Of a stretch of DNA of 38,509 nt, positions 1 to 38,509 are shown piece after piece. The DNA comes from an uncultured Bacteroidota bacterium. GTDB taxonomy: Bacteria > Bacteroidota > Bacteroidia > Bacteroidales > F082. The stretch is from positions 1-38,509 of the forward strand of contig CAJXKB010000020.1 in assembly GCA_913055825.1 (NCBI GenBank), given 5' to 3'. The position numbers were made by a program, and so were the translations under genes. Every line of letters starts with the position of its first letter. Position 1 is the stretch's first letter. The notes under the pieces were generated by a model, which worked only from the letters and a program-made list of their open reading frames with translations, ran no database searches and had not been told where the DNA came from.

Positions 1-257
1 TGGCATTTTATCCCAAAATGATTATTTGCTTTACGTGCTATCCGGCTCCGGCCGCTCCCCGATTCAAGAATTCCCTGCGCCAATGTGATTGAAGCCGGGA
101 TTTTGTATTTTTTCATATCCTTGATGGCAATATCTTTATACTTTCGGATATAGGCTTCTGTGGCTTCACGGCTACCTTGGGCATAAACTTCCTGAGAAAT
201 TATTCCCATCAGAATAACCGGTAACAAAAAGCGTATAAAAGTGTAAGATTTTCCCAT
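1..257 (-). CDS. Secreted glucosaminidase (GH73/FlgJ-like), 3' part missing
   Basis: The first 85 or so residues of an exported peptidoglycan hydrolase; the left window edge removes the rest. The start is the ATG at 257. A hydrophobic signal peptide covers residues 1-26 with a likely cut after VYA. The mature protein then shows the opening of the GH73 endo-beta-N-acetylglucosaminidase fold: helix KYKDIAIKDMKKY, then IPASITLAQGILESGSGRS with the expected catalytic Glu at residue 65, then NNHFGIKC. In Bacteroidota such proteins often carry C-terminal LysM domains, but that part lies outside the window. The role inferred is cleavage of the glycan strand in the periplasm or outside the cell. The GldN-like lipoprotein gene lies 92 bp upstream on the same strand. 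Confidence 0.85.
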   Translation of the reverse strand, partial: MGKSYTFIRFLLPVILMGIISQEVYAQGSREATEAYIRKYKDIAIKDMKKYKIPASITLAQGILESGSGRSRIARKANNHFGIKC

Positions 258-349
258 TTTAGGACAAAATTAGCAGAAAGAGAGAGGCAGCCCCTGTTTT
301 AAAACCAGATTTATTCACAATAAAATGTTACTAATAAATTATGTGTTTT

Positions 350-898
350 TCACGGTTCATCCTTTAGTGAATTCAAAAATTCCTTATCGGGAAATATCCA
401 GAAAAGCGGCTGCCAGCGAAGTTTTCCTCCCTGATCAAAACGTCTGGCCACAGGAGCAATACCAACCACTTTCTTCTCAAAAGCAAAATTTTTCCGGTCA
501 ACCCGCCATTCTTCCATAAACCTCAACCTTTGAATGTCGGAAGCCTGAATCCGCTCGATTATTAACGTATCCCTTAAATCATATGGCGGTTTGGCACGCC
601 TGAGCTTGCGCACTATTGTGTCCGTCAGGATATTAGCCACCGCCTGTCTGCTAAGTGGATGATAATAATAGTCATAGGCAGGATATCTGCCACTTTTAGC
701 CCCCCGTAGCAAAAGTCTTACAAGGTGCTCACGCTGCTCCCCCGCCAAATTTTGAATCCACCAGTCGTAATTAGGATCAGGACTTTTGATGTTTACGTCA
801 TACTGTATCCGTTTGGTTATGATTTCTTCCCTGTTTTGCCGGCAAGCACTGAACAACAGTACCAAAAACAAAAGTCCGATTGTAAAACCCCATTTCAT
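350..898 (-). CDS. GldN-like lipoprotein
   Basis: A lipoprotein of about 182 residues. The ATG at 898 is chosen because it gives a compact signal peptide ending in the lipobox LFSAC (Cys19); an ATG at 910 and a TTG at 916 are alternatives. Residues in the last third (EEWRVDR..., KVVGIAPVARRFD, QPLFWIFPD) match the pattern I know from GldN/PorN, the periplasmic ring component of the type IX secretion and gliding machinery (EDWFFD..., RIIGIAPV..., LFWIYFPE). It differs from GldN in being shorter, in ending soon after the FWIFPD segment, and in carrying a lipid anchor. No gldK, gldL or gldM is adjacent. Its function is not known; a T9SS accessory or GldN paralogue is an inference from motif likeness only. 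Confidence 0.6.
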   Translation of the reverse strand: MKWGFTIGLLFLVLLFSACRQNREEIITKRIQYDVNIKSPDPNYDWWIQNLAGEQREHLVRLLLRGAKSGRYPAYDYYYHPLSRQAVANILTDTIVRKLRRAKPPYDLRDTLIIERIQASDIQRLRFMEEWRVDRKNFAFEKKVVGIAPVARRFDQGGKLRWQPLFWIFPDKEFLNSLKDEP

Positions 899-942
899 AT
901 TAACCTGCATTTTCAAGCGCTAATTTACATATTCTTTATGAT

Positions 943-950
943 TATCTTTG
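943..950 (+). promoter_or_regulatory. Candidate -7 box (TATCTTTG) before the beta-helix gene
   Basis: TATCTTTG fits the Bacteroidota -7 consensus TAnnTTTG. No TTTG lies 19-21 bp upstream, so only half the promoter is seen. A transcript starting a few bases downstream would exclude the ATG at 955 and favour translation from the ATG at 967. Confidence 0.35.
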
Positions 951-966
951 TTAAATGAACTTTACC

Positions 967-2769
967 ATGAAAAAACTCATCCTACTACTGTTCATCACCT
1001 TTGGGTTTTGGCAACTAATTACAGCCCAGATTATCCCCAACAACAGAATGGTCAACTGGAAACAAAGTCTGTCGTCATTTTCTTTTTCCGAACATTCCAA
1101 ATCATTAAATATCTTAAACTTCGGGGCAGTTGGCGATGGCCATACCGATAATTCAACAGTGTTAAAGAACGCCATAACCTTTTTAAACGGACAGTCAGGC
1201 AGAATTATTTTCCCGGCAGGAAATTATCTTTTCAAAGCCCCGGTAACTTTACCCGATAGCGTAATGCTCCAGGGCGAAGGGGCAACGAAAAGTAAGTTAT
1301 TGTTTGATTTGGGAAGAACAAATGAGGATGCCATCCGGCTCACCGGAAAAGAAGAAAACTACTTTGTAAGCCTTAAAAGCGGATTTGAAAAAGGCAGCAG
1401 CCGGATTCTTTGTGATTCGGCCTTTTATTTTCATCCGGGTGATTGGGTGGAAATTCGCGAAAAAAACGGGAAATGGAACACGGTCCCGGTCGATTGGGCA
1501 CGATGGTCGGTGGGACAAATCGGACGGCTTGTAAAAATCTCCGGCGACACACTTTTTTTGGAACACCCTCTTCGAATAGATTATTCAGTTAATTTAAGGC
1601 CTCAGATACAACGGATTTTTCCACTTCAAAATGCCGGGCTTTCCTGTTTGAAAATTAAACGAATGGCTGAGCCCGATACGGGAGGAGGTTTTAATATCCA
1701 TGTCAGCCTGGCGGTTAATTGCCTGATTTCAGGTATCGAAAGCGACAGCAGCTCGGGCAGCCATGTTTACATCAACCGAAGTAGCCAAATCAGGGTACAG
1801 GGAAGTTATTTCCATTATGCTTTTGCTTATGACGGCAACAGCACACACGGCTACGGTGTAACGTTGGCGCATCACAGTGGCGAATGTCTGATTACCAACA
1901 ATATCTTCGATCACCTGCGACATGCCATGATGGTAAAAACCGGTGCCAACGGTAATGTATTTTCCTACAATTATTCACGCAACCCGGTCAGGACCGAGCA
2001 AATTTCAGACCTTTCGGGAGACATTTCACTTCATGGCCATTATGCTTACGCGAATTTGTTTGAGGGAAATATTGTTCAGAATATCATTATCGACCACTAT
2101 TGGGGACCTTCCGGCTCATGGAATACGTTTTTCAGAAACCGGGCTGAACTGTGGGGAATAATCATGACAGACAGCGACACCACAGAAACTGATTTTCAAA
2201 ACTTTGTGGGTAACGAAACCACCGATTCCGATTTCTTTCACGGATTGTTTGCCCTTACGGGAGCCCATCATTTTAGCTATGGAAATCATATCCTTCAGCA
2301 AATTATCCCTACCGGAACCGACAGCCTGCCTGACAAAAGCTATTACCTGGACAAGCCTCCCGGCTTCTGGCGCGATGGATTAAAATGGCCGCCGGTGGGG
2401 TTACCCGACTCATTGGGCAAAGGCACTATTCCGGCACAAATCCGTTACCAAAACGGAACCAACTTTACAACTTGTAGCGATTCGGTGTATGTATCAGTAA
2501 ATGAAAAGGTATTAATCAAACCTGAGTTTCAACTTATTCCTAACCCTGTTGTTTCTCAATTTCAAATCAGGTTTCGACAACCTGTAAGCGGCAACCTTAG
2601 CTATCAACTTTACGACCTGCGGGGACGAAAAGTGTGGAATGGAAACAGAATCTTAAAAAATCAAAAAAGCATATTTCTCCGGCCTGTAAATATCAGGGAA
2701 AAGGAAATTTATCTTCTCCTTTTTTCCTTATCAGGATATCATTTTGCAAGAAAAATAGCTTTTAAATAA
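967..2769 (+). CDS. Secreted pectate-lyase-fold protein with T9SS sorting domain
   Basis: A protein of about 600 residues exported by Sec and then the type IX secretion system. The start at 967 (MKKLILLLF) gives a standard signal peptide ending near ITAQ; an in-frame ATG at 955 adds four residues. The segment LNFGAVGDGHTDNSTVLKNA with the downstream GGR-like IIFPAGNYLF stretch is the opening of the Pectate_lyase_3 right-handed beta-helix, and later Asn/His-rich repeats (ITNNIF, HAMMVKTGANGNVFSYN) look like helix coils. The last 75 residues (LIPNPV, YDLRGRKVW, terminal KIAFK) form a type A T9SS C-terminal domain, which directs the protein to the surface or medium. The substrate cannot be read from sequence; a polysaccharide is likely. 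The next gene follows after only 7 bp. Confidence 0.85.
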   Translation: MKKLILLLFITFGFWQLITAQIIPNNRMVNWKQSLSSFSFSEHSKSLNILNFGAVGDGHTDNSTVLKNAITFLNGQSGRIIFPAGNYLFKAPVTLPDSVMLQGEGATKSKLLFDLGRTNEDAIRLTGKEENYFVSLKSGFEKGSSRILCDSAFYFHPGDWVEIREKNGKWNTVPVDWARWSVGQIGRLVKISGDTLFLEHPLRIDYSVNLRPQIQRIFPLQNAGLSCLKIKRMAEPDTGGGFNIHVSLAVNCLISGIESDSSSGSHVYINRSSQIRVQGSYFHYAFAYDGNSTHGYGVTLAHHSGECLITNNIFDHLRHAMMVKTGANGNVFSYNYSRNPVRTEQISDLSGDISLHGHYAYANLFEGNIVQNIIIDHYWGPSGSWNTFFRNRAELWGIIMTDSDTTETDFQNFVGNETTDSDFFHGLFALTGAHHFSYGNHILQQIIPTGTDSLPDKSYYLDKPPGFWRDGLKWPPVGLPDSLGKGTIPAQIRYQNGTNFTTCSDSVYVSVNEKVLIKPEFQLIPNPVVSQFQIRFRQPVSGNLSYQLYDLRGRKVWNGNRILKNQKSIFLRPVNIREKEIYLLLFSLSGYHFARKIAFK

Positions 2770-2776
2770 TTTGAAT

Positions 2777-3850
2777 ATGATAGACATAAAAAGTCCGGTA
2801 CTTTTAGTCAACAAAAAAATCGCATCACAAAATATTGACAGGATGCTTGAAAAGGCAAATCGATCGGATGTGATTTTCCGGCCTCATTTTAAAACCCATC
2901 AATCAGCAGAAATTGGCGAATTGTTCCGCCGAAAAGGCGTGGATAAAATAACTGTTTCATCGGTAACGATGGCGCAATTTTTTGCCGGTAAGGGATGGAA
3001 TGATATCACCATAGCTTTCCCTTTGAATATCTTAGAACTTGAAACTATTAATACGCTGGCATCGCAAATTAAATTAAACGTGTTGGTAGAAAGTGCGTTT
3101 GTGGCAGAAAAACTTGCCCGGATAGCGAACACCGAGCTGGGCATATTTATTAAAATTGATACCGGCTATCACCGTACAGGGCTTTTACCTTCACAAACTA
3201 TTGAGATAGAATCTATTATAAACGTATTAGAACATTCTTCTTTATTACATTTTAAAGGATTCCTCACCCATGCCGGGCACACCTATCATGCCCGGAGCAA
3301 GCAAGAGATCATACAAATAAAAGCCTCGGCTTTAGCCGATTTACAACAGTTGAAAGAAAGATATAAAAGCCGTTTTCCCGATTTAATCCTGTCGTATGGC
3401 GACACACCTTCGTGCAGCCAGACTGATGATTGTAACGGGTTTGATGAAATCAGGCCGGGTAATTTTGTGTACTTTGATGTAATGCAATATCATTTGGGTT
3501 CCTGTTCACTTGCTGATATTGCGGTCGCCGTAGCTTGTCCCGTTGTAGCCATGCATCCCGAAAGGGAAGAAGCCGTCATTTACGGAGGGGCTGTGCATTT
3601 GTCAAAAGAATTTATTGCCGCTGATAACGGCTTCCGATTGTATGGCTATATCGTTAAAATAAACACGGATGAAAAATGGGGAACACCGCTCACCGGGGCT
3701 TATGTCTCTTCGCTTTCACAGGAACATGGAATTGTAAAACTTCCAAAAACAGAACTTAAAAGCTTGGAACCCGGTGATTTATTGGGCGTTTTACCTGTTC
3801 ATTCCTGTTTGGCTAATAATTTATTAAAAGGCACACAATTTTATATCTAA
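2777..3850 (+). CDS. D-threonine aldolase / D-serine dehydratase-like PLP enzyme
   Basis: A 357-residue fold-type III PLP enzyme. The N-terminal alanine-racemase-like barrel has the signature RPHFKTHQ with the PLP lysine at residue 39, and the C-terminal D-serine dehydratase-like domain ends with VLPVHSCLANN, whose His342 and Cys344 match the metal-binding His-x-Cys of this family. Known members cleave D-threonine or dehydrate D-serine using PLP and a divalent metal; which reaction applies here is open. The ATG at 2777 is preferred to a TTG at 2771. The gene begins 7 bp after the T9SS beta-helix gene and is probably co-transcribed with it, though no functional link is evident. Confidence 0.85.
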   Translation: MIDIKSPVLLVNKKIASQNIDRMLEKANRSDVIFRPHFKTHQSAEIGELFRRKGVDKITVSSVTMAQFFAGKGWNDITIAFPLNILELETINTLASQIKLNVLVESAFVAEKLARIANTELGIFIKIDTGYHRTGLLPSQTIEIESIINVLEHSSLLHFKGFLTHAGHTYHARSKQEIIQIKASALADLQQLKERYKSRFPDLILSYGDTPSCSQTDDCNGFDEIRPGNFVYFDVMQYHLGSCSLADIAVAVACPVVAMHPEREEAVIYGGAVHLSKEFIAADNGFRLYGYIVKINTDEKWGTPLTGAYVSSLSQEHGIVKLPKTELKSLEPGDLLGVLPVHSCLANNLLKGTQFYI

Positions 3851-3934
3851 TAATCTGAAGCTGTTAACAAAGATTATATCGAACTCAGGTTAATGGTTAT
3901 TTACGGATATTTGTAAAACAAAAAGAGGGATTTT

Positions 3935-5167
3935 ATGCAGTTTACACTTTTTATGGCCTGGCGCTATCTTTTTTCAAAAAAGTCGCACAACCTCATCAAT
4001 ATCATTTCACTGGTATCGATGATTGGGCTGGCGGTGGGAACAGCTGCCCTCATTATTGTACTTTCGGTATTCAATGGTTTTGAAAACGTCATCAAATCGC
4101 TTTACCACACTTTTAACCCCGATTTGATGATAACCGTTAAGCAAGGTAAAACTTTTGAGATAAACCGGTTTCCGCTGGAAAAAATAAAAACATGGCCGGG
4201 AATTGCACAGGTTGTTCAGGTAGTTGAGGAAGATGCTTTGTTTAAATATAATGACAAACAATACATTGGGAAAATAAAAGGACTTTCGGAGAATTATGAA
4301 AAGGTTAACCGTATAGACACCGCAATGCGTTCCGGAAGCTTTGTTTTGCAGTCAGGCAAAGCCGATTTTGCAGTACTTGGCGTTGGCGTAGCCTGGTCGC
4401 TGGGAGTTAACCTGCGCGATGCCGGTGATTTGCTCACTGTATTTGTTCCCAGACGCGGGAGCCCCTCTTCTTTTAATTTCTCCAACGCATTTAACCGCGA
4501 TGCTATTCGACCGGCAGGCGTATTTTCTATCCAACAGGATTTTGATGAAAAATATGTGTTGGTTCCCCTTCGCTTTGCGCGGAAATTGCTGAATTACAAA
4601 CAAGAAGTTACTTCGGTAGAAATTTATCTGAAAAAAGGTGCTGATGCCGATAAAATTCAATCGGAGATAAAAAAGATTCTGGGAACTACTTTTCAGGTGC
4701 AGAATCGTTTTCAGCAAAATGAAACACTTTTTAAGATCATGAAATCGGAAAAAACAGCCATTTACCTGATTCTGGTTTTCATCCTCATACTGGCATCTTT
4801 TAATATGATTGGTTCTCTGTCAATTTTGATTGTTGAAAAAGTAAAAGACATTGCCACACTTAAAAGCATGGGCGCCAATGTCCGTGTGGTACGTCGGATT
4901 TTCCTGAAACAAGGCCTCCTTATCAGCCTCATCAGTGGGGGCACAGGCCTTATCATCGGCTTTGTGGTGCTATGGTTACAACAAACTTACGGCTTGGTGC
5001 AACTGGGATCTACACAAGGCGATTTTATAATTAACGCTTATCCTGTTAGGATGCAACTCTTTGATTTCATTTACGTTTTTCTTACTGTCCAGCTTATCGG
5101 CCTGCTGGCTTCCTGGTATCCGGTGCGTTTTTTGCTGAGGGATTTTGATAAGATTAAGCTGAAGTAA
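3935..5167 (+). CDS. LolC/LolE-like ABC transporter permease (FtsX/MacB family)
   Basis: A 410-residue inner-membrane permease with the layout of lipoprotein-releasing permeases: a short cytoplasmic start (AWRYLFSKKSHNLINIIS), TM1 at about 20-45, a large periplasmic domain of about 220 residues, then three TM helices at about 275-300, 325-350 and 372-395 that form the FtsX core. The coupling-helix motif EKVKDIATLKSMGA precedes TM3, as in LolC/E and MacB. No ATPase gene is next to it, so its LolD-like partner must be elsewhere. In Bacteroidota such permeases are usually annotated as lipoprotein-sorting or envelope transporters; the substrate is not shown by the sequence. It lies 84 bp after the PLP enzyme gene. 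Confidence 0.87.
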   Translation: MQFTLFMAWRYLFSKKSHNLINIISLVSMIGLAVGTAALIIVLSVFNGFENVIKSLYHTFNPDLMITVKQGKTFEINRFPLEKIKTWPGIAQVVQVVEEDALFKYNDKQYIGKIKGLSENYEKVNRIDTAMRSGSFVLQSGKADFAVLGVGVAWSLGVNLRDAGDLLTVFVPRRGSPSSFNFSNAFNRDAIRPAGVFSIQQDFDEKYVLVPLRFARKLLNYKQEVTSVEIYLKKGADADKIQSEIKKILGTTFQVQNRFQQNETLFKIMKSEKTAIYLILVFILILASFNMIGSLSILIVEKVKDIATLKSMGANVRVVRRIFLKQGLLISLISGGTGLIIGFVVLWLQQTYGLVQLGSTQGDFIINAYPVRMQLFDFIYVFLTVQLIGLLASWYPVRFLLRDFDKIKLK

Positions 5168-5301
5168 AAGTATTTAATCAAAGCCTGGATAGGAGCATGA
5201 TATGATAAAATCAAATAGTTTTTTAAGTTGCATATTTTTAAATGTTCAGATTAAACAGTTTAACTAAAGGATTAATACCAATGATTTAGATAAGAAGTTG
5301 T

Positions 5302-5511
5302 TTAAAGTTTCCGTAATAAAATGGCTGAGAAAGCCAGTAACATCAAGCCTTTCCAGTGTAAATCATTCGTTTCAAAACGTATCAAAATTGCTTTGAAGCC
5401 ATCATTATGATTTCCTGCTATTGGATGGCTACATGCTAAAGGAATACCCTGACTATCAGTAACAATAAGGGTATTAGTCGTTTTACTATTTAGATGATCT
5501 TGATAAAACAA
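5302..5511 (-). pseudogene. Transposase remnant (IS5-like DDE family)
   Basis: A 69-codon open stretch with no gene-like start. KTTNTLIVTDSQGIPLACS followed by PIAGNHND matches the region after the first catalytic Asp in IS5-type DDE transposases (a pattern like KTTNALYLTD.QGIPLA...P..GNHND). The continuation WKGLMLLAFSAILLRKL looks wrong in frame, but one frame over it reads TGFLSHF, close to the expected DAGFDS, so a frameshift near 5335 is likely. Both ends of the gene are missing. The fragment overlaps the last codons of the GNAT-like gene by 22 bp, which marks the old insertion boundary. Confidence 0.7.
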
Positions 5512-6608
5512 CGTCTGCGCTTGTGTTGGATGTGATCGAAATTTTTCCAGTTGGAAATGGCATGGTGATTTGTCTCAAAAATTCCGGTAGTCTCGATGGT
5601 GTCAATACCATCTTTCAGCATTTGGTTTTGGACAGCAGCATAAAGCATAACGGCCACACCCTGATGTTCGTATTCGGGTACGACTGCAGTTAAGAAGAAA
5701 TCAATCACTTTTGGATGTTTCATGGCTTTCATCAGGTAGTAAAACCCGAAAGGAAATAATCTTCCGTTGGCTTTCTGCATGGCTTCAGAGCAGGAAGGAA
5801 CTGTAACCACAAACCCCAGAATTTGCTCATCCTTTTTGACAAAATAAACGTATTTGGGATTGATGGCTTTGAAATATTTTTTGACATACATATTCCACAT
5901 CTCTTTGTCAAAAGGAGTTACATACGGAAGTTTGGCAAAGGCCTGATTGAGAATATTGAAAACAGTAGCTGCATGGGGAATGATATCACTGTTTTTTGTA
6001 AAGCTTACGAGTTCAAATCCAAACCGTTTTTTCAGAAGTTCGGAACCCCTGTTTGCTTTTTCAATATTTTTGGGCCCAATGCGTAATCTAAACTCTACCC
6101 AGTCTATTTCTTTTTCAAAACCGTAGGCTTCGATATGCTTTTGATAATAGGGATAGTGGTAAACAGAGGCAACGGAAGGCAGGAAGTCAAAACCTTCGAT
6201 GAGCAATCCCTGATTGTCGAAGTTTGTAAATCCCAGTGGCCCATGGACTTTGGACATTCCTTTTTCTTTCATCCATGCAACGGCTTTATCCATAAGCAAT
6301 TGGAAGACTTCTCCGTCATCAAAAAACTCCAATTTTGAAAAACGCCCCAGTTTTTCGCCAACTTTTTCGTTGTATTTGTGGTTGATAATAGCACCGATAC
6401 GACCTACAGGTTTATGGTTGCGGTAGGCGACCCAAAATTCGGCATCACAAAAACGCATAGCCGGATTACGATCGGAATCTATACTTTTTAATTCATCGAT
6501 TTTTATGGGTGGAACCCAATAAGTATCATTCCTGTATATTTCAAAAGGCAGATTTACAAAATCATTTTTTTGTTTTTTAGTTCTGACGACATCAAGTAAA
6601 AGAGTCAT
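5490..6608 (-). CDS. GNAT-superfamily acyltransferase-like protein
   Basis: A 372-residue cytoplasmic protein of a type common in Bacteroidota and annotated as GNAT-fold N-acyltransferase. The N-terminal part (FVNLPFEIYRNDTYWVPP..., RNPAMRFCDAEFWVAYRNHKPVGRI) and the C-terminal acetyltransferase-like half (GFVVTVPS, VPEYEHQGVAVMLYAAVQNQM) support the family; the latter fits the acyl-CoA-binding beta-strand/helix unit. The substrate is unknown. The C-terminus HKRRRCFIKII runs into the transposase remnant, and the final two residues are probably supplied by inserted DNA. The start is the ATG at 6608; a TAATTTTG box on this strand (6694-6701) may be its -7 element. Confidence 0.75.
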   Translation of the reverse strand: MTLLLDVVRTKKQKNDFVNLPFEIYRNDTYWVPPIKIDELKSIDSDRNPAMRFCDAEFWVAYRNHKPVGRIGAIINHKYNEKVGEKLGRFSKLEFFDDGEVFQLLMDKAVAWMKEKGMSKVHGPLGFTNFDNQGLLIEGFDFLPSVASVYHYPYYQKHIEAYGFEKEIDWVEFRLRIGPKNIEKANRGSELLKKRFGFELVSFTKNSDIIPHAATVFNILNQAFAKLPYVTPFDKEMWNMYVKKYFKAINPKYVYFVKKDEQILGFVVTVPSCSEAMQKANGRLFPFGFYYLMKAMKHPKVIDFFLTAVVPEYEHQGVAVMLYAAVQNQMLKDGIDTIETTGIFETNHHAISNWKNFDHIQHKRRRCFIKII

Positions 6609-6698
6609 AGAGAAATAGCAATTAATTTGGTCATTTAATGAAAATATAACGTTGGTTCTGCTCTCTTATTTCATTTATTGAAATTAACTTTCACAAAA

Positions 6699-6875
6699 TT
6701 AAATTGCGACTGTTTTGTAAACCAGTTTTAAATTTGTGAGGGAGAAACAAGTTTCTGTTTGGTTTAAAAAAGCACATAATTCTTTCACTGCCTGGTTTGC
6801 CCTTGGGGTAGAAAGCGAATCCAAATTGATTGTAAGAATATTGTTTTGATAATCAGGTATAGGTATTGGAAGCAT
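6699..6875 (-). pseudogene. C-terminal remnant of a putative transposase
   Basis: A 58-codon reading frame between the GNAT-like gene and the methyltransferase gene. IPDYQNNILTINLDSL and then ANQAVKELCAFLNQTETCF and TNLKLVYK resemble the extreme C-terminus of a widespread family of large putative transposases, which typically reads like LTVRLH.LA..RA..AV..LC..LN.TET.FPGTDLRL.YEL. The same frame is open upstream of the ATG to the end of the methyltransferase gene, so this is more likely a leftover 3' end than a small gene. The assignment rests on recalled family patterns. Confidence 0.5.
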
Positions 6876-6895
6876 GATGCTATTATACTGATTAC

Positions 6896-7426
6896 TTACT
6901 TGTTTTCTGTTTTACCTACTTTATTAAATAGTGCCTGAAGGCAGCTTCTTTTCAAACAAAACCAAGGGGTGTGCTGTGCATATTTAAGATATGCTGCACC
7001 AAATTTGCGGATGGCTTCCGGTTCTTCCACCCATTTGATCATGAGCAGCATAAAAATAACTTCTGAGGGAGCGATGATCAAAATAAAAGAAGGAGAGCCG
7101 GCCATAAAAGCAATGGCAAAAGGAAATAATAGCAACCCCAGGTGCATGGGATGCCGCATATATAAGTAAACCCCTTTAGTAACTAACCGATTGGTTTCCA
7201 TGCGGGGAAGCTCGCCTTCCCGCCCATATTTAGCCAATGTCCGTCCTGTGTTACGACTTACGGTCATCACTGTTTTCAGCAAAAAAAATCCGATGATGAA
7301 TCCGGCTAAATGAACTTCCGGACTTCTGTATATAACAGGAAATAATTGGCGGTCAAGCAAAAGGCCGCCCCAAACACCTCCTGCAAGCATGATGAGCCAA
7401 ATGACCAAACGTACAACTGCTTTCAT
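6896..7426 (-). CDS. Isoprenylcysteine carboxyl methyltransferase-like membrane protein
   Basis: A 176-residue integral membrane protein. Start ATG at 7426 (MKAVVRLVIWL); a TTG at 7444 is a weaker choice. Helices are visible at about 1-20, 35-55, 100-120 and 122-140. The ICMT/PEMT-type SAM-binding pattern is present near the C-terminus: LVTKGVYLYMRHPMHLG, then EEPEAIRKFGAAYLKY and a following P. Characterised relatives are SAM-dependent methyltransferases acting on prenylcysteines or phospholipids, or in bacteria on poorly defined lipids; the substrate here is unknown. It ends 20 bp before the transposase remnant frame and stands alone. Confidence 0.8.
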   Translation of the reverse strand: MKAVVRLVIWLIMLAGGVWGGLLLDRQLFPVIYRSPEVHLAGFIIGFFLLKTVMTVSRNTGRTLAKYGREGELPRMETNRLVTKGVYLYMRHPMHLGLLLFPFAIAFMAGSPSFILIIAPSEVIFMLLMIKWVEEPEAIRKFGAAYLKYAQHTPWFCLKRSCLQALFNKVGKTENK

Positions 7427-7533
7427 AGTATGGAAATTAATCAATCAAAAGTAATATTTTTAACACTAATAATGTCTGAACTTCTAACCTGAATAATTCA
7501 ATCCCTTTCTTCTTAATTATCTCTTATTTGTCG

Positions 7534-7541
7534 TAAGTTTG
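7534..7541 (+). promoter_or_regulatory. Candidate -7 box (TAAGTTTG) for the cvfB-like gene
   Basis: TAAGTTTG matches TAnnTTTG and lies 48 bp before the start codon at 7590. No exact TTTG is found 19-21 bp upstream, so the call is tentative. Confidence 0.35.
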
Positions 7542-7589
7542 CAGTCCGGTTCCTGAAAAATAAATAGCTATTGAATCCCAAAATTACTC

Positions 7590-8420
7590 ATGATAAAAAC
7601 AGGCCAAACCAATAACTTAAAACTGATCCGCAAAAGTCCTCAGGGTTATTACCTCGACGGACAGGGTGCGGAGGATATTTTACTTCCAACGCATTATATC
7701 CCCCACGATGTGCATTTCGGTGAAAGCCTTGATGTGTTTGTGTATCGCGATTCGGAAGACCGGCTTATTGCCACTACTCTTGAACCGCTGGCTAAAGTAG
7801 GTGAGTTTGCCTGTCTCAAAGTGGTCAGCACCAATCGTTTTGGGGCTTTCCTGGACTGGGGCTTGCCCAAAGACCTGATGGTTCCTTTTCGTGAACAAAG
7901 ACATAAAATGAAGGAAGGCGACTGTGTAGTTGTGTACGTATATCTCGATGAAAATACCGACCGGATCGTGGCCTCTTCAAGGCTAAGCCGATGGCTCAAT
8001 CAGACACCTATCACCTATAAAACCGGCGACAGGGTTAATGTGATGATAGTTGAAGAAACCAGTCTGGGTTTTAAAGCTATCATCAATGGTCAACATACAG
8101 GCATGATTTATGAAAACGAGGTCTTTACTGCCATCCATATCGGCGATAAACTGGAAGCCTCTATAAAAAAAATCAGGGATGATGGCAAAATTGACCTGAG
8201 CCTTCAAAAATCAATCGCCGATTCGGTACACGATGTTTCCGGTGTAATTTTAAAGGAACTGGAAAAAGCAGGAGGATTTCTGCCGTTTACCGACAAAACC
8301 CCTGCCCCTGAAATTTATGCCCACTTTGGTGTTAGCAAAAAGAATTTTAAAAAAGCACTCGGTTCTCTGTATAAACAAAGGAGCATTTTGCTTGAGGATG
8401 ATGGCATTAGGGCGAAGTAA
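7590..8420 (+). CDS. cvfB: CvfB-like S1-domain RNA-binding protein
   Basis: A 276-residue cytoplasmic protein with the CvfB/YitL layout: an N-terminal S1-like barrel (about 1-65), a second S1 domain (about 68-130, containing VVSTNRFGAFLDWGLPKDLMVP), a third S1 domain (about 145-210, GFKAIINGQHTGMIYENEV...), and a C-terminal winged-helix segment (GGFLPFTDKTPAPEIYAHFGVSKKNFKKALG, split by position 230-262). In Staphylococcus aureus CvfB binds RNA and affects virulence gene expression; the role in Bacteroidota is not defined. The gene is monocistronic: TAAGTTTG precedes it and a strong hairpin follows it. Confidence 0.85.
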   Translation: MIKTGQTNNLKLIRKSPQGYYLDGQGAEDILLPTHYIPHDVHFGESLDVFVYRDSEDRLIATTLEPLAKVGEFACLKVVSTNRFGAFLDWGLPKDLMVPFREQRHKMKEGDCVVVYVYLDENTDRIVASSRLSRWLNQTPITYKTGDRVNVMIVEETSLGFKAIINGQHTGMIYENEVFTAIHIGDKLEASIKKIRDDGKIDLSLQKSIADSVHDVSGVILKELEKAGGFLPFTDKTPAPEIYAHFGVSKKNFKKALGSLYKQRSILLEDDGIRAK

Positions 8421-8493
8421 TCAAGAATCTTCTCCTATAAATTACTATGTCTGAAAAATAATACTACACTTTTATAATTTAACGTAAAAGCTG

Positions 8494-8518
8494 AGAGGCC
8501 GTCAGGTGGACGGCCTCT
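8494..8518. terminator. Bidirectional terminator hairpin
   Basis: A perfect 9-bp GC-rich stem GAGGCCGTC / GACGGCCTC (8495-8503 and 8509-8517) around the loop AGGTG, extended by an A-T pair. It lies between the convergent cvfB-like and tricorn-like genes. T-rich flanks are short (TTC on the plus side, AGCTTTT on the minus side), so it is a good hairpin with modest U-tracts. Confidence 0.75.
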
Positions 8519-8555
8519 TCGGCAAATTAAGGTATAACTTTACGGATAGAATATC

Positions 8556-11500
8556 CTATTTACCGGTTTCTTTCAACATCTCTTTAACGGCTGCGTCAAG
8601 CTGTGGATCCTGGCCGTTTAATATTTTGTTGTACGGATTTTTGACTTTGATATCCGGTTCAAGCTGGTGATTTTCAGTAAAGTAATGATGACCGACTCCT
8701 ATGGTTGCCACCATGGGTATTCCAAATACGAGAGACGGGTCAATTTGACGTTCCCACCACACAGCGGTTCCGGTACCGGGAACAGGCATTCCAATAAGTT
8801 TGCCGATTTTCAGCTCTTTATAAACATACGGGAATATGAAAGCATCGGAGTAGTTGCTTTGACTAATCAGGACACAACTGGGTTTATACCATTTGTCCAT
8901 GGATTCCCCACCAGGGACAAGATTTCCCTGGGGTGCAAATCTCAGGTACAATTTACCATTCAGGAAAGTGACCAGATGATCGTGTAGCCAGCCACCACCA
9001 TTGAAACGAGTATCTACAATCAGGGCTTTTTTATTGAAATTTTTCCCGAGGACTTTGCCGAACACCGTGCGGTAACTTTGATCATTCATTGATCGGACAT
9101 GCACATAGCCAATTTGCCCGTGCGACAGGCTGTCGGTCATCTTTTGCATGATGCTGACCCAACGTCTATACAAGAGCATTCGTTCTTTGCCTGAAGAAAT
9201 CGGTTTAATCACTTCATCCCAGGTTTTTTTTGTGTGTGGATCAGAAAATGACAATCTTGTAAATGTTCCGGCTTTATGATTCAGTAGTTTGGCCCAATCA
9301 AAATCACCGGTGATTTGCACATTGTCTATTTTCTCTAAGATATCTCCCCGCTTCACCCTGGTCTTTGCGTTATCCATGGGGCCTCCTGTGATGATGTGTT
9401 CGACAACAAGGCCATTTCCGCCTTTTGTTACATCATACAACATTCCGAGTGAAGCCGTACGATCAGAATTTTTGGGATGCGGGTAATAGCGGGCTCCTGT
9501 ATGCGAAACATTCAGTTCACCCAGCATTTCGCTTAGCAGATTTGCAAAATCATAATTATTATTTATGTAAGGCAGGAATTGTTTATAATAATCATGGTAA
9601 TACTGCCAGTTAACCCCCTGCAGATGAGGATCAAATAGTTTTTTCCTGACTTGTTCCCATGTATGTTCAAAAATATAAGCCCGTTCACCTGAAGGCTTCC
9701 AGTTAAAATTGGCTTTAATAGCAAGTGGCTTCACTTTTCCTTTTGAAATTTCCACTTTACTTATCCGGCCACCTGCCAATACAAAAATGTTTTTGCCGGC
9801 TTTATCTATCGCCAGCTTTCCGCCACTTTTGGAATTCAGATGAGCCAGGACCTTTGTTTTGTGTGTGCGGGGTTCTGTTTCCCAGAGATCGTACCCTTTT
9901 TCAAATTTTGCAAGGTAATAAAGTTTTTCCCCATCTTTTGAAAGGATAAAATCGCTCAACAACGATGAATTAATAGTCAGGCGCTTCGTACGGCTATCCA
10001 AATTTTTCAGGTTAAGCACCAACGGTTCTTTCTTTTTATTTTTGGCTTTGGTGCTATCTTTCTTTTGTTCTTCTTTCAACAAGTCAAAATCTTCTTTGCT
10101 CAGATTATATCTATCGAATGCCTTCTGATTGAAAAACATAGCATAAATATCACCCTGACTGCCGCGGCTGAGGTTTTTCATCCCCTCACGGTTCGATATC
10201 CATACCATCATCTTACCTTTCATGCCCCATTTGGGCCGACTGTCGCCAAATCCGCTTTGCGTCAGGTCACGCCGTTCACCACTTCCGTCAGCTTTCACAA
10301 GGTCAACATCGGAACGAACAAAGGTACCCTCATTTGAATGGGCAAGAATCCATTTACTATCCTGAGACCATGTAAAATATTGGTCACCATCTGAATATGA
10401 ATAATTGACGCCTTTAGGAATTATCGTTACTGTTTTATGTGTAACGATATTGTAAACTTTAAGAATATTACGATTTTCCAAATAGGCAATTTTCTTTCCA
10501 TCCGGCGAATAAAGCGGCTGGAATTCATCCTGGCCGGTAGCGATTACAGGTGTATTATCAACAATGGTTGAAGTATAAAAATAGGGTTCCTTTTTGTTCG
10601 CAATATGCAGTTTATCAATATCCCATGAGCTGTTTTGTTCAACCGAATAAATGATAGAACGTCCGTCCGGACTAAATTCAATCATACGTTCCTGATAGGG
10701 AGTATTTGTTAATCGTTTGGTCGTGTGCCCATCAACAGATGTGGCAAAAATGTCACCATGATAAACAAAAGCCACTTCTTTTCCGTTGGGAGACAAAGTC
10801 ATTTCACTTATTTGTTTATTGGTGACAGGGATTGTTTGGTTGGCCTGTTCGGCAAAATCCGCCTGAATCGTAACCGGCACCTCTTTGGGATGCCCACCCG
10901 GAATCAGGGTCAGTATATTTCCATCATGGGTAAAGCATAAGGTTCCATTTTGCGAACGCGAAAGGCTGCGTACCGGATTTTTTTTGTAATGTGTCAATTG
11001 CGAGGGAAGACCAGGGCCTGACAGATTAGCTCGAAATATATTAAGATCGTTATCATTCTGTTCACTCAGGTAATAATATGTATTGTCTTTACCCCACACT
11101 GGCTTTAGGTCATTTCCCTGAAAATGGGTAAGTTGCGAATATTTATTTGTTTTAAAATTGTACGTCCAGATGTCCTGTGTTACCGAGGCCCGTTCGTGTT
11201 TACGCTGTTCACTTTCATAACCTTTCCTGTCTTGAAATATGATTTGAGTGCCATTGTGGTTATACCGGGCATACTCCGTACCGGCTGAATTAACCATGAT
11301 GGAACGTCCTCCTTTAACAGGAACACGATATAATTTCATAAACAATGAGGGAATAGGAAAACGGACTGAAGTGTAAATATCATTCCTGGCCGTCCCGAAA
11401 ATGACATTTTTGTCGTTAATGGTGAAATCGTATGGGATATCGGTAGCCGAATTATAGGTTAGCCTCGTTGCCGGACCTCCTTTCGCCGACATTACATACA

Positions 11501-11771
11501 CATCGAAATTGCCGTGACGGTCTGCCGCAAAAGCAAGATATTTGCCATTGTGGCTCCAGACCGGATAACCTTCATAATCAGGTGTCATTGTTAAAGGTAT
11601 AGCGGTACCTCCTGAAGAAGGAACCTTGAATATATCACCTTTGTATTCAAATGCAATCCATTGTCCGTCAGGTGAAATGGCAGAATACCTAAGCCATTTA
11701 GGATGTAAATCGGATTGGCCGAAGATCAACATCGGGCACAAAAACATTAAAAAGAAAAAAATACGTTTCAT
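8556..11771 (-). CDS. Tricorn-like protease (beta-propellers, PDZ, S41 catalytic domain)
   Basis: A 1071-residue exported serine peptidase. A signal peptide covers residues 1-18 (ending LIFG). Residues from about 25 to 700 hold TolB/WD40-like propeller blades (for example SPDGQWIAFEYKGDIF, PVWSHNGKYLAFAADRHGN). Helical C1 begins near 710, a PDZ domain lies at about 775-850, and the C-terminal S41-type domain follows. Catalytic residues of tricorn can be matched: Ser756-His757 in NVSHTGARY, Ser975 in NYSDAF and Glu1033 in TENHQLEPD. Tricorn degrades peptides released by other proteases; with a signal peptide this one should act in the periplasm. It lies downstream of lepB on the same strand, 252 bp away, and ends at the shared terminator. 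Confidence 0.9.
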   Translation of the reverse strand: MKRIFFFLMFLCPMLIFGQSDLHPKWLRYSAISPDGQWIAFEYKGDIFKVPSSGGTAIPLTMTPDYEGYPVWSHNGKYLAFAADRHGNFDVYVMSAKGGPATRLTYNSATDIPYDFTINDKNVIFGTARNDIYTSVRFPIPSLFMKLYRVPVKGGRSIMVNSAGTEYARYNHNGTQIIFQDRKGYESEQRKHERASVTQDIWTYNFKTNKYSQLTHFQGNDLKPVWGKDNTYYYLSEQNDNDLNIFRANLSGPGLPSQLTHYKKNPVRSLSRSQNGTLCFTHDGNILTLIPGGHPKEVPVTIQADFAEQANQTIPVTNKQISEMTLSPNGKEVAFVYHGDIFATSVDGHTTKRLTNTPYQERMIEFSPDGRSIIYSVEQNSSWDIDKLHIANKKEPYFYTSTIVDNTPVIATGQDEFQPLYSPDGKKIAYLENRNILKVYNIVTHKTVTIIPKGVNYSYSDGDQYFTWSQDSKWILAHSNEGTFVRSDVDLVKADGSGERRDLTQSGFGDSRPKWGMKGKMMVWISNREGMKNLSRGSQGDIYAMFFNQKAFDRYNLSKEDFDLLKEEQKKDSTKAKNKKKEPLVLNLKNLDSRTKRLTINSSLLSDFILSKDGEKLYYLAKFEKGYDLWETEPRTHKTKVLAHLNSKSGGKLAIDKAGKNIFVLAGGRISKVEISKGKVKPLAIKANFNWKPSGERAYIFEHTWEQVRKKLFDPHLQGVNWQYYHDYYKQFLPYINNNYDFANLLSEMLGELNVSHTGARYYPHPKNSDRTASLGMLYDVTKGGNGLVVEHIITGGPMDNAKTRVKRGDILEKIDNVQITGDFDWAKLLNHKAGTFTRLSFSDPHTKKTWDEVIKPISSGKERMLLYRRWVSIMQKMTDSLSHGQIGYVHVRSMNDQSYRTVFGKVLGKNFNKKALIVDTRFNGGGWLHDHLVTFLNGKLYLRFAPQGNLVPGGESMDKWYKPSCVLISQSNYSDAFIFPYVYKELKIGKLIGMPVPGTGTAVWWERQIDPSLVFGIPMVATIGVGHHYFTENHQLEPDIKVKNPYNKILNGQDPQLDAAVKEMLKETGK

Positions 11772-11845
11772 CGTTTTTTAAATTTGGTTTATCATAAATA
11801 ATTAAATATCAGGTTTTCAATATCCGGAGTTACGGGACAGTGTTT

Positions 11846-12023
11846 TTAAAATTTATATCCAAAACCCCAAATATAACCTAATTTCAAGTTAAAAACAATT
11901 ATCTTGTTGAAAAAAGCAGTCTTCCCATGCTTGTAGCTAACAACAGCCATATCTACGTTTTTTGCCTTGTTACCGCAGAAAATAACATCGCCTGCTTTGC
12001 CCAATTTATTTCGTAATAATGCC
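11846..12023 (-). pseudogene. Possible decayed outer-membrane protein C-terminus
   Basis: In the gap between lepB and the tricorn-like gene one frame ends with FNLKLGYIWGFGYKF and a stop. This is a strict alternation of aromatic/large hydrophobic and small/polar residues ending in Phe, the classical last strand of an outer-membrane beta-barrel. No start or earlier barrel strands can be found, because upstream the frame lies over lepB. It may be a 3' remnant of a lost gene, or chance. Confidence 0.25.
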
Positions 12024-13538
12024 TTAGTGCACGAAACTAAAAAACCTGCCCCAACGTATTTTGCCATCGAGAATCGATTTGTTCGGATCGAGCGACATCC
12101 AAACAAAGACAGCTTTTCCTTCGATATGGTTTTCAGGCACAAACCCCCAATAACGCGAATCAGCCGAATTATGGCGGTTGTCGCCCATCATCCAGTAATA
12201 GTTCATCTTAAACGTATAATGATTGGCTTGTTTCCCATTGATGAAGATTTTCCCATCTTTTACCTGTAAATCATTTCCTTCATAAACCCTGATAACACGC
12301 CGGTAGAGTGGTAAAGTTTTCATATTTAAAGCAATGGTTGCTCCTTTTTTAGGAATATAAATGGGTCCGTAATTATCACGGTTCCATTTATAAGCCGTAT
12401 CCTGCGGGAAAATTTCCGGATCGCGAAGACCGGCCGGAACATTAAAAACCTCTACACTTTTCACAATTGGAAGTTTTTTGATGGCGTCACGTGCTTCATC
12501 GGTTAACATATACACAAACCGCCCTGCAATGTTGGAGCGTCCTCCTTCGGTAACATTCAGGCGGTCGAGTACAATAGGGTTAATGGATTCGCCGTTGGTA
12601 TACACTTTGTATTCAAATTCTTTTTTACCCGGATCGTGATTTTCTTTACCATTAATAAAAACTTTTCTATCAATAATTTGCAACGAATCACCGGGTAAAC
12701 CAATACATCTCTTAATAAAATTTTCACGCTTATCGACCGGGCGATAAATAATATCCCCAAAATTCTTTTTGTCGGACCAGACCCGTTTACGGCCATACTG
12801 TTTTACCAATTGATAATAACTGATATTACTTTGAAACCGTGTTGAAACCGTATCGCCGTCAGGATAGTTAAATACCACGGCATCATTACGATGCACCGTA
12901 CCCAAACCAGGAAGGCGCCAATAGGGAAATTCAATCCATTCAAGATACGACTTAACGGTTTTAGTGAATGGCATCGTATGGTGCACAAAGGGAAACGACA
13001 ACGGTGTATTGGGCACTTTAGGGCCATAAGCAATTTTACTTACAAAAAGATAATCACCCACTAACAGCGATTTTTCCATGGAAGAAGTAGGGATGGTATA
13101 AGCTTCAATTAAGAATGTTCGAATAATCATAGCAGCGACCACTGCAAAGATAATGGCATCAGTCCATTCGCGGGCTGCACTTTTTTTAGGTTCCTGGCGG
13201 TTTTCGGGGTCAAGAAACTTTTCATCTTTTTTAAAAGCAAGGTAAGGGAAGTAAAAAAAAGGAAATACAACGGAAAGGAACTGTTCACCAAGGCTGTATT
13301 TTCCAAAACATTTTGCCATTTCAACAAGCATCAGCATATACATAAAAACATTGATGAAAGGAAAAAGCAACAATAAATACCACCATAATGGCTTTTTTAT
13401 AATCAACAGAAAAACATAAAGGTTATAAAATGGGATCAGCGTTTCCCAGCCCTTACGTCCTGCTTTTTCAAATTGAACCCACAAAAACAGCGTGGGAAGG
13501 GTGAAAGATAAAGGTAAAAAGATCAGTAACTCAATCAT
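12024..13538 (-). CDS. lepB: Signal peptidase I
   Basis: A 504-residue membrane protease that removes Sec signal peptides. The ATG at 13538 is preferred to the TTG at 13565. The N-terminal third adds about three hydrophobic segments (ELLIFLPLSFTLPTLFLWV, LWWYLLLLFPFINVFMYML and others) before the catalytic part, an extension common in Bacteroidota. The S26 motifs are present: TIPTSSMEKSL with catalytic Ser153, ENFIKRCIGLPGD with the general base Lys276, and GDNRHNSADSRYWGFVPE near the C-terminus. A large insertion between the Lys box and the last box makes it much longer than E. coli LepB. A CAAAATTA (13621-13628) upstream is a possible -7 box on this strand. Confidence 0.93.
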   Translation of the reverse strand: MIELLIFLPLSFTLPTLFLWVQFEKAGRKGWETLIPFYNLYVFLLIIKKPLWWYLLLLFPFINVFMYMLMLVEMAKCFGKYSLGEQFLSVVFPFFYFPYLAFKKDEKFLDPENRQEPKKSAAREWTDAIIFAVVAAMIIRTFLIEAYTIPTSSMEKSLLVGDYLFVSKIAYGPKVPNTPLSFPFVHHTMPFTKTVKSYLEWIEFPYWRLPGLGTVHRNDAVVFNYPDGDTVSTRFQSNISYYQLVKQYGRKRVWSDKKNFGDIIYRPVDKRENFIKRCIGLPGDSLQIIDRKVFINGKENHDPGKKEFEYKVYTNGESINPIVLDRLNVTEGGRSNIAGRFVYMLTDEARDAIKKLPIVKSVEVFNVPAGLRDPEIFPQDTAYKWNRDNYGPIYIPKKGATIALNMKTLPLYRRVIRVYEGNDLQVKDGKIFINGKQANHYTFKMNYYWMMGDNRHNSADSRYWGFVPENHIEGKAVFVWMSLDPNKSILDGKIRWGRFFSFVH

Positions 13539-13755
13539 TTGATTTAATTTTAATAGGATGTGCAAGATAGCGAATCCCTTATTTCACAGTCGTTAAACAT
13601 TGTTAATTGAAATTGGCATGCAAAATTAATGAAAAACCGCAATATTTCCGGGTATTTTTGTTCTTAACCCCATGCTCTTCCCAATTTATAATCAGGAAGT
13701 CAAAGTGGGTATAAATTTTTAATCCAACACATTCCTATACAAAGATGATAAAAAT

Positions 13756-13808
13756 ATCTTTGGATTTATAACAAAAATATGTGAAATCATCTTTGGATAT
13801 ATTACAAA
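13756..13808 (+). repeat. Direct repeat pair in the AAA+ gene promoter
   Basis: ATCTTTGGATTTATAACAAA (13756-13775) and ATCTTTGGATATATTACAAA (13789-13808) match at 18 of 20 positions and start 33 bp apart, about three helical turns. The second copy contains the TTTG of the predicted -33 element, so a protein bound there would compete with RNA polymerase. An operator is the natural reading; duplication of a promoter-like stretch is the alternative. Confidence 0.55.
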
Positions 13809-13822
13809 TCAATGTATTTTTG
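13792..13822 (+). promoter_or_regulatory. Promoter for the AAA+/DUF4143 gene
   Basis: TTTG at 13792-13795, a 19-bp spacer, then TATTTTTG at 13815-13822. This fits the Bacteroidota promoter (TTTG, 19-21 bp, TAnnTTTG) exactly, 26 bp upstream of the start codon. It is the best promoter in the window. Confidence 0.65.
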
Positions 13823-13848
13823 TAAATAAAAACAGACAAACCATTATA

Positions 13849-15189
13849 ATGTTTAACAGGGTAATCTTAAAGGAACTTGAAAAGTGGGCAGTAAAAAAAG
13901 GAAGAAAACCACTCATATTACGTGGAGCGAGACAAGTGGGCAAGACCACTGCCGTAAATATGTTTTCAGCCAACTTTAATCAATTTGTTTATCTGAATCT
14001 TGAACATCCGGACGAGCGACAACTATTTGAACGAAACTATCCCTTTAGCCAATTGATTGATGCTATTTTCTTTTATAAAGACAAGGATAAAAACGTTGAC
14101 AGAACACTTATATTCATTGATGAAATACAAAATGCCCCCGCCGCAGTTCGTTTATTGCGATTTTTTTATGAAGAAGCGCCTCATTTCTTTGTTATTGCCG
14201 CAGGTTCTCTTCTGGAATCTTTAATAGATAACACAATATCCTTTCCGGTTGGACGGGTTGAATATCTTGCCGTACGACCACTGACATTTGTTGAGTTTTT
14301 GATGGCAACAGGTGAAGAAAAGAGCCTTGATTTACTAACTGATTTAAACATTCCTGATTATGCCCACAATAAATTAATGGATTTGTTTAAGCAATATACA
14401 ATCATTGGCGGCATGCCCGAAATAATTGCCAATTATGTTGAGTATCACAACTTCTACAATCTACGTGAAATTTATGACCAACTCATTGTAAGTTATCTCG
14501 ATGATGTGGAAAAATATGGAAAGAACCAAACAACGATTGATGTAATACGACACGTTATCAGCTCAGCTTTCAGATATGCAGGCCAACGAATTACTTTTAC
14601 AAAATTCGGTAATTCACAATATAAATCCAGAGAAATGAGCGGCGCATTCAAAACACTGGAAAAAACCATGTTGTTAAAATTGATTTATCCGGTTGAAAAC
14701 CTTAAATTACCGGCTGTTTCAAATTTAAGAAAAGCCCCCAAACTTCAATTACTGGATACAGGACTTGTTAATTATTCATCAGGATTACAAAAACAATTAT
14801 TTGTCTCCGATTTGATAGAAAGCGTATATCGCGGAAAAATCGCCGAACACGTCATTGGGCAGGAAATCCTTGGAATGGAATCTTCCGTAAGGGCCTCGCT
14901 TGACTTTTGGACCAGTGAACGAAGAAACTCACAAGCAGAGGTTGATTTTCTTTACCGTTATAAGGATATGTTAATTCCAATTGAAGTAAAACTCGGGGCA
15001 AGTGGAAAGTTACGTTCACTTCATCAGTTTGTGAATTTGGCACCTCAGAACTGGGCAGTACGGTTTTACTCGGGTAAAATGGTAGTTGAAGAAGCGAAAA
15101 CCATAAGTGGAAAAAAATACAAACTTATAAACTTACCTCATTACATGGCCGGAAAACTTGATCTCGTGTTGGAGAGAATAATAAAATAG
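13849..15189 (+). CDS. AAA+ ATPase with DUF4143 domain
   Basis: A 446-residue protein of the AAA_14/DUF4143 family. Walker A is GARQVGKT at 26-33, Walker B LIFIDE at 87-92, and a sensor-like AAGSLLES lies near 124-131. The C-terminal DUF4143 part carries a PD-(D/E)XK-like signature: Glu364-Val-Asp366 and, 12 residues later, IPIEVK with Glu379 and Lys381. No cellular role has been established for the family as far as I know; members are patchily distributed and often appear as accessory genes. It stands alone, transcribed against both neighbours (lepB and dapB), with its own promoter and repeat. Codon use looks more AT-rich than in its neighbours by eye. Confidence 0.88.
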   Translation: MFNRVILKELEKWAVKKGRKPLILRGARQVGKTTAVNMFSANFNQFVYLNLEHPDERQLFERNYPFSQLIDAIFFYKDKDKNVDRTLIFIDEIQNAPAAVRLLRFFYEEAPHFFVIAAGSLLESLIDNTISFPVGRVEYLAVRPLTFVEFLMATGEEKSLDLLTDLNIPDYAHNKLMDLFKQYTIIGGMPEIIANYVEYHNFYNLREIYDQLIVSYLDDVEKYGKNQTTIDVIRHVISSAFRYAGQRITFTKFGNSQYKSREMSGAFKTLEKTMLLKLIYPVENLKLPAVSNLRKAPKLQLLDTGLVNYSSGLQKQLFVSDLIESVYRGKIAEHVIGQEILGMESSVRASLDFWTSERRNSQAEVDFLYRYKDMLIPIEVKLGASGKLRSLHQFVNLAPQNWAVRFYSGKMVVEEAKTISGKKYKLINLPHYMAGKLDLVLERIIK

Positions 15190-15348
15190 AGCTTATCCAT
15201 TACGTAATCTCCTGTAAAAACACTCGTAATGGCGAACACAGCATGTTGGCTTGTGTGCCGGCATGAAGCCATCTCCTTTTTAAACAAATGGTTATACTTA
15301 CGAAAGAAGAATGATGGCAGGCAAATGCGAGGTGAAAGGGCAATTTAA

Positions 15349-15362
15349 ATTCGATATCGAAT
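15349..15362. repeat. 14-bp perfect palindrome
   Basis: ATTCGATATCGAAT is a perfect palindrome in the 274-bp gap between the convergent AAA+ gene and dapB. It might be a protein-binding site. The rest of this gap shows only a loose inverted repeat, CCATTACG (15197-15204) with CGTAATGG (15225-15232), and no T-tract terminator. Confidence 0.4.
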
Positions 15363-15463
15363 ATCCATTAACAATTTTTAATTTTATTACATGATGCCTA
15401 ACATCCCAAAATAATGACCCGGTGTGCCCATTCATATTATCTTAACGATGCGTTGCCCTGATG

Positions 15464-16189
15464 TTACAAGCCTATTGTTTTCAGATAATCCCGCATTGTA
15501 AAAATACCTTTTTTACCTTGCAGAAATTCGGCAGCAAGTACAGCGCCCAAGGCAAAGCCTTTGCGACTTTTAGCCTCATGTATCAGGCTTATACTATCCA
15601 CTTTCGAATCGTACACTATCTGATGGATACCGGGAACTTCACCGCGGCGTTCTGAAATAATCTGAAGCTTATTTAAATCCGTCGTTTCGTGGTTGACCCA
15701 TTGTTGTAAGTTGGGATAAGCCATTAAAATATCATCTGCCAGGCGCAAGGCCGTTCCACTGGGCGCATCCAGCTTATGAACGTGATGTATTTCAGTTATT
15801 TCGGGGCGATAGGTCTCGGTTTTGGCCATAATCTTAGCCAAAATTGCATTGACATGAAAAAAGATATTGACGCCCATGCTGAAATTTGGGGCATAAAATA
15901 GGGCGCCTTGTTTTTCATCACAAACCTTACGAACTGCTGCAAGTTGTTCGTACCAGCCGGTGGTTCCGGTTACAATGGGAATCCCCAAGTCAAAACAGCG
16001 GTAAATATTGGAAACGGCCTCTGCAGGCATGGAGAAATCAATCACAACTGCCCTGTTAACTTCTTCGTTTTTCAATGAAGCCCAATCTTTTTCAGTATCA
16101 AGTTTGGTCAATATTTGATGGTTTCGTTCAAGACAAACCCGCTCAACCATCTTACCCATTTTACCATAACCAGAAATGATTATCTTCAT
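15464..16189 (-). CDS. dapB: 4-hydroxy-tetrahydrodipicolinate reductase
   Basis: Second committed step of the diaminopimelate/lysine pathway: NAD(P)H-dependent reduction of 4-hydroxy-tetrahydrodipicolinate in the cytoplasm. The 241-residue protein starts at the ATG at 16189 (MKIIISGYGKMG), which places the Rossmann glycine motif at the very N-terminus as in the family; the frame is open further upstream but those residues are not conserved. VTGTTGWY, YAPNFSMGVNIFF and EIHHVHKLDAPSGTALRLAD with the substrate-binding His-His and Lys are all present. The start codon lies inside aroE (29-bp overlap), so translation is probably coupled. dapF lies 19 kb away in the same window. Confidence 0.95.
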   Translation of the reverse strand: MKIIISGYGKMGKMVERVCLERNHQILTKLDTEKDWASLKNEEVNRAVVIDFSMPAEAVSNIYRCFDLGIPIVTGTTGWYEQLAAVRKVCDEKQGALFYAPNFSMGVNIFFHVNAILAKIMAKTETYRPEITEIHHVHKLDAPSGTALRLADDILMAYPNLQQWVNHETTDLNKLQIISERRGEVPGIHQIVYDSKVDSISLIHEAKSRKGFALGAVLAAEFLQGKKGIFTMRDYLKTIGL

Positions 16190-16949
16190 TTTTTTGATGT
16201 TTTTTTGATTGCCAGATTTTCCAGGACTCTTCGGCCTGAATTTCAAGCATCTGCATACCGTTTTTAGTAACCGCTCCTTTTTCGCTGCCTTTTTTAAGGA
16301 AAAGTGTTTCTTGAGGATTATATACTAAATCGTACAAAATATGTTCCGTGCCCACATATTCATAAGGAATTTCCGGACAATGATCCACATTCGGAAACAT
16401 GCCATTAGGTGTGGTATTAATAATAAGCCTAAACTCTTCCATCACTTTCGGGGTAATCCACGAATAGCCCATAGTTTCCACCTTAAGGGGCCTACGACTC
16501 ACAAAATAAAAAAAAATTCCAAATTTTCTTAACACATATGCAACAGAATGGGCTGCACCTCCGGTTCCCAAAATTAAAGCACGTAATTCTTTTCGTCCTT
16601 TTATCAGAGGTTTTAATGATTGCTCGAAACCATGCGTATCGGTATTGAAGCCCTTGAGCGTAATGTCTTCATTTTTCCTGATTATTTTAACCACATTAAC
16701 ACTACCCGAAATACGGGCAATAGGACTCAACTCATCCAATTGATTAATGATTTTTCTTTTAAAAGGAATGGTAACATTAAAGCCGCGTAGATTCGTTTGT
16801 TTTTTGGAAAAATCATGTAAATCGACCAGCTCTTTCATTTCAAACAATTGGTAATCGGCATCTATTTTTTTGTCGTCAAACTTTTTCAAAAAAAAATCTC
16901 TTGAAAAAGAATGTCCAAGCGTTTTACCAATGAGTCCGTATAATTCCAT
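16161..16949 (-). CDS. aroE: Shikimate dehydrogenase
   Basis: Reduces 3-dehydroshikimate to shikimate with NADPH in the aromatic amino acid pathway. The 262-residue length is typical. The substrate domain shows GHSFS at 12-16 and GFNVTIPFK with the catalytic Lys64; NTDTHGF supplies the catalytic Asp104; the NADP-binding turn is LGTGGAAHSV near 127-136, followed by VSRRP. INTTPNGMFP and the C-terminal NGMQMLEIQA are also family hallmarks. The 3' end overlaps dapB by 29 bp. The upstream DUF368 gene ends 49 bp before this start. Confidence 0.95.
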   Translation of the reverse strand: MELYGLIGKTLGHSFSRDFFLKKFDDKKIDADYQLFEMKELVDLHDFSKKQTNLRGFNVTIPFKRKIINQLDELSPIARISGSVNVVKIIRKNEDITLKGFNTDTHGFEQSLKPLIKGRKELRALILGTGGAAHSVAYVLRKFGIFFYFVSRRPLKVETMGYSWITPKVMEEFRLIINTTPNGMFPNVDHCPEIPYEYVGTEHILYDLVYNPQETLFLKKGSEKGAVTKNGMQMLEIQAEESWKIWQSKKHQKNEDNHFWLW

Positions 16950-16998
16950 ATATGCTGATGATCTTTCTGTATTTCAAAAATTTTGACAAAAATAATAT

Positions 16999-17928
16999 TT
17001 ATTCGGACATTTCTCCGGTTGCCATCAATTCAATGACAGTAATTGATAATATCCCCAATATAATAATAACTAATGCCCACCAGAACTGTGTATTCAGGTG
17101 TTCGGGAAAAACACTGGCATATCGCGATACTATTTTTTCTCCGTGTTTCAACACTAAATCTCCGGATGAATTTTTTAGATATTCAGCTGTTTTCCATGGC
17201 CATAACACATTCAACGATCCCAAAATAAAACCGGTAAGTACAGCGATGGTTTGGTCTTTAAAATTTCTAAAAACCCACGAAAGCAGATAAGAAAATGCCA
17301 TTAACCCTACAATGGCACCAAGTGCCACGGGGACAAGAATTGCCAGATCAAAACTGTTGATGGCTTTGATAGCAACCAATTGATAATTTCCCATCAAAAT
17401 TAAAACAAACGAACCCGACAACCCCGGCAGAATCATACTGCAAATAGCCACCACGCCGCACAACACCAAATACCAAAAGTTGGGATTTTCAGATGCCGGA
17501 TGCAAAAGCGAAACATACAGTGCAAAAGCCGTTCCCAGCAGAAAAAAAATAATCACAGTCCAATTCCATTTTCCAATGGTTTTACCCACGAAATAAATAG
17601 AAGCCAACACCAGTCCGAAAAAATAAGCCCAGATATAAACCGGATAATTCTTAAACAGAAACCCAAACACTCTTGCCAGACTTATAATGGCCAGCGCAAT
17701 TCCCATCAACAAACTGAGTAAAAAATAAAGGTCTGTCTTTCGTGCAAAGCCCCTCCAATTCCCTTTCAATATTAACTGTAAGGCTTTCAAGTCAAAGGCT
17801 TTTATATCATTAATCAAACGCTCGAAGATACCTGTAATCAGGGCAAGGGTACCTCCGGAAACCCCGGGAATAATGTTAGCGACGCCCATGGCGAGGCCTT
17901 TTAAAAAATAAATAAAGTATTCTTTCAT
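16999..17928 (-). CDS. DUF368 membrane protein (undecaprenyl-phosphate translocase family, PopT-like)
   Basis: A 309-residue polytopic membrane protein with about eight helices. The family signature is at the N-terminus, FLKGLAMGVANIIPGVSGGT, and an internal repeat of it appears as MILPGLSGSFVLILMGNY near residues 164-181. DUF368 proteins (PopT) were shown to help return undecaprenyl phosphate across the cytoplasmic membrane for reuse in wall and surface polymer synthesis; that function is inferred here by family. The C-terminus ends in a further TM segment and a short acidic tail. It lies 74 bp after the aldehyde dehydrogenase gene and 49 bp before aroE. Confidence 0.88.
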   Translation of the reverse strand: MKEYFIYFLKGLAMGVANIIPGVSGGTLALITGIFERLINDIKAFDLKALQLILKGNWRGFARKTDLYFLLSLLMGIALAIISLARVFGFLFKNYPVYIWAYFFGLVLASIYFVGKTIGKWNWTVIIFFLLGTAFALYVSLLHPASENPNFWYLVLCGVVAICSMILPGLSGSFVLILMGNYQLVAIKAINSFDLAILVPVALGAIVGLMAFSYLLSWVFRNFKDQTIAVLTGFILGSLNVLWPWKTAEYLKNSSGDLVLKHGEKIVSRYASVFPEHLNTQFWWALVIIILGILSITVIELMATGEMSE

Positions 17929-18002
17929 GGATATATCTACTCCATATTAAACTATAACGATTAAATCTTTGTAACTAAAAAACAAGAACAAAACCTGTTA
18001 GA

Positions 18003-19376
18003 TCAACGCATCAGATATTTTATGATACGCAACTTATTCCGAAAAGGTGCATAGCGAATGGGGATGTCGGGCCAACGTCCGCGACGCACCACCGCTTTTT
18101 CGTGAGAAAAGGCCTGAAAGCTATAGAAACCGTGATATTTTCCAATACCGCTGTTACCCACCCCTCCAAAGGGCATTTTACTACTCACGATATGCATCAG
18201 CGTATCATTGATGCTCACCCCGCCGGCAGGAATTTCATCCCTCATTTTTTGTTGAAATTTTTTATCATTCGAAAAAATATACAATGCCAATGGCCGTGGC
18301 TTCCGATTTATTTGGGCAATCATTTCTTCTTCATCCGAATAAGTCATTACCGGAAAAATAGGTCCGAATATTTCCTGTTGCATCACCGGCATATCAAAAG
18401 TTACCTCATCGAGGATTGTGGGTTCAAAATATTTAGAATCCATATCTAAGTTCCCCCCGTGAACAATAGTAGCACCATCGAGCAATGCACTCAGTCGTTC
18501 CATATTGGGCTTGGAAATAATTCGCGGAAAATCAGGACTTTGTGAAGGATCTTTCCCGTAAAATTTTTTAATAGCACGTATCATTTCCTTTATAAGGTCG
18601 TCTTTAATATGGTGATGAACATAAAGATAATCGGGTGCAATGCAGGTTTGACCGGCATTCAGTAACTTTCCCCAAACAATACGCCGGGCTGCCAACCTGA
18701 GGTTGACTTTTTGATCAACAATACAAGGACTCTTACCTCCCAGTTCGAGTGTAACAGGAATTAGGTTTTTGGCTGCTGCCTGCATCACTAATTGTCCTAT
18801 ACGGGGGCTTCCGGTGAAAAAGATGTGGTTAAACTTCAATTTCAGCAGTTGTTGCGATACTTCTGCCCCTCCATTTATCACTTTTACGTAATCAGCTTCA
18901 AAAGTGGAATTTATGACGACCTCAAGGACTGAAGAAGTATGTACAGAAATCTCGGAAGGTTTGATAATGACCGTATTTCCGGCAGCAATGGCGCCAACAA
19001 GTGGTGCCATCATCAATTGAAACGGATAATTCCATGGTGAAATAATCAATACAGTACCCAACGGTTCGTAAAGCTTGTAACTTTTTGCCGGAAAGCTGGT
19101 TAATGGTGATGCCACCCGGAGTGGTTTAATCCATTTTTTTAAATGCTTTAAATGGAAACGTAATTCTTCGAGTACAAAACCAATCTCGGTGGCATACGCT
19201 TCAAACTCCGATTTATGCAAATCCTTATAAAGGGCACTATAAAGTTCCTTTTCATGCATCAGGATAGCTGAGCGCAATTTTTTCAATGCCTCTACACGAA
19301 ATTGAATATCCCTGGTTTTCCCTGAATAGAAATAGGCCTGTTGCTCAGCAAACAGAGTGTTTAATTGCGTTTCCAT
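18003..19376 (-). CDS. Aldehyde dehydrogenase, class 3-like
   Basis: A 457-residue NAD(P)-dependent aldehyde dehydrogenase. The short length and the absence of an N-terminal extension fit the class 3 / fatty- or aryl-aldehyde group. Active-site residues are visible: Asn115 in SPWNYPF, Lys139 in IIKPSE, Glu211 in LELGGKSP and the nucleophile Cys245 in AGQTCIAPDY. EIFGPIFPV and the C-terminal MPFGGVGNSGIGKYHG are conserved. The physiological aldehyde is unknown. It lies 40 bp downstream of the phosphosulfolactate synthase gene, so a link to that pathway or to lipid aldehydes is possible but unproven. Confidence 0.92.
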   Translation of the reverse strand: METQLNTLFAEQQAYFYSGKTRDIQFRVEALKKLRSAILMHEKELYSALYKDLHKSEFEAYATEIGFVLEELRFHLKHLKKWIKPLRVASPLTSFPAKSYKLYEPLGTVLIISPWNYPFQLMMAPLVGAIAAGNTVIIKPSEISVHTSSVLEVVINSTFEADYVKVINGGAEVSQQLLKLKFNHIFFTGSPRIGQLVMQAAAKNLIPVTLELGGKSPCIVDQKVNLRLAARRIVWGKLLNAGQTCIAPDYLYVHHHIKDDLIKEMIRAIKKFYGKDPSQSPDFPRIISKPNMERLSALLDGATIVHGGNLDMDSKYFEPTILDEVTFDMPVMQQEIFGPIFPVMTYSDEEEMIAQINRKPRPLALYIFSNDKKFQQKMRDEIPAGGVSINDTLMHIVSSKMPFGGVGNSGIGKYHGFYSFQAFSHEKAVVRRGRWPDIPIRYAPFRNKLRIIKYLMR

Positions 19377-19416
19377 TTTTAAAGTTTTTAATGAATAAAA
19401 ACGGAGCTTGATTATG

Positions 19417-20190
19417 CTATTGCTTCAACTCATCAGGAAGAAAATGCATAAAAGTATCGCCCCTTAGCCCCAACCTTAAAGTTTCGAGTGGTATAATTTC
19501 GGCAGGTGCAATATTTCCCAGGTTTACATTGGCGCCAAAATGTTTGATAAACCATGCTTGCTGCGATTTCTGCGGAGCTTCCCAAAGAATATTGTCCAAA
19601 GGAAGTTGTTTCGAGATTTCACTGATCAACTCAAAATTGGCTTTTCCATTGGCATCGTAAATCCCTACTGTACCACTCTCACGTGCTTCAGCAATAGTTT
19701 TAAAAGACCCGGCTTCCAGTTCAGCTTTCATTTGACTAATCCATTGATGAATAGGTATCTCAAGCCCTGCAATTTTTGAGCCCACTTCCGAAACCACTTG
19801 ATGATCTTTTGAAAGTTCATGGATGTACTCACATTTTTTATCGTGGTTTAATTCCATCGAGCCATCTGAAATTTCCACTGCATCAAAGCCCAATTCATCG
19901 ATAAACCGGCGATAATCATCAAATTGGTCCCGAATTAAAAAAGCTTCAAAAAGCGTACCTCCCGGGTACACCTTGATGCCATGTTTTTTGTAAAGCTTAA
20001 TTTTCTTCTTTACGTTAGAATTTACATAAGAGGTTCCAAATCCCAGTTTCAAAAAATCAATAAGGTTACCGGCTGTTTCCACCAGGTCTTCTGCCTGATG
20101 CATACCCAAACCCTTATCCATCACCATGGTAATACCCTCATTACGAGGTTGTGTAGGACGTTGCGGAATAAATTTTAAAGAAATATTCAT
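19417..20190 (-). CDS. comA: Phosphosulfolactate synthase (ComA-like)
   Basis: Predicted to add sulfite to phosphoenolpyruvate to form (2R)-phospho-3-sulfolactate, the first step of coenzyme M synthesis in methanogens. The 257-residue TIM barrel shows the family blocks: TMVMDKGLG (22-30), DFLKLGFGTS (45-54), VYPGGTLFE (74-82), AVEISDGS (104-111) and SEVGSK (133-138). In Bacteroidota the product is not used for coenzyme M; sulfolactate or cysteate for sulfonated lipids is a plausible fate but is inference. No comB, comC or comDE homologue is adjacent. It begins 12 bp after the TPR gene, so the two are surely in one transcript. Confidence 0.88.
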   Translation of the reverse strand: MNISLKFIPQRPTQPRNEGITMVMDKGLGMHQAEDLVETAGNLIDFLKLGFGTSYVNSNVKKKIKLYKKHGIKVYPGGTLFEAFLIRDQFDDYRRFIDELGFDAVEISDGSMELNHDKKCEYIHELSKDHQVVSEVGSKIAGLEIPIHQWISQMKAELEAGSFKTIAEARESGTVGIYDANGKANFELISEISKQLPLDNILWEAPQKSQQAWFIKHFGANVNLGNIAPAEIIPLETLRLGLRGDTFMHFLPDELKQ

Positions 20191-20202
20191 ATTTTATGTA
20201 TA

Positions 20203-21615
20203 TTAATTATTAGGTTCTTTGTATAAATCGAGGATTTCAACAAACCGGGGCTCATCTAATAATTCGGGGATATAGTCGAGCAATTCCCGGTGTTTCTCAA
20301 AATCAAGTTTTACAGCTTTTTCAATATCAAAAAAGGCAGCCTCAATTTTTCCTGCCCGGTAAAGATAGCCTGCTTTACGATACCAAAGGCTGGCTTCTTT
20401 CATATTTTCCTCAGTAGCACGTTCTAACAGATTAATTGCTTCGTCAAATTCACCTTTTAGGGCAAAGATAAGCGAGTAATTCATCCAGGCTTCCACATAA
20501 TGGGTATCATGCTTAACAACAGTATCAAGCAGTTTTGCCGACTTGTCAAAATCCTGATTTTTCAAGTAAATCACTGCCAGGTCATATTTGTACTCATCAA
20601 TGTTAGGAGCAAGCTCAATAGCTTTTTCGTAATATTTTACTGCTGTTTTTTCCAGGTTTTGCCGCACAAAAACACGAGCTACCCCGGCCCAGGCATCTGC
20701 AAGCTTATCATCTATATCTAACGCCTGATTAAAATGAATAAGTGCCTGCTGATTATCATCTAAATTTTCATAACATTCTCCAATATAATAATGCGTGATG
20801 GCTTCGGGCTTTTCCAGCACAAAAGTTTCCTCATATAACTTAATGGCTTTTTTGTAATGCTTCAAACTGGTGTATGCATTGGCCATGTTAAAATAAGCCG
20901 ACGAAAAAGTATCATCAATGGCGATTACAAATTCGTATGCCTGGATAGCCTTTTCATATAAGTCGAGATTGCTGTAAAACAAGCCCAGGTTAAACCACGC
21001 AAATTTTGAATAAGGATGGCGGTCGAGAAAATCGCCAAAAAATTCAACAGCCTCATCGTAGCGGGTTGTCAATTCAAAAAAGAAAGAAATTTCCTGAATC
21101 ATTTCCTCCGATTCGGGTTGCATTTCCAATGCTTTTTTAAGATAAATCAATGCATGGGGATAGTCGTTGGCGCTTTCATATTCATAGGCAATATTTGACA
21201 AGACCTCCTCAGGCCGGTCAGTGGTTTCCAGTATTTTTTTATATGATTCAATGGCTTCGGCATGCCTATCCATCATGCTGTAAATTTCGCCTTTGGCAAA
21301 AAATAATTCCTCATTTCCCTGCTCAATCGCCTCGAGCGACTCCAACCTGGCCAACGCCTCCTTAAAATGGCTTTCCTGTGCCAGCAAGCGGGCCTCCCTG
21401 ATGTAAAAAGAATGTGAAGCGGGATGCTGCTCACGTGCCCACTCAATGGCCGCACGTGCCAGTTCTTTTTGTTGATTATCAAGATAATAATCAATAATCC
21501 CTTCAAATTCTTCCACATCAAAAAAATGGCCGTTTCCCGATTTGATCTGCTCTTCAAAACGCTCAATCAGGTCGGTGAAATCATTTTCAGCCTGCCATTC
21601 AAAATCTTCACTCAT
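20203..21615 (-). CDS. Tetratricopeptide repeat protein
   Basis: A 470-residue acidic protein without signal peptide or TM helix. From about residue 70 to 440 it is a run of roughly ten to eleven TPR units, for example AWFNLGLFYSNLDLYEKAIQ, AYFNMANAYTSLKHYKKAIK and AITHYYIGECYENLDDNQQA. The N-terminus is a separate acidic segment rich in Glu and Asp, and the C-terminus ends in a helical FVEILDLYKEP tail. Such proteins are scaffolds in the cytoplasm; the partner is unknown. It is the first gene of the six-gene leftward run. A CAAAATTA (21633-21640, TAATTTTG on this strand) upstream could be its -7 box. Confidence 0.88.
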   Translation of the reverse strand: MSEDFEWQAENDFTDLIERFEEQIKSGNGHFFDVEEFEGIIDYYLDNQQKELARAAIEWAREQHPASHSFYIREARLLAQESHFKEALARLESLEAIEQGNEELFFAKGEIYSMMDRHAEAIESYKKILETTDRPEEVLSNIAYEYESANDYPHALIYLKKALEMQPESEEMIQEISFFFELTTRYDEAVEFFGDFLDRHPYSKFAWFNLGLFYSNLDLYEKAIQAYEFVIAIDDTFSSAYFNMANAYTSLKHYKKAIKLYEETFVLEKPEAITHYYIGECYENLDDNQQALIHFNQALDIDDKLADAWAGVARVFVRQNLEKTAVKYYEKAIELAPNIDEYKYDLAVIYLKNQDFDKSAKLLDTVVKHDTHYVEAWMNYSLIFALKGEFDEAINLLERATEENMKEASLWYRKAGYLYRAGKIEAAFFDIEKAVKLDFEKHRELLDYIPELLDEPRFVEILDLYKEPNN

Positions 21616-21736
21616 AACAATTAATTCTCGGGCAAAATTAAGACTTATACCAACACAAAGTTAAGGACATTTTTAGATAAAAATCTCAATATCTCAAAAG
21701 TATAACATAATTCAATAAGGGTTTCATATTTTGAAT

Positions 21737-21744
21737 TATTTTTG
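21737..21744 (+). promoter_or_regulatory. Candidate -7 box (TATTTTTG) for the glmM-like gene
   Basis: TATTTTTG matches the TAnnTTTG consensus 57 bp before the start codon at 21802. There is no clear TTTG 19-21 bp upstream. The leader between the box and the gene contains the GC-rich near-repeat CCGGAACCGG...CGGAACCCGG. Confidence 0.3.
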
Positions 21745-21801
21745 TCTGAGCCGGAACCGGAAGACGGAACCCGGTGTTTGTATTAAACTTTATTACGTAT
21801 T

Positions 21802-23181
21802 ATGACATTAATAAAATCCATTTCGGGTATCCGCGGTACCATCGGCGGCAAAACCGGAGAAAACCTCAGCCCTGTTGACATTGTGAAATTTACAGCTGCT
21901 CACATCCGTTTTATTCAAAGCCAAAAAGGAAAAAGAAACATTCGGATTGTTGTAGGCCGTGATGCCCGTTTATCGGGCGAAATGCTTGAGAAATTAGTAG
22001 CTGCCACGGCTTCGGGCATGGGTGCCGATGTGATAAATACCGGCCTATCCACCACTCCCACCGTGGAGATGGCCGTAATCAATTCGCAAAGCGATGGCGG
22101 AATAATCCTGACAGCGAGCCATAATCCCAAACAATGGAACGCCCTGAAATTGCTCAACGAAAAAGGAGAATTTTTAAATAATGAAGAAGGCCGTGAAGTA
22201 CTACGGCTGGCAGAAAAACTTGATTTCGATTTTGCACCGGTGGATAAACTCGGCAAAATAACTGAAGACCGTAGTTGGATCGACCAACATATTGAAGCCG
22301 TGTTAAAATTGGAATTAGTTAATCGAAACCTGATTAGCAGTGCTGATTTCAAGGTAGTTGTAGATGGTATAAATTCCAGTGGCGGGGTGGCCATTCCCCG
22401 ATTGTTACAGGCACTTGGCGTTCAACAAATTGTGGAGCTCAATTGCGAACCCACCGGTGAATTTGCACATAATCCGGAACCTCTTGCCGAAAATCTTACT
22501 GAAATTTCAGCCTGTGTCCGTAGCGAAAAAGCCGATTTGGGAATTGTTGTGGATCCCGATGTGGACCGCCTGGCTTTCGTGATGGAAAACGGCGAGATGT
22601 TTGGTGAAGAGTACACCCTGGTGGCGATTGCCGATTATATTTTACAACACAAAAAAGGGAATACGGTTTCAAATCTTTCATCCACACGTGCTTTGCGCGA
22701 TATTACCGAAAAAGCCGGCGGAACATACACGGCTGCCGCTGTTGGCGAAGTAAATGTGGTAGCCAAAATGAAAGAAACAGAAGCCGTTATTGGTGGAGAA
22801 GGAAACGGGGGTGTAATTTACCCCGAACTTCATTCAGGTCGTGATGCATTGGTTGGTGTTGGTTTGTTCCTGACCTTTTTGGCCGGAAAAAAAATAAAAA
22901 TTTCTGAATTACGTGCCGGTTATCCGAATTATTATATTTCAAAAAATAAAATAATTTTAAAGCCCGGAACTGACTTACCGGCTTTGTATAACAAAGTAAA
23001 AGCCCATTATGCAACTTTTCCCATCCTGGATATTGATGGTATAAAAGTTGATTTTCCAGATGGCTGGGTTCACTTGCGTACTTCCAATACAGAACCTATC
23101 TTACGTATCTATGCCGAATCGATAACACATAGAAAAGCTGAAGCTTATGCCAAAGAAGTGATAAAGCTATTGCAGAATTAA
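21802..23181 (+). CDS. glmM: Phosphoglucosamine mutase / phosphohexomutase
   Basis: A 459-residue alpha-D-phosphohexomutase that moves phosphate between the C6 and C1 hydroxyls via a phosphoserine. The active-site loop TASHNPKQWNALK has the phosphoserine at Ser106; the metal loop DPDVDRLA gives Asp251, Asp253 and Asp255; the sugar loop is GGEGNGGVIYPELHSGRDAL; and the phosphate-binding loop near the C-terminus is RTSNTEPILRIY. Bacteroidota proteins of this subgroup are usually annotated as GlmM (glucosamine-6-P to glucosamine-1-P for UDP-GlcNAc), but phosphomannomutase or phosphoglucomutase activity cannot be excluded from sequence. It is transcribed away from the TPR gene with a 186-bp divergent spacer and no operon partner. 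Confidence 0.88.
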   Translation: MTLIKSISGIRGTIGGKTGENLSPVDIVKFTAAHIRFIQSQKGKRNIRIVVGRDARLSGEMLEKLVAATASGMGADVINTGLSTTPTVEMAVINSQSDGGIILTASHNPKQWNALKLLNEKGEFLNNEEGREVLRLAEKLDFDFAPVDKLGKITEDRSWIDQHIEAVLKLELVNRNLISSADFKVVVDGINSSGGVAIPRLLQALGVQQIVELNCEPTGEFAHNPEPLAENLTEISACVRSEKADLGIVVDPDVDRLAFVMENGEMFGEEYTLVAIADYILQHKKGNTVSNLSSTRALRDITEKAGGTYTAAAVGEVNVVAKMKETEAVIGGEGNGGVIYPELHSGRDALVGVGLFLTFLAGKKIKISELRAGYPNYYISKNKIILKPGTDLPALYNKVKAHYATFPILDIDGIKVDFPDGWVHLRTSNTEPILRIYAESITHRKAEAYAKEVIKLLQN

Positions 23182-23278
23182 GGGTTAGATGTTAAGCAAT
23201 AGGTTACGGGCGTCGAGGGTTAGGCGTTTGATTTCAGAGGGTAAATATTATTGGATTTAAGTTGTTAATGGGAAAAAA

Positions 23279-23309
23279 GTTCTGTTTATTAACAATTTAT
23301 CAACAGAAC
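23279..23309. repeat. Inverted repeat upstream of the small basic gene
   Basis: GTTCTGTT (23279-23286) and AACAGAAC (23302-23309) are perfect inverted arms around an AT-rich 15-base spacer. There is no U-tract, so this looks more like an operator or leader hairpin than a terminator. It sits 54 bp before the start at 23363. Confidence 0.4.
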
Positions 23310-23362
23310 GGCAGAGCATAAACTTTTCTGTCTATTTTTATTGCTGATATAAATATATTGGC

Positions 23363-23617
23363 ATGATGGCAAAGCGAAGAAAAAAGCGTAAATTTAAAAG
23401 CGTGGAGTTTAAACTTTCGGCCAGGCAGATGAAATCGCTCAAAAACTACTGTGCTGCCCGTAAAACCACGCCAACAAAGTTGATTAAAATGCGTATCCGC
23501 GATTATACCGAGAATTTTTCAAAGGAGGTGGATAAAAAGTACTATGCCACATCGAACCAGCTTACTATGTTTGACGAAGATGAGCTGAAAGACAAAACAC
23601 CGAATATGTTTGAGTAG
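23363..23617 (+). CDS. Small basic protein, conserved-looking, function unknown
   Basis: An 84-residue protein with two possible starts (ATG at 23363 or 23366). The N-terminus is a cluster of Lys and Arg (AKRRKKRKFKS), followed by VEFKLSARQMKSLKNYC and TTPTKLIKMRIRDYTENF, a strand-plus-two-helix pattern that would suit a ribbon-helix-helix-like nucleic-acid-binding protein. The C-terminus is acidic (MFDEDELKDKTP). I recall similar short proteins in Bacteroidota, but no function. It converges with the secreted protein gene at 23638, separated by 20 bp that hold only a short CCGG-TTTTT-CCGG hairpin. Confidence 0.65.
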   Translation: MMAKRRKKRKFKSVEFKLSARQMKSLKNYCAARKTTPTKLIKMRIRDYTENFSKEVDKKYYATSNQLTMFDEDELKDKTPNMFE

Positions 23618-23637
23618 CCGGTTTTTCCGGATTTATA

Positions 23638-24069
23638 TTAATCGGCAGTTACCAACAGTGAACTTTCTTTTCTGCCGGTGGATAGTTTAAATTTCACTTT
23701 TCTGCCGTTGATCCGCTCTTTTTTCTGAGGCTTTCCGTAACGTTTCATGTCAAAAAAGTCACCACCATTTTCCATATCATAATTCACTTCAATTGACGTA
23801 ACACGACGGGTATGTTTAGCATAACCCCGTTTTGTTTCGATGATCCATTTTTTCATGTTGTTTTTACTTCCTTCAACAAAAAGCGACGTCTTATTTTTCC
23901 TTGCTTTAATAATCTGAAAAGTAAGTCCCATTTTTGTAAATGCGTCTTCCACCGAAGTAATTTCATTTTTTACCAATACTTTGGAGATATCCAAATCCGT
24001 CATTACTTCCTGTGCCGTTAGCATTAAGCTACTTAAAGAAAATATTACAACAAATATGAGTTGTTTCAT
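23638..24069 (-). CDS. Small secreted basic protein, function unknown
   Basis: A 143-residue protein starting at the ATG at 24069 (MKQLIFVVIFSLSSLMLTAQ), which places a clean signal peptide with cleavage near LTAQ at the N-terminus; an upstream ATG at 24114 would bury it. The mature part has no cysteine and is rich in Lys and Arg, with an acidic/aliphatic opening (DLDISKVLVKNEITSVEDAF) and a beta-rich basic second half (GKPQKKERINGRKVKFKL). I do not recognise the family. It is the last gene on the nqr strand, 85 bp after apbE, so it may belong to the operon. It is not NqrM: it lacks the short TM helix and cysteine cluster of that protein. Confidence 0.6.
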   Translation of the reverse strand: MKQLIFVVIFSLSSLMLTAQEVMTDLDISKVLVKNEITSVEDAFTKMGLTFQIIKARKNKTSLFVEGSKNNMKKWIIETKRGYAKHTRRVTSIEVNYDMENGGDFFDMKRYGKPQKKERINGRKVKFKLSTGRKESSLLVTAD

Positions 24070-24154
24070 CGTTTTGCAATTTTGAATTTCAAAAATACAA
24101 AATAATCCATACAAAAAAACACAAATTTAATTTACTGTAAATCAAAACAAAACG

Positions 24155-25177
24155 TTAATTAAACTTTTCGAGTATGCACTTGTTAAATCCTGAAGTACCA
24201 TAGGTTTCAAATCTACCATCAGGTTCCGACCAAATAAAAAAGGCTTCCAAATTGTTGTGATGTTCCACAAATTCGCGTGATTTTTCATACCCCATCACCA
24301 TAAAAGCCGTCGCATATGCATCGGCCATGGCCGTGTTGGAGGTCAAAACGGAAACACTTAGTAACGAATGTTGAACCGGATAACCGGTTTTAGGATCAAT
24401 GGTATGCGAATATCGTATACCATTTTCCACATAATATTTACGATAACTACCGGAAGTAGCCACCGATTGATTCCGCAAAGCGATAACAGCTTTTAAAACA
24501 CGAGGGGAATTTTTATCGGGAGCTGGTTTTTCTATTCCGACTTTCCAGGGTTTGCCTTCAGTCTTGTGTCCACGAGCCTTTACTTCACCCCCAATATCGA
24601 TTAAATAATTTTTAATCCCTTTCGATTCAAAAAACTTCCCCACCACATCATCTGAATAACCTTGTGCAATTCCGTTAAAGTCGATTCGCATACGTGGATC
24701 ATTTTTCACCACTTTCCCATTCACCAATTTAATTTTTTGATATCCCACCAAAGGTAATAAACTATCAACCATATGTTTGCCTACTTTTTTACGGCTTTCA
24801 AAACCAAATCCCCAAACTTCGACGAGTGGACCTACTGTCATATCGAAAGCCCCGTCAGTAGCCTTACTTACCTGTTGCGAATCAATAAAATTCCCAATAA
24901 AATTACTATCAAGCACTACTGAGCTGTCATTGCGGTTTACGCGCGATAAAACAGAAGTGGGAACCCATAGTGAAACCGATTGGTCAAAAGCCTTCAGGAT
25001 AGAATCGACCTGTGGATGAAAATTACGGTTTAACGAATCGTAATACACCATTGAATAATACGTCCCCTGTGCTTCCCCCTGCAAATGAATAGGTTTTAAA
25101 GACTTTTTTGATTCGTTACATTGGGTTAATGCAAATAAGATCAAGCTGATAACTCCAAAAAACAATGACTTCTTCAC
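24155..25177 (-). CDS. apbE: FAD:protein FMN transferase (lipoprotein)
   Basis: Transfers FMN from FAD to a threonine of target flavoproteins outside the cytoplasmic membrane. The 340-residue protein has a lipoprotein signal peptide with lipobox LTQC (Cys20). Family motifs are present: GEAQGTYYSMVYY near 35-47, DGAFDMTVGPLVEVWGFG (about 130-147), the IDFNGIAQGYSDD stretch, YLIDIGGEVKARGH, and SHTIDPKTGYPV followed by the Mg-binding region TAMADAYATAF. The expected clients are NqrB and NqrC, both of which carry flavinylation motifs and are encoded just upstream. It lies 101 bp after nqrF, the longest gap in the operon. Confidence 0.93.
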   Translation of the reverse strand: MKKSLFFGVISLILFALTQCNESKKSLKPIHLQGEAQGTYYSMVYYDSLNRNFHPQVDSILKAFDQSVSLWVPTSVLSRVNRNDSSVVLDSNFIGNFIDSQQVSKATDGAFDMTVGPLVEVWGFGFESRKKVGKHMVDSLLPLVGYQKIKLVNGKVVKNDPRMRIDFNGIAQGYSDDVVGKFFESKGIKNYLIDIGGEVKARGHKTEGKPWKVGIEKPAPDKNSPRVLKAVIALRNQSVATSGSYRKYYVENGIRYSHTIDPKTGYPVQHSLLSVSVLTSNTAMADAYATAFMVMGYEKSREFVEHHNNLEAFFIWSEPDGRFETYGTSGFNKCILEKFN

Positions 25178-25278
25178 GTTTTAAATTTTTTTCAAAGGTC
25201 TGTAAAAAACAGGGTTTTCCCATAAAAAAAGAAGGGAAATGAAAAATCAGCTGCTATTTCCGTAAATTGGCATGCCGT

Positions 25279-26538
25279 TTAGCTTCCGAAGTCGTCAAAC
25301 ATGATCATTTCTTCGGGGACACCCAAATCATCAAGCATTTTGAGCACAGCGCTAATCATCATGGGGGGTCCACAGAGATAGTATTCAATTTCTTCCGGTT
25401 CGGGATGATTTTTCAAATAGGTATCGTAAATCACCTGGTGGATAAAGCCGGTTTTACCTTTCCAGTCGTCCTCGGGCAAAGGTTCAGATAAAGCCACTTC
25501 AAATCGAAAATTATCATTTTCAGATTGGATTTTCTCAAACTGATCGACATAGAAAAGTTCTTTCAGCGAACGGCCTCCATACCAAAATGTAGTTTTTCGT
25601 TTGGTATGCTTGGTTTTGAACAGATCGAAAATGTGTGAGCGCATGGGAGCCATACCGGCTCCCCCGCCGATAAACATCATTTCGTGGTCGGTGTCTTTAA
25701 CGAAAAACTCACCGTAAGGGCCGGATATAGTAACTTTATCACCCGGTTTTCTTGAAAAAACATAAGAAGAACAAATTCCCGGGTTCACATTTGCAAAACC
25801 GTTTTTCTTACGATCCCAGGGGGGCGTAGCAATACGTATATTTAGCATAATTATGTTTCCTTCAGCAGGATGATTGGCCATTGAATAGGCCCTGAAAACA
25901 GGTTCCGGATTTTTCATTTTCAAATCCCACATACCGAAATGATCCCAGTCACTGCGATATTCCTCTTCAATATCCATATCTTTAAAATCAACTTCAATTT
26001 TTGGTACGTCAATCTGAATATAGCCACCTGAGCGGAAATCCATATGTTCACCTTCAGGAAGTTTAACCACAAATTCTTTGATAAAGGTGGCCACATTGTG
26101 GTTTGAAACCACTTCGCATTCCCATTTCTTAATACCAAAAATTTCTGCCGGTACCTTTATTTCCATATCCTCGCGAACTTTCACCTGACAGCCGAGACGC
26201 CAGTGGTTTTGTTGTTCTTTACGGGTAAAAAATCCCTTTTCGGTAGGTAAAATGCTGCCGGCACCCGATTCAACCTGTAAGCGGCACATCCCACAGGTTC
26301 CACCGCCACCACATGCAGAGGGGAGAAATATTTTTTCATTGGCCAGTGTCGAAAGCAACGAAGAGCCCGGGTTGGTTTCAATCTCTTTTTCTTCGTTGAT
26401 ACGGATTTTAACTTTTCCCTGGGGCATCAGCTTTTTTCGGGCAATAATCAACATTACCACCAAAAGCATGATGATGGTGAGAAATACGATAATACTTAGA
26501 AAAATAACAGTACCGGTGCCTATTGATAATACAATCAT
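25279..26538 (-). CDS. nqrF: Na+-NQR subunit F (NADH dehydrogenase, 2Fe-2S/FAD)
   Basis: The electron entry subunit of the sodium-pumping NADH:quinone oxidoreductase. The 419-residue protein has an N-terminal TM helix (about 5-32), a plant-type 2Fe-2S ferredoxin domain with Cys76, Cys82, Cys85 (SACGGGGTCGMC) and Cys117 (LGCQ), and a ferredoxin-reductase-like module: FAD site RAYSMAN (216-222), NADH site GGGAGMAPMR (291-300) and CGPPMM (389-394). It takes hydride from NADH and passes electrons through FAD and the FeS centre to the membrane part. It starts 16 bp after nqrE. Confidence 0.97.
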   Translation of the reverse strand: MIVLSIGTGTVIFLSIIVFLTIIMLLVVMLIIARKKLMPQGKVKIRINEEKEIETNPGSSLLSTLANEKIFLPSACGGGGTCGMCRLQVESGAGSILPTEKGFFTRKEQQNHWRLGCQVKVREDMEIKVPAEIFGIKKWECEVVSNHNVATFIKEFVVKLPEGEHMDFRSGGYIQIDVPKIEVDFKDMDIEEEYRSDWDHFGMWDLKMKNPEPVFRAYSMANHPAEGNIIMLNIRIATPPWDRKKNGFANVNPGICSSYVFSRKPGDKVTISGPYGEFFVKDTDHEMMFIGGGAGMAPMRSHIFDLFKTKHTKRKTTFWYGGRSLKELFYVDQFEKIQSENDNFRFEVALSEPLPEDDWKGKTGFIHQVIYDTYLKNHPEPEEIEYYLCGPPMMISAVLKMLDDLGVPEEMIMFDDFGS

Positions 26539-26554
26539 TTTGCGAATATTTTAT

Positions 26555-27172
26555 TTACAGTTTAATACCAAGAAAGCTCATGAAAGCAATACCCATGAGA
26601 CCTGTTAGGATGAAAGTAATACCGATACCACGCAGGGCAGGAGGCACATTGGAATATCGTATTTTTTCGCGAATAGCTGCAATGGCCACAATTGCGAGGA
26701 ACCAACCCACCCCGGAGCCCAACCCAAAGGCTGTAGCCTGTCCGAGGGTTTGATAATCGCGTTCCTGCATAAATAACGATCCCCCTAAAATAGCACAGTT
26801 TACAGCAATCAATGGAAGAAAAATTCCCAATGAACTATATAATGAAGGCGAAAATTTCTCTACCACCATCTCAACCAACTGAACCATAGCGGCAATTACG
26901 GCAATAAAAATTATAAAGCTTAAAAAACTCAGGTCAACAGATGCAAATTGGGCATCAAGCCAAACCATTGCCCCGGGTTTTAAGATATATTCATTCAATA
27001 AATAATTGATGGGAACCGTAATTCCCAATACAAATATCACTGCCGCACCAAGTCCCACGGAAGTATCCACCGTTTTAGAAACAGCAAGGTATGAACACAT
27101 GCCTAAGAAATAGGCAAATATCATATTGTCAACAAAAATTGACTTTATAAATATGTTAAATATCTCGTGCAT
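26555..27172 (-). CDS. nqrE: Na+-NQR subunit E
   Basis: A 205-residue membrane subunit with six predicted helices. Together with NqrD it holds an intramembrane iron centre; the two cysteines used for this in Vibrio correspond here to Cys26 (LGMCSYLAV) and Cys126 (AVNCAILGG). The C-terminus ([22 protein letters not shown]) forms the last helix. RNF subunit A is homologous, but the gene order nqrA-F and the presence of NqrA and the NqrF FAD module identify the NQR type. It starts 23 bp after nqrD. Confidence 0.96.
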
Positions 27173-27195
27173 AATCTTTTCAATTTATTAGATGA

Positions 27196-27849
27196 CTATT
27201 TTTCAATTAATGATCGGTTGTAATATCGTTGTACCCAAATAATAACACCAACGGTAATTAGGGCCATGGGCGGTAAAATCATCAACCCATTGTTAACGTA
27301 ACCCATATTGTAAAGACTTTGCGGTACAATTTGGATATCGAATAACGTGCCCGACCCGAACAACTCCCTGAAAAAGGCAACAGTAATTAGTATTAATCCA
27401 TATCCCAGCCCGTTACCAATACCATCCAGGAAAGCCGGCCAGGGTTTGTTGCTCATGGCAAAAGCCTCAAGACGTCCCATGATGATACAGTTGGTGATAA
27501 TCAAACCCACAAAAACCGATAATTGTTTGCTAACATCAAAAAGAAATGCTTTCAGCAGCTGGTCAACTAAGATAACGAGGGTGGCAACAACTACCAACTG
27601 AACAATAATCCGGATACGGGGCGGAATACCATTACGAAGGAGCGACACCACAAAATTAGACACCCCGGTAACTATCATTACCGAAAGGGTCATCACGATA
27701 GCCGGCTTTAGTTTGGCAGTTACCGCGAGTGCCGAACAAATACCGAGTACCTGTACGGTAATAGGGTTATTCAGGTTTAAGGGTGAAGTAAGCAGCTTTA
27801 CGTTCTTAGCCGAAAACATGGGCTCCCGTTCTTTTTTATCTGTACTCAT
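27196..27849 (-). CDS. nqrD: Na+-NQR subunit D
   Basis: A 217-residue membrane subunit, homologous to NqrE and related in inverted topology. Cys38 ([10 protein letters not shown]) and Cys121 (ITNCIIMGR) match the cysteines that share the iron site with Nqr[21 protein letters not shown] in the middle is characteristic of NqrD/RnfE. The N-terminus has a short charged extension ([11 protein letters not shown]) before the first conserved block; Met11 is an alternative start. It begins 10 bp after nqrC. Confidence 0.96.
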
Positions 27850-27859
27850 ATCTTAAATC

Positions 27860-28597
27860 TTATCTGTGTTTTTTAATATAAGGTAAGTAACTCTTGATCG
27901 TATTCCGTAGCATGGCATCTACCCCTTTGCTGGTAAGTGTTCCTCCCGAAATGGCATCCACACCATGAATACGTTGATTTTCGGGAAGTTTCACAATTCC
28001 ACCCTTTACCACTTCTATGGAGGTAAAATTTCCCCGGTTATCAAAAATCTTTTTTCCTATAAATTGTTTTTGAAATTTAGGAGTTGCTATTTCACCTCCC
28101 AAACCCGGGGTTTCTGACTTATCATCAAAGAAAACGCCCAAAACAGTTTTAAAATCTGATTTTAAGGCTATATTGCCCCAAATAGGCCCCCATAACCCTG
28201 TTCCGAGCATCGGAATAATATAAATGGTTTGTCCGTCTTTTTTTGCAATATACAAAGGCAGATTATAGGGTTTGTGATGTGCTTTGTTGTAATTTTCTTT
28301 TTTCAAATCAATCAGGAAAGCCTGTGCATCTTCTTTAGGCGATTTTGTATAAGAGCTCAAAATGTTGCCTTTGGGATCAATCACCTGTTCTTCAACAATA
28401 TACTTATTAAATAATTGGATGGCATTATCGGCAGTACATTCTTGTACCTGAGCCGAAGCTAGTATGCCCTGCATCTTGTCGATGGCACGGTTACGTTCCT
28501 GGAAAGGTTTCAAAAGCATGGCAGCCAACGAAAGGAGCGCTGCTGCTATAATAACCAGAATTCCTGCATATCTGAATATATATCCGTTTGTGTACAT
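27860..28597 (-). CDS. nqrC: Na+-NQR subunit C (covalent FMN)
   Basis: A 245-residue subunit with one N-terminal TM helix (about 8-28) and a periplasmic FMN-binding domain. The attachment site is DAISGGTLTSKGVD, with Thr220 as the predicted FMN-bearing residue. Compared with the usual SGAT, the alanine is glycine, which I believe is common in Bacteroidota NqrC. GLWGPIWGNIAL and DDKSETPGLGGEI are further family blocks. The FMN is put on by ApbE encoded in the same run. It starts 14 bp after nqrB. Confidence 0.96.
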   Translation of the reverse strand: MYTNGYIFRYAGILVIIAAALLSLAAMLLKPFQERNRAIDKMQGILASAQVQECTADNAIQLFNKYIVEEQVIDPKGNILSSYTKSPKEDAQAFLIDLKKENYNKAHHKPYNLPLYIAKKDGQTIYIIPMLGTGLWGPIWGNIALKSDFKTVLGVFFDDKSETPGLGGEIATPKFQKQFIGKKIFDNRGNFTSIEVVKGGIVKLPENQRIHGVDAISGGTLTSKGVDAMLRNTIKSYLPYIKKHR

Positions 28598-28611
28598 ACT
28601 TCTATTATTTC

Positions 28612-29760
28612 TTAGTTAGTGAGGGCAAGTTTTGCCCTTTTCAGCCGTTTTTTAATATTTGATTCTACCACATAATGGTCAATTAGCGGAGCAAAAACGT
28701 TCAGCAGCAAAATAGCCAGCATCATGCCTTCGGGGTAGGCCGGGTTGAAAACGCGTATCAGCACAGCCATTATCCCGATAAGGAAACCATAATAATACTT
28801 TCCCTTGTTAGTTTGTGCCGAGGTTACCGGATCGGTAGCCATAAATACAGCGCCAAAAGCAAATCCCCCCATAATGAGATGTTGCCAGGCCGGGATTCCC
28901 ATGTAAGCATTGGCACCCCATAAATTAAACAGAAGCCCCATAACATATCCTCCCGCAAATACGGAAAACATGGTTCGCCAGCTGGCAATACCTGTAATTA
29001 GCAATATTAAACCGCCTATCAAAATAAGAAAGGTTGATGTTTCGCCAACTGATCCGGGTATAAACCCGAAGAACATATCGTGTACCGAAGGGAAATTGCT
29101 GAAATTTCCAACCAGCGCTTTTCCCAACGGGGTAGCACCGGAGAAAGTATCCAGTTTATCGGCAATCCACACTTTTTCACCGGACATATTTCCGGGATAG
29201 GCAAAAAACAAAAATGCCCTGGCGGTTAATGCCGGGTTAAAAACATTCATCCCTGTGCCCCCAAAAACTTCTTTACCAAAAACAACAGCAAAGGCTACGG
29301 CAAGAGCCAGCTCCCACAATGGAATATCGGGCGGAACAATTAAGGGAATAAGAATTCCGGAAACCAGAAATCCTTCATTTACCTCTTCGTGACGGATTTG
29401 GGCAAACATGAACTCAATTCCCAGTCCCACCACGTAAGACACAATAATAAGGGGCAGGACTTTCCAAAAACCATAAAAGAAATTGGTTAAAACGTCGGGA
29501 TGTTGTCCATAAGAAAGAAAATGCTGATAGCCAACATTCCACATACCAAACAACATGGCCGGAATCAAAGCAATCACCACAATAATCATAGTCCGTTTCA
29601 TATCAATGGCATCTCGAATATGGGCACCACTTTTGGTAACCGTATTTGGAACAAAAAGGAAAGTTTCGAATGCCTCAAATGTTGACTGAAGTTTTTCAAA
29701 CCTTCCCCCGGGCAGAAAATGCGGTTTTTGTTTATCAATAAAATTTCTTAGCGCTTTCAT
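28612..29760 (-). CDS. nqrB: Na+-NQR subunit B (covalent FMN, Na+ channel)
   Basis: The main membrane subunit, 382 residues with eight to ten helices. It carries a covalent FMN at Thr210 within DTFSGATPLGK, plus riboflavin and the sodium path in characterised homologues. GTGMNVFNPALTARAFLFFAYPG and FMATDPVTSAQTNKGKYYYG are strongly conserved blocks; the region LLNVFAPLIDHYVV near the C-terminus is also typical. It starts 24 bp after nqrA. Confidence 0.97.
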   Translation of the reverse strand: MKALRNFIDKQKPHFLPGGRFEKLQSTFEAFETFLFVPNTVTKSGAHIRDAIDMKRTMIIVVIALIPAMLFGMWNVGYQHFLSYGQHPDVLTNFFYGFWKVLPLIIVSYVVGLGIEFMFAQIRHEEVNEGFLVSGILIPLIVPPDIPLWELALAVAFAVVFGKEVFGGTGMNVFNPALTARAFLFFAYPGNMSGEKVWIADKLDTFSGATPLGKALVGNFSNFPSVHDMFFGFIPGSVGETSTFLILIGGLILLITGIASWRTMFSVFAGGYVMGLLFNLWGANAYMGIPAWQHLIMGGFAFGAVFMATDPVTSAQTNKGKYYYGFLIGIMAVLIRVFNPAYPEGMMLAILLLNVFAPLIDHYVVESNIKKRLKRAKLALTN

Positions 29761-29784
29761 GCAAATATTTTCAATTTCAGATTA

Positions 29785-31134
29785 TTAACTCATTTCCTTA
29801 CGCATCATATCCAGGCCATCCCTGATGATTTTCTGAATTTCCGTTTTAGAAGTATCTATCACTTCGCACAATGCAAAGTCCTCTTCATCAATTTCGTAAA
29901 TTCCGAGATTCTCCATCAGGTCAATATCCTGAACCAACACCGCTTTAATAAGCTGTAGTGGATAAATGTTGAAGGGGAAAACCTTTTCGAATTCGCCGGT
30001 CATTACAAAGGCACGTTTACCACCATGAACATTCGTGTCAAGTCGGTACTTTTTATCCGGGTTTAAAAAAGCGGGAAAGCTTCTCGAAAAGCTCCATTTA
30101 CCAAATCCGGGCAGGCCCCATCCCAAAAACTCAAAATAATCACCTTCGGGAATAACCGTAATTTGTTGGTGATAAAAACCTAAAAAGCCATCTTTTTCAA
30201 TTTTATCGCCTGTGAGTACATTGCCGCTGATAAACCGCAGTTTGCCTTTTTTTACATTGTCTTTCACCATATTACTAACAGAAGCACCCGCAGGGGTCTT
30301 AAAATAACGTGGTTTTAGCACTTCGGAACCCGTGAGGGCAACCAGCCGTGTAGTATCGTATTTTCCTGTGGTAAACAGCCGCCCGATTGTCATCACGTCC
30401 TGTGGATAAACGTACCAAACAATGTCACCTTTGTTAATGGGATCGAGCCGGCTGATGTGTACACTAACATTTCCCGAAGGGTGAGGCCCCTGAAAACTGT
30501 TAATCTTCACATTTTTAGCATTCAAAAAAACCTTAGAAACCGTCTTTTGTGCATGCACATTTAAAAATATATTTCCGGTAGTTAGTTTAGCCAAAACATC
30601 CAGCCCGGCCTGAAATTCATCACCATGGCCGTGAACCATTAAGTCAAAATCAGGCGCCAAAGGCGAACTGTCGAAAGCCGGAATAAAAATGGATTTAGGA
30701 GTGTCTTTTGGATCGGCAACCACCGAGTACGGCCGTTGCCTGAGAACCGGCCAAACTCCACTTTTTAGCATTTTTTCCGTAATGGCTTCCCGGTTCATGC
30801 CTGAGAGATCAGAAATTCCGAAATCCAACATCTCATTTTTTCCATCCGTCTCAATGATAATTTCCAGCAATTTCCGCTTGGCCCCCCTCCTTATTTCGAC
30901 TATTTTTCCACTAACCGGTGAGGTATAATAAATATCGTTGCGGTATTTATCAAAAAACAAAGGGCTTCCGGCTTTCACTTCGGCACCCTCTTGTACCAAT
31001 ACTTTAGGAAAACAGCCTATGAAATCGACAGGTTTCACAGCAAACAATCGGGAATTCAGGTCAACGACGGTTTTCTCGGCATCTCCTAACAACTTGATAT
31101 CAAGGCCTTTTTTAATAGAATAAACAGATGACAT
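29785..31134 (-). CDS. nqrA: Na+-NQR subunit A
   Basis: A 449-residue peripheral subunit on the cytoplasmic side of the sodium-pumping NADH:quinone oxidoreductase, implicated in ubiquinone binding; in Bacteroidota the acceptor is presumably menaquinone. The start SIKKGLDIKLLGDAEK, the KAGSPLFFDKYRNDIYYTSP block, LRQRPYSVVADP and GSEVLKPRYFKTPAGAS are family hallmarks. It is first in the operon. The 265-bp divergent region upstream has no promoter with consensus boxes on this strand. Confidence 0.96.
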   Translation of the reverse strand: MSSVYSIKKGLDIKLLGDAEKTVVDLNSRLFAVKPVDFIGCFPKVLVQEGAEVKAGSPLFFDKYRNDIYYTSPVSGKIVEIRRGAKRKLLEIIIETDGKNEMLDFGISDLSGMNREAITEKMLKSGVWPVLRQRPYSVVADPKDTPKSIFIPAFDSSPLAPDFDLMVHGHGDEFQAGLDVLAKLTTGNIFLNVHAQKTVSKVFLNAKNVKINSFQGPHPSGNVSVHISRLDPINKGDIVWYVYPQDVMTIGRLFTTGKYDTTRLVALTGSEVLKPRYFKTPAGASVSNMVKDNVKKGKLRFISGNVLTGDKIEKDGFLGFYHQQITVIPEGDYFEFLGWGLPGFGKWSFSRSFPAFLNPDKKYRLDTNVHGGKRAFVMTGEFEKVFPFNIYPLQLIKAVLVQDIDLMENLGIYEIDEEDFALCEVIDTSKTEIQKIIRDGLDMMRKEMS

Positions 31135-31399
31135 ATATAATTTAATTCATGTAGATTTGCGGGCGCAAGTTAAATAATTAACAGTTACAACCAAGACTTA
31201 AAATTAAAAAAAAATCCCGAATAAACAGTTGTTGCTAAATTTTATGATCTGCTTATTATTCACAGCTTATTTTTTGCTGCCAATCAAATTTTTACATTTT
31301 TCAAACCGGGATTGGTCAAATCGAAAACATACTAATTTTTTTTAAAAAGATACAAATCAAAAACTTTAATTAGGTTTGTATCCTTAAATTTATTTCGTC
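31135..31399. promoter_or_regulatory. Divergent control region between nqrA and the T9SS plug gene
   Basis: 265 bp, very AT-rich, no open frame of note. On the plus side TAGGTTTG (31371-31378) fits TAnnTTTG 21 bp before the TTG start of the plug gene. No TTTG lies at the right distance upstream. For nqrA I see no good -7 box; a loose TAACTTG is at 31165-31171 on the minus strand. Confidence 0.4.
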
Positions 31400-32674
31400 T
31401 TGAAGATTATTCGTATTTCATTCCTGTTCGCCGGCCTGTTTATATGGATGTGCCATCCTGTTTTTTCACAGCAAATTAGCAATACCGACAAAACTTATGA
31501 CGAAAATATCGTCACGGTTTTGTTGCATGCTAATGGCAACCAGATGCAAGCACCCGTCATCGAGTTGGGGTCTAACGAAAAACTGGAGTTGTCTTTCGAC
31601 GATTTAAGCAATCAGTATTATCTTTTTCATTACACTTTTGTACACTGTACCTCTGATTGGAAAACCTCCGATTTGGATCCCATCGATTATATTGACGGCT
31701 ATTTTGAAGGTGATATAAAAAATTACAAATTCTCGTTTAATACCATCACACCTTATATTCATTACGATTTAGTTTTCCCTACCGACGAGATGCGTATCAA
31801 ACTTTCCGGAAATTATATTTTGAAAGTTTATGTTGATGATGGTTCAGGGACTCAGACCATAATTACACGGCGCTTTTACGTAACAGAAACCCAAGCCAAC
31901 ATCAGTGCCCGTGTTTCACCACGGCCTAAAAATGTTGATTTTTTACACAAAAAACAGCAAATTGACCTGCAAATCCATACTCAAAATATTTTTGGAGATG
32001 AACCCGAACAACGTTTCAAAGTAAATATCCGTCAGGATGGACGTTGGGACAACATGAAAACCGGTCTCCATCCCACATCGGTAAACCAAAACACACTTTA
32101 TTTTGATTTTCCTGACGGGATTGTATTCGACGGTGGAAACGAAGCTCGTTTTTTCGACATGAAAACTTATCGCTATTTGTCGGAATCAATCAGCCGGATT
32201 GTCCAGGGTCAAAATTATTATAATGTCACACTCCATACTGATTATCCCCGGAAAGGGAAACCTTACGAAACCTACAAAACCATTCGCGGACAAGAACTTA
32301 TAACAGCACGTAATGATCAGGACCCAATGTTGGAAGGCGATTATGCCCTGGTTCATTTTTCATTAAAAAGCACAAAATTTCAGCAGGCTTCTGTTTATCT
32401 GATGGGGGCGCTAACGCAATGGAATATTGAAACCGAAGGAAAAATGACCTATAATAATAAAAGCCGTCAATATGAAGGGCAGCTGTTTTTAAAGCAGGGA
32501 TATTATGAATATTGGTATGTTGTAGTTCCTGACGGGATGCAAAAAGGTGATGTTACTAAAGTTGAGGGAGACCATTGGGAAACCACACACAGTTACACGG
32601 TTTATCTTTATTATCACCACCGCATGCCTGAGTATGACCAGTTGCTGGGAACACAGGAAATTTCGGCACATTAA
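31400..32674 (+). CDS. Type IX secretion system plug protein (DUF5103)
   Basis: A 424-residue exported protein of the DUF5103 family, whose characterised member closes the periplasmic side of the SprA translocon when no substrate is present. The signal peptide covers residues 1-23 (ending PVFS). Family blocks are YYLFHYTFVHCTSDWKTSDL, IDGYFEGDIKNYKFSFNT and SGNYILKVYVDDG. The C-terminal 90 residues (VYLMGALTQWN, YEGQLFLKQGYYEYWYV) look like an immunoglobulin-like E-set. The start is TTG at 31400: an in-frame stop lies at 31385-31387 and the first ATG comes after half the signal peptide. Its presence fits the T9SS tail on the beta-helix protein at 967-2769. Confidence 0.85.
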   Translation: MKIIRISFLFAGLFIWMCHPVFSQQISNTDKTYDENIVTVLLHANGNQMQAPVIELGSNEKLELSFDDLSNQYYLFHYTFVHCTSDWKTSDLDPIDYIDGYFEGDIKNYKFSFNTITPYIHYDLVFPTDEMRIKLSGNYILKVYVDDGSGTQTIITRRFYVTETQANISARVSPRPKNVDFLHKKQQIDLQIHTQNIFGDEPEQRFKVNIRQDGRWDNMKTGLHPTSVNQNTLYFDFPDGIVFDGGNEARFFDMKTYRYLSESISRIVQGQNYYNVTLHTDYPRKGKPYETYKTIRGQELITARNDQDPMLEGDYALVHFSLKSTKFQQASVYLMGALTQWNIETEGKMTYNNKSRQYEGQLFLKQGYYEYWYVVVPDGMQKGDVTKVEGDHWETTHSYTVYLYYHHRMPEYDQLLGTQEISAH

Positions 32675-32721
32675 GAAAAATTCCGTACCTATGCAACAAA
32701 TAAAAAGTTAAATCTGATTAT

Positions 32722-33708
32722 ATGCATGCATTAGAAGCACTCGATCATATACGGCTAAACTTCAGCCCGGCCAGTTTAACAACACTTAATCTGACTTTGG
32801 CTTTTGTGATGTTTGGTGTTGCACTCGACATAAAACTCAATGGTTTTAAGGAAATTATTTATAAACCCAAATCGGTAATTGTAGGTGTGCTTTCACAATT
32901 TCTTGCGCTTCCCCTTTTTACTTTTTTATTGGTTGTTTTGCTCAAAAATTACATTTCGCCAACCATCGGCCTGGGAATGATTTTGGTAGCTGCCTGCCCC
33001 GGAGGTAATATTTCTAATTTTATTTCTTCGCTTGCTAAAGGAAATGTGGCTTTATCGGTCAGCCTAACGGCAATTGCAACACTGGCAGCCGTTTTTATGA
33101 CCCCTCTTAATTTTTCGATATGGGGTAAATTATACACCGGGATTTTGGAACATTCTTCGGCCAGCAAGTTGGTGCGCCCGCTCGACATCGATTTTTGGCA
33201 AATGTTTCAAACGGTTTTTATTATTTTGGGGATACCTTTAATCCTCGGAATTTTTGTAAACCACAAATGGCCTGAATTCACAAAAAAAATCACAAAAACG
33301 ATTAAACAAATCTCCATTTTGGCTTTTGTTGCCATTGTCGTTATTGCTTTCGCGAAAAATTTTGATCATTTTCTGCTGGCTATCAAATATATTTTTTTAA
33401 TTGTACTGGTTCATAATACACTGGCCCTAACGACAGGATACGGATTAGCAAAACTTTTTAAAAGGCCTATGATCGATCGGAAAACCATCTCCATTGAAAC
33501 CGGAATTCAAAATTCAGGTCTGGCACTGGTGTTGATTTTTAACCCGAAAATTTTTCCACCCGGACTGGAATTGGGTGGTATGGCGATTATTGCTGCCTGG
33601 TGGGGCATTTGGCATATCGTTGCAGGCCTTACGATGGCCACTATTTGGTCAAATCCAAAAATAAAATTTCGATTGAAATCCCTCATTAATTTCACCAATG
33701 GGCATTAA
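32722..33708 (+). CDS. Bile acid:sodium symporter family (BASS) transporter
   Basis: A 328-residue membrane protein with nine to ten helices. The family blocks LTLAFVMFGVALDIKL at 25-40 and VAACPGGNISNFISSLAKGNVALS at about 92-115 hold the broken-helix Na+ and substrate site; IETGIQNSGLALVLIF near 257-272 is the matching second block. Relatives move organic anions with Na+, from bile acids to pyruvate or pantoate, so the substrate here is open. Given the neighbouring Na+-pumping NQR operon, a sodium gradient is available to it. The acyltransferase gene overlaps its end by 11 bp. Confidence 0.9.
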   Translation: MHALEALDHIRLNFSPASLTTLNLTLAFVMFGVALDIKLNGFKEIIYKPKSVIVGVLSQFLALPLFTFLLVVLLKNYISPTIGLGMILVAACPGGNISNFISSLAKGNVALSVSLTAIATLAAVFMTPLNFSIWGKLYTGILEHSSASKLVRPLDIDFWQMFQTVFIILGIPLILGIFVNHKWPEFTKKITKTIKQISILAFVAIVVIAFAKNFDHFLLAIKYIFLIVLVHNTLALTTGYGLAKLFKRPMIDRKTISIETGIQNSGLALVLIFNPKIFPPGLELGGMAIIAAWWGIWHIVAGLTMATIWSNPKIKFRLKSLINFTNGH

Positions 33709-35050
33709 GGACATTGAAAAACATTCAACTGCTTTTGTCCTGTTAAAACATTGGGTCAAATTTTGGCACAATTGGATTTTTTACCGGAAAGTTGAATACA
33801 TCAACCGTGAAAAAGTACCCATCCACGAACATCTCATTTTCACTCCCAACCATCAAAATGCCTTAATGGATGCATTGGCCATAGAAATGTCGTTTCGTAA
33901 TCAATTTGTTTTTTTAGCACGCTCCGATATTTTTCAAAACAGGTTTATTGCCAAACTCCTTTATTTCTTTAAAATATTACCGGTTTACCGGATCCGTGAC
34001 GGTTATGATTCATTAAAGAAGAATCAGGAAATTTTTGCCAAAACCATGGACATTATCCGCAACAAAAACGGATTTGTCATTTTCCCTGAAGGAAACCATG
34101 CCGGGTTCAGGCGTTTGCGAAGCTTGAAAAAGGGTTTTGCCCGAATTGCGTATCAAGCCGAAGAAGCTGCCGGCTATCAGTTAGATATGAAAATTATTCC
34201 GGTGGGTATCAACTATACGCATTATGAAAGCTATCGCAGCGATTTGCTGGTTATTTTTGGTGAACCGGTGGATGCTTCCGATTTTTATGAGCCTCATAAA
34301 ATTAACCCCGCTGTGGCTTATAACCTCATCAAAGAAAAGCTGGCTGAAAAAATAAAGCCATTGATGATTGAAATAGACAGCCCATATTACGATTTATATC
34401 ATGGCTTGCGGAAAATATACGGAAAGCAAGCCTGCCAATGGCTATCGCTGAATCCAAAACGGCTTTACGAACGGTTTCAGGCTGAAAAAATAATGATTGA
34501 CCGGCTTAAAAAGTATGAAACCGGACATCCCGGTGCCATGCCTGTTTTCGACAAACAGTTAAAAGATTATCTGGAAAATCTTGAAATCATGCACTTTTCG
34601 CATGAAGAAATGACACAAAAACCTGCTTCAATTTTCATGTTAGGGTTAAAAATATTGGGATTAGTTGCCGGCTTTCCGCTTTTTACATATGGTTATCTCA
34701 ATCATTTTATTCCTTATTTTATCTCTCTGTACGCTTCCCGCAAAGTAAAAGACCCGCAATTTCGAAGCTCGTTTAAATATGTTTTCAGCCTTGTGCTTTT
34801 TCCCTTGTTTTATGTTTTACAAACAGCCATTGTAAACCTGATTTTTCCACATGCATGGTTTGTAATTTCGTACCTGATTAGCCTTCCGCCATCAGCGGCT
34901 TTTGCCTGGAACTATGCAAAGTTTTTCAAAAAAACACGGAAACAATTTTTCTTTATAAAGCATCGGAGGCGGAAAACCGAAAGGTATAAAAACGCAGAAA
35001 ATTTGTGGGATGAAATCGACAATCGCATGCACGTTGTATTTGGAAAATAA
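33698..35050 (+). CDS. PlsC-like acyltransferase with C-terminal membrane domain
   Basis: A 450-residue protein. The N-terminal 230 residues are a glycerolipid acyltransferase domain: TPNHQNALMD with His52 and Asp58 as the catalytic pair (spacing HX5D, as in the yeast Sct1/Gpt2 type, not the HX4D of E. coli PlsC), RSDIFQNRF, FPEGNHAGFRRLRSLKKG and the I-P-V-GINYTHYES block. The C-terminal part has two or three TM helices between about 310 and 405 and a basic tail. Acylation of glycerol 3-phosphate or lysophosphatidate at the membrane is the likely role. It overlaps the BASS gene by 11 bp and converges with dapF after 4 bp. Confidence 0.85.
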   Translation: MGIKDIEKHSTAFVLLKHWVKFWHNWIFYRKVEYINREKVPIHEHLIFTPNHQNALMDALAIEMSFRNQFVFLARSDIFQNRFIAKLLYFFKILPVYRIRDGYDSLKKNQEIFAKTMDIIRNKNGFVIFPEGNHAGFRRLRSLKKGFARIAYQAEEAAGYQLDMKIIPVGINYTHYESYRSDLLVIFGEPVDASDFYEPHKINPAVAYNLIKEKLAEKIKPLMIEIDSPYYDLYHGLRKIYGKQACQWLSLNPKRLYERFQAEKIMIDRLKKYETGHPGAMPVFDKQLKDYLENLEIMHFSHEEMTQKPASIFMLGLKILGLVAGFPLFTYGYLNHFIPYFISLYASRKVKDPQFRSSFKYVFSLVLFPLFYVLQTAIVNLIFPHAWFVISYLISLPPSAAFAWNYAKFFKKTRKQFFFIKHRRRKTERYKNAENLWDEIDNRMHVVFGK

Positions 35051-35054
35051 AATA

Positions 35055-35843
35055 TTACACAACCATTTCGCCTTCAAAAACTTTCCCGGCAGGTCCCCTC
35101 AGCCATATGTTAGTAAAACTGTCTCCTTTGGGTTCAAAATTTACTTTAAAATCACCGCCGTGGGTGTGGATAGGTAAATATTGAACTCCGGTTTTTAAAA
35201 ATGTAGCAATAGATGAAGCTGTTACTCCCGTACCACACGACAGGGTTTCATTTTCGACACCCCGCTCATACGTCCTGACAACAAGCCGGCCATTGTGCAT
35301 GCTGACAAAATTTACGTTGGTCCCGGCAGGAGAAAATCGAATACTTTCACGAATTTTTCTTCCTTCACCCAATACATCAAAACTTACAATATCATCTACA
35401 AATTTTACAAAATGGGGTACTCCAGTATTCAAAAAATATCCGTCAGGATATACTTCAACGGTTTCCACATCAATCATCATTAAAGAAACATCAAAAATTT
35501 GATTTGGTTTTATTTCTCTATTTATCACAGCTTTATGAATACCATCCGAAGCTTTAAATATCATTTCTTCGGATGCAATACCCTCGTTAAATGCAATGGC
35601 TGCCATACAACGGCCGCCGTTACCACACATCTCAGCAGGCAAGCCGTCTGAATTATAAAAGTTCATCTCAAAATCAAAATCAGCCGACGAACGCAGCAGC
35701 ATCAATCCATCGGCACCAATGCCAAAATGTCTGTCACAAATACGGGAAATCTGTTTAACTGATAGTTCGACCTGATGCTGCAAATCCAATACCATGACAA
35801 AATCATTTCCGTTGGCCTGAAACTTTTGAAATTCAAGGTTCAT
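35055..35843 (-). CDS. dapF: Diaminopimelate epimerase
   Basis: Interconverts LL- and meso-diaminopimelate for lysine and peptidoglycan synthesis. The 262-residue protein has the two-domain layout with the catalytic cysteines Cys73 (EMCGNGGRC) and Cys203 (LSCGTGVTAS). The N-terminal FQKFQANGNDFV, GIGADGL and NSDGLPAEMCGN, and later GTNVNFV and RTYERGVENET blocks are all conserved. It is a single gene, convergent with the acyltransferase gene and divergent from htrA. Confidence 0.96.
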   Translation of the reverse strand: MNLEFQKFQANGNDFVMVLDLQHQVELSVKQISRICDRHFGIGADGLMLLRSSADFDFEMNFYNSDGLPAEMCGNGGRCMAAIAFNEGIASEEMIFKASDGIHKAVINREIKPNQIFDVSLMMIDVETVEVYPDGYFLNTGVPHFVKFVDDIVSFDVLGEGRKIRESIRFSPAGTNVNFVSMHNGRLVVRTYERGVENETLSCGTGVTASSIATFLKTGVQYLPIHTHGGDFKVNFEPKGDSFTNIWLRGPAGKVFEGEMVV

Positions 35844-36043
35844 TTGTAAAAAGTGTTAAATTATTACGTTTTTCTCTCAATTGGTTTGATTTTTGCAAAT
35901 CCCTTCACAGCAAAAACAGTTGATTAACAAACATTAACAATGTTGATAAAACTAAAAGAGCTGTTTTGCGTTAATAGTTCAAAGATATTACAAAAATTGA
36001 GAATGCATATTTTTAACAAATAGAAACATTAAAAGCAAATCGT

Positions 36044-37498
36044 ATGAAAACAATATTGAAAAGTTTTACCGGAGCGATAGCAGGGACATTACTTGTGCTA
36101 ACAGTTTCATTTCTGTTAACCAAAAACCGCGAACATAATAATAATTTTTCGGGAGCAACTGTCAGCCGGCAGGAGACACCCATTGTGCATACCGCTTTTA
36201 TGCCGCCCCAAAATACCGATTTCACTCAGGCAGCCCATAAATCGGTGGATGCTGTGGTTCACATAAAAACCATAATTGGGATAAAAACCCGTTCGTATGA
36301 TGATTTTTTCGGCTCACTGAGGGATTATTTACATGGCTATCCTCAACAAAGAAATGCACTTATTGCCTTTGGGTCAGGAGTTATCATATCACCTGACGGC
36401 TATATCGTTACTAACAACCATGTAGTAAATGGTGCAGATAAAATTACCGTTACTTTTAACGATAAAAGGGAAATGGAAGCAAAAATTATAGGCACTTCAC
36501 CTTCCACCGATCTTGCCTTAATAAAAGTGGATGCCAAAAATCTCCCCTATCTTACCTACGGAAATTCAGACAATGTAAAAGTGGGCCAGTGGGTATTGGC
36601 AGTTGGAAATCCTTTTAACCTGACATCCACCGTTACGGCAGGTATTATCAGTGCCAAAGCACGCGATATTCACATATTGGGCAAATCCTCTTCCATCGAA
36701 TCGTTTATTCAAACCGATGCAGCCGTAAATCCCGGCAACAGTGGGGGTGCCTTGGTAAACACACAGGGGCAACTGATTGGCATAAATGCCGCTATTGCTT
36801 CGCAAACAGGTGCTTATGAAGGCTATTCCTTTGCCATTCCTGTTAACCTGGTACGAAAAGTAGTTAACGATTTGATGAAATACGGCACCATTCAGCGGGC
36901 TTATCTCGGTGTTCAAATTCGTGATATTGATGCTGATTTTGCCAAAAAGATGAACCTCCGCAACCTACAGGGCGTATATGTGGCCGGCCTGACGGAAGGA
37001 GGTGGGGCAAGAAAAGCCGGGATTAAAGAAGGTGACATCATCACCTCTATTAACGATAAGCCTATACAAAGCTTGTCGGCACTCATGGGCACCATCGGGC
37101 AATATAATCCCGGAAACGTTGTACGCGTCGGTGTTATAAGAGATAATAAGGAGAAAATATTTCGGGTTACCCTGAAAAATAAAAACGGAACCACCGGTTT
37201 GATAAAAGCGGCCTCAGCATTTTTTAACGACCAATTGGGGGCCCGTTTACAAACTGCATCAGCAGACGATTTGCAAAACCTGAATATCGATCACGGATTA
37301 AAAGTGGTTCAAGTGCGTCAGGGATTGTTACAAAACGGAGGTATTTCGGAAGGATTTATCATTACAGAAGTAAATCGACAACCTGTAAACTCTGAAAAAG
37401 AACTTGACAAAGCATTGAAACTTTCTACGAGTAAAATCGTAAGTATTAGCGGGATGTATCAAAACGGGATGAAAATTTCTTTTGAATTTATGCGCTAA
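36044..37498 (+). CDS. degP: DegP/HtrA-type periplasmic serine protease
   Basis: A 484-residue quality-control protease anchored or secreted via an N-terminal hydrophobic segment (residues 5-27). The trypsin-like triad is His126 (VTNNHVV), Asp156 (PSTDLALIKV) and Ser233 (NPGNSGGALV). Two PDZ domains follow, at about 285-375 (YLGVQIRDID..., GGARKAGIKEGDIITSINDK) and about 395-480. The family degrades or refolds damaged envelope proteins. The 200-bp upstream region has TTTG at 35965-35968 and an AACATT/AATGTT inverted repeat (35930-35944), but no full consensus promoter. rpoD follows after 78 bp. Confidence 0.94.
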   Translation: MKTILKSFTGAIAGTLLVLTVSFLLTKNREHNNNFSGATVSRQETPIVHTAFMPPQNTDFTQAAHKSVDAVVHIKTIIGIKTRSYDDFFGSLRDYLHGYPQQRNALIAFGSGVIISPDGYIVTNNHVVNGADKITVTFNDKREMEAKIIGTSPSTDLALIKVDAKNLPYLTYGNSDNVKVGQWVLAVGNPFNLTSTVTAGIISAKARDIHILGKSSSIESFIQTDAAVNPGNSGGALVNTQGQLIGINAAIASQTGAYEGYSFAIPVNLVRKVVNDLMKYGTIQRAYLGVQIRDIDADFAKKMNLRNLQGVYVAGLTEGGGARKAGIKEGDIITSINDKPIQSLSALMGTIGQYNPGNVVRVGVIRDNKEKIFRVTLKNKNGTTGLIKAASAFFNDQLGARLQTASADDLQNLNIDHGLKVVQVRQGLLQNGGISEGFIITEVNRQPVNSEKELDKALKLSTSKIVSISGMYQNGMKISFEFMR

Positions 37499-37501
37499 AA
37501 A

Positions 37502-37533
37502 TTTGCAGTTTAGAATTATTTTAAATAAATTGC
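37502..37533 (+). promoter_or_regulatory. Candidate rpoD promoter
   Basis: TTTG at 37502-37505, a 20-bp spacer, then TAAATTGC at 37526-37533, a -7 box with two departures from TAnnTTTG. It lies 43 bp before the rpoD start. Read-through from htrA is equally possible. Confidence 0.35.
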
Positions 37534-37576
37534 ATCGCTTTTTAAACAAATCGCAAATTGAACTAAACACACTATT

Positions 37577-38443
37577 ATGAGACAGCTTAAAATCACAAAA
37601 TCGATTACCAATAGGAATACAGCTTCACTTGATAAATATCTTCAGGAAATTGGGAAGGAAGACCTGATTACAGCCGAAGATGAAGTCCAGTTGGCACGCC
37701 GTATCAGGGCAGGCGACGAAGAAGCCCTTGAAAAACTAACCAAAGCAAACCTCAGGTTTGTCGTATCTGTAGCTAAACAATATCAAAACCAAGGACTTAG
37801 CCTGCCGGATCTAATTAACGAAGGTAATGTCGGGCTAATCAAAGCAGCACGCCGTTTTGACGAAACCCGGGGATTTAAATTTATTTCGTATGCCGTTTGG
37901 TGGATCAGGCAATCAATTTTACAGGCACTGGCCGAACAATCGCGTATTGTGAGGCTCCCTCTTAACCAGGTAGGTTCGCTCAATAAAATTAAAAAGGTAA
38001 CATCCAAACTGGAGCAGGAATTTGAACGCAAACCTTCATCTACCGAAATTGCCAAAGAAATGGAGGTATCGGAACAAAAAATCGACTCAGCCATGAAAAT
38101 CACTACGAGGTATGTTTCGGTGGATGCGCCGCTTATTTCGGATGAAGACACCAAATTAATTGATGTTATGGTCCCTACTGATGCTCCTGCTACAGATGAT
38201 GATTTGATGCGCGAATCGCTGGGAAAAGAGATTCAACGCTCATTGGCTACTTTAAGTGAAAAAGAACGTGACGTAATTAACTTGTATTATGGTATCGGCA
38301 TGAACCATGGACTTACGCTGGAAGAAATCGGGGCTAAGTTTGATTTGACACGCGAAAGGGTACGTCAAATTAAAGAAAAAGCCATTCGCCGGCTTCGGCA
38401 TACCTCACGTAGTCGTTTACTAAAGGCTTATTTGGGTCAGTAA
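37577..38443 (+). CDS. rpoD: RNA polymerase primary sigma factor (Bacteroidota type)
   Basis: The housekeeping sigma factor, 288 residues, with the short form typical of Bacteroidota (no large region 1.1 or non-conserved insert). Region 1.2 begins at [10 protein letters not shown]; region 2 has [39 protein letters not shown] and [16 protein letters not shown] (core binding, -10 recognition and melting); region 3 follows [11 protein letters not shown]; region 4.2 has [20 protein letters not shown] for the -33 element. This protein reads the TTTG / TAnnTTTG promoters noted elsewhere in the window. The last 66 bp after it contain only a weak TTTCG-TAG-CGAAA hairpin. Confidence 0.97.
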
Positions 38444-38509
38444 CTTATAATCAAGCCTTATATCCGCAAGGGTGTTTCGTAGCGAAAGCTTGAATAGTGC
38501 GTCAATATT

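What the first reader, a model, noticed from the sequence alone, without database searches (positions are those of the whole stretch)
350..898. A stand-alone lipoprotein with GldN-like sequence
The segments EEWRVDR, VVGIAPVARRFD and PLFWIFPD follow the order and spacing I know from GldN/PorN. This protein is shorter, has a lipobox and lies away from any gldKLM genes, next to a glucosaminidase and divergent from a T9SS cargo gene. It could be an uncharacterised T9SS accessory or a degenerate GldN paralogue.
Basis: partly seen in the sequence, partly recalled or inferred. Interest (0 to 1): 0.55.

Follow-up and report, generated by a model that had tools for sequence, protein, structure and literature searches.

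The report
Lipid-anchored relative of secretion-ring protein GldN
A small predicted lipoprotein has kept only the core of GldN, a ring protein of the type IX secretion machine of Bacteroidota, and belongs to an old, conserved sister family whose job is still unknown.

Summary
Window 350-898 (-) encodes a 182-aa predicted lipoprotein that matches Pfam GldN (46.1 bits, cut-off 23). Its model matches solved PorN best (Z 8.7; next unrelated row 4.1). The same genome has a canonical GldN in a PorP-GldK-GldL-GldM-GldN run.

It is not a degenerate copy. Orthologues are in 17 of 23 family relatives, 103 relatives were confirmed in named genomes, the lipobox Cys is kept in 79 of 80 rows, and dN/dS is 0.04-0.06 in the informative pairs. 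Canonical GldN forms its own clade (100/100).

The PorK-docking helices and the PorM- and PorN-contact segment known from the PorKN structure are absent, and the two PorK-facing turns lack the canonical residues. A lipobox and a new invariant block (residues 28-57) stand instead. So it is a GldN core with its own lipid anchor, not a GldN-type ring subunit. A T9SS accessory role is the best guess but is inferred: all 50 carrier genomes tested have GldN or SprA.

Tandem-core and larger forms exist. Searches found no description in print.

The parts
350..898 (-). gene of the GldN-core lipoprotein, 182 aa
842..856 (-). lipobox LFSAC; predicted lipidated Cys19 is codon 842-844
   Evidence: sequence; Cys in 20 of 20 rows and 79 of 80 rows
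728..817 (-). clade-specific block, residues 28-57 (T-x-[KR]-IQYDV ... DWWIQN ... RE), with other residues in canonical GldN
395..514 (-). shared GldN core motifs, residues 129-168 (EEW ... GIAP ... PLFWI)
3..257 (-). downstream glucosaminidase (cut by the contig end); genus-level neighbour, not shown to share the function
   Evidence: PF01832 57 bits; two full-length orthologues carry two LysM stretches each; same-strand neighbour in 10 of 11 genus genomes that have the gene
955..2769 (+). divergent beta-helix protein with a T9SS-tail-like C-terminus; frequent but not obligate neighbour

Best explanation
This is a lipoprotein, most likely of the outer membrane and facing the periplasm, built from the GldN/PorN core alone. 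Canonical GldN is a soluble subunit that hangs on the lipoprotein GldK through its N- and C-terminal helices and two turns of its core. This protein lacks those helices and carries its own lipid anchor, so it should not need GldK to reach the membrane. It also lacks the C-terminal segment that touches the motor protein GldM and the neighbouring GldN. A new invariant stretch (residues 28-57, first strand and following helix) most likely binds a different partner. I think it works as an accessory of the type IX secretion system at the outer membrane, for example an adaptor near the ring or translocon, and not as a standard ring subunit. Shown by computation: homology, predicted fold, lipobox, absence of docking segments, separation from the canonical clade, purifying selection. 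Inferred: lipidation, outer-membrane location, T9SS role, binding surface. Partner: unknown.
For: Homology. Model: pLDDT 85, pTM 0.72; VIA Z 8.7, rmsd 3.1, 118 aligned to 7pvh, next unrelated row 4.1. Control: the own canonical GldN gives Z 17.4 with 181 aligned. Missing elements: published PorK contacts are N-helix 25-37, turns N44-W47 and F156-D162, C-helix P249-L270 and loop F271-Q283; PorM crosslink A241; PorN-PorN E235/N236 (passages and sections 11 and 13 of PMC12421860). The match ends at PorN 195 in 9ots numbering. PorN W47 is W61 of the own canonical GldN (W in 96% of canonical rows), I in half of the short rows; canonical K173, R175, S176 of the second turn (96-100%) are also not kept. 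Own family: canonical clade 100/100; dN/dS 0.041-0.057 in the 7 of 14 closest pairs with dS of 0.29 or more. T9SS nesting: of 50 carrier genomes 47 have a canonical GldN hit (one of them partial at a contig end, one with an in-frame stop) and the other 3 have SprA. None of 7 order genomes lacking both GldN and SprA hits has the gene.
Against: T9SS is nearly universal in the order (GldN in 138 of 148 genomes), so the nesting is weak evidence; 7 negatives are few and partly related. The gene is missing from 6 of 23 family relatives that keep GldN and was not seen in two more family genomes, G119 and G597 (17 candidates scored), so it is dispensable. Its widest neighbours are housekeeping genes (M16 peptidase, O-methyltransferase), not T9SS genes. 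Fold match: Foldseek TM-scores are only 0.41-0.51 with large rmsd, Z to 9ots is 6.8, and the tool warns that Z near 8 can be a common arrangement; the sequence profiles carry the homology. The second-turn argument is weaker than the rest, because P. gingivalis PorN itself has T159 and N160 where the own canonical GldN has Q and R. Relatives fused to WG repeats or long regions may mean a general module. No interaction data.
Confidence: 0.5

Rival explanations
1. A T9SS-independent periplasmic or outer-membrane lipoprotein: the GldN core was recruited long ago as a binding module for another envelope task.
For: The known ring and motor contact segments are absent. The widest neighbours are housekeeping genes. 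The core recurs in tandem and in fusions, one with WG repeats.
Against: All 50 carrier genomes tested have a canonical GldN (47) or SprA (3) hit; not seen in 7 genomes without GldN and SprA.
Confidence: 0.3
2. A GldO-like redundant ring subunit that replaces some GldN copies in the GldKN ring.
For: Same core fold and shared core residues; GldO is a partly redundant GldN paralogue in F. johnsoniae (passage of PMC9127263).
Against: No N-helix, C-helix or C-terminal segment, and canonical residues of both PorK-facing turns not kept; lipobox; not beside gldN.
Confidence: 0.1
3. Partner of a dedicated peptidoglycan hydrolase (the adjacent glucosaminidase with LysM), together opening the cell wall for the T9SS, like FlgJ in flagella (analogy recalled).
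For: Same-strand neighbour in 10 of 11 genus genomes that have the gene, with gaps of -22 to 110 bp in the 8 loci (crude gene starts).
Against: 8 of 79 loci in the wider set; elsewhere the next gene is an M16 peptidase (25 of 79) or a cupin (15 of 79).
Confidence: 0.06
4. Dedicated helper for secretion of the divergent beta-helix cargo.
For: Immediate divergent neighbour in 32 of 79 loci.
Against: Not obligate: G015 has the cargo without the gene; G007, G009, G010, G012, G019, G021, G022 and G028 have the gene without a cargo hit.
Confidence: 0.03
5. A degenerate GldN copy without function.
For: Lacks the C-terminal part of GldN.
Against: 20 of 20 A1 rows open, 25 invariant columns, outside the canonical clade, dN/dS near 0.05 in the informative pairs.
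Confidence: 0.01

Closest known systems
GldN/PorN (PF19841, TIGR03523), ring subunit of the type IX secretion system
   Same: Core fold and the shared core residues P105, Y106, D110, R126, E129, W131, P149, P164, F166, W167; Pfam hit over cut-off.
   Different: No N-helix, C-helix, PorM-contact or PorN-PorN segment; lipobox; canonical residues of both PorK-facing turns not kept; separate locus and outside the canonical clade.
GldO of Flavobacterium johnsoniae
   Same: A GldN paralogue.
   Different: GldO lies next to gldN and is partly redundant with it (passage of PMC9127263). That GldO is full-length and not a lipoprotein is recalled, not tested.
PorK/GldK and GldJ, FGE-fold lipoproteins of T9SS and gliding
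   Same: Lipoproteins linked to T9SS.
   Different: Different fold (FGE-like in PMC12421860); here only candidate partners. Strong GldJ hits occur in genomes with and without the gene.

Membership tests
PF19841 GldN (as a domain family) | whole-protein score over the gathering cut-off | tested here: met
   46.1 bits against 23
TIGR03523 GldN/PorN ring subunit (equivalog) | score over the curated cut-off of 85.9 bits | tested here: not met
   31.7 bits; the own canonical GldN scores 275.9
GldN/PorN ring subunit | core fold of PorN | tested here: met
   Foldseek ranks 1-5; Z 8.7, 118 aligned, next unrelated row 4.1
GldN/PorN ring subunit | N- and C-terminal helices that dock on PorK | tested here: not met
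   the match covers PorN 43-195 (9ots numbering) only
GldN/PorN ring subunit | PorK-facing turns N44-W47 and F156-D162 | tested here: inconclusive
   turns present in position, canonical residues not kept; PorN itself differs from the canonical rows in the second turn
GldN/PorN ring subunit | segment holding the PorM contact (A241) and PorN-PorN contact (E235, N236) | tested here: not met
   the protein ends before it
GldN/PorN ring subunit | encoded in the gldKLMN run | tested here: not met
   own canonical gldN is there, this gene is on another contig
GldN/PorN ring subunit | found in the purified ring with GldK | not testable with these tools
   needs protein purification
bacterial lipoprotein | signal peptide with lipobox Cys, conserved | tested here: met
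   Cys in 79 of 80 rows; the exception (L151) is cut by a contig end
bacterial lipoprotein | lipidation and outer-membrane location | not testable with these tools
   needs labelling and fractionation

The most novel reading that the evidence does not exclude
Bacteroidales carry a second, undescribed GldN family: lipid-anchored GldN cores, single, tandem or fused to other repeats. It split from the ring subunit before the order diversified and forms a separate outer-membrane element of the T9SS (or a new envelope device) that needs neither GldK docking nor the known motor contact.
Probability: 0.4. Interest if true: 0.72.

Novelty: new variant of a known kind. Interest (0 to 1): 0.52.

Why it matters
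In the papers I saw, GldN/PorN is treated as a ring subunit. An old, conserved lipoprotein family that keeps the GldN core but drops the known ring and motor segments suggests that the core has a life of its own in Bacteroidales. It also means that some proteins caught by PF19841 should not be counted as T9SS ring subunits. If it proves to be a T9SS part, it is an accessory that the cultured model organisms may not show.

Tried and rejected
Rejected: degenerate copy. Cargo-specific helper: co-occurrence is not strict. Glucosaminidase partner as the general explanation: the neighbour is confined to the genus. GldJ as the explanation of presence and absence: hits below E 1e-100 in 36 of 40 relatives (15 of 40 over the cut-off), with and without the gene. 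Promoter and terminator scan: 5 promoter-like sites against 1.7 expected, 1 terminator-like against 0.8; a Bacteroidetes-type promoter pattern recalled from memory gave one site far from the gene.

Phylum search: none of 391 other genomes gave a short form, but only the 8 best candidates per genome were scored, so distant forms may be missed. VIA rows below PorN (acetyltransferases and others, Z about 4) were taken as background. Literature: the terms gave no paper that, by its listing, describes such a family (one search is mostly noise; only open-licence PMC papers are held; most listed papers were not opened). Three order-level hits (G579, G121, G096) have a stop inside the matched stretch; their open frames still span most of the profile (L192, L197, L202) and were not looked at further.

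Selections and drops: one search anchored 79 of 81 loci (window plus 80); L105 and L149 lost their anchor in my crude gene picking. One search took 50 of the 80 loci, and several of those genomes are the same as genomes under other handles. In the tree 27 short loci were tried and 26 rows entered (L141 gave no row, probably a duplicate of L193); L224 and L233-L235 were left out, canonical rows were hand-picked; short single forms are not one clade there (3 changes) and 13 tandem and 2 divergent rows sit nearer the canonical clade (89/89), with long branches and an unsettled bootstrap. In one search, 28 of 39 candidate canonical loci passed a motif filter (E[DE]W[YF] plus YDR), so the canonical share at E129 and W131 is partly by construction. 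In one search the strict lipobox pattern matched 71 of 80; 8 more were counted by eye.

Full report
CHECK. The minus-strand ORF at 350-898 encodes 182 aa with a lipobox (LFSAC) and the three segments quoted. Pfam GldN matches at 46.1 bits (cut-off 23), the stricter equivalog TIGR03523 at 31.7 (cut-off 85.9). A single-sequence search of solved structures gives PorN/GldN at E about 0.01 over residues 117-168; the family profile gives E 5e-7 over 56-172. The family profile against an 11-sequence canonical GldN profile gives 99.8%, E 4.7e-28.

OWN GENOME. The window is contig C20 of a 3.1-Mb assembly of 97% completeness. On C7 lies a run of PorP, GldK, GldL, GldM and GldN, each over its NCBIfam cut-off; that GldN scores 275.9. 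The short protein is an extra, separate paralogue.

DISTRIBUTION. Orthologues (E below 1e-50) are in 10 of 11 genus and 7 of 12 other family relatives; two more (E about 1e-34) are among 16 other order genomes. Two further family genomes, G119 and G597, gave no short form. A scan of named genomes confirmed 103 relatives, 80 listed; the listed titles read Bacteroidota, Bacteroidetes, Bacteroidia, Bacteroidales, Marinilabiliales, Lentimicrobiaceae, Lentimicrobium or (as deposited) Chlorobiota MAGs. In 197 order genomes further single, tandem and divergent relatives appear. In 391 other phylum genomes only hits with open frames of 288-419 aa were seen, with 8 candidates per genome scored.

A CONSTRAINED FAMILY. 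The 20-row alignment has 25 invariant columns, Cys19 among them. Cys is kept in 79 of 80 rows of the larger set. dN/dS is 0.041-0.057 in the 7 of the 14 closest pairs with dS of 0.29 or more, and 0.11-0.45 in the other 7, where dS is small. In an 81-row tree canonical GldN (22 rows, including rows from outside the order) is one side of a branch with 100/100 support; all short, tandem and divergent rows lie outside it. The short single forms are not resolved as one clade, some tandem rows sit nearer the canonical clade (89/89), and the bootstrap had not settled.

STRUCTURE. AlphaFold2 on the 20-row alignment gave pLDDT 85.1, pTM 0.72. Foldseek puts PorN chains at ranks 1-5, with modest TM-scores of 0.41-0.51. 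VIA-align gives Z 8.7 to 7pvh and 9mzu, 6.8 to 9ots and 6.1 to 9myj, against 4.1 for the best unrelated row; model 22-172 aligns with PorN 43-195 in 9ots numbering. As a control, the canonical GldN of the same genome gives Z 17.4 over 181 residues (model pLDDT 67).

WHAT IS MISSING. I read passages and sections 11 and 13 of PMC12421860. There PorN is held to PorK by the N-helix 25-37, the turns N44-W47 and F156-D162, the C-helix P249-L270 and the loop F271-Q283; A241 crosslinks to PorM; E235 and N236 sit in the PorN-PorN contact. The paper's numbers equal the 9ots chain index minus 21 (checked by counting W47, W154 and A241 in the alignments). The short protein stops before all the C-terminal elements and has a lipobox and short linker in place of the N-helix. 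In canonical rows W61 (= PorN W47; 96%) and K173, R175, S176 of the second turn (96-100%) are fixed; in the short rows these columns have other residues (I 50%, P 44%, T 41%, L 76%). P. gingivalis PorN itself departs from the canonical rows in the second turn, so that point is the weaker one. In exchange, residues 28-57 hold a block fixed in 91-100% of short rows and different in canonical ones: T28, Q32, Y33, D34, V35, I37, D45, W46, W47, Q49, N50, G53, R56, E57. The simplest reading is an exchange of partner: lipid instead of GldK, and a new surface instead of the old ones. That is inference.

NEIGHBOURS. In the genus the gene is followed on the same strand by a glucosaminidase (with LysM in the two full-length copies scanned) in 10 of 11 genomes that have it. 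Over 79 loci the next same-strand gene is an M16 peptidase in 25, a cupin in 15 and the glucosaminidase in 8; immediately upstream and divergent is the beta-helix cargo in 32 and a D-serine dehydratase-like gene in 21. Cargo and gene do not strictly co-occur. The neighbourhood shows descent at an old locus better than it shows function.

T9SS LINK. Of 50 carrier genomes 47 have a canonical GldN hit (G656 only a partial one at a contig end, G610 with an in-frame stop); the other three, G611, G620 and G652, have SprA. Ten of 148 order genomes lack any GldN hit; seven of these also lack SprA, and none of the ten has the short form. Because T9SS is in most of the order, this is supportive but weak.

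A LARGER SET. Proteins with two GldN cores occur in several families (L218, L219, L222 and both L223 proteins have two Pfam stretches each). L218 and L230 lie directly before an M16 peptidase gene, as the single form often does, so the core may have been doubled at the same locus. L223 holds two adjacent proteins of 910 and 939 aa, each with two cores and a long further region. L224 holds a 1005-aa protein with GldN-like stretches found by my profile only (best E 2e-10) and nine WG stretches by Pfam.

VERDICT. A GldN core with its own lipid anchor: member of the GldN domain family, but not of the ring-subunit family by the features tested. Its role is most likely accessory to T9SS, unproven. 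No description of such a family was found.

Noticed in passing
L218:4069-5094, L219:4159-5199, L222:4510-5508, L225:3520-4545, L229:3518-5475, L231:4356-5447, L232:1048-2031: Proteins with two GldN cores in tandem (about 315-365 aa), several with a lipobox-like start; L218 and L230 lie before an M16 peptidase gene as the single-core gene often does.
   Followed up: partly
L223:5740-11307: Two adjacent proteins of 910 and 939 aa, each with two GldN cores followed by a long region without another Pfam hit over cut-off.
   Followed up: no
L224:5828-8842: 1005-aa protein with GldN-like stretches (own profile only) followed by nine WG repeats.
   Followed up: no
window 955-2769 and its orthologues: Beta-helix (RHGA-epimerase-like) protein whose orthologues end in T9SS-like tails; the window copy scores below the tail models' cut-offs. 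G002 (one in-frame TGA) and G006 (fragment with TAG) have damaged copies.
   Followed up: partly
G103, G107, G133: Order genomes with a SprA_N hit but no GldN hit at the thresholds used: diverged, missing or unassembled GldN.
   Followed up: no
G039:C362, G058:C70, G079:C125, G091:C501: Two full-length gldN copies close together on one contig, an arrangement like gldN-gldO, in genomes of this order.
   Followed up: no
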